Positions 1 to 49,024 of a stretch of DNA of 49,024 nt are shown here, in pieces. The notes beneath the pieces are model-generated. The model did not search any database. It was not told the DNA's origin and saw only the letters and a list, made by a program, of their open reading frames with translations. The DNA is from Nesterenkonia sp. E16_10. GTDB lineage: Bacteria; Actinomycetota; Actinomycetes; Actinomycetales; Micrococcaceae. Position numbers and translations under genes: made by a program. Each line of letters opens with the position of its first letter. The stretch's first letter is position 1. Location: positions 1-49,024 of the forward strand of contig NZ_JADPSA010000014.1 of the NCBI RefSeq assembly GCF_017347085.1, given 5' to 3'.

Positions 1-330
1 TTCTCTTGCTTGTCATGGTCACACCAGTTTTCCTGCCCGGAGCGTCGGGCGCTAGTGCGACTCTCATAACTCGTGGACCGAAATTAGGGGGTCATGCCAA
101 GGTCAGTGAGACAGACCGCGACTCACCGAAATGTCGCTTCCCATGTCAGCGGATCTTCAATGTGACGTCGATGCCCGGCGTCGTGATGACTCTTCTATGG
201 TTAGAGTCTCTCTGGAAGCAAGGTTCAATGCATGGTTCGCTCGTGATCATGGGATGAGGATTTGGATGCGAAGCTCTACCTACCGATCTTTGGATGCCCG
301 GCCGATGTCACCCGTGAGGGGGGCGAGCCC
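1..330. other. Window start, no supported gene
   Basis: Several short open frames exist here, but none has a recognisable protein, a good ribosome binding site or consistent high-GC codon use. The stretch probably holds the upstream region of the gene starting at 331. I see no clear terminator or RNA gene. Confidence 0.4.
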
Positions 331-1272
331 ATGTTGAGTCCGCAGGGTCGCGGCGCCTTGAGTGAAGCCGTCCTGGAGTCGATGCGTTCGGGGAAGACTT
401 CCCACCTGGTTGACGGGCCAGAACCGGAAGGCGCCGAGGATGCTCAGCTGGCGCTGTGGGTCCTCTACGAGCAGCATTACCGAGGCTTCGAGGACGTCTC
501 GGGGGAGCTGGAGTGGGATCCGCACCTCATCGGCGTCCGGCGAGGCCTCGAGCAAGAATTTGAGCGGACCCTGCGCGCCCGAATGCCCGAGGTGCCGAGG
601 AAGGGTGACTTCGCTGAGACGTTCTTCGCGTTCGTGGCTGAGCACGACGGCCCGTCGGTGGCTGCTCACGTACAGCGGAAGGCGACCGAAGATCAGGTGC
701 GCGAGCTGCTGCGGCACCGCTCGATCTACCACCTGAAGGAGTCGGATCACACCACATGGGTGATTCCGCGGCTGTCTGACCGGGTCAAGGCCGCCGTCAT
801 GGAGCTGCAGTTCGACGAATACGGAGATGGTGACCCGAATCGTCTCCACGCCCACCTGTTCCGGCGCGGTCTGGCGGACAGCGGCCTGGACTCTGGTTAC
901 GGGGCATACATCGACGAGGCGCCGCTGGAGGTCCTCGAGGAGAACAACGCGATGTCCCTGTTCGGCCTCAACCGTCGGCTGCGTGCCGCGTCCTTGGGCT
1001 TCCTCGCGGCGTTCGAAGCCACCAGTTCCGGCCCGTCGCGCCGGATGGCAGGCGGTCTGGAGCGGCTCGGCTTCCCCGCGTCCATGATCGGGTACTACAC
1101 CGAGCATGTGGAGGCGGACGCGGTGCATGAGCAGCTGGCTGTGCGCACCATCTGCGGTGCCCTCCTGGAGGAGGAGCCGGATCTGCACGATGACGTCTAT
1201 CTCGGCGCCTGGACCTCGCTGGATCTCGAAGACCGCTACGCCGCGAGGATGCTGAAGCAGTGGGCGGCATGA
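331..1272 (+). CDS. Iron-containing redox enzyme family protein (haem-oxygenase-like)
   Basis: A 313-residue cytoplasmic protein resembling the haem-oxygenase-like diiron oxidase/oxygenase superfamily. Visible hallmarks are an N-terminal helix with E47 and H49 (YEQHY) and a C-terminal E-H-x-E-x-D-x-x-H-E segment at about residues 258-267, typical of metal ligands in this all-helical fold. A TTG start at 262 is possible, but the ATG at 331 follows a GAGGGGGG SD and gives the usual family N-terminus. The stop overlaps the start of a CDGSH Fe-S protein (ATGA), so the two are translationally coupled; the partner may act as electron donor or iron source (inference). The substrate is unknown. Family assignment is fairly sure, reaction is not. 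Confidence 0.8.
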   Translation: MLSPQGRGALSEAVLESMRSGKTSHLVDGPEPEGAEDAQLALWVLYEQHYRGFEDVSGELEWDPHLIGVRRGLEQEFERTLRARMPEVPRKGDFAETFFAFVAEHDGPSVAAHVQRKATEDQVRELLRHRSIYHLKESDHTTWVIPRLSDRVKAAVMELQFDEYGDGDPNRLHAHLFRRGLADSGLDSGYGAYIDEAPLEVLEENNAMSLFGLNRRLRAASLGFLAAFEATSSGPSRRMAGGLERLGFPASMIGYYTEHVEADAVHEQLAVRTICGALLEEEPDLHDDVYLGAWTSLDLEDRYAARMLKQWAA

Positions 1273-1481
1273 GCGAGGAGGCCGAACCTGGCCGCCCGGA
1301 TGTGATCTTCTGTCCCAATGGACCGATGTTGCTTCGAGGTGATCATGTGGTCCAGGACGAGGACGGCAACGCTCACCGGACAACGCGTCCGGTCAGCGCC
1401 GTCTGCCGGTGCGGCGGATCGAAGATCAAACCCTGGTGCGATGGCACGCACAAGGCCATGCGCAAGCCGTCACGTGACTGA
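1269..1481 (+). CDS. CDGSH iron-sulfur domain protein
   Basis: A 70-residue protein consisting almost entirely of one CDGSH-type domain. The motif C46-x-C48 ... P55-x-C57-D-G-T-H61 supplies the 3Cys-1His ligands of a 2Fe-2S cluster. The ATG at 1269 overlaps the stop codon of the upstream haem-oxygenase-like gene, so both are made from one mRNA. Such mini-CDGSH proteins transfer electrons or clusters. Here the tight coupling suggests service to the upstream iron enzyme, which is inference. Confidence 0.88.
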   Translation: MSEEAEPGRPDVIFCPNGPMLLRGDHVVQDEDGNAHRTTRPVSAVCRCGGSKIKPWCDGTHKAMRKPSRD

Positions 1482-1491
1482 CCAGCCTGGA

Positions 1492-2115
1492 TCAGCGAGT
1501 GATGCGCACCAGCACGCCACGTTCATAGAGGCGGGTCTCGACCACTTGTACGGAGCCTGACAGAGACTCGGCCGCGTAGGCCGCGATCGTTTCCGACTGT
1601 GCGGAATTCCCGAGCTGGAGCAGCCCGGAACCGTCGGCGGAGAGGTGTCGGGCGATGAGATCGACACAGGTGCGCGCGAGGTCGAGGCCGTCGTCCCCGC
1701 CGTCGATGGCGAGGAGCGGGTCCTCGGGGAACATCGACGTGTCCGCTGAACGAACCCACGGTGGGTCAGCCACGATCAGACTGAACCGCTCGTCCGAAGC
1801 CAGGGCGGCGTCAATCCTGTTGAGCCGAAACTCGACCCTGGCCTCAAGGCCGTTGGCAGCGGCGTTCTCCTGGGCGAACTGTTCTGCCGCCGGGTTGACG
1901 TCGACCATGACGAGGTGGCGGTCAGAGTTGAGCACGGCGCCCAGTCCGATATGCCCGACGCCGGCACAGAGCTCCAGAACCGGGCCGGGCGGTGCATCGA
2001 CCAGCAACTCAGCCGCCCACTCAGACTGAGCCTCGGTCCATGGCCTCGGTTCCAGCACTTGGTCATCGAACGAGATGGCGAGGCCGCGAAAGGTCAGGTG
2101 CTTCATGACCTCCAT
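1492..2115 (-). CDS. Class I SAM-dependent methyltransferase
   Basis: A 207-residue methyltransferase of the HemK/RsmC-like type. The SAM-binding motif I (LELCAGVGHIG) lies at residues 47-57, an acidic D72 ends the next strand, and the DPPW motif at 117-120 matches the (D/N)PP(Y/F/W) signature of enzymes that methylate planar nitrogen in nucleic acid bases or protein side chains. The open frame runs upstream into selO, but the ATG at 2115 (with GGTGGGG upstream) gives a proper N-terminus; ATG 2106 is an alternative. It follows selO by about 30 bases and is probably co-transcribed. The substrate is not evident. Confidence 0.8.
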   Translation of the reverse strand: MEVMKHLTFRGLAISFDDQVLEPRPWTEAQSEWAAELLVDAPPGPVLELCAGVGHIGLGAVLNSDRHLVMVDVNPAAEQFAQENAAANGLEARVEFRLNRIDAALASDERFSLIVADPPWVRSADTSMFPEDPLLAIDGGDDGLDLARTCVDLIARHLSADGSGLLQLGNSAQSETIAAYAAESLSGSVQVVETRLYERGVLVRITR

Positions 2116-2147
2116 TGTGCCCCACCAGGTCCTGGTCAGAGTCGGTC

Positions 2148-3614
2148 TCAGGTCCCACAGAAGGTTCGGTAGGGACCGAAGCTCGCAGGTGGCGGGGACG
2201 CATAGCGCGCGTAGTCTTCGCGCCCGCGGTAGGGATCCGTCACAACCTCCAGCAGCTGGTGGAACGGTGAGAAGTCGCCGTCGGTTGCTGCGTCGAGGGC
2301 TTCCTCGACCAGGTGGTTTCGCGGAATGTAGACAGGGTTGATCCTGGCCATCTGCTCCGCATCCGGGGACAGCTCGCGCCAATCCTCCAGCCAGGCATCA
2401 AGCTTCTCGAGATTGAGCGCCTGCTGTCGAACAGGTCGTAGGTCACCGCGGGCAGCGTGGTTGAGTGCCCGGAAGAACGAGGTGTAGTCGAGCGACTGCT
2501 CCTTCAGCAGGACCATGACGTCATTGATCACCCGTGAGCTGACCTCATCATCGCGGTTCTGCGGCAACCCGAGCTTAGATTTCATGCCGACCGACCAGGC
2601 AGCACTGTACTCATCACGGAAGGCGCCCAGGGCTTCCTGTGCCAGGGCAATGGCTTGATCGTCGTCGTCGTCGAACAGGGGCAGCAGGGTCTCGGCGAAC
2701 CGCGCCAGGTTCCATTCGGCGATCGCCGGCTGGTTCCGGTAGGAGTAGCGGCCATTCTGGTCGATGGAGCTGTAGACCGCCGCGGGGTCAAAGACGTCCA
2801 TGAATGCGCAGGGTCCGTAGTCGATGGATTCCCCGGAGATCGTGGTGTTGTCGGTGTTCATCACGCCGTGGACGAACCCGACCAGCATCCATTGGGCCAT
2901 CAGTTCGGCCTGGGCCGAGACCACTGATGCGAACAGTGCGAGGTAGGGGTTCTCTGCGTTCCTCGCCTCAGGGGCATGCCGGGCGATCGCATGGTCGGCC
3001 AGACGGCGGACCAGTTCGGTGCCACCGGCGGCTCGGGCGTACTGGAAACTGCCTACGCGCAGGTGGCTTTCGGCCACCCGGGTGAGAACCGCGCCGGGCA
3101 GAGGTTTCTCGCGCTGCACGAGGTCACCCGTGGCCAGGACCGCTAGCGCCCGAGTGGTAGGAATTCCCAGGGCGTGCATCGCCTCGCTGATGACGTACTC
3201 GCGCAGCATCGGACCCAGCGCAGCCTGACCGTCGGCCCCGCCGCGCGCGAAGGGTGTCCGTCCCGATCCTTTGAGGTGTATATCGCGCAGCTGGCCTGAG
3301 CTGTCGGTGAGCTCGCCCAACAACAGGGCCCGTCCGTCGCCCAGACGCGGGGAGTACGAACCGAACTGGTGGCCAGCGTATCCCTGAGCTACTGGGGTGG
3401 CACCCGCGGGCACTCGGTTGCCGACCAGCAGGCGGACGCCCTCTGGGTTCTGCAAGTCTGCGGGGTCAAGCCCCAGGTCTTGAGCCAACGGCTCGTTGAG
3501 CACGATGAGCCGCGGAGCTGCGGCCTCTTGTGCCGACCACGGGATCGAGAGCTCCGGGAGCTCCTGCGCGAAGCGGCGATCCAGTGCGATGTCGAATTCT
3601 GCTGGGGTGCTCAT
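2148..3614 (-). CDS. selO: Protein adenylyltransferase SelO (YdiU/UPF0061)
   Basis: A full-length 488-residue SelO pseudokinase. Members of this family transfer AMP from ATP to hydroxyl side chains of proteins, linked to redox stress. Family hallmarks are K115 (HLKGSG), the [13 protein letters not shown] loop, E139, D255-N256 (NTDN, the presumed catalytic and metal-binding residues) and D265. C486, three residues from the end (FCGT), sits where animal homologues carry selenocysteine. A methyltransferase follows on the same strand about 30 bases downstream. Confidence 0.95.
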
Positions 3615-3753
3615 AGGGTGAAACCTCGCGACTTCCGCATCAGAAAACTGGTCCTCTCAGGACAGCATTACTCTCCCAGATCGACAAGCCGGGCCGTTCG
3701 CATCCTTGCAGTTCAAGGCACTGAGCCTGATTCAACCGCTCAACTGACGGCCC

Positions 3754-4278
3754 TCAGCGGGGGAGGACGCACGGGGCGTCCGGTCGATTCCATGTGAAGA
3801 GGGTCAGGTGCCAGAGCCCTGGTCGCTGTCGAGAGGGGTCAATCAGCCCCTGCGCCCCGAGCTCGAGCAGCCTCTCTCGGACTCTCCAGGAAGCTGGTGT
3901 CCTGCCTGCTGCGACATCGTCTTGCCAGGGCGCCGCCGCCGCGTCGACGTCGACGCCGATCGAGGCCATCGTCGCGGCGTCCCGGAGGTCCGCGATGTAT
4001 GAGGCCGCAACCTCGAAGGAGAGCACCTCCCGATCAGGGGACGCGGAATGGGTATGGGCGAGCATCGCGACCGCCACACCCGCCCGCGAGGCGCTGAGGT
4101 AGAGGGTGGGTGTCTTTCGTGGCGAGAATCGGCCCGCCGAGTGAGAACCATCGAGTGCTCCCCGCCGGAAAGAGGGATCGACTGCTCGGTAGAAGGTTCC
4201 GCGAACGGAGATGAACGGACTGGGATCCTGGCGCTGGACCGTCGGTTCGGGTTCGTCCACTGCGTCGCACCTCTTCAT
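3754..4278 (-). CDS. RES domain protein
   Basis: A 174-residue protein with the layout of RES-domain enzymes (NAD+ phosphorylases or ADP-ribosyltransferases of RES-Xre toxin modules): FYRAVDP with R31, AGRF at 48-51, the LYLS strand at 59-62 and a late DPS motif with S149 followed by a hydrophobic strand and LFTWN. R and S of the R-E-S trio can be placed, but the usual glutamate after LYLS appears to be replaced (AVAMLAH), so activity is uncertain. No Xre/DUF2384 antitoxin lies next to it; a DUF4440 protein ends 7 bases upstream on the same strand. The start was set at ATG 4278 by family length; the frame extends upstream to 4380. Confidence 0.6.
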   Translation of the reverse strand: MKRCDAVDEPEPTVQRQDPSPFISVRGTFYRAVDPSFRRGALDGSHSAGRFSPRKTPTLYLSASRAGVAVAMLAHTHSASPDREVLSFEVAASYIADLRDAATMASIGVDVDAAAAPWQDDVAAGRTPASWRVRERLLELGAQGLIDPSRQRPGLWHLTLFTWNRPDAPCVLPR

Positions 4279-4285
4279 GGGCTTC

Positions 4286-4645
4286 TCAGTTCTCGGAGAC
4301 GCGCGTTCCCTGGTGGAATCGCAGGACTGGTCCGGGTGTCTCCCAGAGGGAGCTGTGTCTGCTGTCCCCTGAAGCGGCATGCAATCGGTAAGTCACCAGT
4401 ACTAGCTCAGGACTGACTTGGTTGAAGCGCCACTCTGAGGTCCCCGGGGTGGCTCGCGGTTCCTCTTCGAGCAAGACCGGCACTATGTCGTCGTATGCCC
4501 ACCAGCGTCCCGAGCGACCTATCTCTGCAAAGTCGTGCGAAAGCGTCTTCGACAACAGGCCCTGATCTGCGCGCGCCGTCGAAGAGAGCAACGCTAGTTC
4601 GGCCTCTTTGATCGCTGCGTATGTCGTCGACTCCATCTCCCACAT
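4286..4645 (-). CDS. DUF4440 (NTF2/SnoaL-like) protein
   Basis: A 119-residue protein with the DUF4440 pattern: an N-terminal helix beginning near the EAELALL segment, a central L-S-x-D-F-x-E-I-G-x-S-G-R strand pair, and the C-terminal segment ending RFHQGTRV. The fold is the cone-shaped NTF2-like alpha+beta barrel; members bind or turn over small molecules and their roles vary widely. It ends 7 bases before the RES protein and is likely co-transcribed with it. The function is unknown. Confidence 0.72.
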   Translation of the reverse strand: MWEMESTTYAAIKEAELALLSSTARADQGLLSKTLSHDFAEIGRSGRWWAYDDIVPVLLEEEPRATPGTSEWRFNQVSPELVLVTYRLHAASGDSRHSSLWETPGPVLRFHQGTRVSEN

Positions 4646-4663
4646 TTGAGAACCCTAGTTGCA

Positions 4664-4873
4664 TCAAGTTCCTAGCTCAAAGATTCCGATCTCACCGATG
4701 AGCAGCAGGAACAGAAGTCCCAGGCAGACGAGGGCGAAGATCGCCAGGATCGTCGCAGTCGAGCGCACAGGTCTGCTGAGACTCTTCGATGAGCTGGGCT
4801 CTGCATCGTCAGGTGTCTCACTCTGAATGGTGACCTTGGGCCCATCTGACTGGTGATTATCTGGGGTCGACAT
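4664..4873 (-). CDS. Small single-pass membrane protein
   Basis: A 69-residue protein with a polar, Ser/Pro/Asp-rich N-terminus and one strong transmembrane helix near the C-terminus (about residues 40-62, rich in Ala, Ile and Leu). I recognise no family. A GTG at 4885 would add four residues; neither start has an ideal SD. It lies just upstream of the DUF4440/RES pair on the same strand and may share its transcript. Confidence 0.5.
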   Translation of the reverse strand: MSTPDNHQSDGPKVTIQSETPDDAEPSSSKSLSRPVRSTATILAIFALVCLGLLFLLLIGEIGIFELGT

Positions 4874-4885
4874 GGCAACCGTCAC

Positions 4886-5193
4886 ATCCTCATGAACCTA
4901 GTGGGTATTCCATGGTGTGAATGTCGAGGCTTTGCGCCGTCCATCCGAGGCACAGTACTCCTGCTGTGTCGGAGCGGCCTGGATGGTGAGTGCGGGATCA
5001 CTGTGGTGTGCGTCGCCTCGATCGGAGTGGTTGATGCAATCGGGCTGCGCGCCGATGCCGCAGATCGAAACGCCGACCCCTCGTTGCTGACATCATCGAG
5101 TTGATGATCGCGGTCGCGTCCGCGGTGTTCCACGTTCTGACTCACCGCCCGGCGCCGCCGCCGTCAGAGATTCGTCCAATAAGGAGACAGCAC
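4886..5193. other. Divergent intergenic region
   Basis: About 300 bases between leftward small membrane genes and a rightward dehydrogenase. Short frames here look like noise. It should carry the promoters of both directions, but I cannot point to convincing -35/-10 pairs. The only clear signal is the AAGGAG SD at 5181-5186 for the dehydrogenase. Confidence 0.35.
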
Positions 5194-6036
5194 ATGACCG
5201 GAAAGACCATCGTCCTCACAGGTGCCAGTGACGGGATCGGAGCAGCAGCGGCCCGCCAGCTTGTCACTGACGGGCACACGGTCGCGCTTGTGGGGCGCTC
5301 GAAGAAGAAGACTGAAGCCTTGGCGCACGAGCTCAACGCCGACTTCTTCGTCGCGGACTTCACCAGGTTCTCCGAGGTCAGGGCGCTCGCGGAGCGTCTG
5401 AAGGACAGCTATCCCCGGATAGACGTTCTGATCAACAATGCCGGGGGCATCTTCGGGGACCGGGCCCGCACGGTCGACGGCTTCGAAAAGACGCTGCAGG
5501 TGAACCACCTCGCACCGTTCCTGCTCACGAACCTCCTGATGGAGACCCTGACGGCGAGCAACGCCTCCATCATCAACACCTCAAGTGTGGCAGCGCGCAT
5601 CTTCGGGAAGATCAACCTCGATGACCTCAACAATGAGCGGAAGTATTCCGCGAACAAGGCCTACGGGGACGCGAAGCTGGCCAACATCCTCTTCACCAAG
5701 GAACTCGACCGGAGGTTCTCCGGCCAAGGAATCTCTGCAGTCGCCTTCCATCCCGGAAACGTCCAGACAAGCTTCGCGTCAGACACCACCAGCGTGATGC
5801 GCTTCATCTACCAGACGCCGCTTGGCCGTCTGGCCGGTCTCATCAGCCCGGAACAGAGCGCGCTCCACCTCGTATGGCTCACCGAAGGCACCCCTGGCCG
5901 AGAGTGGGTCTCAGGCGAGTACTACGAGAAGCAGAAGATCGCCAAGACCAACCCTCAGGCCGCAGACGCGCAGCTGGCAGTCGGGCTATGGGACAAGAGC
6001 GCTGAACTCGTGGGGATCTCCACGACTGCGCTGTAG
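5194..6036 (+). CDS. Short-chain dehydrogenase/reductase
   Basis: A 280-residue classical SDR oxidoreductase. The NAD(P)-binding TGASDGIG motif is at residues 9-16, NNAG at 81-84, the catalytic serine near 130-131 and the Y157-x3-K161 pair in AYGDAK. The sequence resembles the retinol dehydrogenase/WW-oxidoreductase-like branch. ATG 5194 follows AAGGAG with ideal spacing; the frame upstream of it is not part of the gene. It stands alone; substrate unknown. Confidence 0.88.
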   Translation: MTGKTIVLTGASDGIGAAAARQLVTDGHTVALVGRSKKKTEALAHELNADFFVADFTRFSEVRALAERLKDSYPRIDVLINNAGGIFGDRARTVDGFEKTLQVNHLAPFLLTNLLMETLTASNASIINTSSVAARIFGKINLDDLNNERKYSANKAYGDAKLANILFTKELDRRFSGQGISAVAFHPGNVQTSFASDTTSVMRFIYQTPLGRLAGLISPEQSALHLVWLTEGTPGREWVSGEYYEKQKIAKTNPQAADAQLAVGLWDKSAELVGISTTAL

Positions 6037-6190
6037 CGGGCCACGGATTCCTTCCTTGTCCCGCTCCTCGACCAGCGGGGCCACGGCCGCAGCACTGGCC
6101 ATCCCTCGCGCCAGCCATGACGCCCACCGTGACGCCCACGAGGCGTGGATAGAGATTCTGCGGGAGTCCCTCTCGCCGGTATAGCTCGCC

Positions 6191-6829
6191 TTATGTGCGC
6201 CCATTTATGCCGCGAGCTGCGACCACCGCGTTGGCGTTGTTCTCGATCCTCTTGTAGACGGTGAACGCGAGGATTGCGAACACCAGGGCGAGGGCGATGC
6301 TGCCGAAGAACATGAGGAGTCGCATGAAGCCGTTGAGCTCGAGGATCGTGTTGAACATGATCAGGAGGGATGTCAGCGAGAAGCACAGGAGGACGAAGAT
6401 GGCACTCAGGAGGATGACCTTCCTGGTGTTGCTGAAGTCTGAGGTGCGCAGCACGTTGAGCTGCGCATCCCCCATAGAGACAGCCAGGTTGATCTCATTC
6501 CGACTGATCCCCGATGCCTGACCCGTGTCGAGCCGGTGAAGGGCGTCCTTCTGGATTCCTTCGATGACTAGGTGTCGGTAGGTCGCTGAGGATCCACCCA
6601 GAATGAGCGGTACCGGAATCGCCCAGAACGGGAAGGTTTCGCTGCCGTCGAACATCACGTAGGCGACCAGCGCCAGAATGGCGATGACGGGCATCGTGGT
6701 TGCGACGGAACGTGACCAGCGGAGCTTCCTGAGCGTCGTGGCCCGTCTGCGCTCGGTGTATCCAGCGGCGTCGATGACGGGGATCAGCACGTCCTCGTGG
6801 CCTGCGTGGGTCACATGGGTTTCACTCAT
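6191..6829 (-). CDS. Four-helix membrane protein, unknown function
   Basis: A 212-residue integral membrane protein with two pairs of predicted transmembrane helices (about residues 43-60 and 66-80, then about 135-157 and 170-190) separated by a soluble stretch of about 50 residues, with a polar N-terminus. ATG 6829 is preceded by an excellent AAGGAGG SD. I do not recognise the family; the 2+2 helix layout resembles the SLATT-type membrane modules found with nucleotide-signalling or conflict systems, but this is only a shape comparison. It has no operon partner: the next gene on either side is on another unit. Confidence 0.6.
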   Translation of the reverse strand: MSETHVTHAGHEDVLIPVIDAAGYTERRRATTLRKLRWSRSVATTMPVIAILALVAYVMFDGSETFPFWAIPVPLILGGSSATYRHLVIEGIQKDALHRLDTGQASGISRNEINLAVSMGDAQLNVLRTSDFSNTRKVILLSAIFVLLCFSLTSLLIMFNTILELNGFMRLLMFFGSIALALVFAILAFTVYKRIENNANAVVAARGINGRT

Positions 6830-6859
6830 GGACTTTCCTCCTTGATCACTGGCATACAC

Positions 6860-7272
6860 GCCGCATGATTTGAACGTTGCTCATAAGGCTTTCTGCAACA
6901 CCAGAAGACATTACTGTGTGTCGCGCAGCCTGACTATGACGGAGCCTGCACTCCGTCAGGCGTCAAGATCTGGACCCTGGGTGTGGTCCCCTTGTTTCGG
7001 GGTGCACCGATCAGTACTGGGCCGCGCATCGCCCATCCGCTGCACCCCGGGAAGCCGCCGGGAGACTGTGTCGGACCAGGGCCGTCATCATCCGTCGCCC
7101 GTCGTACCCCTCCGCTGCAAGCGCGGGACTGCCGTGCCGGTCAACGGCGAACCCGATCTTGCGGATCTGGTCCTCCACGGCTGCATCGGTGATCGCCCGG
7201 AAGGCGACATCTTGATTACTCCCAGTCCAGGCCCGGCAGGTTCGGCTTCGCCCATCTCGCGCGGGGTGTTGT
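6860..7272. other. Gene-poor stretch with a possible degraded frame
   Basis: About 400 bases between two leftward genes. A leftward open frame (7011-7316) contains a protein-like stretch, but it has no good start, overlaps the end of the MerR gene and matches nothing I recognise. It may be the remnant of a gene. No terminator is obvious. Confidence 0.35.
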
Positions 7273-7629
7273 TCAATCAGTGATGCCGGCGCGTTCGTTG
7301 GCGGTAGAAATGACACCGTCGAGGAGGTCTCTGGCCCTGGTGAGATCGGCGATTCGCGCGTCCAGCCGCTTTCTGTCCTCGGCGAGCATCGCTCGCTGTC
7401 TTTCGTCGGTCGTCCCGGTGTCCATGCACGGCAGCACGTCGGCGATGCGGCTGCTATTAAGCCCGGCTGAGTACATCTGTTGGAAGAATAGAACCCGGTC
7501 GACTGCGTCCTCGGAATACTGACGCTGACCCCCAGGCGTGCGGGTGCTGGAGAGCAGCCCCTGCTCCTCGTAGTAACGCAGAGCGCGCACGCTCACACCT
7601 GCTCGACGGCTGAGATCGCCAATTCGCAT
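7273..7629 (-). CDS. MerR family transcriptional regulator
   Basis: A 118-residue MerR-type activator/repressor. The winged helix-turn-helix is at residues 1-68 (start MRIGDLSRRAGVSVRALRYYEEQGLL, shortened here to its hallmark RYYEEQGLL), followed by a long dimerisation helix with a basic/acidic heptad pattern. One or two cysteines are present, but no clear metal-binding loop. ATG 7629 has AAGGGG upstream. It is transcribed away from a quinone oxidoreductase gene, and a perfect 20-bp dyad inside a stretched promoter lies between them. This is the classic layout of a MerR regulator controlling the neighbour and itself. Confidence 0.9.
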   Translation of the reverse strand: MRIGDLSRRAGVSVRALRYYEEQGLLSSTRTPGGQRQYSEDAVDRVLFFQQMYSAGLNSSRIADVLPCMDTGTTDERQRAMLAEDRKRLDARIADLTRARDLLDGVISTANERAGITD

Positions 7630-7709
7630 CTGCCCACCCCTTAGTCCACATGAAGTCCCGTCTTGGTGCCGCATGGCTGGGCCCAAGTACTTCCGGAGTC
7701 GCTGAATAC

Positions 7710-7739
7710 TTGCAGCTGACGTCAACGTCAGCTTATAGC
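7710..7739 (+). promoter_or_regulatory. MerR-type promoter with operator dyad
   Basis: A perfect inverted repeat, AGCTGACGT (7714-7722) and ACGTCAGCT (7725-7733), separated by CA, sits between a TTGCAG -35 (7710-7715) and a TATAGC -10 (7734-7739). The 18-base spacer is longer than the usual 17, and the dyad fills it, as in promoters that MerR proteins activate by DNA twisting. It reads toward the oxidoreductase gene at 7819. Confidence 0.75.
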
Positions 7740-7818
7740 CTCATCCTGATGTGAGGCGAGCCCGGAACTGCCGGGGTCTTGAGTCCACATCTCACAACGC
7801 CTTAGAAGGAGCGAAGAC

Positions 7819-8727
7819 ATGCGAGCAGCCCGGTACCACCAGTACGGCGAACCAGACGTCATCCACATTGAGGAAGTTTCAGCCCCTCAGGTCCCAGCCC
7901 ATGGGATCCGAATCAAGACCCGTGCCGCGAGCGTGAACCCTGTCGATACCATTCTGCGCTCGGGACGGGCCCAAGAACTGCTCCCGCTCGAGCTTCCTGC
8001 CATTCCCGGTCGCGACGCGGCCGGGATCGTGGAGGAGGTCGGGGTAGACGTCACTGGAGTCAAAGTGGGTGACGCCGTATTCGGCCTGGGCGGTGTCAGT
8101 GACACCACCGCCGAGTATTCGGTACTCACCGCCTGGGCCCGAATCCCCTCAACGTGGAGCTTTGAACAAGCCGCCGCAGCTGGGCTTGCCTCAAACACCG
8201 CCGTGCGCGGTTTGGACTCCCTTGGGGATCTCAAGGAGAAGACCCTCTTGATCGACGGAGCTGCAGGCTCCGTGGGAAGTGCGGCAGCCAGCATTGCCAT
8301 CAGTCGCGGTGCGAAGGTTATTGGCACCGCGAATCAGAGAAACCACGCCTTCCTCAAATCAATCGGGGTGATCGCCACTCCTTATGGTCCAGGGCTAGCG
8401 GAGCGAGTTGCGGGCCTCGCCCCGCAAGGTGTTGACGTCGCACTCGATGCCGCCGGCGCCGGGTCCCTCCCCGAACTGGTCCGGATCACCGGTGGGCCGG
8501 AGCGTGTGACAACGGTCGCCGACCACACAGCACCGACGATAGGGGTTCGCCTGGTCAATGCAGAGAACGAATCTGGGACCCTCGAAGTCGCTGCTGCCCT
8601 GGGCGAAGCGGGACTGTACCTGCCACGAATTGCCCGCTCGTTCCCCCTGGACCAGACCATCGAAGCGCACATACTCGCCCAAGGTGCAGGGACTCAGGGG
8701 AAGGTCGTCGTTGCCATAAGCGCCTAA
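7819..8727 (+). CDS. NADP-dependent quinone oxidoreductase (zinc-free MDR)
   Basis: A 302-residue medium-chain dehydrogenase/reductase of the quinone oxidoreductase type. It has the GroES-like N-terminal domain (NPVDTILRSG, PGRDAAG) and a Rossmann domain with the nucleotide loop GAAGSVGSA; the zinc ligands of alcohol dehydrogenases are absent. Such enzymes reduce quinones or reactive alkenes with NADPH, often under electrophile stress. ATG 7819 follows GAAGGAG. The divergent MerR gene and the intervening dyad make it the likely regulatory target. Confidence 0.9.
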   Translation: MRAARYHQYGEPDVIHIEEVSAPQVPAHGIRIKTRAASVNPVDTILRSGRAQELLPLELPAIPGRDAAGIVEEVGVDVTGVKVGDAVFGLGGVSDTTAEYSVLTAWARIPSTWSFEQAAAAGLASNTAVRGLDSLGDLKEKTLLIDGAAGSVGSAAASIAISRGAKVIGTANQRNHAFLKSIGVIATPYGPGLAERVAGLAPQGVDVALDAAGAGSLPELVRITGGPERVTTVADHTAPTIGVRLVNAENESGTLEVAAALGEAGLYLPRIARSFPLDQTIEAHILAQGAGTQGKVVVAISA

Positions 8728-8740
8728 TCAGTGAGGGGAT

Positions 8741-8766
8741 CCGGGGAGCGCGCACGCGCTCCCCGG
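8741..8766 (+). terminator. Hairpin terminator after the oxidoreductase
   Basis: A perfect 11-bp stem, CCGGGGAGCGC paired with GCGCTCCCCGG around a 4-base loop, begins 13 bases after the stop codon. There is no T-run, as is common in actinobacteria. Confidence 0.65.
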
Positions 8767-9085
8767 CTTACACATACCTGAGCCTGGCGGCGCAGTAGGC
8801 CCCTGGCACCACCCACGACAGAGTTCGGCGGCCGCAGACCGGAGGAGACTATCGCCTCAGTGGTGACGAGCCAGCGGAAGACGCACCACGGGTTGATGCG
8901 GCCTGCAGCGGATCAGCGACATCGACGGAGAGATCTCGTGCACGTGCGCGAACTCCAGGTCGGCCTTGTTCCATGCCACCCACGGGGGCACGAGTCCTTG
9001 ACCGGAGCATTTCGATTGGCTCGCTGGTCGGTGAGGTGATGGCCTCGTGCCGTGCTCGACTCAGCTGGACCACCCAACCTCCCTG
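8767..9085. other. Intergenic region, nothing recognised
   Basis: About 320 bases between convergent genes (oxidoreductase to the left, response regulator to the right). The short frames on both strands lack starts, SD sites and recognisable motifs. Confidence 0.35.
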
Positions 9086-9688
9086 TCACAACCACTCCCT
9101 AGCGCGTGCGTAGCGCGCAGCCTCGCGCCGGTTGTTGGTCTGCGTCTTCTGCATGGCGTTGGAGAGGTAGTTGCGCACCGTTCCCTCCACGAGGTGGAGA
9201 CGAGCAGCGATCTCGCTCACCGAAAGGCCTTCCAAGGTCTCACGCAGCACATCGAGCTCTCGATCCGTGAGCGGCGAGTCATCCACTACCGCCAACGCGG
9301 AGATGTCTGGATCAATCCAGCGTTTGCCAGCGTGCAGGGCCTCGATCACCTCGGCAATCAGCGTCGGATGAGCTGATTTGCTCACGAACCCCCGCACCCC
9401 GAGCTTCAACGCTCTGCGGAGCACCCCAGGGCGTGCGTGTCGAGTCAACATGAGAATCACCTGCTCAGGTCTGCTCCGGCGGATGATCTCCACGGCGGAG
9501 AGGCCGTCGACACCCGGCATCTCAAGATCGATGACCAGGACATCCGGCGTGTACTTCATGACGACGTCGACGGCAGCGGCCCCATCGGCTGCTTCTGCCA
9601 CCACGACAATGTCGGCCTTCAGCGGCAGCAGTGAAGCCAGCGCGGAGCGGAGAAGTGCTTCGTCGTCGGCAAGCACAACGCTGATCAC
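9086..9688 (-). CDS. LuxR-family response regulator (DesR/LiaR-like)
   Basis: A 200-residue NarL/LuxR-type response regulator. The receiver domain has acidic D8-D9, phospho-acceptor D54 (VIDLEMPG), a Thr near residue 82 and K104 (VSKSA). The C-terminal helix-turn-helix starts at about residue 137 (TDRELDVL ... GTVRNYLS). The start is the GTG at 9688. The sensor kinase gene runs 167 bases into this gene in another frame. The cognate target is probably the divergent ABC exporter at 10963. Confidence 0.93.
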   Translation of the reverse strand: MISVVLADDEALLRSALASLLPLKADIVVVAEAADGAAAVDVVMKYTPDVLVIDLEMPGVDGLSAVEIIRRSRPEQVILMLTRHARPGVLRRALKLGVRGFVSKSAHPTLIAEVIEALHAGKRWIDPDISALAVVDDSPLTDRELDVLRETLEGLSVSEIAARLHLVEGTVRNYLSNAMQKTQTNNRREAARYARAREWL

Positions 9689-10814
9689 AGGGTTTCAGCT
9701 CTATCGTCTCGGCTGGCATCTCAGCAGAGAAGCGGGCCTCGGTCTGGAATTCTCCGCTCGACTGTTCCACAGCGAGAGAGCCACCTTCGTTCGCTACCCG
9801 TTCGCGCAGCGTCGCCAGCCCGCGCAGAGAGGGGAACGGGCCGCTGGCCGCGCCGTCGTTGATGATCAACATTTCTGTCTCAGAGATGCGGATCTTCACC
9901 TCCGTGGCCTGCGCGTGTCGAAGAATATTTGTGGTGGTCTCTCGCAGCACCTGTCCCATGAGCTCGTTGAGTTCGGGCTGGATCTGGCCATGCCGGCTGA
10001 TCCGCACATGGACCCCCGCAGCTTCCAGGAGGTTCTTCGCATTCTCCAGCTCGGCGCTGAGGTTGAGTTTCCGCTGCGCATAGGCCAGGTTCCTCGTTTC
10101 CCGGATGGTCTCCTCCACGTGAGCGTAGACCTCGCGCAGTTCGACACGGGCCTTTCCAGGATCGGCTGCGAGAAGCTCTTCGGCCAATGCGACCTTGAGG
10201 TTGACCACATGGAGGGTGTGGCCCTGGATGTCGTGGAGATCGCTGGCGAAACGCATCCGTTCTCGCATGATGCCCAACTCAGCCTCTGTCTCCTGGGCGA
10301 CCTCGAGATCCTCCAAGATCCGCCAGTATCCCCGCATCATCAAGATCACCGCCGCCACGAACACGCTCAGCCCGCCCGGCACCAGCACGTAGCGCACCAC
10401 ATTGACCCAGGTCACGGGTTCGCTCACGAAGTAGAGGCAGCCGATCGCGGCGATCAGCACACCCAGGCCGACGATCCAGACCAGGTGTCGACGGCGCAGC
10501 CGGGGGATCAGCACGCCGCTGAGCATCGCGGCACCGAAGAACGCCACTGGGTTCAACGCCAGCACGGCGCAGACAACCCAGACCACGAAAGAAGAGACAA
10601 GGGCCAGGCCGGTGGAGACAGGGTGGCGCTTCGGGTCCCATTCCAGCAGCACCAGGAAGGTGCCCAAGATTCCGAGACTGAAGCTGAACCCCTCCCGCCA
10701 GGTCTCTGAGGTCATCGCGACGATCGCCAGCGCCACCGGGGCGATGGCCACCACCGTGGTGAGCACCGTGGCTCGATGCATCCGTCGCTGCGCCGCCACC
10801 GAGGTCGAGGACAT
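9522..10814 (-). CDS. DesK-type sensor histidine kinase
   Basis: A membrane histidine kinase of the HPK7/DesK family. It has about five N-terminal transmembrane helices (residues 15-160), then a dimerisation/phosphoacceptor helix with H194 (DLHDIQGH), an N-box (RETTTNILRHA) and a G-box segment (NDG ... LRGLATLRERV). The conserved catalytic domain ends near residue 375; the last 55 residues are Arg-rich and are simply the out-of-frame reading of the response regulator gene. This suggests a recent frameshift or sequence error just before the normal GTGA junction. The signal is unknown; envelope-active compounds are typical for such systems next to ABC exporters. Confidence 0.9.
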   Translation of the reverse strand: MSSTSVAAQRRMHRATVLTTVVAIAPVALAIVAMTSETWREGFSFSLGILGTFLVLLEWDPKRHPVSTGLALVSSFVVWVVCAVLALNPVAFFGAAMLSGVLIPRLRRRHLVWIVGLGVLIAAIGCLYFVSEPVTWVNVVRYVLVPGGLSVFVAAVILMMRGYWRILEDLEVAQETEAELGIMRERMRFASDLHDIQGHTLHVVNLKVALAEELLAADPGKARVELREVYAHVEETIRETRNLAYAQRKLNLSAELENAKNLLEAAGVHVRISRHGQIQPELNELMGQVLRETTTNILRHAQATEVKIRISETEMLIINDGAASGPFPSLRGLATLRERVANEGGSLAVEQSSGEFQTEARFSAEMPAETIELKPCDQRCACRRRSTSPLRAGFTAAAEGRHCRGGRSSRWGRCRRRRHEVHAGCPGHRS

Positions 10815-10890
10815 CAGCTCTTGCCGCCTCGGAGGGTCTCACGTGTTTTCATGTCCCTCCATCCTCCCGGATTCGACTGCCGGTTGTAAG

Positions 10891-10903
10891 TGACAAAATG
10901 TCA
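10891..10903. promoter_or_regulatory. Candidate response-regulator operator
   Basis: A perfect TGACA-AAA-TGTCA inverted repeat lies in the divergent region between the sensor kinase and the ABC exporter. Position and symmetry fit a binding site for the LuxR-type regulator at 9086, though this is inference. Confidence 0.4.
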
Positions 10904-10962
10904 TGCCCGCTGCTGACAATCTATGACTGCCGCGCAAGCCCGCATAGGCGTGGAATAGAGGC

Positions 10963-11847
10963 ATGAACACAGAAACCGTGATCGATGTCGAACGCCTCAA
11001 TGTCAGCTACGACGACTTCCACGCAGTCAAAGATCTCAGCTTCACCGTCCGGCGAGGAGAGCTCTACGCACTGCTCGGCACCAACGGTGCCGGCAAGACC
11101 TCCACCCTGGAGGTCATCGAAGGCCACCGGGCCTCCTCCTCCGGGAAGGTCACGATCCTCGGCGAGGATCCGCGCAATCGCAAGGCCGTGCGTCCACGCA
11201 TGGGCATCATGCTCCAGGACAGCGGATTCGCCGCCGATCTGAGCGCGATGGAGACCCTGACTCTCATCGGGGGGCTGACCGGAAGGCAGGATCACCCCGA
11301 CCGGGTGCTCGACGTCGTAGGGCTCACGACCAAGGCTGACACCCGGGTCTCGGCGCTCTCCGGAGGCGAGAAGCGCCGACTCGACTTCGCGACCGCCATC
11401 TACGGGTCACCGGAGCTGATCTTCCTCGATGAGCCCACCACGGGACTCGACGTGGCCTCTCGCGATGACCTCTGGGACGCGGTGGACCGGCTCCGGGAAG
11501 ACGGAGCCACCATCGTGCTGACCACGCATTACTTGGAAGAGGCCCAGCAGCGCGCTGACCGGATCGGACTCATGCACGAAGGGACCTTCCGGATGCAGGG
11601 CACGGTCTCTGAGCTGACTCAGACCCTGCCCGGCACGATCACCTTCCACCTTCCCGAGAACGCCCCGCAGCTCCCGCTGGAGAGCTCGCTCGCCGGCAAC
11701 GGCAGCCTGCTCATCGAGACCCACGGCCTGCAGCAGGACCTGCACACCCTGTTGTCCTGGGCCCAGGAGACCGGCACCGAGCTGCGCGACCTCGACGCAG
11801 GGCCCACACGGCTCGATGACGTCTTCCGCTCGATCGCCCGCCACTGA
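10963..11847 (+). CDS. ABC exporter ATP-binding protein
   Basis: A 294-residue ATPase of the drug/lipopeptide exporter type. Walker A GTNGAGKTS is near residue 39, the signature LSGGEKRRL near 130, Walker B LIFLDEP near 150 and the switch histidine follows in LTTHYLEEA. It lies directly upstream of an ABC-2 permease and is divergent from a DesK/DesR pair. This is the same arrangement as the Bacillus lnrJK-LMN resistance system for linear polyenes, so a role in removing membrane-active compounds is likely (inference). Confidence 0.92.
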   Translation: MNTETVIDVERLNVSYDDFHAVKDLSFTVRRGELYALLGTNGAGKTSTLEVIEGHRASSSGKVTILGEDPRNRKAVRPRMGIMLQDSGFAADLSAMETLTLIGGLTGRQDHPDRVLDVVGLTTKADTRVSALSGGEKRRLDFATAIYGSPELIFLDEPTTGLDVASRDDLWDAVDRLREDGATIVLTTHYLEEAQQRADRIGLMHEGTFRMQGTVSELTQTLPGTITFHLPENAPQLPLESSLAGNGSLLIETHGLQQDLHTLLSWAQETGTELRDLDAGPTRLDDVFRSIARH

Positions 11848-11880
11848 CCATTCCTCCCACATTCTTTCAAGGACACTCAC

Positions 11881-12603
11881 ATGCTCACCATTGCTCGCAG
11901 CGAACTGCGGCAGATCCTTCGCAACCGGATGGTCTTCTTCAGCGCCACCGTCATTCCAGTGGGCCTGAGCCTGCTCTTCATCGCCCAGCGTGACGCCTTC
12001 AGTCAGGTTCCCACCGGCATGGGATTCCTCGCCGGGGCGTTCATGATGATCCTGATCAGCATGGGTCTGTACTCCACGGCGGTGACCACCTTGGCTGCCC
12101 GCCGGCAGACGCTGTTCCTCAAGCGGCTGCGCTCCACCGCGGTCAGCGACCCGGTCGCCCTCGCCGGGATCCTCGGGCCTCCGGCGCTGATTGGGATCAT
12201 CCAGGTCACCGCGGTGCTCAGCGTGCTTGCGGCGCTCACCGAGGCCCCCGCGGAGATCCCGCTGCTGATCGTCTCTGGGCTCTCTCTGGTGCTGATGATG
12301 CTCGGCCTGGCGCTGGCCACCGCTGGGGTCACCACCTCGCCGGAGCACGCGCAGGTCACAACGCTGCCAGTCACCATGGGCACCTCAGCGGTGGCGTTCT
12401 GGATCGGGTTCACCGGGACCGAAGAGCTGGGCATGCTCAAGCGAGCACTGCCCGGGGGTGCCGCGACCGAGCTGACCATCAACGCCTGGAACGGCGGCAC
12501 CGATCTGGTGGACAACCTGCTGCTGTTGCCCCCGACCCTGGGCTGGGTCGTCATCGGAGTGCTGTTGGCCAAGCGGTTCTTCCGCTGGGAACCACGGCAC
12601 TAG
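11881..12603 (+). CDS. ABC-2 type exporter permease
   Basis: A 240-residue permease with six predicted transmembrane helices and the ABC-2 pattern (MLTIARSELRQILRNRMVFF at the N-terminus, then hydrophobic segments). It begins 33 bases after the ATPase gene, preceded by an AAGGA SD. It forms an exporter with the ATPase encoded upstream; no second permease gene is next to it, so it probably works as a homodimer. Confidence 0.9.
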   Translation: MLTIARSELRQILRNRMVFFSATVIPVGLSLLFIAQRDAFSQVPTGMGFLAGAFMMILISMGLYSTAVTTLAARRQTLFLKRLRSTAVSDPVALAGILGPPALIGIIQVTAVLSVLAALTEAPAEIPLLIVSGLSLVLMMLGLALATAGVTTSPEHAQVTTLPVTMGTSAVAFWIGFTGTEELGMLKRALPGGAATELTINAWNGGTDLVDNLLLLPPTLGWVVIGVLLAKRFFRWEPRH

Positions 12604-12714
12604 GACTCGCTCCGACCCGCGGGCTAGCAAGTCGCAGAGGCGCTCTCCGCCCCCGCTTTCTCAAGCTCCATCACCGCAGAGCCCTTCGAAGGACAACGAC
12701 CACACAGGAGCACC

Positions 12715-12882
12715 ATGAGCGAGTTTGCCAACGGAGCCGCGGTCAGCGTGATCCAGGGACCGATGAAAGGACTCTACGGAACTGTCGTCTTTCACGATGA
12801 AACAGAGCACAAGTACCTCGTGCGGTTCACCGGTTCGCAGCAGATGTTCTATGACCCGGACCAGATCGTGCTGTGGCGATAG
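12715..12882 (+). CDS. Small KOW/SH3-like protein (55 aa)
   Basis: A 55-residue protein with a good start: AGGAG five bases before ATG 12715. The sequence VSVIQGPMKGLYGTVVFHDE followed by a strand ending YLVRFTGSQQ reads like one KOW-type or SH3-like barrel (V-x-V-I-x-G-P-x-x-G-x-x-G-x-V). Such small barrels bind nucleic acid or proteins. It sits between two ABC exporter operons. Function unknown; the coding call rests on the SD, the motif and codon use. Confidence 0.65.
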   Translation: MSEFANGAAVSVIQGPMKGLYGTVVFHDETEHKYLVRFTGSQQMFYDPDQIVLWR

Positions 12883-12930
12883 ACGTGATCGAAGACAGGT
12901 GAAGAACGCCCCCCAAACCAATCCAAGACT

Positions 12931-12943
12931 GTTGATCGTCAAC
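12931..12943. promoter_or_regulatory. Inverted repeat upstream of the second ABC operon
   Basis: GTTGA-TCG-TCAAC is a perfect dyad that ends 13 bases before the start codon of the ATPase gene and abuts its AAGGAAA SD. It could be an operator or an mRNA element that covers the ribosome site. Confidence 0.3.
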
Positions 12944-12956
12944 GAAGGAAAATACC

Positions 12957-13904
12957 ATGATTGAAGTTCAATCACTCTCCAAAAAGTACGGCACCAAGAC
13001 GGCGGTAGATGATATTTCGTTCACCGTCCAACCCGGCAAGGTGACAGGTTTCCTCGGCCCCAACGGTGCAGGCAAATCCACGACCATGCGCATGGTGATG
13101 GGCCTGGACAACCCCAGCGCAGGTCACGTGACCGTCAACGGGCGCCATTACACGCAACACCGGGCTCCGCTGCGTGAGGTGGGCGCACTTCTCGACGCAA
13201 AGGCAGTCCACACCAAGCGCTCTGCCTACAACCACCTCAGGGCCATGGCAGCCACACACGGCATCCCGAACCGCCGTGTGGAGGAAGTCATCGAACTCAC
13301 AGGCCTCGGACCAGTGGCTAAGAAGCGCGTCGGCGGGTTCTCCCTCGGTATGGGCCAGCGTCTCGGTATCGCCGCGGCCCTCCTTGGGAATCCGCACACG
13401 GTGATCCTCGACGAGCCGATCAACGGGCTCGATCCCGAGGGTGTCCAATGGGTGAGGCACCTGGCGAAAGACCTCGCGGCGCAGGGTCGCACGGTGTTCC
13501 TGTCTTCCCACCTCATGTCAGAGATGGCACTGACCGCCGATCACCTCATCGTGATCGGGCGCGGCCGCATCATCGCTGATGCTCCCATCCAGACGATCCT
13601 TGATGCTCAGAGCACATCACGTGTCCGCGTCCGGGCCGATCGACTGCACGACCTCCTCAATGGCCTCGCCGCCGAAGGAGTTACCTCACAGCTCTTCGAG
13701 CCGGAGCTTGTGGAGATCACCGGTGTCGAGCCACGTCGCATCGCCGAAGTGGCCCGCCGCGAAGACGTGCTCATCTACGAACTGTTTCCTCTGCAGGTCT
13801 CCCTCGAGGACGCGTACATGCAACTCACCCAGGACGAGGTCGAGTATCAGTCCCAGAACATGTCGGACATGAATTCGATCTCAGCTTCATCGGAAGGACG
13901 ATGA
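12957..13904 (+). CDS. ABC exporter ATP-binding protein (bacitracin/lantibiotic type)
   Basis: A 315-residue ATPase resembling BcrA-like exporters: Walker A GPNGAGKST near residue 37, signature FSLGMGQRL (a variant of LSGGQ typical of this branch) near 126, Walker B VILDEPINGLDPEG near 147, then FLSSHLMSEM with the switch histidine. ATG 12957 has an AAGGAAA SD. It overlaps the permease gene that follows. It probably removes or detoxifies peptide or lipid compounds; the substrate is not determined. Confidence 0.92.
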   Translation: MIEVQSLSKKYGTKTAVDDISFTVQPGKVTGFLGPNGAGKSTTMRMVMGLDNPSAGHVTVNGRHYTQHRAPLREVGALLDAKAVHTKRSAYNHLRAMAATHGIPNRRVEEVIELTGLGPVAKKRVGGFSLGMGQRLGIAAALLGNPHTVILDEPINGLDPEGVQWVRHLAKDLAAQGRTVFLSSHLMSEMALTADHLIVIGRGRIIADAPIQTILDAQSTSRVRVRADRLHDLLNGLAAEGVTSQLFEPELVEITGVEPRRIAEVARREDVLIYELFPLQVSLEDAYMQLTQDEVEYQSQNMSDMNSISASSEGR

Positions 13905-13906
13905 TC

Positions 13907-14788
13907 ATGAGCACCCAGACAATCACCCCACCCACACAGACCCCGCAGACGGCAGGGCACCAGAACGGCTCAGGAATCACCTTCGCTCGAGCGTTGAGAT
14001 CGGAGTGGATCAAGTTCACCACGGTCCCCTCGAGTGTCATCCTGATAGCGACCACGGTCGTCGTGATGGTCGGACTCGCGGCTCTGTCTGCGTGGTCCTT
14101 CACTGTCCTGGCCCAGTCTGATGCGCAGCTGCCCCCAGATGTGCAGGTGCCGTTGGAAGGACCAGGAAGTGCGGCTGCCATGGCACTGACCGTCTCTTCC
14201 TCCGGCTTGGTCTTCGGCCAGCTGCTCATCGCCTCACTCGCAGTCGTGTTGATCGCGTCCGAGTGGGCGACGGGCATGATCCGATCCACGCTGGTCGCGG
14301 TTCCCCGGCGCAGCACGGCCCTCCTGGCGAAGGCCCTCGTCGTGTCGGTCGTTGCCTTCCTCGTCGGCTTCGTCAGCGCCTTGCTGTCCTACCTTGTCTC
14401 CCAGCCGATTCTGGGCATGGAGAACATGAGCTTCTCACTCACCGAAGACGGGGTACTCCGGAGCATCGTCAACAGCGGCACGTATCTCGCGCTCATCGCG
14501 TTGATCTCTGTGGCCATCGGCATCCTGCTGCGCAACACGGCCGGCGGCATAGTCACCGCAGTCGGCGTCTTCTTCGTCCTGCCTCTCGTCTTCGAGCTCA
14601 TCTCCGGACTGGCGGATTGGGTCACCGAAGCCGCTCGTTACCTGCCAGGGCAGGCCGGCATGGAGATGGTGGCCATCACCACCAGCGACGGCGCACTGAC
14701 CCCGCTCGAGGGCGGCCTGACAATGACCGCCTGGGCGCTGGTTCTGCTGATCGGAGCCCTGGTCGTCACCAAGAAGCGCGACGTCTAG
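13907..14788 (+). CDS. ABC exporter permease
   Basis: A 293-residue permease with about six transmembrane helices and the large extracytoplasmic segment after helix 1 typical of ABC-2 subfamily partners of BcrA-like ATPases (residues about 55-95). Of two starts, ATG 13907 is better placed than ATG 13901 relative to the GGAAGGA SD. It overlaps or abuts the ATPase gene, so the products form one transporter. Confidence 0.9.
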   Translation: MSTQTITPPTQTPQTAGHQNGSGITFARALRSEWIKFTTVPSSVILIATTVVVMVGLAALSAWSFTVLAQSDAQLPPDVQVPLEGPGSAAAMALTVSSSGLVFGQLLIASLAVVLIASEWATGMIRSTLVAVPRRSTALLAKALVVSVVAFLVGFVSALLSYLVSQPILGMENMSFSLTEDGVLRSIVNSGTYLALIALISVAIGILLRNTAGGIVTAVGVFFVLPLVFELISGLADWVTEAARYLPGQAGMEMVAITTSDGALTPLEGGLTMTAWALVLLIGALVVTKKRDV

Positions 14789-14860
14789 TCGAGATGCCTC
14801 GAGCTGGAGCAGCAAGACTCGCCTTCTCGTCGACCCGAGAGTCTTCCTTGAGCTTCGCGT

Positions 14861-14882
14861 CATGCACCGTCCAAGGTGCATG
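14861..14882. repeat. Inverted repeat between permease and anchored protein
   Basis: CATGCACC and GGTGCATG form a perfect 8-bp stem around a 6-base loop, about 70 bases after the permease stop. It lacks a T-run; it could be a weak terminator or an operator for the next gene. Confidence 0.45.
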
Positions 14883-14977
14883 GACCACAAGGTCGGGTGG
14901 TGGGTCGACATCGACACGCGAGTCCCCCCAGGAGTAGCTGCCACCCTGCCGATCACCCACGCTCACGAAGGAGAGTC

Positions 14978-15472
14978 ATGACCGCGCCCAACCAAACCGT
15001 GGCTGTCGAGCCCCCCTCACACGCTGCGAGAAGCCGCTCGAGAGTTCCAGCAGTCATCACCATTGCGCTTGTTCTTGTCGGCCTCTTCGCCGTTGTCCTG
15101 TCACCTCTTGGCGAGCCGGTGCGCACGTTGGGAGGCTCCTGGAGCGGATTTTTCGCCGAGCACGAAGAGCGCCTCTACACTGACGTGGCCGACTGGGAGG
15201 CTGAGGAGGACTTCGCTTTCAAGAAGGAGACGGACACCTGGTTGCCCGAGGGCGCTGCCGACATCACTCTGCGGGTGGCTCACGACGCACAGGGGTGGGC
15301 CCTGCGCTTCGCGTCGGATGCTGGGCAACCCTCCGGATGCATCCCGGTAGAGGCAACAACCCCTCCCCGTCTCCATGTGGAATGGTTGCCCGAGGCAGGC
15401 ACATCGGGATGGGAGTGCGACGTGTTGAACGTCCAGGGCACGGCCGATGGCTTCGCAGCGTGGATGCCCTAA
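14978..15472 (+). CDS. Unknown membrane-anchored extracellular protein
   Basis: A 164-residue protein: a Ser/Arg-rich cytoplasmic tail, one transmembrane helix (about residues 24-43) and an extracellular domain with two cysteines (121 and 147) that could form a disulfide. GAAGGAG precedes ATG 14978. It follows the BcrA-like ABC exporter on the same strand and may be an accessory or immunity factor of it, which is inference. I do not recognise the family. Confidence 0.6.
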   Translation: MTAPNQTVAVEPPSHAARSRSRVPAVITIALVLVGLFAVVLSPLGEPVRTLGGSWSGFFAEHEERLYTDVADWEAEEDFAFKKETDTWLPEGAADITLRVAHDAQGWALRFASDAGQPSGCIPVEATTPPRLHVEWLPEAGTSGWECDVLNVQGTADGFAAWMP

Positions 15473-15619
15473 ACCCCGCGGAGGACACTGCGCCCGATCC
15501 GCGACGCTCTCCGGATTCGGTCGGGACAGCTGCTCTCGATCACAGACGCAGAGGAACACTCCCGTAGGCCTCCCCAAGCCCGGAGCGGGACCCAGGGAGG
15601 CGCCTGCTATAGGGGGGGG

Positions 15620-16027
15620 TCAGTCGAGCACGGCTGTCGCTTCCACTTCTACCAGAACGTCTGGTTCGAAGAGGTAGTCCACCCCGATGAGGGACGCAGG
15701 CGGCATCGGCGTGGGCAGCCCAACTTCGGCAGATACGGAATGAACACCAGACATGAACGCCTCAATCTTCTCCGGCGACCACGCCGTGACATAGAAGGTC
15801 AGACGAACCACGTCCTCGAAGCCTGCCCCGACACTCTGCAGCCCCAAGTAGGTATTGCGCAGCGCGTGGACAACCTGTCCTGCGAGGTCCCCTGGGGCCA
15901 TAGGTGCACCGTCAGAGTCTCGCGCGATCTGGCCAGCCACGTGCACGTGCCGCGTTCCGGTAGCTACGGCGACATGCTGATAGGGAGCCGGCATGAGTGA
16001 GTCTGGTGATGAAAGTTGCACGGTCAT
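15620..16027 (-). CDS. Rid family protein (YjgF/YER057c/UK114)
   Basis: A 135-residue single-domain Rid protein, a homotrimer that in RidA hydrolyses reactive enamine/imine intermediates. The fold markers are VHVAGQIA, AGFEDVVRLTFYVT and the C-terminal VEVEATAV. The catalytic arginine of RidA (PAR-x-x-V) is replaced by PPASLIG, so this belongs to a non-RidA subgroup and may lack deaminase activity. It is divergent from an HxlR regulator, which is probably its controller. Confidence 0.88.
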   Translation of the reverse strand: MTVQLSSPDSLMPAPYQHVAVATGTRHVHVAGQIARDSDGAPMAPGDLAGQVVHALRNTYLGLQSVGAGFEDVVRLTFYVTAWSPEKIEAFMSGVHSVSAEVGLPTPMPPASLIGVDYLFEPDVLVEVEATAVLD

Positions 16028-16055
16028 GGTGTTGTTCCTGTTCGTCGAAGTAGCT

Positions 16056-16063
16056 GGTATACC
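16056..16063. promoter_or_regulatory. Candidate HxlR operator
   Basis: GGTATACC is an 8-bp palindrome in the 80-base divergent gap between the Rid and HxlR genes, flanked by AAGTA (16048-16052) and TACTT (16069-16073). This fits the short symmetric sites of HxlR proteins, but the length makes chance possible. Confidence 0.35.
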
Positions 16064-16108
16064 TTTGATACTTGGTCTTCAGAGGTAACTTCAACGAGAC
16101 TTGGTGTC

Positions 16109-16516
16109 ATGGACGATACCGAAACGGACCCTGTTGACCCCTTTGAGATCAGCGCGCCGCATCGGGCACTGCTTGATCAGGTGCTTGATAAGTGGTCCCT
16201 GGAGATCTTGAACGAGCTCTGTGAGCGGCCGGCTCGGTTCAGCCAGCTTCGGCGCGCGATCCCGGCGGTGACGCAGAAGTCACTGACCTCGACGTTGCGT
16301 CGATTGGAGCGAAACGGCATCATCACCAGGGTGATCCTCAGTACTCGTCCAGTCGCGGTGGAATACCGCATCACCCCGCTGGGGAAGACGTTGAGGCCAC
16401 CGGTGGACGTGCTTCTGGAGTGGGCGGCGCGGCACATGCTGGAGATCGAAGAGGCCCGTCGCTGCTTCGATGACGATGACGATGACATGGAATCAGACCT
16501 CTCCCGCGTTCAATAG
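16109..16516 (+). CDS. HxlR-type transcriptional regulator
   Basis: A 135-residue HxlR winged-helix regulator: DKWSLEILNELCERPARFSQLRR at about 32-55 (hallmark W-x-L-x-I-L-x-E-L), QKSLTSTLRRLERNG for helix 3 and the wing YRITPLGKTL. An acidic tail with a run of Asp follows. It lacks the conserved N-terminal cysteine of redox-sensing HxlR members. It is divergent from the Rid gene. The start at ATG 16109 gives family length. Confidence 0.88.
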   Translation: MDDTETDPVDPFEISAPHRALLDQVLDKWSLEILNELCERPARFSQLRRAIPAVTQKSLTSTLRRLERNGIITRVILSTRPVAVEYRITPLGKTLRPPVDVLLEWAARHMLEIEEARRCFDDDDDDMESDLSRVQ

Positions 16517-16620
16517 TCACGCGAGGTCGGGCTCGATGAACGCCAAAGTCATCATCCACTTGGTGGCCAGAGGGTCAAGTCACCCTGCCCGCTAGTCGAT
16601 GCTTTATCTGGCACTTCCGA

Positions 16621-17121
16621 TCAAACTTTGGGCCGCCTCGCGTGCGTCCGCGCCTTCATCCTGTTGCCGCACCTCGCCATCGAACACCACCTCGCAGTGC
16701 CAGGTCGACTGTGGTCGACGAGAAACAGATTGCATTCGCTGTTCGCGCACGCGCGGAGCCGCCCGGGGAACTCTTCCACCACACTCGACCAAGCCAGCAC
16801 GACACCCACCGCGAGGCGGTCGTCATCCGGAGCCTCAAGCTCCCAGACCACGCCATCCCGAGTCACGCGAGGCGTGCGCACAGCGGCCTCGACGATGCCC
16901 GCGAGCTCCTCGATGCCCGATGGCTGATCCCCGCGGATGACGGACTGTAGCGCGTTGCGAGCACTGCGGAGCTGCACCAACTCTTCTCCAGTGCTCGTCC
17001 CGCCCCAGCTCCGCGCGAACTCTCGCCCCGAGGGGCCATCGAGGTGGTCGATCAAGCCGCCGTCGATCACGGGCGCGCTGTTCAATACGGCCAACAGAAT
17101 CTCTTCGTTCCTACCCACCAC
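16621..17121 (-). CDS. CGNR zinc-finger transcriptional regulator
   Basis: A 166-residue protein of the ABATE/CGNR family. The N-terminal domain is helical (VQLRSARNALQSVI); the C-terminal zinc finger has C-A-N-S-E-C, then W-C-S-M-x-x-C-G-N-R, the diagnostic motif. Such proteins are one-component regulators often divergent from the enzyme gene they control, as here with the hydrolase at 17202. Confidence 0.9.
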   Translation of the reverse strand: MVGRNEEILLAVLNSAPVIDGGLIDHLDGPSGREFARSWGGTSTGEELVQLRSARNALQSVIRGDQPSGIEELAGIVEAAVRTPRVTRDGVVWELEAPDDDRLAVGVVLAWSSVVEEFPGRLRACANSECNLFLVDHSRPGTARWCSMARCGNRMKARTHARRPKV

Positions 17122-17169
17122 TGCCCGCCCTCCGCGCCGTCTGGTACTCCGGGTTCATGCTACGGTTCG

Positions 17170-17199
17170 CTAACCAGTAAATCAATTCAAAGGGGTTAG
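17170..17199. promoter_or_regulatory. Candidate CGNR operator
   Basis: CTAACC (17170-17175) and GGTTAG (17194-17199) form an inverted repeat in the divergent gap, and GGTT (17164-17167) makes a second, smaller dyad with the same AACC. The second half overlaps the hydrolase SD, so binding could block its translation or transcription. Confidence 0.3.
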
Positions 17200-17201
17200 T
17201 C

Positions 17202-18062
17202 ATGGTTGCCGTCCACCACCGCACCGTCTCTGTCGACGGGCTCGACGTGTTCTACCGTGAGGCCGGACCAGCCGAAGCTCCCGTACTCCTGCTCCTGCAC
17301 GGGTACCCATCCAGCTCGCATATGTTTCGGCACCTCATCCCGGAGCTGGCCGACCGGTACCGCGTCATCGCCCCGGACCATATCGGATTCGGACGCTCCT
17401 CCGCGCCGTCGGTCGAGGAGTTCAATTACAGCTTCGCGGCCCTCACGGAAGTGACGGGCCGGTTCCTCGCGACGTTGGGAGTCGACCAATACACGATCTA
17501 CGTTCAGGACTACGGCGCCCCCATCGGCTGGCGCCTGGCTCTCGCCGATCCCACCGCTGTCGTCGGTGTCATTTCGCAGAACGGAAACGCCTACGAGGAA
17601 GGCTTCGTGCCCGGCTTCTGGGACGCGATATGGGCCGATGCCGCCGAACAGACGAGTGAGACACGTGATGCCCTCCGCCCGGCACTGGGCCGGTCGGCGG
17701 TCGAATGGCAATACACCCACGGCGTACCCGATCCGACGCTCATCGACCCCGATGCCTGGGAACACGACCTCGCGCTCCTCAGTCGACCGGGACAGGACGA
17801 GATTCAGCTGACCCTATTCCGCGACTACACCAGCAACAGGGCTATCTACCCCGCTGTACACACGTGGCTCCGCACCTACCGAGTGCCCGTCCTCGCGATC
17901 TGGGGGCGCAATGACGAGATTTTCGACGCGGCCGGCGCGCGCGCCTTCCAGCGCGATGCCCCCGACGCCCGCATTCAGCTCGTAGATGGCGGACACTTCC
18001 TGCTTGAATCCCATCTCGACCATGTCGTCTCCTCGATCTTGGACTGGCTCCCCGGCAGGTGA
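17202..18062 (+). CDS. Alpha/beta hydrolase (haloalkane dehalogenase/epoxide hydrolase-like)
   Basis: A 286-residue alpha/beta hydrolase. The oxyanion segment HGYPSSS is at 33-39. The nucleophile elbow VQDYGAPIG puts an aspartate at D103, as in haloalkane dehalogenases and epoxide hydrolases rather than serine esterases. D238 (WGRNDE) and H265 (GGHF) complete a triad. ATG 17202 has AAAGGGG upstream. It is divergent from the CGNR regulator; substrate unknown. Confidence 0.88.
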   Translation: MVAVHHRTVSVDGLDVFYREAGPAEAPVLLLLHGYPSSSHMFRHLIPELADRYRVIAPDHIGFGRSSAPSVEEFNYSFAALTEVTGRFLATLGVDQYTIYVQDYGAPIGWRLALADPTAVVGVISQNGNAYEEGFVPGFWDAIWADAAEQTSETRDALRPALGRSAVEWQYTHGVPDPTLIDPDAWEHDLALLSRPGQDEIQLTLFRDYTSNRAIYPAVHTWLRTYRVPVLAIWGRNDEIFDAAGARAFQRDAPDARIQLVDGGHFLLESHLDHVVSSILDWLPGR

Positions 18063-18154
18063 TCGACCGACACCGGTCAGCAGGTTTGGCGCCACACCTC
18101 TCAGCTTCGTGACACAGCACTGCTTCAACAGGCCAGCGCGGACAGACAGAAGGT

Positions 18155-18178
18155 CCTTCACCGGGTGGTGAAGGTTTT
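18155..18178 (+). terminator. Rho-independent terminator of the hydrolase gene
   Basis: CCTTCACC-GGGT-GGTGAAGG forms a perfect 8-bp stem followed at once by TTTT, about 90 bases after the stop codon. Confidence 0.8.
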
Positions 18179-18179
18179 C

Positions 18180-18836
18180 CTGCGATAGGCGATGAGCTCA
18201 TGGGAACATCAGCTCAGCGACGCGATTGTGGTTCGCCGATGCCCTGCAGCACGGTCTGGATGACCTCAGCATTGCCAAGGACCTCCATGCCACGCGTATT
18301 CGCGACGGAGTATGTGGCGAGCTCGATGCGTCGACAGTTGCATTGCTCTCGCAGCGTTCTGCGTTTGCGCGATGCAGGAGGCGTACTCCTCTTCTATGTG
18401 TCGGTAGGCCCGGGCGGCCGTTTCGGTGACGCCCGAATCGACACCGGGGCTCCTGCTCGGTTCTAGGTCCTCAAGCGGTGCTCGGGAACCGCCCAATCAA
18501 CGAAGTCTCCCAGAGGCTCAAGGTGGTTCGCTCTGGTCTGTCCCGCTCTCCATCACCTCCTGGGTGGTTCAAATTCGTGGAACCCCGAGACGTTGCGCCG
18601 CGTCCTGCACCGGCTGCTGCCACCTGGAGGATCTCGCTGGACTTGCCGTACGGGCCCGCTGTTGACGTGGGGAATGACATCTCGTGAGACGCAGTCCGTC
18701 TCACTAACTTGTCGAAATCATCGAAGTTCAGACTCAGAGGGACAGCCGGACGGCTCGGTAGAAGCGAAACTCCTCAAGACCTACACGGGACTTCTTTGTA
18801 CCGGTTGATGATGGCCCTTCGCCTGGCTTCAAAGCG
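18180..18836. other. Gene-poor stretch with a possible gene remnant
   Basis: About 650 bases without a supported gene. On the minus strand, one frame (about 18215-18390) reads as a plausible protein end of some 55 residues: it contains IELATYSVANTRGMEVLG and ends EPQSRR before a TGA, but it is closed upstream by a stop and has no SD. It may be the 3-prime end of a decayed gene. The remainder shows no motif. Confidence 0.35.
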
Positions 18837-19580
18837 TCATCCCTGTCGTCTCGGGGTTCCCGGGTGCACGTTAGAGGTGCGCGCGAAGAACTGGAAACGG
18901 TCTCCCCGGAATACCGAACGAGTCCACTCCACTGGAATGCCGTCCGAGTCGAGGCCACGCCTTTGTGTCAATAGCAGAGGGGCACCTGTTTCGATAGCGA
19001 GGAGATGTGCCTCGAGAGGACCTGCCACCACAGTCATCACAGTATCTTCGGCTTCAGCAATTGAGATGCCGTAGTGGTTTCTGAGGACGGCGTACAGCGA
19101 ACCATCACGTGCGAGGTTCTGCTCCAGGTCGGGCAAGTCCCCCGGTAGGTAGGCCGTCTCGTGAGCCAGCGGCTCCCCATCGATAACACGTACTCGCTCC
19201 AACCGCGTGAGCTCTGTTCCCACGGGAACGCCCAACTGCTCCGCGAGGTACCCATCCGATGGCACTGCGTCAATCCCCAGAATGTCCGATGCGCTCTTCA
19301 GGTGCTGCGCTTCGGCGTCTTCAGTAAAAGACGTGAGCTGGCGGACATAGGTCGGACGCGGCGGTGCCACGAACGTTCCCTTCCCTTGGGTGCGGTTTAG
19401 CAGCCCCTCAGCAACGAGCTCGGAAATGGCTTGCCGCACGGTGGTGCGGGACGTCTGGTACCGAGTGGCGAGAGTGCGCTCAGTGGGAAGAGAAGCCTCC
19501 GGCCCGGCTTCCCTCGCGAGATGGCGAAGTTCTTCCTTCACCTTGTAGTACTTGGGTGCGATGAACTCCCGATCGGCCAT
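18837..19580 (-). CDS. GntR-family regulator with UTRA domain (DasR/NagR-like)
   Basis: A 247-residue HutC-subfamily regulator: N-terminal winged helix (about 8-75; LPTERTLATRY, TTVRQAISELVAEG, QGKGTFVA) and a C-terminal UTRA ligand domain (about 90-240; ERVRVIDGEPLAHET, TQRRGLDSDG, EWTRSVFRGDRFQF). Known members such as DasR and NagR sense glucosamine-6-phosphate or GlcNAc-6-phosphate. It is divergent from an amino-sugar operon, and two dre-like dyads lie in between, so it very probably represses that operon and itself. Confidence 0.92.
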   Translation of the reverse strand: MADREFIAPKYYKVKEELRHLAREAGPEASLPTERTLATRYQTSRTTVRQAISELVAEGLLNRTQGKGTFVAPPRPTYVRQLTSFTEDAEAQHLKSASDILGIDAVPSDGYLAEQLGVPVGTELTRLERVRVIDGEPLAHETAYLPGDLPDLEQNLARDGSLYAVLRNHYGISIAEAEDTVMTVVAGPLEAHLLAIETGAPLLLTQRRGLDSDGIPVEWTRSVFRGDRFQFFARTSNVHPGTPRRQG

Positions 19581-19607
19581 GACACCATGCTACCGCTTAC
19601 AGAGAAA

Positions 19608-19623
19608 ATTGGAGTAGTCCAAT
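19608..19623. promoter_or_regulatory. DasR/NagR-type operator 1
   Basis: ATTGGA-GTAG-TCCAAT is a perfect 6-bp dyad 27 bases upstream of the GntR start. The TGG/CCA pattern around a 6-base core matches the dre class of HutC-GntR sites. It lies exactly 30 bp (about three helical turns) from operator 2. Confidence 0.7.
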
Positions 19624-19626
19624 CTA

Positions 19627-19632
19627 TTGACT
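19627..19632 (+). promoter_or_regulatory. Candidate -35 element of the sugar importer promoter
   Basis: TTGACT lies between the two operators. A weak -10 would fall in or just after operator 2 (around 19650-19656), so repressor on either operator would block polymerase. Confidence 0.4.
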
Positions 19633-19637
19633 TCAAA

Positions 19638-19653
19638 ATTGGTCTAGGCCAAA
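19638..19653. promoter_or_regulatory. DasR/NagR-type operator 2
   Basis: The core TGGTCTAGGCCA differs from the symmetric dre core TGGTCTAGACCA known for Streptomyces DasR at one base. It sits between the -35 and the start of the binding-protein gene. Confidence 0.8.
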
Positions 19654-19704
19654 CTTGTCAAATTGAACGACCCCGTTCACGAGGGAACCGAAAGGAATTT
19701 GACG

Positions 19705-21039
19705 ATGCTTGCACCTAAGAGGTCAAGGCCCCCTGCCATGACGATCGGCACGGGCCTCTCACTGGCCCTCCTCCTGTCCGCATGCTCCGGGGACTCCGAG
19801 AGTTCCGGTGGCGAAGAGTCCGATGGAGCCATTGAGGTGTGGGCTCACGCAGGCCAGGCGGCAGAGAGCGAGGCATTGCAGTCACTGGTGGATGAGTTCA
19901 ACTCGTCCCAGGAAGACGTGACGGCGGAGCTGACGCTCATCCCTGAAGCTGACTACACCAGCACCATTCAGTCGACCTCGGCGGAGGACCTGCCCGAGGT
20001 CATGGAAATGGATGCCCCGACCATGGCGTCGTTCGTCTATGACCGCAAGCTCATTCCGCTCGAGGACGTTGTCTCTGCCGACGCGCTCGACAACCGGATC
20101 GGAGGCGTCGAGGAGAGCGGCACATACAACGACGCTACCTACGCCGTGGGGATGTTCGACGTCGGGCTGGGTCTATGGGGTAACAAGACGTTGCTGGATG
20201 AGGCGGGTATCGAGGCGCCAACGACCGCAGACGAGGCGTGGACGGTCGACGAGTTCGACACTTACGTCGCGGAACTGGCGGAGGTCGCGCCCTCCGGCAA
20301 GGCCATCGATCTCGGAGAGGCCAATGGCTTCGCGGCGGAGTGGGGAACATTCACCACAACTCCGGACATCTGGTCAGCTGGAGGCACGCTCATGCTGGAC
20401 GGGGAGGCTGACGGGGTGCTCAACAGCCAGGAGAACGTCGATGCACTCGAACGCTGGGCCTCCTGGAAGGAGTTTGCCGATCCCAACACCAGCGGAACAG
20501 CCTTCCCAGACGGAGAGACCGCCCTGACCTGGACCGGCAACTGGATGTATCCCACCTTCAGCGAGGCGCTCGGGGAAGATCTTGTGCTCATGCCGCTGCC
20601 GGACTTCGGTCAGGGCACCAAAGCTGGGCACGGGTCCTGGCAGTGGGGGGCCACGCCCACTGCCGAGGGAAACACTGAGGCGGCGGGAGCATTCCTTGAT
20701 TTTCTGCTCTCTGACGACAGCATCAACGCAATGGTTGAGGCCAATGCTGCGGTCCCAGGTAGTACCTCGGCTCTGGAGCAGAGCGAGCTCTACGGCCCAG
20801 ACAAGCCGTTGGAGCTGTTCGCTGACAATCTCGCCTCGGCTTGTGGCTCAGAGGACGTCACCGAAGAGTGCATCGCAGTCGCGCGTCCGGTGACCCCGGG
20901 GTACCCAACTGTGACTAGCGCCTTCGGAAGCGCTCTCCTTGCGATCTGGGGAGGTGCGGACGTGCAGGACGAGCTCGACTCGGCCGCGCGCGCGATTGAT
21001 TCCGACTTCGCCGACAACGACGGCTATCAGAACGACTGA
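19705..21039 (+). CDS. Carbohydrate ABC transporter substrate-binding lipoprotein
   Basis: A 444-residue extracytoplasmic sugar-binding protein of family 1. Its signal peptide ends in the lipobox LLLSAC, giving a lipid-anchored cysteine, followed by a Ser/Gly/Glu-rich linker. The rest has the bilobal pattern (AEADY/TSTIQSTSAEDLPEVMEMD, GNWMYPTF, FPDGETALTWTG). ATG 19705 follows AAAGGA. It opens the operon; the amino-sugar enzymes downstream and the GntR regulator suggest GlcNAc, chitobiose or a related amino sugar as ligand. Confidence 0.92.
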   Translation: MLAPKRSRPPAMTIGTGLSLALLLSACSGDSESSGGEESDGAIEVWAHAGQAAESEALQSLVDEFNSSQEDVTAELTLIPEADYTSTIQSTSAEDLPEVMEMDAPTMASFVYDRKLIPLEDVVSADALDNRIGGVEESGTYNDATYAVGMFDVGLGLWGNKTLLDEAGIEAPTTADEAWTVDEFDTYVAELAEVAPSGKAIDLGEANGFAAEWGTFTTTPDIWSAGGTLMLDGEADGVLNSQENVDALERWASWKEFADPNTSGTAFPDGETALTWTGNWMYPTFSEALGEDLVLMPLPDFGQGTKAGHGSWQWGATPTAEGNTEAAGAFLDFLLSDDSINAMVEANAAVPGSTSALEQSELYGPDKPLELFADNLASACGSEDVTEECIAVARPVTPGYPTVTSAFGSALLAIWGGADVQDELDSAARAIDSDFADNDGYQND

Positions 21040-21046
21040 TCGACTC

Positions 21047-21076
21047 AGGAAGCGGGGCTCACGGGCCCCGCTTCCT
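21047..21076 (+). terminator. Intercistronic hairpin after the binding-protein gene
   Basis: AGGAAGCGGGGC pairs perfectly with GCCCCGCTTCCT (12 bp) around a 6-base loop, 7 bases after the stop codon and just before the permease SD. Without a T-run it is more likely an mRNA-stabilising or partial stop signal that keeps binding protein in excess over the permeases. Confidence 0.6.
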
Positions 21077-21094
21077 CAGTTCAAGGAGGGCGAC

Positions 21095-22051
21095 ATCGCC
21101 ACTACAACAGGGCTCAACCCCCCGCAGGCCCCGACTGTCAGGCCGCGAAAGATCAGAAGGGCCCAGTTCGCGGGTCCGCTCATGGCGGCTCCAGCCATCT
21201 CGCTCCTACTGCTATTCGTGGCCGTGCCGTTCCTGGCTTCGATCGGCTTCTCGCTGTACAACGTCCGGTTGGGGGACCCCCGAGACCCCTCCTTCATGGG
21301 ACTCACGCAATACGTCCGGATCCTGACAGATCCCGATGTCTCCGGACAATTCCTGGACGCACTGCTGCACAACTTAATCTTCGCCGCGGTCGTCGTACCG
21401 GTGCAGACGGCCCTAGCTCTGGCTCTGGCTCTGCTGGTCAAGAAGAACTTGCCCGGAATGGGAGTCTTCCGTTCGCTGTATTTCCTGCCCGTCGTCTTTC
21501 CCATCGCTCTGGTCGCGATCATCTGGCGTCTCATCCTGGCCCGAGGTGACCAAGGACTGCTCAACTCAGCCTTGGCCTTCTTCTCAGGAGGAGCCTTCGG
21601 GTCGCAGGACTGGCTGGGATCGGAACTCACGGCACTTGCGTCCGTCATCGTCCTCTCAATCTGGCAGGGCTGCGGGTTCCAGATGGTCATCCTGTTGGCA
21701 GCGCTGCAGCAGGTTCCGCCCGAGCTATACGAAGCAGCTGAACTCGACCGGGCCAACGGCTGGCAACGATTCGTCCACGTCACCCTGCCTGGGGTCAGGA
21801 CGACCCTGGTGTTCGTGGCGCTCTACACGACGATTCTGTCGCTCCGGGTATTCGACCAGATTTACGTCCTGGCCAAGTCCGGCGGAGGCCTCAACGAGGA
21901 CGCGACACGAACAGTCATGTACGAAGCCGTCACCGCGGCGTTCGACGAGAACAACATTGGGCGGGCCAGCGCCATATCGGTGGTCTTCTTCCTCATAGTC
22001 GTCGTCCTGTCCCTGATCCAGCGCCGCGTCACGACCGAGAAAGAGGGCTGA
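21095..22051 (+). CDS. Sugar ABC transporter permease 1
   Basis: A MalF/UgpA-type permease (318 residues from 21095) with six transmembrane helices and the EAA loop (EAAELDRANGWQRF) that contacts the ATPase. The start is uncertain: AAGGAGGG at 21083-21090 is followed at ideal distance by ATC, then GCC ACT ACA, where a typical gene would have ATG. The next in-frame ATG (21183) would remove the cytoplasmic N-terminus, and upstream starts lie inside the binding-protein gene. No ATPase gene is in this operon; a shared MsiK-type ATPase elsewhere is the usual solution in actinobacteria. Confidence 0.88.
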   Translation: MATTTGLNPPQAPTVRPRKIRRAQFAGPLMAAPAISLLLLFVAVPFLASIGFSLYNVRLGDPRDPSFMGLTQYVRILTDPDVSGQFLDALLHNLIFAAVVVPVQTALALALALLVKKNLPGMGVFRSLYFLPVVFPIALVAIIWRLILARGDQGLLNSALAFFSGGAFGSQDWLGSELTALASVIVLSIWQGCGFQMVILLAALQQVPPELYEAAELDRANGWQRFVHVTLPGVRTTLVFVALYTTILSLRVFDQIYVLAKSGGGLNEDATRTVMYEAVTAAFDENNIGRASAISVVFFLIVVVLSLIQRRVTTEKEG

Positions 22052-22052
22052 G

Positions 22053-22922
22053 ATGGCTCAGATGACCGCGTCCAACCCCAAGATCAGTCGGCGGGAGCTC
22101 AAATCCCGCATACCGCATTACGCGGTGCTGCTTGTTACCGGGGTGCTCTTCCTCGCCCCGGTCGCCTACATGGTCGCGGCCTCTCTTGCGCCGGCGAGTG
22201 ACACGCTGGCGGGGTTCACCGTCTTCGACGTGACCCAATGGGGACTGCACAACTACTCGGGGGTGGCCTCCAGCCTGTCCTCGGACAGCACTGGGCACCT
22301 CTGGCGCTTCTTCGCCGTCTCGTTTACCGTGACCGTCGCCGTCGTTGGACTTGGCCTCATCGTGAACTCTATGGCGGCCTATGCGCTGGCCCGGCTGTCA
22401 TGGCGTGGCCGCGCCGTCGCCCTCCTGGCGATTTTGCTGATCCTAATTGTGCCATTTGAGGCGGTCGCCGTGCCGATGTTCTACCTCTACAACGACGCAC
22501 GAAACACGCTGTGGATCCAGATCCTGCCGTTCATCGGAAACGCACTGTCCATCTTCCTCTTCTATTCATTCTTCACCGGAATCCCGCGCAGCATCGACGA
22601 AGCCGCTCGGGTTGATGGCGCCGGACCCTGGCGCATCTTCTGGCAGATTATCGCCCCGATGAGCAAGCCGGCGTACGCCTCCGTCGCGATCCTCACCTTT
22701 CTCACCCAGTGGGGCTCCTTCCTCTGGCCCGTGCTGATGATCTCGGATCCGAACCTGAGGCCCCTTCCGTTGCAGATCAGCGTCTTCGCCGGACAGCTTC
22801 CACCCGCCTGGGGGCAGGTTATGGCCTTCGGGGTCCTGCTCGTGCTCCCGGTCATCGTGGTGTTCCTGGTCTTTCAGCGGTGGTTCATCGAGGGTGTAGC
22901 GAGCTCAGCCGTCAAGGGCTGA
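22053..22922 (+). CDS. Sugar ABC transporter permease 2
   Basis: A 289-residue MalG/UgpE-type permease with six transmembrane helices and the EAA loop EAARVDGAGPWRIFWQIIAP. It starts one base after the stop of permease 1, so the two are coupled and form the membrane heterodimer of the importer. Confidence 0.92.
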   Translation: MAQMTASNPKISRRELKSRIPHYAVLLVTGVLFLAPVAYMVAASLAPASDTLAGFTVFDVTQWGLHNYSGVASSLSSDSTGHLWRFFAVSFTVTVAVVGLGLIVNSMAAYALARLSWRGRAVALLAILLILIVPFEAVAVPMFYLYNDARNTLWIQILPFIGNALSIFLFYSFFTGIPRSIDEAARVDGAGPWRIFWQIIAPMSKPAYASVAILTFLTQWGSFLWPVLMISDPNLRPLPLQISVFAGQLPPAWGQVMAFGVLLVLPVIVVFLVFQRWFIEGVASSAVKG

Positions 22923-22968
22923 AGCTCACCTCCCACTACGCACCGCTCACCATTAGAAGGGACAGACT

Positions 22969-23757
22969 GTGGAAGTTGTCATCCTGGCCGATCCGGCTGC
23001 GGTCGGATCCCACACCGCAGAACTCATCGCCCACCATGCCTCCGAGACACCAGATATGGTCCTCGGAGTCGCCACCGGTTCATCGCCGCTGGGTACCTAC
23101 CGCGAGCTGGCCCGGCTGCGTGCTCAGGGAGACGTCACGCTCGCCGGCGTGCGGATTTTCGCGCTCGACGAATACGTCGGCCTGCATGAACGACATCCGG
23201 CGAGCTACGCGCTCGTCATCGAACGTGAACTGACGACTCCGCTGGGGTTAGACCCGGCGAATGTGCACACTCCCGATGGAGGCGCTGTCGACATCCAACA
23301 AGCCTGCCTCGACTACGAGCACGCCCTGACCGAATCAGGGGGCGTGGACCTGCAGATTCTCGGTATCGGAACCAACGGGCACATCGGATTCAATGAACCG
23401 ACTTCCTCGCTGGCTTCGCGCACCCGAGTCAAAGCGCTCTCCCATCAGACACGCATGGATAACGCCAGATTCTTCGCGAAGGATGATGACGTGCCTACGC
23501 ACTGCATCACTCAAGGACTGGGCACCATCATGGAGGCCCGAGAGGTCGTGCTCGTGGCCCAGGGGCAGGCGAAGGCTGCAGCTGTTGCCGCCGCGATCGA
23601 GGGGCCAGTGAGCAGTATGTGCCCGGCATCGCTACTGCAGTTTCACCCCCGGGCGCGGATCGTGCTGGATGAGGCCGCCGCCGCCCAGCTGACGCTGATT
23701 GACTATCACCGGTTCGTCGCCGAAGCCAAGCACCATTTCGCTGGTGGGGCCCTATGA
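22969..23757 (+). CDS. nagB: Glucosamine-6-phosphate deaminase NagB
   Basis: A 262-residue NagB. It converts glucosamine-6-phosphate to fructose-6-phosphate and ammonia. Hallmarks are the phosphate loop ATGSSPLGTY at 35-44, the general base in DEYVG (D67), and the GIGTNGHIGFNEP segment with H138 and E143. The start is GTG 22969 behind AGAAGGGA. Its stop overlaps the next start (ATGA), so it is coupled to the glycoside hydrolase. Confidence 0.95.
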   Translation: MEVVILADPAAVGSHTAELIAHHASETPDMVLGVATGSSPLGTYRELARLRAQGDVTLAGVRIFALDEYVGLHERHPASYALVIERELTTPLGLDPANVHTPDGGAVDIQQACLDYEHALTESGGVDLQILGIGTNGHIGFNEPTSSLASRTRVKALSHQTRMDNARFFAKDDDVPTHCITQGLGTIMEAREVVLVAQGQAKAAAVAAAIEGPVSSMCPASLLQFHPRARIVLDEAAAAQLTLIDYHRFVAEAKHHFAGGAL

Positions 23758-24710
23758 CGTTCCGACTTCCAGATGCATGGGTGTGGGATAGCTGGCTCGC
23801 CGATGACGGAGAGAACTATCACCTGTTCTTCCTGCGCGCGAGCAGGGCGCTGCAGAATCCGGATGCCCGCCACCACCGAGCCTCGATCGGTCATGCGACG
23901 TCGGTGGACCTCCAGGACTGGACTCCCTTACCTGATGCCCTCACCGCCTCCGACGGGCCCACATGGGATGACCTCGCGACCTGGACAGGCTGCACAGTGC
24001 GTGGCCCGGACGGCACTTGGCACCTCTTTTACACCGGGGTCAGCCGTGAAGAGGAAGGGCTACGACAGCGGATCGGCTCCGCGGTCTCGGATGACCTTCT
24101 GACCTGGACGCGCTCAGAGATGCCTGCACTCGAGGCGGACGAACAGTGGTACGAGAAGCTGAACGAGGGAACTTGGCCCGACGAGGCATGGCGGGACCCC
24201 TTCGTCTTCTTCGACGAGGCGACAAATCTGTGGCAGATGTTGATCACCGCACGCGGTCGAACCGGTGACCCCGACCAGCGTGCCGTCGTCGGGCATGCGG
24301 TAAGTCCCGACCTCACGCGTTGGGAAACGCGCCCACCGCTGTCCGCCCCGGCCGGTTTCGGTGAGATGGAAGTGATCCAATCCCGTGAGGTCCATGGAGA
24401 GGCAGTACTGCTCTTCTCGTGTCTGCCGGAGAAGGCACCAGGGATCAGGTTCGACAGCAACAGCACCGGCACTTGGATTGCCCGCGGGGAGAGCCTCCTG
24501 GGGTCCTGGGACCTTCGTAGCAGCAGGAGCTTCTTCGTCCCCGGTGTCTATGCCGCGCAACTGTTCAGGAAGCGAGACGGCGAATGGGTCGTCTTCGGCT
24601 TCCAAAACAGCGTGGATGGACGCTTCGTAGGAGAGATCGCCAGCCCCGTCGCATTGAAGGACGTTCTGGAGGGAGCGACGCTCTTCCCAATATCGACCAT
24701 AACTGCGTGA
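23754..24710 (+). CDS. Five-bladed-propeller glycoside hydrolase (GH32/GH68/GH43-like)
   Basis: A 318-residue intracellular enzyme (no signal peptide) with the pattern of clans GH-J/GH-F: an N-terminal Asp in VWDSW (D12, candidate nucleophile), IGHATSVDLQDW blade repeats, W-R-D-P at 146-149 like the RDP motif of GH32, and E206 in GEMEVIQ where GH32 has its acid/base Glu. It is coupled to nagB by an ATGA overlap. Enzymes of this fold usually cleave fructosides or arabinosides, so its place in an amino-sugar operon is odd. The true substrate may be an imported amino-sugar glycoside. Confidence 0.75.
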   Translation: MTFRLPDAWVWDSWLADDGENYHLFFLRASRALQNPDARHHRASIGHATSVDLQDWTPLPDALTASDGPTWDDLATWTGCTVRGPDGTWHLFYTGVSREEEGLRQRIGSAVSDDLLTWTRSEMPALEADEQWYEKLNEGTWPDEAWRDPFVFFDEATNLWQMLITARGRTGDPDQRAVVGHAVSPDLTRWETRPPLSAPAGFGEMEVIQSREVHGEAVLLFSCLPEKAPGIRFDSNSTGTWIARGESLLGSWDLRSSRSFFVPGVYAAQLFRKRDGEWVVFGFQNSVDGRFVGEIASPVALKDVLEGATLFPISTITA

Positions 24711-24744
24711 CGTTTCACCACCCCTCAATAAAGGAGAACCCAAC

Positions 24745-25638
24745 ATGTTTCAACGACAGATAGCAGCCGCTTCGGTTGCCGCGCTTGTTGTCGGCGGTGC
24801 TGTGCTCGGTGCCGGCCCGGCCTTCGCGGGGCCAGGAAAGACCACAGAGGTGACAGCAATGTCCTTCAACATCCACTACGGCGCGGACGGCGCCAACGTT
24901 TTCGACATCGAACGCACAGCGTCCGTGATCGAGGACTCGGGTGCCGAGATCATCGGCCTGCAGGAGGTGGACAACCACTGGGGTGCGCGGAGCGACTTCC
25001 TCGACGAAGCGGAATGGCTCGCGGACCGGCTCGACATGCACGTGGTGTACGGAGCTAACCTGGATGAGCCACCGTTGCCCGGGGGCGTGGACAACCGCCA
25101 GTACGGCAACGCCATCCTGAGTGAATATCCGATCATCTCTTCAGAGAACCATCTGCTGACGAACATCGAGTACGAGGAGCGACCCACCGAGCAGCGGGGC
25201 CTGCTTGAAGCCATAGTGAATGTTCGTGGCAACCACGTGGCTTTCTACAGCACCCACCTGGACTTCCAGCGCGAAGAACAGCGCGCATTGCAGGTCCAAG
25301 AGATCGTAGACATCACCGGTGCTAGCAAGCGGCCGGCGGTTATTGTTGGTGACCTCAATGCGACCCCAGACGCTGAGGAACTGCAGCCGCTCTTCTCAGC
25401 ATTCACAGATACCTTCGCAGCTCTGGGACAGAACGAGGACTACACCTTCGGTCCCGACCTCGAGGGTCTTCCCGGGAGCGGCTCTGTGGAGAATCCCAGT
25501 CTGCGTATCGACTACATCCTCACCGCGCGGGGCGCGACCGCAACCTCGGCGAACGTCATCCACACCACAGCTTCGGATCATCTGCCTATCGTCGCAGAGC
25601 TCTCCATCACGAAGAGCCCCAACGGCAAAGTGAAGTAG
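24745..25638 (+). CDS. Secreted endonuclease/exonuclease/phosphatase family protein
   Basis: A 297-residue protein with a Sec signal peptide (cleavage after AFA near residue 28) and a complete EEP domain: FNIHYG, LQEVD, GNAILSEYPI, STHLD, GDLNATPD, RIDYIL and SDHLPIVAEL, which hold the metal ligands and catalytic His/Asp. Such enzymes cleave phosphodiesters in DNA, phospholipids or glycophospholipids. AAAGGAG precedes ATG 24745. It sits in the middle of the amino-sugar operon, which suggests it releases a substrate outside the cell that is linked to an amino sugar by a phosphodiester (inference). Confidence 0.88.
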   Translation: MFQRQIAAASVAALVVGGAVLGAGPAFAGPGKTTEVTAMSFNIHYGADGANVFDIERTASVIEDSGAEIIGLQEVDNHWGARSDFLDEAEWLADRLDMHVVYGANLDEPPLPGGVDNRQYGNAILSEYPIISSENHLLTNIEYEERPTEQRGLLEAIVNVRGNHVAFYSTHLDFQREEQRALQVQEIVDITGASKRPAVIVGDLNATPDAEELQPLFSAFTDTFAALGQNEDYTFGPDLEGLPGSGSVENPSLRIDYILTARGATATSANVIHTTASDHLPIVAELSITKSPNGKVK

Positions 25639-25667
25639 CGCAGGCAGATATGGAAGCAAGGCAGCGC

Positions 25668-26561
25668 ATGGAGTCGAATATCGTGCTTGCGATCGATATC
25701 GGTGGCACCACGGTCAAGGGCTCCGTCTTCGCCGACGGGTCAGAACTATCCCCCGAACTCGCTGCCCCAACCTTCGAAGGGTCTTTGGGCGCTTTCGACG
25801 CGGTCCTCGCGGTGGTCTCTGACCTCGCGAGGACCGCACATGCGCATGGCTATGAGCCCACCGCCATCGGGGTAGGCACTCCGGGACTGGTAGATGCGCC
25901 TTTCGGTCTGGTGCGCTACGCCGCAAACCTTAAGTGGACTGATTTTCCTTTGGCAAGTCGGCTAGAAGAACATTTCAGTCTCCCGACCACAATCGATCAT
26001 GACGCCCGAACTGCCGCTCGGGCAGAGATGGCTCTACGCCCAGCCTTACGGGACTTTGTATTTATCCCGATTGGTACCGGCATCTCCGCCGCCATCGTCA
26101 CCGCAGGTAGGACGGTGACTGGGGCACGCGGACAGGCAGGTGAACTGGGCCATGTTACTACCATCCCCGATGGTCGAGCGTGCTCATGCGGACGACTCGG
26201 GTGCCTGGAAACCTACGCCTCAGCCAGAGCCGTTCTGTCGGGATACGTCGAAGCTGGCGGCACTGCCAATAGCGCTGCGGACGTCGCAAGACTAGTGGGC
26301 AAAGATCCACTCGCCGACCAGGCTTGGTCCACCGCCGTCAATGCCCTCGCCACCGGGATCACCACACTGACCGCAATATTTGATCCAGCAGAGATCGTGA
26401 TAGGAGGAGGCCTGAGCGCCGCGGGCCCCGTCCTCTTGAACCCATTGCGCGACGAAGTAAGAGGTTTATTGGGTTGGCGCGATGCTCCTGCAATCAGTGC
26501 ATCCCGTGCCGGCCCTCGAGCAGGACTCCTCGGCGCCGCACTACTCGGCAACACCCCTTGA
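25668..26561 (+). CDS. ROK family sugar kinase
   Basis: A 297-residue ROK kinase. The ATP loop DIGGTTVKG is near residue 10, the catalytic Asp is in TIDHDAR, and the zinc motif GH-x9-CSCGRLGCLE is typical. With NagA and NagB in the operon it probably phosphorylates GlcNAc or a related amino sugar at O6. The start is uncertain: ATG 25668 (after CAAGG) or ATG 25650, six codons earlier. Confidence 0.92.
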   Translation: MESNIVLAIDIGGTTVKGSVFADGSELSPELAAPTFEGSLGAFDAVLAVVSDLARTAHAHGYEPTAIGVGTPGLVDAPFGLVRYAANLKWTDFPLASRLEEHFSLPTTIDHDARTAARAEMALRPALRDFVFIPIGTGISAAIVTAGRTVTGARGQAGELGHVTTIPDGRACSCGRLGCLETYASARAVLSGYVEAGGTANSAADVARLVGKDPLADQAWSTAVNALATGITTLTAIFDPAEIVIGGGLSAAGPVLLNPLRDEVRGLLGWRDAPAISASRAGPRAGLLGAALLGNTP

Positions 26562-26589
26562 TCCAGCTCCAGCCAGGAAGGTCACTACC

Positions 26590-27783
26590 ATCACACACCG
26601 CCAGGTAATCCATGGACGAATCCATACCGGACTCACCGAATATGCGGAGGGCGCGGTAGCCATCGAGGATGAACGGATCACCTACGCGGGGGCACGAGAC
26701 TATTTCAATCCGCAGGGATGGCCCACACCGAAGGTGTTGGATTCAGGAGAGATTTTAGTTCCGGGGTTCATTGACACCCATTGTCACGGTGCCTTCGGCG
26801 CGGACTTTTCCACTTCTGCTGAAGAACCGGTGCGGCAGGCACTGGCAGAACTCCATGAAATCGGAACGACCACCGTGATGGCCAGCCTCGTTACGGCCTC
26901 AAGCGACGACATGCTGCGCGCTGTTGCACTCTTTGGTGGGCTTACGACTGATGGCTCCGTGGCTGGCATCCATCTTGAAGGCCCATTCCTCTCTCACGCA
27001 CGCTGCGGCGCTCAAGATCCGCGTTGGCTGGTGCTTCCCGACCTCGATCTCACGGGGCGGCTGATACAAGCTTCCGGGAGAACAATTCGCACCATGACCT
27101 ACGCCCCTGAGCTCGAAGGGGCAACGACACTGGTTGACTACCTGACAAGCCACGGTGTGGTGCCCTCCATCGGTCACACAGACGCCGACGCGTTCACCAC
27201 ACAGGCCTCTCTGGCCTACGCACTGCGAAGAATGTCCGCCGTCAGCGACGGCGCAGCGGTACCCACTGTCACGCACCTGTTCAACGGCATGCCTACCATC
27301 CACCACCGTTCACCTGGCCCTGCAATGGCCTGTCTCCGCGCGGCGGCAAAGGGCGAGGCGGTCATTGAACTGATCGCAGACACTTTGCACCTGGACCCGT
27401 ACACGGTGGGATCAATCTTCGAGCTAGTAGGCGCGAACAACATCATGCTGGTCACGGATTCCATGGCGGCTGCGGGCCTCGACGACGGGACCTACCAATT
27501 AGGGCCTGCGACCGTGCATGTCAACGATGCAGCCGCCACACTCGGCTCATCTAGTGCAATCGCCGGTGGGACTGCTTTCATGCGAGACATTTTCCGGAAC
27601 ACCGTCCAAGCGGGAGTTCCTTTCGATCAAGCGATCCGCTCCGCAACAGTCGTACCTGCCCGCACACACGGGCTGAGCGATCAAGTTGGCAGCCTGGCAG
27701 TAGGACTGAACGCAGATGCCGTGGTTCTCGACAAAGACCTTCACGTTGCAGAGGTCCTTCGACGAGGAACCTGGCTCGCATAA
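26590..27783 (+). CDS. nagA: N-acetylglucosamine-6-phosphate deacetylase NagA
   Basis: A 397-residue NagA-type amidohydrolase (from 26590), converting GlcNAc-6-phosphate to glucosamine-6-phosphate and acetate. Metal and catalytic residues are visible: DTHCHG (H64, H66), E130 in LEGPF, H196 in SIGHTDA, H229 in THLFNGM and D290 in VTDSMAA. The reading frame is open to 26482, inside the ROK gene, but AGGAAGG at 26575-26581 is followed at 8 bases by ATC, then ACA CAC CGC, exactly at the family N-terminus. Possible upstream GTG starts at 26497 and 26506 would overlap the ROK gene by more than 50 bases. Confidence 0.93.
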   Translation: MTHRQVIHGRIHTGLTEYAEGAVAIEDERITYAGARDYFNPQGWPTPKVLDSGEILVPGFIDTHCHGAFGADFSTSAEEPVRQALAELHEIGTTTVMASLVTASSDDMLRAVALFGGLTTDGSVAGIHLEGPFLSHARCGAQDPRWLVLPDLDLTGRLIQASGRTIRTMTYAPELEGATTLVDYLTSHGVVPSIGHTDADAFTTQASLAYALRRMSAVSDGAAVPTVTHLFNGMPTIHHRSPGPAMACLRAAAKGEAVIELIADTLHLDPYTVGSIFELVGANNIMLVTDSMAAAGLDDGTYQLGPATVHVNDAAATLGSSSAIAGGTAFMRDIFRNTVQAGVPFDQAIRSATVVPARTHGLSDQVGSLAVGLNADAVVLDKDLHVAEVLRRGTWLA

Positions 27784-27917
27784 AGCCTCCCCAGCGCGAT
27801 TCGCTGATCATCGAACGGGTCTGCTGCACGTTTCGGCGTCCGGAATCATCTCAATGCAGGCTGTTGTCTGCTTCGCGAAGAGGTGACATCGCCAGGAATA
27901 CTTCCCCACACGTCAAA

Positions 27918-27938
27918 GTTGAGTAAGATGGACTCAAG
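27918..27938. promoter_or_regulatory. HAIR element (HspR operator) of clpB
   Basis: GTTGAGT-N7-ACTCAAG matches the actinobacterial HAIR consensus CTTGAGT-N7-ACTCAAG at 13 of 14 positions. It lies 54 bases before the clpB start, so heat-shock repression by HspR is expected. Confidence 0.88.
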
Positions 27939-27991
27939 TTTATTCGGCGCTGTCGCACAACCGGCGCCACTACGCACTGGGAGGGGCAGAC

Positions 27992-30620
<2,629 letters not shown>

Positions 30621-30625
<5 letters not shown>

Positions 30626-30674
30626 GTTCTCCGGTCGGGACGTACCCGCCGGAGAACTCAACCAGCCGGGAGGG
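30621..30674. terminator. Bidirectional terminator and repeat copy 1
   Basis: TGAGTTCTCCGG pairs perfectly with CCGGAGAACTCA (12 bp, 14-base loop); the stem includes the clpB stop codon, and the region ends just before the stop of the opposite-strand dihydrofolate-reductase-like gene. The whole 54-base segment recurs at 31348-31401 with 6 mismatches. Confidence 0.8.
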
Positions 30675-30677
30675 ACG

Positions 30678-31253
30678 TCAGTGCCGGACGTCGTAGAGGG
30701 CCTTGATGACTCCGTTGGCGTAGTGGGCTGATTCGCGCAGGACCAGCTTCGTCGCGTCGTGGTCCTCCGCCGAGAAGAGCCGCTTCCCGGTGCCGAGCAG
30801 CACCGGGAAGATCAACAGGTTGTACCTGTCGATGAGGCCGGCGTCCATCAGGCTCCGGGCCAGCTCGGCGCTGCCGTGGATGAAGATCGCGCCGCCGTCG
30901 TCCTGCTTCAGCGCCGCGATGTCCTCGGTCGAGCGCAACAGGGTGATCGGTCCCCAATTCTCGACCAGGGCGTCTTCGTGCAGGCTCGTGGAGACCACAT
31001 ACTTCGGCAGCTCCTTGTAGTCCGCGTGGTCCTCGGACTCGGCCCAGATCGGGGCGAAGGCCTCGTAGCTGCGTCGGCCGAACATCAGCGCCGTCGTCTC
31101 CTGGAGTTCCTCGCCCTTGAGTGCGAACGCCTCCGGGAGGAACTCGGTGCCGAGCACCCAGCCGCCGCTGCGGTGCCCCTCGCTGCTGCCGCCGGGGGAG
31201 TCTACGACCCCGTCGAGCGTCATGAACCCGGTCCACACCAATTCCCTGGCCAT
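30678..31253 (-). CDS. Dihydrofolate reductase/RibD C-terminal family protein
   Basis: A 191-residue protein of the RibD_C/DHFR-like family. The core features are MTLDGVVD at the N-terminus, LMFGRRSYEAFAPIW, KYVVSTSL, IHGSAELARSLMDAGLIDRYNLLIFPVLLGTGKRLF. These enzymes are NADPH-dependent reductases; most homologues have no known substrate. GAGGAGG lies upstream of ATG 31253. It is a single gene flanked by two copies of a 54-base repeat, which suggests insertion as a unit. Confidence 0.92.
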   Translation of the reverse strand: MARELVWTGFMTLDGVVDSPGGSSEGHRSGGWVLGTEFLPEAFALKGEELQETTALMFGRRSYEAFAPIWAESEDHADYKELPKYVVSTSLHEDALVENWGPITLLRSTEDIAALKQDDGGAIFIHGSAELARSLMDAGLIDRYNLLIFPVLLGTGKRLFSAEDHDATKLVLRESAHYANGVIKALYDVRH

Positions 31254-31347
31254 GCGTCCTCCTCTGCCGAAAAGGCCGAGTCTGCACCAGCGATCCTCGG
31301 GCTGTCACGGCTCGAGGACCACGGCCCCGCGCCGATCTTCCTGGTCA

Positions 31348-31401
31348 ATTGAGTTCTCCGGTCGGTACGTAGCTGCCGGAGAACTCAACCAGCCAGGAAG
31401 G
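31348..31401. terminator. Hairpin terminator and repeat copy 2
   Basis: TTGAGTTCTCCGG pairs with CCGGAGAACTCAA (13 bp). It ends right at the stop codon of the opposite-strand alkyltransferase gene and so terminates that unit. It is a near copy of 30621-30674 in the same orientation. Confidence 0.8.
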
Positions 31402-32007
31402 CTAGCGGTTGAGGTGGAGGCCTTCGCGGGCCAGCAGGGCCCGCTTGGTCTCGACGCCGCCGAAGCCGTAGCCGCCGAGCCCGCCGTCGGCGCGTATCAC
31501 GCGGTGACAGGGCACCGCGAAGGCGATGAGGTTGTTCGCGCACGCGCTGGCCGCGGCGCGGTGCGCCAGTGGCCGGCCGGCCATCTGGGCGAGCTCCGCG
31601 TAGGAGACCGTCTCCCCGGCGGGGACCTCACGCATCGCCGCCCAGACCTCCTGGCGATAGGCCGAACCGGGCTGCACCACGGGCAGCTCGTCCAGCGCGG
31701 TATGGTCACCGGCGGCATAGGCCGCCACGGCGTCCGGCACCCTGCCGCGGCCCGCGGGAAGCGGCTTCATCTCCCGCGCCGCGGTGGCGGGGGCCAGCGC
31801 CTCGAGCTGATCCATCAGCTGCTCCAGGACCCGCCCGATCGCGGCGACCTCCGGCTCATCGCCGACGGCCTGGGCCAAGGACGCAGCCCGGACGGTGTCA
31901 TCCTCGGGCGAGTAGATCACCACGAAGGCGCCGAGCCCGTCGAGAGCGGCGGAGCACCAGCGCAGCTCAGGCAGGTGGGACTCCGGCATAGGCGCTGCAT
32001 CAGTCAT
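31402..32007 (-). CDS. Methylated-DNA-protein cysteine S-methyltransferase (Ogt-type)
   Basis: A 201-residue DNA repair protein that moves alkyl groups from O6-alkylguanine to its own cysteine. The acceptor motif PCHRV, the preceding ASACANN helix and the helix-turn-helix segment (VPAGETVSYAELAQMAGRP) are intact, as is the GGYGFGG-x-x-x-K end. It has the N-terminal domain of Ogt. It is monocistronic between a terminator hairpin and the malic enzyme gene. Confidence 0.93.
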   Translation of the reverse strand: MTDAAPMPESHLPELRWCSAALDGLGAFVVIYSPEDDTVRAASLAQAVGDEPEVAAIGRVLEQLMDQLEALAPATAAREMKPLPAGRGRVPDAVAAYAAGDHTALDELPVVQPGSAYRQEVWAAMREVPAGETVSYAELAQMAGRPLAHRAAASACANNLIAFAVPCHRVIRADGGLGGYGFGGVETKRALLAREGLHLNR

Positions 32008-32069
32008 AGATCGAATTCTCCACCGCCCGCCGACTGAGGTCCACCTGGCCGCGTCCTGGGCTGCCGCGG

Positions 32070-32129
32070 AACCGGCACCGCGCCGCTAAGCCGCCGCCAC
32101 CATCAAACCGGCACCGCGCCGCTAAGCCG
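32070..32129. repeat. 24-base direct repeat at the malic enzyme 3-prime end
   Basis: The sequence beginning AACCGGCACCGCGCC and ending TAAGCCG occurs at 32070-32093 and again at 32106-32129, separated by 12 bases. The second copy includes the stop codon of the malic enzyme gene. It looks like a local tandem duplication of the gene end. Confidence 0.7.
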
Positions 32130-33330
32130 GCGCCGCCGCCGCCACCTCTGGCGCCTCGGCCGCCGCGGCGTCCATCACCGCTCGGGCCACGGCCGGTGCC
32201 ACGCGGTCATCCAGCGGAGAAGGCACGATGTACTCCGGGCTGAGCTCATCGCCCACGATGTCCGCCAGCGCCGCGGCCGCCGCGATCTTCATCTGCTGCG
32301 TGATCCTGCGCGCACCGGCATCCAGCGCACCGCGGAAGATTCCCGGGAAGGCCAGCACATTGTTGATCTGGTTGGGGAAGTCCGAGCGGCCGGTGGCCAC
32401 CACGGCCGCGTGGCGCGCAGCGACCTCGGGCAGCACTTCGGGATCCGGGTTGGAGAGCGCGAAGACGATCGTACGATCATTCATCCGCGCCAAGTCCTCC
32501 TCGGCGACCTTGGAGGAGGAGACGCCGATGAACGCATCGGCCCCCGACAGCGCCTCGGCGAGCCCGCCGCTGACCTGGCTCCGGTTGGTGCGCTGGGCAT
32601 AGTGCGCCTTGATCTCGCTGAGTCCCTCGCGGCCTTCATGGATCACCCCGCGAGAATCGGTCAGAATCACCTCGCCCACTCCGGCGCCGAGCAGGATCTC
32701 GGTCACCGCGATCCCCGCGGCCCCCGCCCCGGCGATCACCACCCGCATCGAGGCGAACTCACGCTGCGTGACGCGGGCGGCGTTGGTCAGGGCGGCCAGG
32801 ACCACGACGGCGGTGCCGTGCTGGTCATCATGCATCACCGGACAGTCCAGGGCCTCGATCAGGCGTGCTTCGAGCTCGAAGCAGCGCGGAGCCGCCACAT
32901 CCTCGAGGTTCACCGCCCCGAAGCTGGGGCGCAGCGCCACCATGGTCGCCACGATCTCGTCCACATCCTGGGTGTTGATCACCAGCGGGATCGAGTTGAG
33001 GCCCCCGAAGGTCTTGAACAGCGCAGACTTGCCCTCCATCACCGGCAGCGCCGCGGCCGGGCCGATATCGCCCAGCCCGAGGACGGCGGTGCCGTCGGAG
33101 AGCACCACGACCAGGCGGTCCGCCCAGGTGTGGGTGGCCCGCATTCGAGGCGACTCGTGGATGGCGCGGGAGACCTGTGCCACGCCAGGGGTGTATGCGA
33201 TGGAGAGTGCGCGCGTGGAATCCAGCGGCATGGTGGTCTCGACGCTGAGCTTGCCGCCCTCGTGGGCAGCGAAGATCTCGTCGGTGGTGGGGGCCGTGGG
33301 CGCCGTTGCCCTGCGGTCGGTGATGGACAT
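32122..33330 (-). CDS. NAD-dependent malic enzyme
   Basis: A 402-residue short-type malic enzyme that oxidatively decarboxylates malate to pyruvate. Features: the SIAYTPGVAQVS active-site Tyr and following motif, a Lys in MEGKSALFK, metal-ligating ED and D residues (NLEDVAAPRCFE, DDQHGTA), and a Rossmann motif GAGAAGIA. FALSNPDPE near the end is conserved. The tail is Ala-rich. ATG 33330 has AGGAG upstream. Confidence 0.94.
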   Translation of the reverse strand: MSITDRRATAPTAPTTDEIFAAHEGGKLSVETTMPLDSTRALSIAYTPGVAQVSRAIHESPRMRATHTWADRLVVVLSDGTAVLGLGDIGPAAALPVMEGKSALFKTFGGLNSIPLVINTQDVDEIVATMVALRPSFGAVNLEDVAAPRCFELEARLIEALDCPVMHDDQHGTAVVVLAALTNAARVTQREFASMRVVIAGAGAAGIAVTEILLGAGVGEVILTDSRGVIHEGREGLSEIKAHYAQRTNRSQVSGGLAEALSGADAFIGVSSSKVAEEDLARMNDRTIVFALSNPDPEVLPEVAARHAAVVATGRSDFPNQINNVLAFPGIFRGALDAGARRITQQMKIAAAAALADIVGDELSPEYIVPSPLDDRVAPAVARAVMDAAAAEAPEVAAAAPA

Positions 33331-33692
33331 GGAGGTATCTCCTGGAAGAAGTGTGAGGGGGCTGCACGTGCAGGGCCAGCCCGCAGCGGCCACATCCGCG
33401 GTTCACGGCGGGGGCCAGGGGCTGCGCTGAGGTGCATCTTCTGCCGCGCCACCGAGATCGTCGGACGGCGTTGTCGCAGCGGTCGGTACTTTCTTTGGAC
33501 CGTGCGGAACAGAGTACGTCATCTTGGCGTTGAACGGTGTGATCGTGCTCGCTCAGAGGAGACATCGGACGACGGTGCAGCGCCAGTCATGTTAACCTAG
33601 GGATCACGAACTACTTCATGGACAGCTAATCCCGCGATAGCCTCTGCCCGGCATCGTCATTGGGACACGAGAAGACAGAGGGGGTCTCGCTT
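33331..33692. other. Divergent intergenic region
   Basis: About 360 bases between malic enzyme (left) and DUF3073 (right). It should hold both promoters; no gene, perfect dyad or terminator stands out. The DUF3073 SD (GAGGGGG) is near its right end. Confidence 0.4.
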
Positions 33693-33896
33693 ATGGGGCG
33701 TGGCCGTCAGAAGGCGAAAGCTACGAAGCAGGCTCGGGAGATCAAGTACTACACTCCGGACACCGACCTGACTGCGCTCGAGAGAGAGCTCGCCAAAACC
33801 CGTGGTGACAGAGAGTCGTCCAGCCGTCCAGCTCGGCCGGACCCCGAAGAGCGCAGCAGCGGCTTTGACCCGTACGAGGACAAGTACGGGCGCTGA
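33693..33896 (+). CDS. DUF3073 family protein
   Basis: A 67-residue basic protein with the DUF3073 signature: MGRGRQKAKATKQAREIKYYTP (here given by its ends MGRGRQKAK and KYYTPDTDLTALEREL) and a charged C-terminus ending EDKYGR. The family is nearly confined to actinobacteria and has no known function; the positive N-terminus suggests RNA or DNA contact. It is followed after 3 bases by a sirtuin gene, probably one operon. Confidence 0.9.
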   Translation: MGRGRQKAKATKQAREIKYYTPDTDLTALERELAKTRGDRESSSRPARPDPEERSSGFDPYEDKYGR

Positions 33897-33899
33897 CCC

Positions 33900-34847
33900 G
33901 TGGAAGAGTTCACTCCCACGGCCTTCACCAAGCCCGTCGAGAACGCGCACAAGGCCGCGCTGCGCTCGATAGCCCGGGTCGTGCAGGACACCGCCGAGCC
34001 GCAGTCCGAGGAGATCGCCCGCGAGGGCATCCGGCGGATGCTCGAGAGCGGAGACGTGCTGTGCGTGACCGGGGCCGGCGTCTCCACCGACTCCGGGATC
34101 CCCGACTATCGCGGACCCCAGGGCTCGCTGCATCGGCACCGGCCGATGACCTACCAGGAGTTCCAGCACGACGCCGCCTCGCGCCGTCGCTACTGGGCCC
34201 GTGGCTTCGTCGGATGGCGCCAGATGCACCAGGCCGAGCCCAACCAGGCCCACCGGCTGCTCACCGACTGGCAGTCCGAAGGGCTGCTCAGCGGACTGAT
34301 CACGCAGAACGTGGACGGGCTGCACCGCGCCGCCGGCGCCGACCCGGTGATCCACCTGCATGGCGACATGGACTCCGTGATCTGCCTGAGGTGTGACAAC
34401 CGCGAGGCCCGCTCCTCCCTGGACGCCCGGCTGCAGGAGGCGAACCCCGGATACGCCGAGGCCGCCTTCGCCGCCGCCGAGAATGTGAACCCCGACGGCG
34501 ACGTCACCCTGGACCAGTCCTGGGTGGAGAAGTTCCACATGGTCACCTGCCTGGTCTGCGGCTCCGAGAAGCTCAAGCCCGACGTCGTCTACTTCGGCGA
34601 ATCGGTGCCCGCTGAACGCAAGTCCGCGGTCCAGGACCTCGTCGCGGCCTCCTCGGCGCTGCTGGTGGTGGGCAGCTCGATGGCGGTGATGAGCGGATTC
34701 AAGATCGCGCTGACCATGCACCAGTCGGGCCGGCCGATCGGTGTGATCAACGGCGGGCCCTCCCGCGCGGATGCCAAGGCGGACTGGCGCTGGCGAACGC
34801 GGATCTCCCCGGCGCTGCAGGCCCTCGACGCTCTGCTGGGTGAGTAA
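33900..34847 (+). CDS. SIR2 family NAD-dependent deacetylase
   Basis: A 315-residue class-II-like sirtuin. NAD-binding GAGVSTDSGIPDYRG is near residue 58, then TQNVDGLH with the catalytic H (LHGDMDSVICLRC), and zinc ligands C-L-R-C and C-L-V-C. The start is GTG 33900, three bases after the DUF3073 stop, so they are likely coupled. It removes acyl groups from protein lysines using NAD. A short hairpin (GGTGAG/CTCACC) overlaps its stop codon. Confidence 0.93.
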   Translation: MEEFTPTAFTKPVENAHKAALRSIARVVQDTAEPQSEEIAREGIRRMLESGDVLCVTGAGVSTDSGIPDYRGPQGSLHRHRPMTYQEFQHDAASRRRYWARGFVGWRQMHQAEPNQAHRLLTDWQSEGLLSGLITQNVDGLHRAAGADPVIHLHGDMDSVICLRCDNREARSSLDARLQEANPGYAEAAFAAAENVNPDGDVTLDQSWVEKFHMVTCLVCGSEKLKPDVVYFGESVPAERKSAVQDLVAASSALLVVGSSMAVMSGFKIALTMHQSGRPIGVINGGPSRADAKADWRWRTRISPALQALDALLGE

Positions 34848-34854
34848 GCTCACC

Positions 34855-34886
34855 AGTAACTATACCGGATGTATAGTATAGTTACT
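34855..34886. promoter_or_regulatory. Operator and promoter of the MFS gene
   Basis: AGTAACTATAC (34855-34865) and GTATAGTTACT (34876-34886) form a perfect 11-bp inverted repeat, and a second dyad, ACTATAC-N5-GTATAGT (34859-34877), is nested in it. Two TATAGT -10-like hexamers (34872-34877 and 34877-34882) lie inside, so a bound repressor would cover the promoter. The TetR gene at 36468 is the natural candidate. Confidence 0.78.
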
Positions 34887-34892
34887 CCGGTG

Positions 34893-36431
34893 ATGACCCT
34901 TCCCTCTGTGCATGCTGATGCCCGCCCTGCACTGAGCGCGTGGCAGCGCTGGACGATGCTCGCCATCGTGTCCTCGGCGCTGTTCCTGATCGCGCTGGAC
35001 AACACGATCCTCTACACCGCCCTGCCCACGCTGACCGCGGAGCTCGGCGCCTCCTCCTCGCAGCAGCTCTGGATCATCAATGCCTACCCGCTGGTGATCG
35101 CGGGACTTCTGCCCGGCTCCGGGGCACTGGGGGACCGGTTCGGGCATAAGCGGATCTTCCAGATCGGCCTGGGCATCTTCGGGGTGGCCTCGATCCTGGC
35201 TGCGTTCTCCGGGAGCTCGGAGATGCTCATCGCCTCGCGCGCGCTGCTCGCCGTCGGCGCCGCCGCCATGATGCCCGCCACGCTCGCGCTGATCCGACTG
35301 ACCTTCTCGGTGGAGCGCGAGCGCAATATGGCCATCGCCATCTGGGCCGCGGTGGCCACCGTGGGCATGGCGCTGGGCCCGATCGTCTCCGGGGTGCTGC
35401 TGGAGTTCTTCTGGTGGGGCTCGGTATTCCTGGTCAATGTGCCCATCGTCGCCGCGGCCCTGGTGCTGATGCTCGTGGTCGGCCCCGCCAACATCGCCAA
35501 CCCCGGACGGCACTGGGACTGGCTCTCCTCGGCCCAGGTGATGCTCGGCCTCACCGCCGCGGTGCTGGCCATCAAGACCATCGCCGAGACCCCGGTGGAC
35601 TGGCTGCGCTTCGGGGCCTCCACCGTGGTCGCCGTCGTCATGCTCACCGTCTTTGCCCGCCGTCAGATGCGGCTCAACCGCACCTCCGAGCCGCTGGTGG
35701 ACTTCACGATCTTCCGCAACCGCGGATTCAGCGGCGGCGTGATCGCCGCAGGTGCCAGCATCTTCGCCATCGTCGGGGTCCAGCTGGGCACCACCCAGCG
35801 CTTCCAGCTGGTCGAGGGCTTCTCCCCGCTGGAGGCCGGACTGATCGTGTCCGCGCTGGCGCTGGGCTCGCTGCCCTTCGCGCTGTTCGGCGGCGCGATC
35901 CTGCACCGCGCCGGACTGCTCACGCTGATCGGCGGCGGCATGGTCCTGGCCGCGGTGGGCGCGCTGGTCTCGATCTACGCCGTGCTGGATGATTCGCTGG
36001 TGCTGCTGGTGATCAGCTTCGCTGTGCTCGGCGCCGGTCTGGGCGCCTCGATGTCGGTGGCCTCCACCGCGATCATGGGCAACGTCCCGCCGCGCCGGGC
36101 CGGCATGGCGGCCTCCATCGAGGAGGTCTCCTACGAGTTCGGCGGCCTCGTCGGCGTGGCCACCCTGGGCAGCCTGCTGACCTTCGTCTACACCCGCGTG
36201 CTGGTGCTGCCCGCCGGCTCCGAGGAATACGCCGGCCAGGCCCCGGCCGCGGTGCTGGAATCCGGGGACGCCCCTGCGATGGCCGCCGCCGCGGAGGCCT
36301 TCGACGTCGCCTACCTGGGCGTGCTGATCGGGGTGGCCGTGGTGATGGTGCTCGCCGCTGTCGCCTCCTCCTGGATGCTGCGCCGCTACACCCCGGGCAC
36401 CGAATCCCAGGCCTACCCCGAGAACCACTGA
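34893..36431 (+). CDS. MFS drug exporter (DHA2, 14 helices)
   Basis: A 512-residue major-facilitator transporter with 14 predicted helices. The first helix has LDNTILYTALPTL (motif D1) and the loop after helix 2 GDRFGHKR (motif A), then motif C-like GPIVSG. Such proteins export drugs or antiseptics in exchange for protons. No SD precedes the start; the last -10 hexamer is 7 bases before GTG 34890 and 10 before ATG 34893, so the mRNA may be leaderless. The TetR gene follows. Confidence 0.92.
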   Translation: MTLPSVHADARPALSAWQRWTMLAIVSSALFLIALDNTILYTALPTLTAELGASSSQQLWIINAYPLVIAGLLPGSGALGDRFGHKRIFQIGLGIFGVASILAAFSGSSEMLIASRALLAVGAAAMMPATLALIRLTFSVERERNMAIAIWAAVATVGMALGPIVSGVLLEFFWWGSVFLVNVPIVAAALVLMLVVGPANIANPGRHWDWLSSAQVMLGLTAAVLAIKTIAETPVDWLRFGASTVVAVVMLTVFARRQMRLNRTSEPLVDFTIFRNRGFSGGVIAAGASIFAIVGVQLGTTQRFQLVEGFSPLEAGLIVSALALGSLPFALFGGAILHRAGLLTLIGGGMVLAAVGALVSIYAVLDDSLVLLVISFAVLGAGLGASMSVASTAIMGNVPPRRAGMAASIEEVSYEFGGLVGVATLGSLLTFVYTRVLVLPAGSEEYAGQAPAAVLESGDAPAMAAAAEAFDVAYLGVLIGVAVVMVLAAVASSWMLRRYTPGTESQAYPENH

Positions 36432-36467
36432 GCATCACCGACAACCTCTGAGCGGAGATCCAACCCT

Positions 36468-37064
36468 GTGCGACCCTCCAAACGTCACGAGATCCTCGAC
36501 GCCGCCACCCGGGTGGTCCAGCGCGAGGGCGTGACCATGCTGACCTACGAATCCGTAGCCGCCGAGGCCGGGATGACCAAGGGCGGGCTGCTCTACCACT
36601 TCCCGTCCCGGGAGGAGCTGCTGCTCGGGCTGCACCGGCATGTGGCGCAGAACTGGGAGCTCGCGCTGGAGGCCCAGGCCGGGGGCACAGCGCAGGAGCT
36701 CAGTCACGACGAGCGTTTCCGAGCCTTCGTGCGGCTCTCGCAGAACCCGGAGCGCGCGGAGCTGCTGCTGATGCTCGAGGCCTCCGAGGACCCGGTGGCC
36801 AACGCCGCCTGGGACGAGGTCTTCGCCCGGTGGGCGCCGCAGCCCCCTGAGGTCCCCGATCGCGCCGCCACCGGAGACTCCGAGAAGGCCGACGACGACG
36901 CCGCGGAGTCCGCCGCGGTCCAGCGCTTCATCGCGCGGCTCGCCGCCGACGGACTGTGGTTCTACGAGGCGCTCTCCACCGAGCGGCTGGACCCGCGGCT
37001 GCGTGAACGGGTCACCGAGGAGATCATCGCGCTGGCGCAGAGCGCGCAGGTGCCGGCAGAGTAG
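36468..37064 (+). CDS. TetR family transcriptional regulator
   Basis: A 198-residue TetR repressor. The helix-turn-helix is at about residues 22-48 (TYESVAAEAGMTKGGLLYHFPSREEL); the C-terminal ligand domain has a Asp/Glu/Ala-rich insert near 130-145. The start is GTG behind GGAG. It is co-directional with the MFS exporter upstream and probably represses it through the dyad at 34855. Confidence 0.92.
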   Translation: MRPSKRHEILDAATRVVQREGVTMLTYESVAAEAGMTKGGLLYHFPSREELLLGLHRHVAQNWELALEAQAGGTAQELSHDERFRAFVRLSQNPERAELLLMLEASEDPVANAAWDEVFARWAPQPPEVPDRAATGDSEKADDDAAESAAVQRFIARLAADGLWFYEALSTERLDPRLRERVTEEIIALAQSAQVPAE

Positions 37065-37073
37065 TCTCATCCG

Positions 37074-37685
37074 GTGGCGATTCTCTCTCTGATCCTCTTC
37101 GTGGTGGCCGGCGCCGGCACCCCGGGGCCGAACAACACCATCGTGATGGCCTCCGGAGCCGCCTACGGGTTCAGGCGGACGCTGCCCGCGGTCCTGGGCG
37201 TGAACGTCGGCTTCCCCTCGATGGTGCTGATCGTGGGGATCGGGCTGGGTCAGGTGCTGGAACAGTGGCCGGTGATCCTCGACATCCTGCGCCCGATCGG
37301 GATCCTCTACCTGCTCTGGCTCGCCTACAAGATCGCCACCGGCCCCACCACGCTCACCCCGAAGCCCGGGGCGAAGCCGCCGGGCTTCGTGCAGATGGCG
37401 CTGTTCCAGTTCGTGAACCCCAAGGCCTGGACCCTCTCGGTGGCGGCGCTGAGCACCTTCACCGGATTCTGGGATTCCTTCATGCTCGAGGTCGCGGTGA
37501 TCGCGCTCGTGGCCTGCAGCTTCGGGGCACCCTTCACCGTGGCCTGGACGCTGCTCGGCGTGGGCGCCGGTCGGATCATCTCGCAGCCGAAGCACATGCT
37601 GATCTTCAACCTGGTCATGGCTGGGCTGCTGGTCGCCTCGGTGGTGCCCGCCATGGCCGACACCTGGGAGTCGCTGCCGCTCTAG
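37074..37685 (+). CDS. LysE/RhtB family exporter
   Basis: A 203-residue membrane exporter with six helices and the family N-terminus GTPGPNNT near 15-22. LysE/RhtB proteins export amino acids or related metabolites. GTG 37074 begins 9 bases after the TetR stop, so it may be in the same operon. Confidence 0.9.
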   Translation: MAILSLILFVVAGAGTPGPNNTIVMASGAAYGFRRTLPAVLGVNVGFPSMVLIVGIGLGQVLEQWPVILDILRPIGILYLLWLAYKIATGPTTLTPKPGAKPPGFVQMALFQFVNPKAWTLSVAALSTFTGFWDSFMLEVAVIALVACSFGAPFTVAWTLLGVGAGRIISQPKHMLIFNLVMAGLLVASVVPAMADTWESLPL

Positions 37686-37711
37686 TCGTGTCGCTCTAGT
37701 CGGGCCCAGAC

Positions 37712-37734
37712 GCGGGCCGCTGTGATCGGCCCGC
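37712..37734. terminator. Bidirectional terminator
   Basis: GCGGGCCG and CGGCCCGC form an 8-bp GC stem with a 7-base loop between the convergent LysE and ECF ATPase genes. There is no T-run. Confidence 0.6.
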
Positions 37735-37735
37735 T

Positions 37736-39298
37736 CTACTCCTGCCCCGACGAGGGCCGATGCTCGCCCAGGCGCAGCTGCTGATCGCTGATCTCCGCCG
37801 CCCAGCGCCGATCATGGGTGGCCACCAGCACCGCGCCTCCGGCGGCGGTGAAGCTGCGCACCAGAGCGCTCAATCGGCGCATCCCCGCCGCATCACGGCC
37901 CAGCGTGGGCTCGTCGAGCAGCAGCACCGCGGGGTCCAGCAGCAGCGCCGAGGCGATCACGCAGTCCTTGCGCTGGGCCGGCACCAGGTCATACGGGTGC
38001 TCCTGCCCGAGCCCGCTGAGCCCGGCGGTCTGCATCACCTGCTCCACCTGGTGCTCACGCTGCGCCGATGCACGCACCCGATCGGCGCGCCGCAGCCGAC
38101 GTCCTCCCGGGCCCAGCGGGACCGCGCGCATCAGCTCCGCATGCACCGTGGAAGCCGACAGCTGATCCCCTGGGTCCTGACCCACCCATCCCAGATGACG
38201 GGCCCGGTGGTGTGCCGGTGCCGCGGCGAGCTCGACGCCGCCAGGCCCGGTGATTCTGGTCCCCGGCTCGGCGGCAAGCAGCCCCGTCAGGGCGCCGAGC
38301 AGCGTGGACTTCCCGGAACCGTTGGGCCCCAGCAGCGCGGTGACCTCCCCCGCGTGCAGCTCCAGCGCCACGCCGTCGAGCACCGGCGTGGACGCGCGCC
38401 GCACCGAGAGGTCCCGCACCTGGAGCAGCACCTCTCGTTGTGGCATCGGGTCCGCTCGGTTCGGGTCCTGGCCCACCGGTGCGCGCCGCGCATCCCAGAT
38501 CCCGTGCTGGTCCAACGGCGGCTGGTCCAGCGGCGGTTGATTCAACGACGGCTGGCCCAATAGCCGCTGGTCAAGAGGCGGCTGGCCCAGCCGAGCCGGG
38601 GCGGACCCCGCGTCCGGCGGCGTCCCTTCTGGCGTGATCGCCGCGGGGCGGCCCTGGGCCAGGAAGAGCACCTGGTCACAGGCGGCGGTGAGGTCATCGT
38701 GCTGGTGTCCGGTGAGCAGCACCGCGCCCCCGGCGTCACGGAACGCGCGCAGGGACCGGGCCAGGCGTCGTCGCGCGCTGTCATCCAGCGCCTGGGAGGG
38801 CTGATCCAGCACCAGCACGCTCGGGCGCAGGGTCAGCAGCCCGGCCAGCGCGGTGAGCTGACGTTCCCCGCCGGAGAGCGTGTCCAGTGCCCGCTCAGCC
38901 AGGCCCGCGATGCCCAGCGCCTGCAGGCCGGCCTCGGCGCGCTCCAGGCACTTGGGCAGCGGCAGCCCCAGCAGCCGCCCGGGCAGCGCGGCCTCGTCTT
39001 GGACCGTGTGGGTCAACCCGGTGAGCTGGGCCTCCGGGTCATCGCCGAGCATGCCCGCGCGGTGATCCCCGCGCAGCTCGCGCACCCCGGTGCTGTGCCC
39101 GTGTTCCCCGAGCAGCCCGGCGGCGGCGCGGGCCAGGGTGGAGGTGCCCGCGCCCTGAGGCCCGAGCACCGCGATGGCCTGCCCGGGGTGAAGGGTGAGG
39201 TCCACAGCTTCCAGGGCGGGGGTCCCGGCGCCGCGGTAGTGGAAGCCGAACTCGGACAGACGCAGCAGCGGCAGCCGCGAGGAAGTGGGGTCAGGCAT
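37736..39298 (-). CDS. ECF transporter fused ATPase (EcfA1-EcfA2), asymmetric
   Basis: A 520-residue fusion of two ABC ATPase domains that would energise the ECF importer. Domain 1 (about 12-225) has a broken Walker A, GPQGAGTS (Lys to Thr at 52), and LDQP in place of LDEP (Q166), but a normal LSGGE signature (141-145). Domain 2 (about 290-515) has normal Walker A GPNGSGKS (324-331) and LLLDEP, but its signature is degraded to LVPAQ. Sites pair Walker A of one with the signature of the other, so one composite site is intact and one is lost. The linker holds six L-x-Q-x-x repeats. Start ATG 39298 overlaps the T-subunit stop. Confidence 0.9.
   Translation of the reverse strand: MPDPTSSRLPLLRLSEFGFHYRGAGTPALEAVDLTLHPGQAIAVLGPQGAGTSTLARAAAGLLGEHGHSTGVRELRGDHRAGMLGDDPEAQLTGLTHTVQDEAALPGRLLGLPLPKCLERAEAGLQALGIAGLAERALDTLSGGERQLTALAGLLTLRPSVLVLDQPSQALDDSARRRLARSLRAFRDAGGAVLLTGHQHDDLTAACDQVLFLAQGRPAAITPEGTPPDAGSAPARLGQPPLDQRLLGQPSLNQPPLDQPPLDQHGIWDARRAPVGQDPNRADPMPQREVLLQVRDLSVRRASTPVLDGVALELHAGEVTALLGPNGSGKSTLLGALTGLLAAEPGTRITGPGGVELAAAPAHHRARHLGWVGQDPGDQLSASTVHAELMRAVPLGPGGRRLRRADRVRASAQREHQVEQVMQTAGLSGLGQEHPYDLVPAQRKDCVIASALLLDPAVLLLDEPTLGRDAAGMRRLSALVRSFTAAGGAVLVATHDRRWAAEISDQQLRLGEHRPSSGQE
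38501..38590 (-). repeat. Six 15-base tandem repeats in the linker of the ECF ATPase
   Basis: Six consecutive 15-base units encode residues 237-266 as LGQPP, LDQRL, LGQPS, LNQPP, LDQPP and LDQHG. They make a flexible Pro/Gln linker between the two ATPase domains; the copies have begun to diverge. Confidence 0.85.
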
Positions 39299-40073
39299 CG
39301 AGGGCTCCCAGGAGGTCGGTGGCCGAGGGCAGCGGCAGCACTCCGGCCAGCGAGGCACCCACCAGCAGGCCGGAGCCGATGACGGCACCCCAGCGCAGGC
39401 TGCGCTGGCCCGCGCCTGCGGGATAGAACCGGGCCGGGGTGGGATGCGCGGACTCACCGAATCCGCGCTGGGTCAGGGCGTCATGGCGCTGATCCAGCTG
39501 GGTGATCGCGGTGACCAGCAGGCCGGTGAGCACCCCGGTGAGCAGGCGCAGGCGCACCGAGAGCCGGTCGGTGTCCCAGCCGCGGGCGGAGCGGGCGGCC
39601 AGCGCGGCGCGGACCCGGTGCTGAGCCAGCGGGATCAGGCTCATCGCGGCGGCGCATACGTAGGCCAGGGACAGCGGCAGCCGCAGCGTCAATAGGCCGT
39701 CGAAGGCGCGCGAGGGATCCGAGCCGAACGCGAACAGCGCACAGACCGCGACCATCGCGGCCACCCGCAGCCAGAGTTGGATCGCCAGGGCGAGGCCCTC
39801 CACGGTGACCGCGGCGGGGCCGAACTCGGCGAGCACCTCGGCCTGCTCGCCGGGGTAGAAGAGTCCCTGGATGATGCCGACCATGACCAGCATGGGCCCG
39901 GCCAGCACCACCAGGGTCAGCGCCCAGCTGCGGAATCGGACTCGGGGAGAGGCCGCCGCCCCGGCCGCCGCGGCGATGAGCACGGCGGCCGGGATCACCG
40001 GGGAGGGCACTCCGTAGACGAGCAGCAGCGCGCAGCCGAGCAGGACCAGCTCAGTGGCTGGGTGCAGCCGCAT
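39291..40073 (-). CDS. ECF transporter T component (EcfT)
   Basis: A 260-residue transmembrane coupling subunit with about six helices and the two Ala-Arg-Gly-type motifs of EcfT: ARSARGW and the RGFG segment, which dock on the ATPases. It lies between the S component and the fused ATPase and overlaps both (start inside the S gene, stop after the ATPase start), so all three are coupled. Confidence 0.9.
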   Translation of the reverse strand: MRLHPATELVLLGCALLLVYGVPSPVIPAAVLIAAAAGAAASPRVRFRSWALTLVVLAGPMLVMVGIIQGLFYPGEQAEVLAEFGPAAVTVEGLALAIQLWLRVAAMVAVCALFAFGSDPSRAFDGLLTLRLPLSLAYVCAAAMSLIPLAQHRVRAALAARSARGWDTDRLSVRLRLLTGVLTGLLVTAITQLDQRHDALTQRGFGESAHPTPARFYPAGAGQRSLRWGAVIGSGLLVGASLAGVLPLPSATDLLGALDA

Positions 40074-41022
40074 GGGAGGATCCTGCGGTGTGCGGCGTCG
40101 CACGCTCCGCCCCGGTGCGCTTCATCCCTGCCCGCTTCACGGAAGAGTGTTCGGTGAAGGGGAAGCGGCTGCGCAGCCGGTTCGGCAGTGCGGCGATGAC
40201 CAGGAAGGCCAGCGCGAAGATGATCGCCTTATCGGCGATGTCGCTGCCCAGTCCCTGGATGGTGGCGGCACCGAGCATGGAGGCGCCGGCCCCCTGCAGG
40301 GCGGCGACGATGCTGCCGGTGCCGACGCCGAGTCCGCCGCCGTAGATGAACGCGGCCACCGGGGTGGCGATCAGGCCGGTGGGGATGCCGGCCAGGGCGC
40401 CGGCGAGGACGGCCCACCAGATGCGGCGGAAGCCGCCCAGCCGGGCGGCCCAGCCGGCCGCGGCGCCGATGAAGGCGGAGCCTGCGGTGAAGGCGATGAC
40501 GGTCGGGTTGATCGTCACGCCCCAGATGACGTTGGTGAGGATCCCGGTCAGGGCGCCGGCGGCGGGGCCGGCGATGACGCCGATGATCACGGTGCCCAGG
40601 GAGTCCAGGTAGAGCGGGATAGGAGACATGCCCACGATCTGGCCGGTGGCGATGTTCAGAGCGATCATCACCGGCATCAGGGCGAGCACGCTGCGCGGGA
40701 TCCGCGGGAGCGTGCCGGCGGCGATGAGCGCCGCACCGAGGAGGTAGCCGACCATCACCCCGAGGGTGGTGTGTCCCAGGTCCGCGCCGAGCGTGGCGGG
40801 CTGGCTGGTGAGCACCCAGAGATAGGTGCCGACGATGACGGCGGCGCCGGCGGTGAGCGCCAGGACCGACCACAGCGGGGGAGCAGGTCGGAGGTGGTTC
40901 CCAGCGCGGTCGGTGTGACGGGTCTTGGGAGTGCCGGTGTTCTTCGTGCGAGTCTTCGGGGTTTCTCCGGGATCCGCCGCGGTGACGGACCCCTGCCCAG
41001 AGTGCGGGTCAGTGTGAGTCAT
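40051..41022 (-). CDS. ECF transporter S component, likely nucleoside-type
   Basis: A 323-residue S component: hydrophilic N-terminal tail of about 50 residues, then six or more helices including NIATGQIVGMSPIPLYLDSLGT, an S-component-like segment. A long polar C-terminal tail follows. It overlaps the nucleoside hydrolase upstream and EcfT downstream. The operon suggests that the substrate is a ribonucleoside or its base; the substrate is inferred only from context. Confidence 0.85.
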   Translation of the reverse strand: MTHTDPHSGQGSVTAADPGETPKTRTKNTGTPKTRHTDRAGNHLRPAPPLWSVLALTAGAAVIVGTYLWVLTSQPATLGADLGHTTLGVMVGYLLGAALIAAGTLPRIPRSVLALMPVMIALNIATGQIVGMSPIPLYLDSLGTVIIGVIAGPAAGALTGILTNVIWGVTINPTVIAFTAGSAFIGAAAGWAARLGGFRRIWWAVLAGALAGIPTGLIATPVAAFIYGGGLGVGTGSIVAALQGAGASMLGAATIQGLGSDIADKAIIFALAFLVIAALPNRLRSRFPFTEHSSVKRAGMKRTGAERATPHTAGSSHAAAPSH

Positions 41023-42133
41023 GATGTTGTGGTCCTTCTCTCAAAGTGATGGTCAGGTGATCCAGGAACGCCTCGGCGTCCAGGCTGCGGATGATCTCGG
41101 CATTGGGCTTGCGGCCCCAGCGTCCGAGCCAGTCGGCCACGGTCTCGCCGCGGGTGAGCGTGCCCAGGAGCTCGACGTCGACCGCTGCCTGCTCGGTCTT
41201 GCGCGCCCAGGGAATTATCCTGGCTGCGCCGCGTGGGGACGAATCCCGCTCACGCTCTGCCGCCGGAGAGCGGCGCTCTCCGTGATCCGGGGCCGGGGCC
41301 GGGGCCTGGGTCTGGTTCCGGGCCCAGGCCACGGCGGTGGCGGTGACATAGGGATCGTGGACATGGGCCAGATAGCCGTGGCCGTCGGCATCATGGAACT
41401 CGAAGTAGAACCGCAGCGCCTCGGCCAGCTGATCCAGAAAGGCTGACCACGGCTCCGACCGGGGCCGATCAAGCATCTGCTGCAGCCGCGCAGGTGTCAG
41501 CGCCACCGCCTCGGTGGCCTCGATCGGGCCGATCACCGGCAGGTGGCGGGAGGCCCCGAACGCGTCGATCACGGCCTTCGTGGCCTCGGGGTCATAGCTG
41601 ACGTTCCACTCCGTGGTGGGCCGGGTGTTGCCCCGGTAGTTGAAGGCTCCGCCCATGATGAAGAGCCGCTTCAGCAGCTGCGGGAGCCGGGGCTCGAGCC
41701 GAAGCGCCAGGGCCAGGTTGGTGGCGGGTCCTGTGAGCACCCCGATCAGCTCACCGGGGTGCGCCCGGGCGGCTCGAACCCAGGCCTGCGCGGCGGGAAG
41801 CTCGTCGGCGGTGAAGGCGCCGGTGCCCCCGTCCGTGACCCTGCCGGCGGGCAGGCGCGCGTACCCGGCGCCGGTGTCACCGTGGGTCTCCTCGGCGTAC
41901 TCGCTCACCCCGGCCAGCGGGTGCTCGGCTCCTGCATGGACGCTGAGCTCGGTGCGACCGGCCAGCTGCAGCCAGCCCAGCGTGTTCTCCAGCACCTGGG
42001 CGGTGGAGACGTTGCCCCCGCTGGCGGCGAGGCCGGTGATCTCGACGTCGTCCTGGCAGAACAGCCAGCCCAGCGCGAGCGCATCGTCGATGCCGGGGTC
42101 ACAGTCCAGAAAGAGGGGGATCACCTGCACCAT
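41009..42133 (-). CDS. Nucleoside hydrolase
   Basis: A 374-residue inosine/uridine-preferring-type nucleoside hydrolase, which splits nucleosides into base and ribose. The calcium-binding DCDPGIDDA motif is at about 10-18, with the following family strands (GLAASGGN, LTGPATNLAL, MGGAFNYRGN, EWNVSYDPEA). An extra polar, Pro/Ala/Arg-rich stretch of about 40 residues interrupts the C-terminal part (near 290-330). ATG 42133 is chosen by homology to the family N-terminus; its SD is weak. It is coupled to the ECF S component. Confidence 0.92.
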   Translation of the reverse strand: MVQVIPLFLDCDPGIDDALALGWLFCQDDVEITGLAASGGNVSTAQVLENTLGWLQLAGRTELSVHAGAEHPLAGVSEYAEETHGDTGAGYARLPAGRVTDGGTGAFTADELPAAQAWVRAARAHPGELIGVLTGPATNLALALRLEPRLPQLLKRLFIMGGAFNYRGNTRPTTEWNVSYDPEATKAVIDAFGASRHLPVIGPIEATEAVALTPARLQQMLDRPRSEPWSAFLDQLAEALRFYFEFHDADGHGYLAHVHDPYVTATAVAWARNQTQAPAPAPDHGERRSPAAERERDSSPRGAARIIPWARKTEQAAVDVELLGTLTRGETVADWLGRWGRKPNAEIIRSLDAEAFLDHLTITLREGPQHHDSH

Positions 42134-42207
42134 TGTGCCGGGTGCGGCTGAGTCTCTCGGCGCAACATAGAGCCTTATACAATTAAGACACACCAGCCTT
42201 GCGTAAC

Positions 42208-42226
42208 TTAGGGTAGCCTTGGATCA
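42208..42226. promoter_or_regulatory. Candidate DtxR/IdeR iron box
   Basis: The 19 bases starting TTAGGGTAGCCTTGG match the DtxR/IdeR consensus TTAGGTTAGSCTAACCTAA at 13 positions, with a near-perfect left half. It lies 54 bases upstream of the iron-binding protein gene and would also be near the divergent nucleoside hydrolase promoter. Confidence 0.55.
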
Positions 42227-42279
42227 GATCAGTCAGGCTCGCCTCGGTGAGCCTCCGAGCGGAAAGAAGGAACACACCC

Positions 42280-43326
42280 ATGCGCAGAACCTCCCTTGCG
42301 GTCACTCTGGGCGCGATCGTCGCGCTGACCGCGACCTCCTGTGGCGACACCACCGAGCCGGCCTCCGAGGGTGACGAGACCTCCGCCGAGCAGGAGAGCC
42401 TGGTGCTCTACTCGGGGCGCAACGAGGAGCTGATCCAGCCGCTGATCGATACCTTCTCCGAGGAGACCGGCATCGAGGTCGAGGTCCGCTACGGCGACAC
42501 CGCCGAGCTGGCCGCGCAGCTGCTGGAAGAGGGTGACGGGTCCCCGGCTGATGTCTTCTTGGCTCAGGACGCGGGCGCCCTCGGCGCCGTGGCGGAGGAG
42601 GGTCTGTTCGATGAGCTCGACGCCGAGCTGCTCGACCAGGTCCCCGAGGCCTACCGTGATGCCGAGGATCAGTGGGTGGGCCTCTCCGGACGGGTCCGCA
42701 CCCTGATCTACAACACCGACACCGTCGATGAGGCCGACCTGCCCGCGAGCGTGGATGAGCTGACCGGGTCGGAGTACACCGGTCGCGTCGGCGTGGCCCC
42801 CACCAACGCGTCCTTCCAGTCCTTCGTGACCGCCCACCGCGAGATCGAGGGCGAGGAGGCGACCCAGACCTTCCTCGATGACCTCGCCGCGAATGATCCG
42901 CAGATCCGCGAGGGCAACGGCGAGATCGTCACCGATGTCGCCGACGGGGTCATCGACATGGGCCTGGTGAACCACTACTACCTCTACGGCCGCGCCAAGG
43001 AGCTCGGCGAGGATCCCGCCGAGCTCAACGTCGCGAACCACCTCTTCAGCGACGGCGACGTCGGATCGCTGGTCAACGTGGCTGGAGTCGGCGTGCTGAA
43101 CTCCGAGAACCCGGCCGCAGCCTCGCTGACCGAGTTCATGCTCAGCAACGAGGGCCAGACCTACTTCGCCGAAGAGACCGCGGAATACCCGATGATCGAA
43201 GGCGTGGAGGGACCCGAGGGCATGCCGAGCCTCGAGGAGCTCGACGCCCCCGATATCGACCTCAACCAGCTCGATGACCTGGAGACCTCCGTGGAGATGA
43301 TCGTCGAATCGGGTCTGGTGGGCTGA
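42280..43326 (+). CDS. Iron(III) ABC transporter substrate-binding lipoprotein
   Basis: A 348-residue periplasmic-type ferric-binding protein of the FbpA/FutA family. The signal peptide ends in lipobox TATSC, followed by an acidic linker. Hallmarks are VLYSGRNEELIQPLIDTF near the N-terminus and the NHYYLYG tyrosine cluster that binds iron. GAAGGA lies upstream of ATG 42280. It is the first gene of an iron importer and is preceded by a DtxR/IdeR-like box. Confidence 0.92.
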   Translation: MRRTSLAVTLGAIVALTATSCGDTTEPASEGDETSAEQESLVLYSGRNEELIQPLIDTFSEETGIEVEVRYGDTAELAAQLLEEGDGSPADVFLAQDAGALGAVAEEGLFDELDAELLDQVPEAYRDAEDQWVGLSGRVRTLIYNTDTVDEADLPASVDELTGSEYTGRVGVAPTNASFQSFVTAHREIEGEEATQTFLDDLAANDPQIREGNGEIVTDVADGVIDMGLVNHYYLYGRAKELGEDPAELNVANHLFSDGDVGSLVNVAGVGVLNSENPAAASLTEFMLSNEGQTYFAEETAEYPMIEGVEGPEGMPSLEELDAPDIDLNQLDDLETSVEMIVESGLVG

Positions 43327-43329
43327 CCC

Positions 43330-44927
43330 ATCACCGCCCCGGCTCACGCCCCAACGCGCACCGCCGCCCGTTCCCGCTCCGCCGGGAACGGGCGTGTGGC
43401 GGTGCCGCTGTGGCTGCGTGCCGCCGCGGTCATCGCCACGCTGGTCGCGATGCTGCCGCTGTTCTACCTGATCATCCGGCTGGCCCAGTTCCCGCTCCCA
43501 GACTTCCTGGACACGGTGTTCAGTGCGCGCAGCGCCCGGCTGGCCCTGACCTCACTGACCCTGACCGGCACGGTCACCGCGCTGTGCCTGATCCTCGGCG
43601 TGGGACTCGCCTTTTTGGTCACCCGCACCCAGCTCCCGGGACGGCTGATCCTCGGCGTCGCCGCCGCGCTGCCCCTGGCGATCCCAAGCTACGTCGCGGC
43701 CTTCGGCTGGCAGTCGATGAACGCCCTGATCAACCCGGGCACCAGCTTCGAAGGGTTCTTCGCCGCGGCGATCGTGATCACCTCGGTGACCTACCCCTAC
43801 ATCTACCTGCCGGTGGTCGCCGCGCTGGTCTCGGTGGACCCCGCCCAGGAGGAGGCCGCCCGAGCGCTGGGCCGCGGACCGGTGGACACCTTCTTCAGCG
43901 TCACCGTCCGCCAGACCGCCCCCGCGATCACCGCGGGCACCCTGCTGTGCGCCATCTACGTCATCGCCGACTTCGGGGCGGTCTCGATCCTGCGCGTGGA
44001 CACCTTCACCCGCGCCGTGTTCACCAGCTTCTCGATGGGCTTCGACCGGCTCGGCGGGGTGGCGCTGTCCTCGGTGCTGCTGGTCTTCACCCTGTGCCTG
44101 CTGATCCTGGAAGGACGGGTCCGGCGCACCGGCACCCGCTACTCCACCATGTCCGGTGAAGGGCGCGCCCGCCCGGCCCGTTTCTCGATGGGGCGCTTCA
44201 CGCTGCCGATCCTGGCCCTGGCCTGGGCCCCGGTGCTCATCGCCCTGGCGGTCCCGCTCTCGGCCCTGCTGGTCTGGAGCCTGCGCGGCGTCTCCCGGCC
44301 CGGCTCCCTGGGCGAGATCGGCTCGGCACTGCTGAACTCGCTCTGGGCCGCCGGACTCGCGGCGCTGGCCACCACGGCGATCGCGATCCCGCTCGCGCTG
44401 TGGCTCGCGCGCCGTCCCTCGCGGCTCGCCCGGCTGCTGGAACGTACCGCCTACCTGGCGCACTCGCTGCCCGGCGTGGTGATCGGGCTCTCGGTGGTGA
44501 TGCTCGGGATCGCGGTGCTGCCGGCGCTGTATCAGACCATGTGGATGCTGACCCTGGCCTACTGCGCGCTGATGCTGCCGCTCGCCCTGGGCCCGGTGCT
44601 CGCCTCCGCACTCTCGGCGCCCCCAGAGCTCGAGGAGGCTGCGCAGTCACTGGGCAGCAGCCCGGGTGCGGGCTACCTGCGCGTGACGCTGCCGCTGATG
44701 CTGCCCGGGATCCTCTCGGGTGCGCTGCTGGTGCTGCTGACCACGATCAAGGAGCTCCCGGCCACGCTGATGCTGCGCCCCACCGGCTTCGACACCCTGG
44801 CCACCCGGCTGTGGACCTACACCGGCGGCGAGTCCTATGCGGCCGCCGCGCCCTTCGCCGCCATGCTGGTGCTCGTCGCCGCGGTCCCGGCCTGGATGAT
44901 GATTTCACGACTGCTCAAGGAGGTTCG

Positions 44928-44931
<4 letters not shown>
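43330..44931 (+). CDS. Iron(III) ABC transporter permease (fused, FbpB-like)
   Basis: A permease of about 530 residues with two homologous halves (about 12 helices) and two EAA loops (EEAARALGRGPVDTFF and EEAAQSLGSSPGAGYL). The first clear canonical start is GTG 43396, but GGTGGG at 43317-43322 is followed at 7 bases by ATC (43330), then ACC GCC CCG, giving a normal cytoplasmic N-terminus of TAPAHAPTRTAARS type. The ATC lies 3 bases after the binding-protein stop. It overlaps the ATPase gene (ATGA). Confidence 0.9.
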
Positions 44932-46130
<1,199 letters not shown>

Positions 46131-46205
46131 CACCGACCGCGCAGACCTAACTGTGCCAGCGGCACCTTTCTATACGTCTTCGAGATTCAGGCGTATCAAT
46201 GAGGT

Positions 46206-48197
46206 ATGAGGGCACTCCTTGCGGGCCTCAGGCGCTACCCGATGGTCATGGCGACCCTTGCCGTCGGGCTGCTCGGCGGCGCCTTGGAGCTGAGCGCCCA
46301 GGGACCTGCGGCTCGCTGGCTGATCTCCGGATTCGCCCTGGTCATCGCGCTGCTGCAGGTCCGTCGCATGGTCAAGGACCTGCGCGCCGGAACCTACGGC
46401 ATCGACCTGCTCGCGGTCACCGCCATCGGCTCCACCGTGGCGGTGGGGGAGTACTGGGCCGCCCTGGTGGTCTGCCTGATGCTCTCCGGCGGCGAAGCGC
46501 TCGAGGACTACGCCGCCGGCCGTGCCCGTCGGGAGCTGACCGGTCTGCTGGAGAACGCCCCGCACACCGCGCACCGGCTGGGTCCGGAGAGCGGCACTGC
46601 CAGCGGCCCTGGCAACGACACCGACAGCGGCTCTGGCAGCGGCACCGACAGCGCCACCGACACCGGCCCTGCCAGCGGCCCCACAGACATCCCGGTTGAA
46701 GCGGTCCGCGTCGGTGACCGGCTGCTGGTCCGGCCCTTCGAGGTGGTGCCGGTGGACGGCGTGCTCACCTCTGCCGCCGCCACCTTCGACGAGTCCTCCC
46801 TCACCGGAGAATCGCTGCCGGTGGAACGCCTCCGCGGCGAGGACCTGCTCTCCGGAGCCGTCAACGGCGGTGAAGCCATCGAGGTGCGCGCCACCGCCGG
46901 CGCCTCGGAATCCCAGTACCAGCGGATCATCGCGCTGGTCCGTGAGGCCCAGGAGTCCAAGGCCCCCTTCGTCCGGCTCGCCGACCGGGTCGCGGTGCCC
47001 TTCACCCTCGGCGCGCTCGGACTGGCCGCCGGGGCCTGGGCGCTCTCCGGGGACCCCGCACGTGCCGCCGAGGTGCTCGTCGTCGCAACCCCCTGCCCGC
47101 TGATCATCGCGGCACCGGTGGCATTCATGGCGGGGATGTCCCGTGCGGCCAGCAACGGGATCATCGTCAAGAGCAGCGGCACGCTGGAGCAGCTGGCGCG
47201 GGTGAGGACCGCCGCCTTCGACAAGACCGGCACCCTGACCCATGGCAGGCCGGAGGTGACCCAGGTCCACGCGCTCGGCCTCGCCCCAGAGCTGATGCTC
47301 GCGCTCGCCGCGGGGGTCGAGCAGTACTCTTCGCATCCGCTCGCCGCCGCCGTGGTCGCCGCCGCCCGCGCCGGCGGAGCAGGCGTGCCGCCCGCGGAGG
47401 AGGTCACCGAGGTCCCGGCCAACGGGGTGCGCGGGACGGTCCAGGGGCGCAGCGTGCTGGTCGGAAGCGTCCGGTTCATCGCCCGGGAGACCGGCGCGAC
47501 CCCGGACACCCCACCGGTGGGGCACAGCGGGGTCCACGTAGCCGTGGACGGCGGCTACGCGGGCTATATCGCCCTGGCCGATGAGCTGCGCCTGGAGACC
47601 CGGGCCACGATGTCCTCGCTGCACCGAGCGGGGGTGAACACCACGATGATGCTCACCGGCGACGGCGAGCACGTGGCCCGCCATATCGCGCAGCAGGCCG
47701 GCATCGACGATGTGCGCGCCGATCTGCTGCCCCAGGACAAGGTCACCGCGGTGCAGGCCGCGCAGCCGCGGCCCGTGATGATGGTGGGCGACGGGGTCAA
47801 CGATGCGCCGGTGCTGGCGGTCGCCGATGTCGGGGTGGCGATGGGGGCGCGCGGCTCCAGCGCCGCGAGTGAGTCCGCCGACGTCGTGATCACGGTCGAT
47901 GACCTCGGCCGCAGCGCGCGGGCGGTGCACATCGGTCGGCGCACCATGCGGATCGCCTGGCAGGCGATCTGGATCGGTGTGGGCATGTCCGTGGTCCTGA
48001 TGGTCATCGCCGCGGCCGGCCTGCTCCCAGCCATCGTCGGGGCCTGGCTGCAGGAGGTCGTCGACCTCGCCTGCATCCTGTGGGCGCTGCTGGCGATGCG
48101 CCCGAGCCGGGCGGAGCGGAGTGAATCGACCCGGATGGAGCGGGAGCTGGCGGCGGCTCGCGCGGCACCGGGGGACCCCGCGGCGGCGCTGCGGTGA
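46206..48197 (+). CDS. Heavy-metal P1B-type ATPase
   Basis: A 663-residue metal-transporting P-type ATPase without N-terminal HMA domain. TGES is at 200-203, the TM motif TPC-PL at 295-298 (instead of the CPC of Cu/Zn pumps), the phosphorylated D339 in DKTGTLT, the HP pair in SSHPLAAAVV, GDGVNDAPVL near the hinge and QEVVDLACILWAL in the last helices. The TPC motif points to a divergent subgroup whose metal is unclear (iron or nickel are possibilities). A Ser/Gly/Thr/Asp-rich insert fills 129-159. The start is uncertain because GAGG is too close to ATG 46206. Confidence 0.92.
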   Translation: MRALLAGLRRYPMVMATLAVGLLGGALELSAQGPAARWLISGFALVIALLQVRRMVKDLRAGTYGIDLLAVTAIGSTVAVGEYWAALVVCLMLSGGEALEDYAAGRARRELTGLLENAPHTAHRLGPESGTASGPGNDTDSGSGSGTDSATDTGPASGPTDIPVEAVRVGDRLLVRPFEVVPVDGVLTSAAATFDESSLTGESLPVERLRGEDLLSGAVNGGEAIEVRATAGASESQYQRIIALVREAQESKAPFVRLADRVAVPFTLGALGLAAGAWALSGDPARAAEVLVVATPCPLIIAAPVAFMAGMSRAASNGIIVKSSGTLEQLARVRTAAFDKTGTLTHGRPEVTQVHALGLAPELMLALAAGVEQYSSHPLAAAVVAAARAGGAGVPPAEEVTEVPANGVRGTVQGRSVLVGSVRFIARETGATPDTPPVGHSGVHVAVDGGYAGYIALADELRLETRATMSSLHRAGVNTTMMLTGDGEHVARHIAQQAGIDDVRADLLPQDKVTAVQAAQPRPVMMVGDGVNDAPVLAVADVGVAMGARGSSAASESADVVITVDDLGRSARAVHIGRRTMRIAWQAIWIGVGMSVVLMVIAAAGLLPAIVGAWLQEVVDLACILWALLAMRPSRAERSESTRMERELAAARAAPGDPAAALR

Positions 48198-48356
48198 GCG
48201 TTCTCCGGCGCAGCGGTGAGGCCGCAGAAAAAAACTTTGAGAATCTGCGTGAGGATCTTCGAGCTGCTGCGTCTTAGCTTATGTCTGACCGAGCAGGTCA
48301 GAGTTCCTGAACCCAGGCAGCGCAGATGAGCGCGCCATGATCTCAAGGAGAGACCA

Positions 48357-48914
48357 ATGACTGAGAACACCTCCGCCGCCCAGAAGTCCGCTCAGGCCAA
48401 CGGCGCAGCCGCTGCCGGTCGCCCGAGCCCGGCGGCCCAGGGTCTTGCCGCCCAGAACGGCAGCGCCCAGGGCTCCGAGCTGACCCGCAAGCAGGCCGCG
48501 GCCGCAGCCAACAGCCCGCTGGTCACCGAGTTCGGCTCCACCACGGTGGAGGAGAATGTGGTGCAGAAGCTCTCCGGCATCGCCGCCCGTGAGGTTCCCG
48601 GCGTCTACGGCATGGGCAACATCGCCCGGCGCACCTTCGACGCGATCTCCGAGCGCATCCCCGGCTCGCGCACCCAGGTGTCCGGCGGCGTCTCGGTGGA
48701 GAAGGGCGAGCGTCAGACCGCCATCGACCTGACCATCATCGTGGAGTACGGCGCGTCCATCGTGGAGGTCGCCGAGAACATCCGCCGCAGCGTCATCCGT
48801 TCGGTGGAGCACGGCACCGGGCTGGAGGTCGTGGAGGTCAACATCAGCGTGGCCGATGTGCACCTTCCCGAAGAGGACGATCAGCCCCGGGAATCCGGCG
48901 ACGAGCTGGCCTGA
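48357..48914 (+). CDS. Asp23/Gls24 family envelope stress protein
   Basis: A 185-residue protein: Ala/Gln/Ser-rich N-terminus (1-50), then an Asp23 domain (GSTTVEENVVQKLSGIAAREVPGVYGMG, here marked by its core VVQKLSGIAAREV, and IDLTIIVEYG), and an acidic end. Family members form membrane-attached complexes that support envelope integrity. ATG 48357 has AAGGAGAG upstream. It ends just before an insertion sequence. Confidence 0.93.
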   Translation: MTENTSAAQKSAQANGAAAAGRPSPAAQGLAAQNGSAQGSELTRKQAAAAANSPLVTEFGSTTVEENVVQKLSGIAAREVPGVYGMGNIARRTFDAISERIPGSRTQVSGGVSVEKGERQTAIDLTIIVEYGASIVEVAENIRRSVIRSVEHGTGLEVVEVNISVADVHLPEEDDQPRESGDELA

Positions 48915-48937
48915 GGCCCGACGGCGGATTCTGGCGG

Positions 48938-49024
48938 TCATTGCAACAGGAGGTCTTCGATCAGTTCGATCGGCTTCTGAAAACCTAGTCTTTTCCGTGG
49001 TCGATCATTGAGTTCCTGGGCTAC
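48938..49024 (-). mobile_element. IS30-family transposase, C-terminal fragment (cut by window end)
   Basis: On the minus strand the last 87 bases encode 28 residues in frame, ending NDRPRKRLGFQKPIELI-x-DLLLQ and a TGA. This is the typical C-terminus of IS30-family transposases (N-x-RPRK-x-L-x-F-x-x-P-x-E). The rest of the gene lies beyond the window. The IS end would fall between the stop and the Asp23 gene (48915-48937), where GGCGGATTCTGG is a candidate terminal repeat. Confidence 0.85.

Follow-up and report, generated by a model that had tools for sequence, protein, structure and literature searches.

A probable ATC start codon in the first permease gene of a sugar transporter

Translation of permease 1, the first permease gene of a sugar transporter operon in Nesterenkonia sp. 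E16_10, very probably initiates at the AUC codon at position 21095, as judged from comparison across related sequences. The gene lies in a stretch of 49,024 nucleotides that was analysed as a whole (the window), and it carries a PF00528 (BPD_transp_1) domain 3' of a solute-binding protein gene, which identifies it as a sugar ABC inner-membrane permease (Table 1). The layout that a preliminary description had given was confirmed by direct reading: AAGGAGGG (21083-21090) is followed by CGAC (21091-21094) and then by ATC GCC ACT ACA from 21095, in a frame that ends at 22051. The in-frame canonical codons 5' of the ATC (TTG 20939, GTG 20954 and TTG 20996) all lie inside the binding-protein gene, as it had also claimed, and the next in-frame ATG exists, although at 21182 and thus one base from the position of 21183 assigned to it there. 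The central proposal, that AUC serves as the start, is backed by cross-species conservation, Shine-Dalgarno spacing and coding pattern.

Table 1. Coordinates of the genes and signals discussed; positions refer to the window unless a contig is named.
Feature	Position	Strand	Basis
Solute-binding protein gene of the sugar transporter (stop codon 21037-21039)	19705..21039	+	PF13416, E 1.2e-17
Strong hairpin without a U-run, between the binding-protein and permease genes	21042..21081	+	Folding
Shine-Dalgarno sequence AAGGAGGG	21083..21090	+	Read directly
ATC, proposed start codon of permease 1	21095..21097	+	Conserved in seven distinct sequences
Permease 1 coding sequence, 318 aa	21095..22051	+	PF00528, E 9.5e-16
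Internal in-frame ATG of permease 1; start in the public annotation (289 aa)	21182..21184	+	
Permease 2, ATG start	22053..22922	+	PF00528, E 1.8e-15
Amidohydrolase gene; ATC start at 26590 not upheld	26590..27783	+	PF01979
Binding-protein gene stop codon TGA, in frame with the downstream permease	43324..43326	+	
Two-domain iron(III)-type permease, putative ATC start	43330..44931	+	PF00528, two stretches; ATC conserved
lysA behind argS	L086:1-1056, source-genome contig C19	-	ATC start in nine-species clade
infC	L312, source-genome contig C24:92865-93116	-	IF3 domain; ATC start

ATC occupies the permease 1 start in the window, in L004 (97% identity) and in L008, L009, L010, L011, L016 and L062. 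L011 and L062 appear identical in the stretch shown and were counted once, giving seven distinct sequences that span Nesterenkonia, Arthrobacter, Mycetocola and Micrococcaceae; L006, L007, L066, L013, L014 and L017-L044 were left out of this reading. In all seven, GGAG ends 6 nt 5' of the ATC. While a single ATC behind a Shine-Dalgarno sequence proves nothing, conservation across species makes the permease 1 ATC more than chance. Since ATC is by far the commonest isoleucine codon (2461 of the 2546 Ile codons counted inside genes), a fixed ATC is nonetheless weak evidence beyond a fixed residue. The preliminary description had taken an ATG at this codon in relatives as a sign of mutation or sequence error. 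Some relatives do carry ATG, namely L012 and L015 (81-83% identity), in which it aligns about one codon further in than the ATC, and the more distant L005, L063, L064, L065, L067 and L068. Yet ATC is common to seven distinct sequences, which excludes a sequencing error or a recent mutation as its source.

The permease 1 codons behind the ATC evolve like protein. Between codon 2 and the internal Met, pN/pS is 0.38 across the seven sequences, and differences at codon positions 1, 2 and 3 number 180, 133 and 320 in 616 codon comparisons. The selection signal is weaker in this N-terminus than in the following 100 codons, where pN/pS is 0.19, which counts against the ATC start.

The public annotation places the start at the internal ATG instead, and 289-aa entries exist for several ATC-bearing species (L004, L008 and L009), with the internal Met present in all seven sequences. 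However, no Shine-Dalgarno sequence precedes this ATG in any of the seven, the codons 5' of it show the protein-like evolution described above, and in close and distant relatives alike an ATG is followed by an N-terminus of about the same length. Moreover, ATG-bearing L012 is also entered with 289 aa (P0025) despite having an ATG further 5', which shows that entry lengths are no guide to where translation really starts; for L015 and Arthrobacter koreensis the public entries give 319 aa. We regard initiation at the internal ATG as unlikely. Gene callers in wide use typically admit no start codons other than ATG, GTG and TTG.

A start further upstream, at a TTG or GTG within the binding-protein gene, could draw on the in-frame codons of this kind that are present there in the window and in L004. 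No canonical codon lies between the upstream in-frame stop and the ATC in L009, L010, L011 or L016, however, and the sole one in L008 is a GTG at -14, inside the intergenic hairpin. Such a start would also bring the hairpin into the permease 1 coding region, and we consider it highly improbable.

The hairpin itself is strong: positions 21037-21082 fold at -30.4 kcal/mol (z -6.1), and a hairpin is found at the same place in all nine folded sequences, at -25.0 to -54.7 kcal/mol. Two of these nine are ATG-starting permease copies and seven are ATC-starting, so the hairpin does not track ATC. A small predicted hairpin over part of the permease 1 start site was no stronger than chance.

The sugar transporter cluster (19705-27783) is patchy or rare in the genus, with a close permease 1 match in one of 29 other same-genus genomes, and copies of permease 1 with 81-87% identity are found in Arthrobacter, an uncultured Micrococcaceae bacterium and Mycetocola. 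Such rarity within the genus, set against such similarity outside it, suggests that the cluster may have moved horizontally.

Initiator tRNA and the infC start

A single initiator-type tRNA, with anticodon CAU, was found among 46 tRNA places in the source genome; we take it to be an initiator from features that we associate with this class. Since the sole initiator tRNA found reads CAU, AUC would be read with a third-base mismatch. A special initiator tRNA that reads AUC as an efficient start would fit the recurrence of ATC starts in several genes, but no GAU initiator was found among the 46 tRNA places of this draft (rated 98.75% complete), in which the tRNA with anticodon GAU is a regular isoleucine tRNA, and we give this explanation practically no weight.

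The gene for IF3, infC, starts with ATC AGC behind AGGAG in all 28 same-genus genomes read, out of 30 searched; the count excludes G025, where the gene lies at a contig edge, and G017, where it is split. Among 30 genomes drawn from the class, the motif used missed 7 loci, and the infC start was ATC in 22 and ATT in 1 of the 23 readable genomes, the source genome included. An AUU start is the classic infC situation in E. coli, in work cited in excerpts of PMC9845219. Because infC starts with AUC here and IF3 is called essential, on B. subtilis, in excerpts of PMC3997798, AUC initiation presumably works in these cells.

In the partial text of a study in Mycobacterium smegmatis, ATC with a Shine-Dalgarno sequence gave low but above-background initiation, while ATT was robust (PMC4633059), and in a reconstituted system weak third-base pairs were excluded by IF3, according to excerpts of PMC10158994 in which AUC/CAU does not figure. 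On these partially available results, AUC should be a weak, IF3-restrained start. Excerpts of two other papers mention rare AUC, AUU and AUA starts (PMC9094748) and a disrupted gene with an ATG-to-ATC start change (PMC10210955). The sensitivity to IF3 and the lowered permease 1 output that the preliminary description expected would thus rest on published work in other bacteria.

Probable ATC starts of an iron(III) permease and of lysA

The preliminary description had assigned the same pattern to two more genes of the window, at 43330 and 26590, with Ala or Thr as the second codon; codon 2 is Thr at both. The first of these assignments held, whereas the second did not. At 43330, the gene belongs to a family that several database sources name iron(III) permease, and an in-frame TGA one codon 5' leaves no possible earlier start. 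The site differs from the permease 1 pattern in that it has no strong Shine-Dalgarno sequence; GGTCTGGTGGGCTGACCC precedes the ATC. Among 15 same-genus loci, ATC stands behind the binding-protein stop in 12 (L047-L054, L056-L058 and L061), with Thr or Ser, encoded by several codons, as the second residue, and the exceptions include ATG in L055 and GTG in L060. In two of two other-genus loci, L244 and L245 (58 and 57% identity), the junction reads ATC ACA GCA. On these comparisons, initiation at ATC 43330 is supported at least as strongly as that of permease 1. The closest database entry (96%) has 511 aa, the length counted from GTG 43396, and named Nesterenkonia entries range from 505 to 566 aa.

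Two further observations concern this junction. L059 (G009) has the same string, but its binding-protein frame runs on into the permease through an apparent one-base indel, which looks like either a draft error or a real change. In ten loci from three further genera (L246-L255), a CTG overlaps the binding-protein TGA, and neither ATC nor a canonical codon is present at the junction; this CTG may be coincidence, since CTGA arises wherever the codon in front of TGA has C as its last base.

At 26590, the ATC was shared by none of the 19 relatives read, and the same-genus locus L046 (G022) has an ATG two codons further 5'. The in-frame canonical codons 5' of 26590 in the window (ATG 26482, GTG 26497 and GTG 26506) are all inside a ROK gene.

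Outside the window, lysA was matched in 29 of 30 same-genus genomes searched, and the argS-lysA junction was read in 28 (G017, a partial match, was left out). Nine genomes have the argS TGA, two variable codons, ATC and then a Thr codon (ACG, ACC, ACA or ACT) as the lysA start. In the remaining 19 the start is canonical. It is ATG in 16 genomes, with an overlap of the argS stop in three of them; in the other 3 a GTG comes first, closely followed by an ATG in two. Seven of the nine ATC genomes lack any canonical codon before the conserved HPLAP motif, while in G012 and G021 a GTG not shared by the rest of the clade occurs 29 and 25 codons, respectively, after the argS stop. The nine form one clade (support 99/99), with one change on the tree. 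Altered IF3 was rejected as the cause: clade-specific substitutions and an insertion in the C-terminal part of IF3 were found, with no tie to start choice.

ATC starts are gene-specific

Start-codon enrichment behind Shine-Dalgarno sites was measured in 593 gene calls from 780 kb of the source genome (24%, window included) and in 315 gene calls from 400 kb of the relative genome G022. ATG, GTG and TTG were enriched in the sampled gene calls. ATC was not enriched in the source genome at the middle threshold (5 of 282 start-zone ATCs versus 9.7 expected), and in G022 the count at this threshold was 7 of 184 versus 4.6 expected. Genome-wide use of ATC starts was rejected on this lack of enrichment in the sampled parts of the two genomes. 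The non-start codons AGT and GTT showed small excesses behind Shine-Dalgarno sites in the source genome.

AUC as a rule for permeases was rejected as well. We surveyed by eye 30 of the 57 PF00528 matches in the source genome, over at most 130 codons 5' of the domain, and permease 1 alone was without a canonical start among these 30 loci, which do not include the iron(III) permease. L257 and L266 had been considered as further non-canonical permease starts, and a GTG and an ATG were found there.

When orthologs of the source genome and G022 were compared, in 47 of 242 comparable pairs the first canonical codon of both genomes was preceded by at least 8 aligned codons, and the 30 of these with at least 50% identity in that stretch were inspected by eye. 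Three resemble genuine N-termini that lack a canonical start, those of permease 1, of lysA and of a gene immediately 3' of a WhiB-like gene. Differences at the three codon positions are 3, 2 and 4 over 49 codons for permease 1, spacer included, a pattern that is not telling alone; they are 16, 16 and 26 for lysA, and 0, 0 and 5 over the first 20 codons for the gene behind the WhiB-like gene, where no canonical start is present. This last gene (L072:18285-18410, + strand) begins CTG ATC AAC, with the CTG overlapping the WhiB stop. A short case, A84/B362, has differences of 1, 1 and 6 over 9 codons. Candidate non-canonical N-termini amount to about 1% of ortholog pairs, a tentative figure from a partial sample.

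A conserved AUY start codon was found in permease 1, the permease at 43330, the lysA clade and infC, with a Shine-Dalgarno sequence at normal spacing in permease 1 (7 of 7) and infC but not clearly at 43330. Judged from these comparisons, ATC starts are not general here but gene-specific and recurrent, with permease 1, the iron(III) permease, lysA and infC as the putative set. Among the matches listed in a search of titles and abstracts of the open-licence literature, none dealt with AUC start codons that are conserved in lysA or in permeases of bacteria.

Discussion

In the mechanism that we propose, the Shine-Dalgarno sequence AAGGAGGG would place initiation at AUC 21095, and the ordinary CAU initiator tRNA would read this codon by pairing with A and U, with a mismatch at the third base. 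Since this pairing is weak, permease 1 would be initiated inefficiently and, as with infC, presumably under restraint by IF3. In combination with the intergenic hairpin, the weak start could hold the amount of membrane permease below that of the binding protein. Two further genes of the same sort would be lysA of one clade and the iron(III) permease at 43330.

Sugar ABC operons are expected to make more binding protein than permease. Those with a hairpin between the binding-protein and permease genes share gene order and intergenic hairpin with the operon described here, whereas their permease starts with ATG or GTG rather than AUC. Like infC, with its AUU or AUC start and autocontrol by IF3, permease 1 combines a conserved AUY codon with a Shine-Dalgarno sequence and a CAU initiator tRNA. 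In contrast, infC encodes IF3 and so closes a feedback loop, which permease 1 and lysA do not, and IF3 control of these two genes is putative. The M. smegmatis reporters resemble permease 1 in that ATC with a Shine-Dalgarno sequence initiates above background, although in the excerpts of that study the ATC served as a presumed negative control in a reporter, whereas the permease 1 ATC is a conserved natural start (PMC4633059).

A regulatory role of the permease 1 AUC start is a tentative proposal, to which we give somewhat less than an even chance. Drift is a serious rival: AUC could be the true start yet serve no regulation, having arisen by drift as a weak but tolerated codon and been passed on by descent, which we hold to be nearly an even prospect. 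In favour of drift, the ATC of lysA is consistent with one origin within a single clade, the relatives include permease 1 copies with ATG as well as with ATC, and the hairpin is not tied to the ATC copies. Against drift, the iron(III) permease keeps its ATC between sequences that are 57-58% identical, even though one base change would restore ATG. A broader proposal, which we consider improbable, is that a limited set of genes with an AUC start is maintained in actinomycetes (infC, some ABC permeases and, in one clade, lysA) and that their translation would rise together when IF3 is scarce, such that the IF3 level, set by the AUC of infC, would tune nutrient uptake and lysine synthesis, and that gene callers hid this set by shortening its proteins.

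The lysA clade and its ATG-bearing sister species form natural pairs. Should AUC starts be maintained in transporter genes and lysA, the deposited proteins would be without their true N-terminus, and the identity of the start codon may be a selected dial for subunit ratios.
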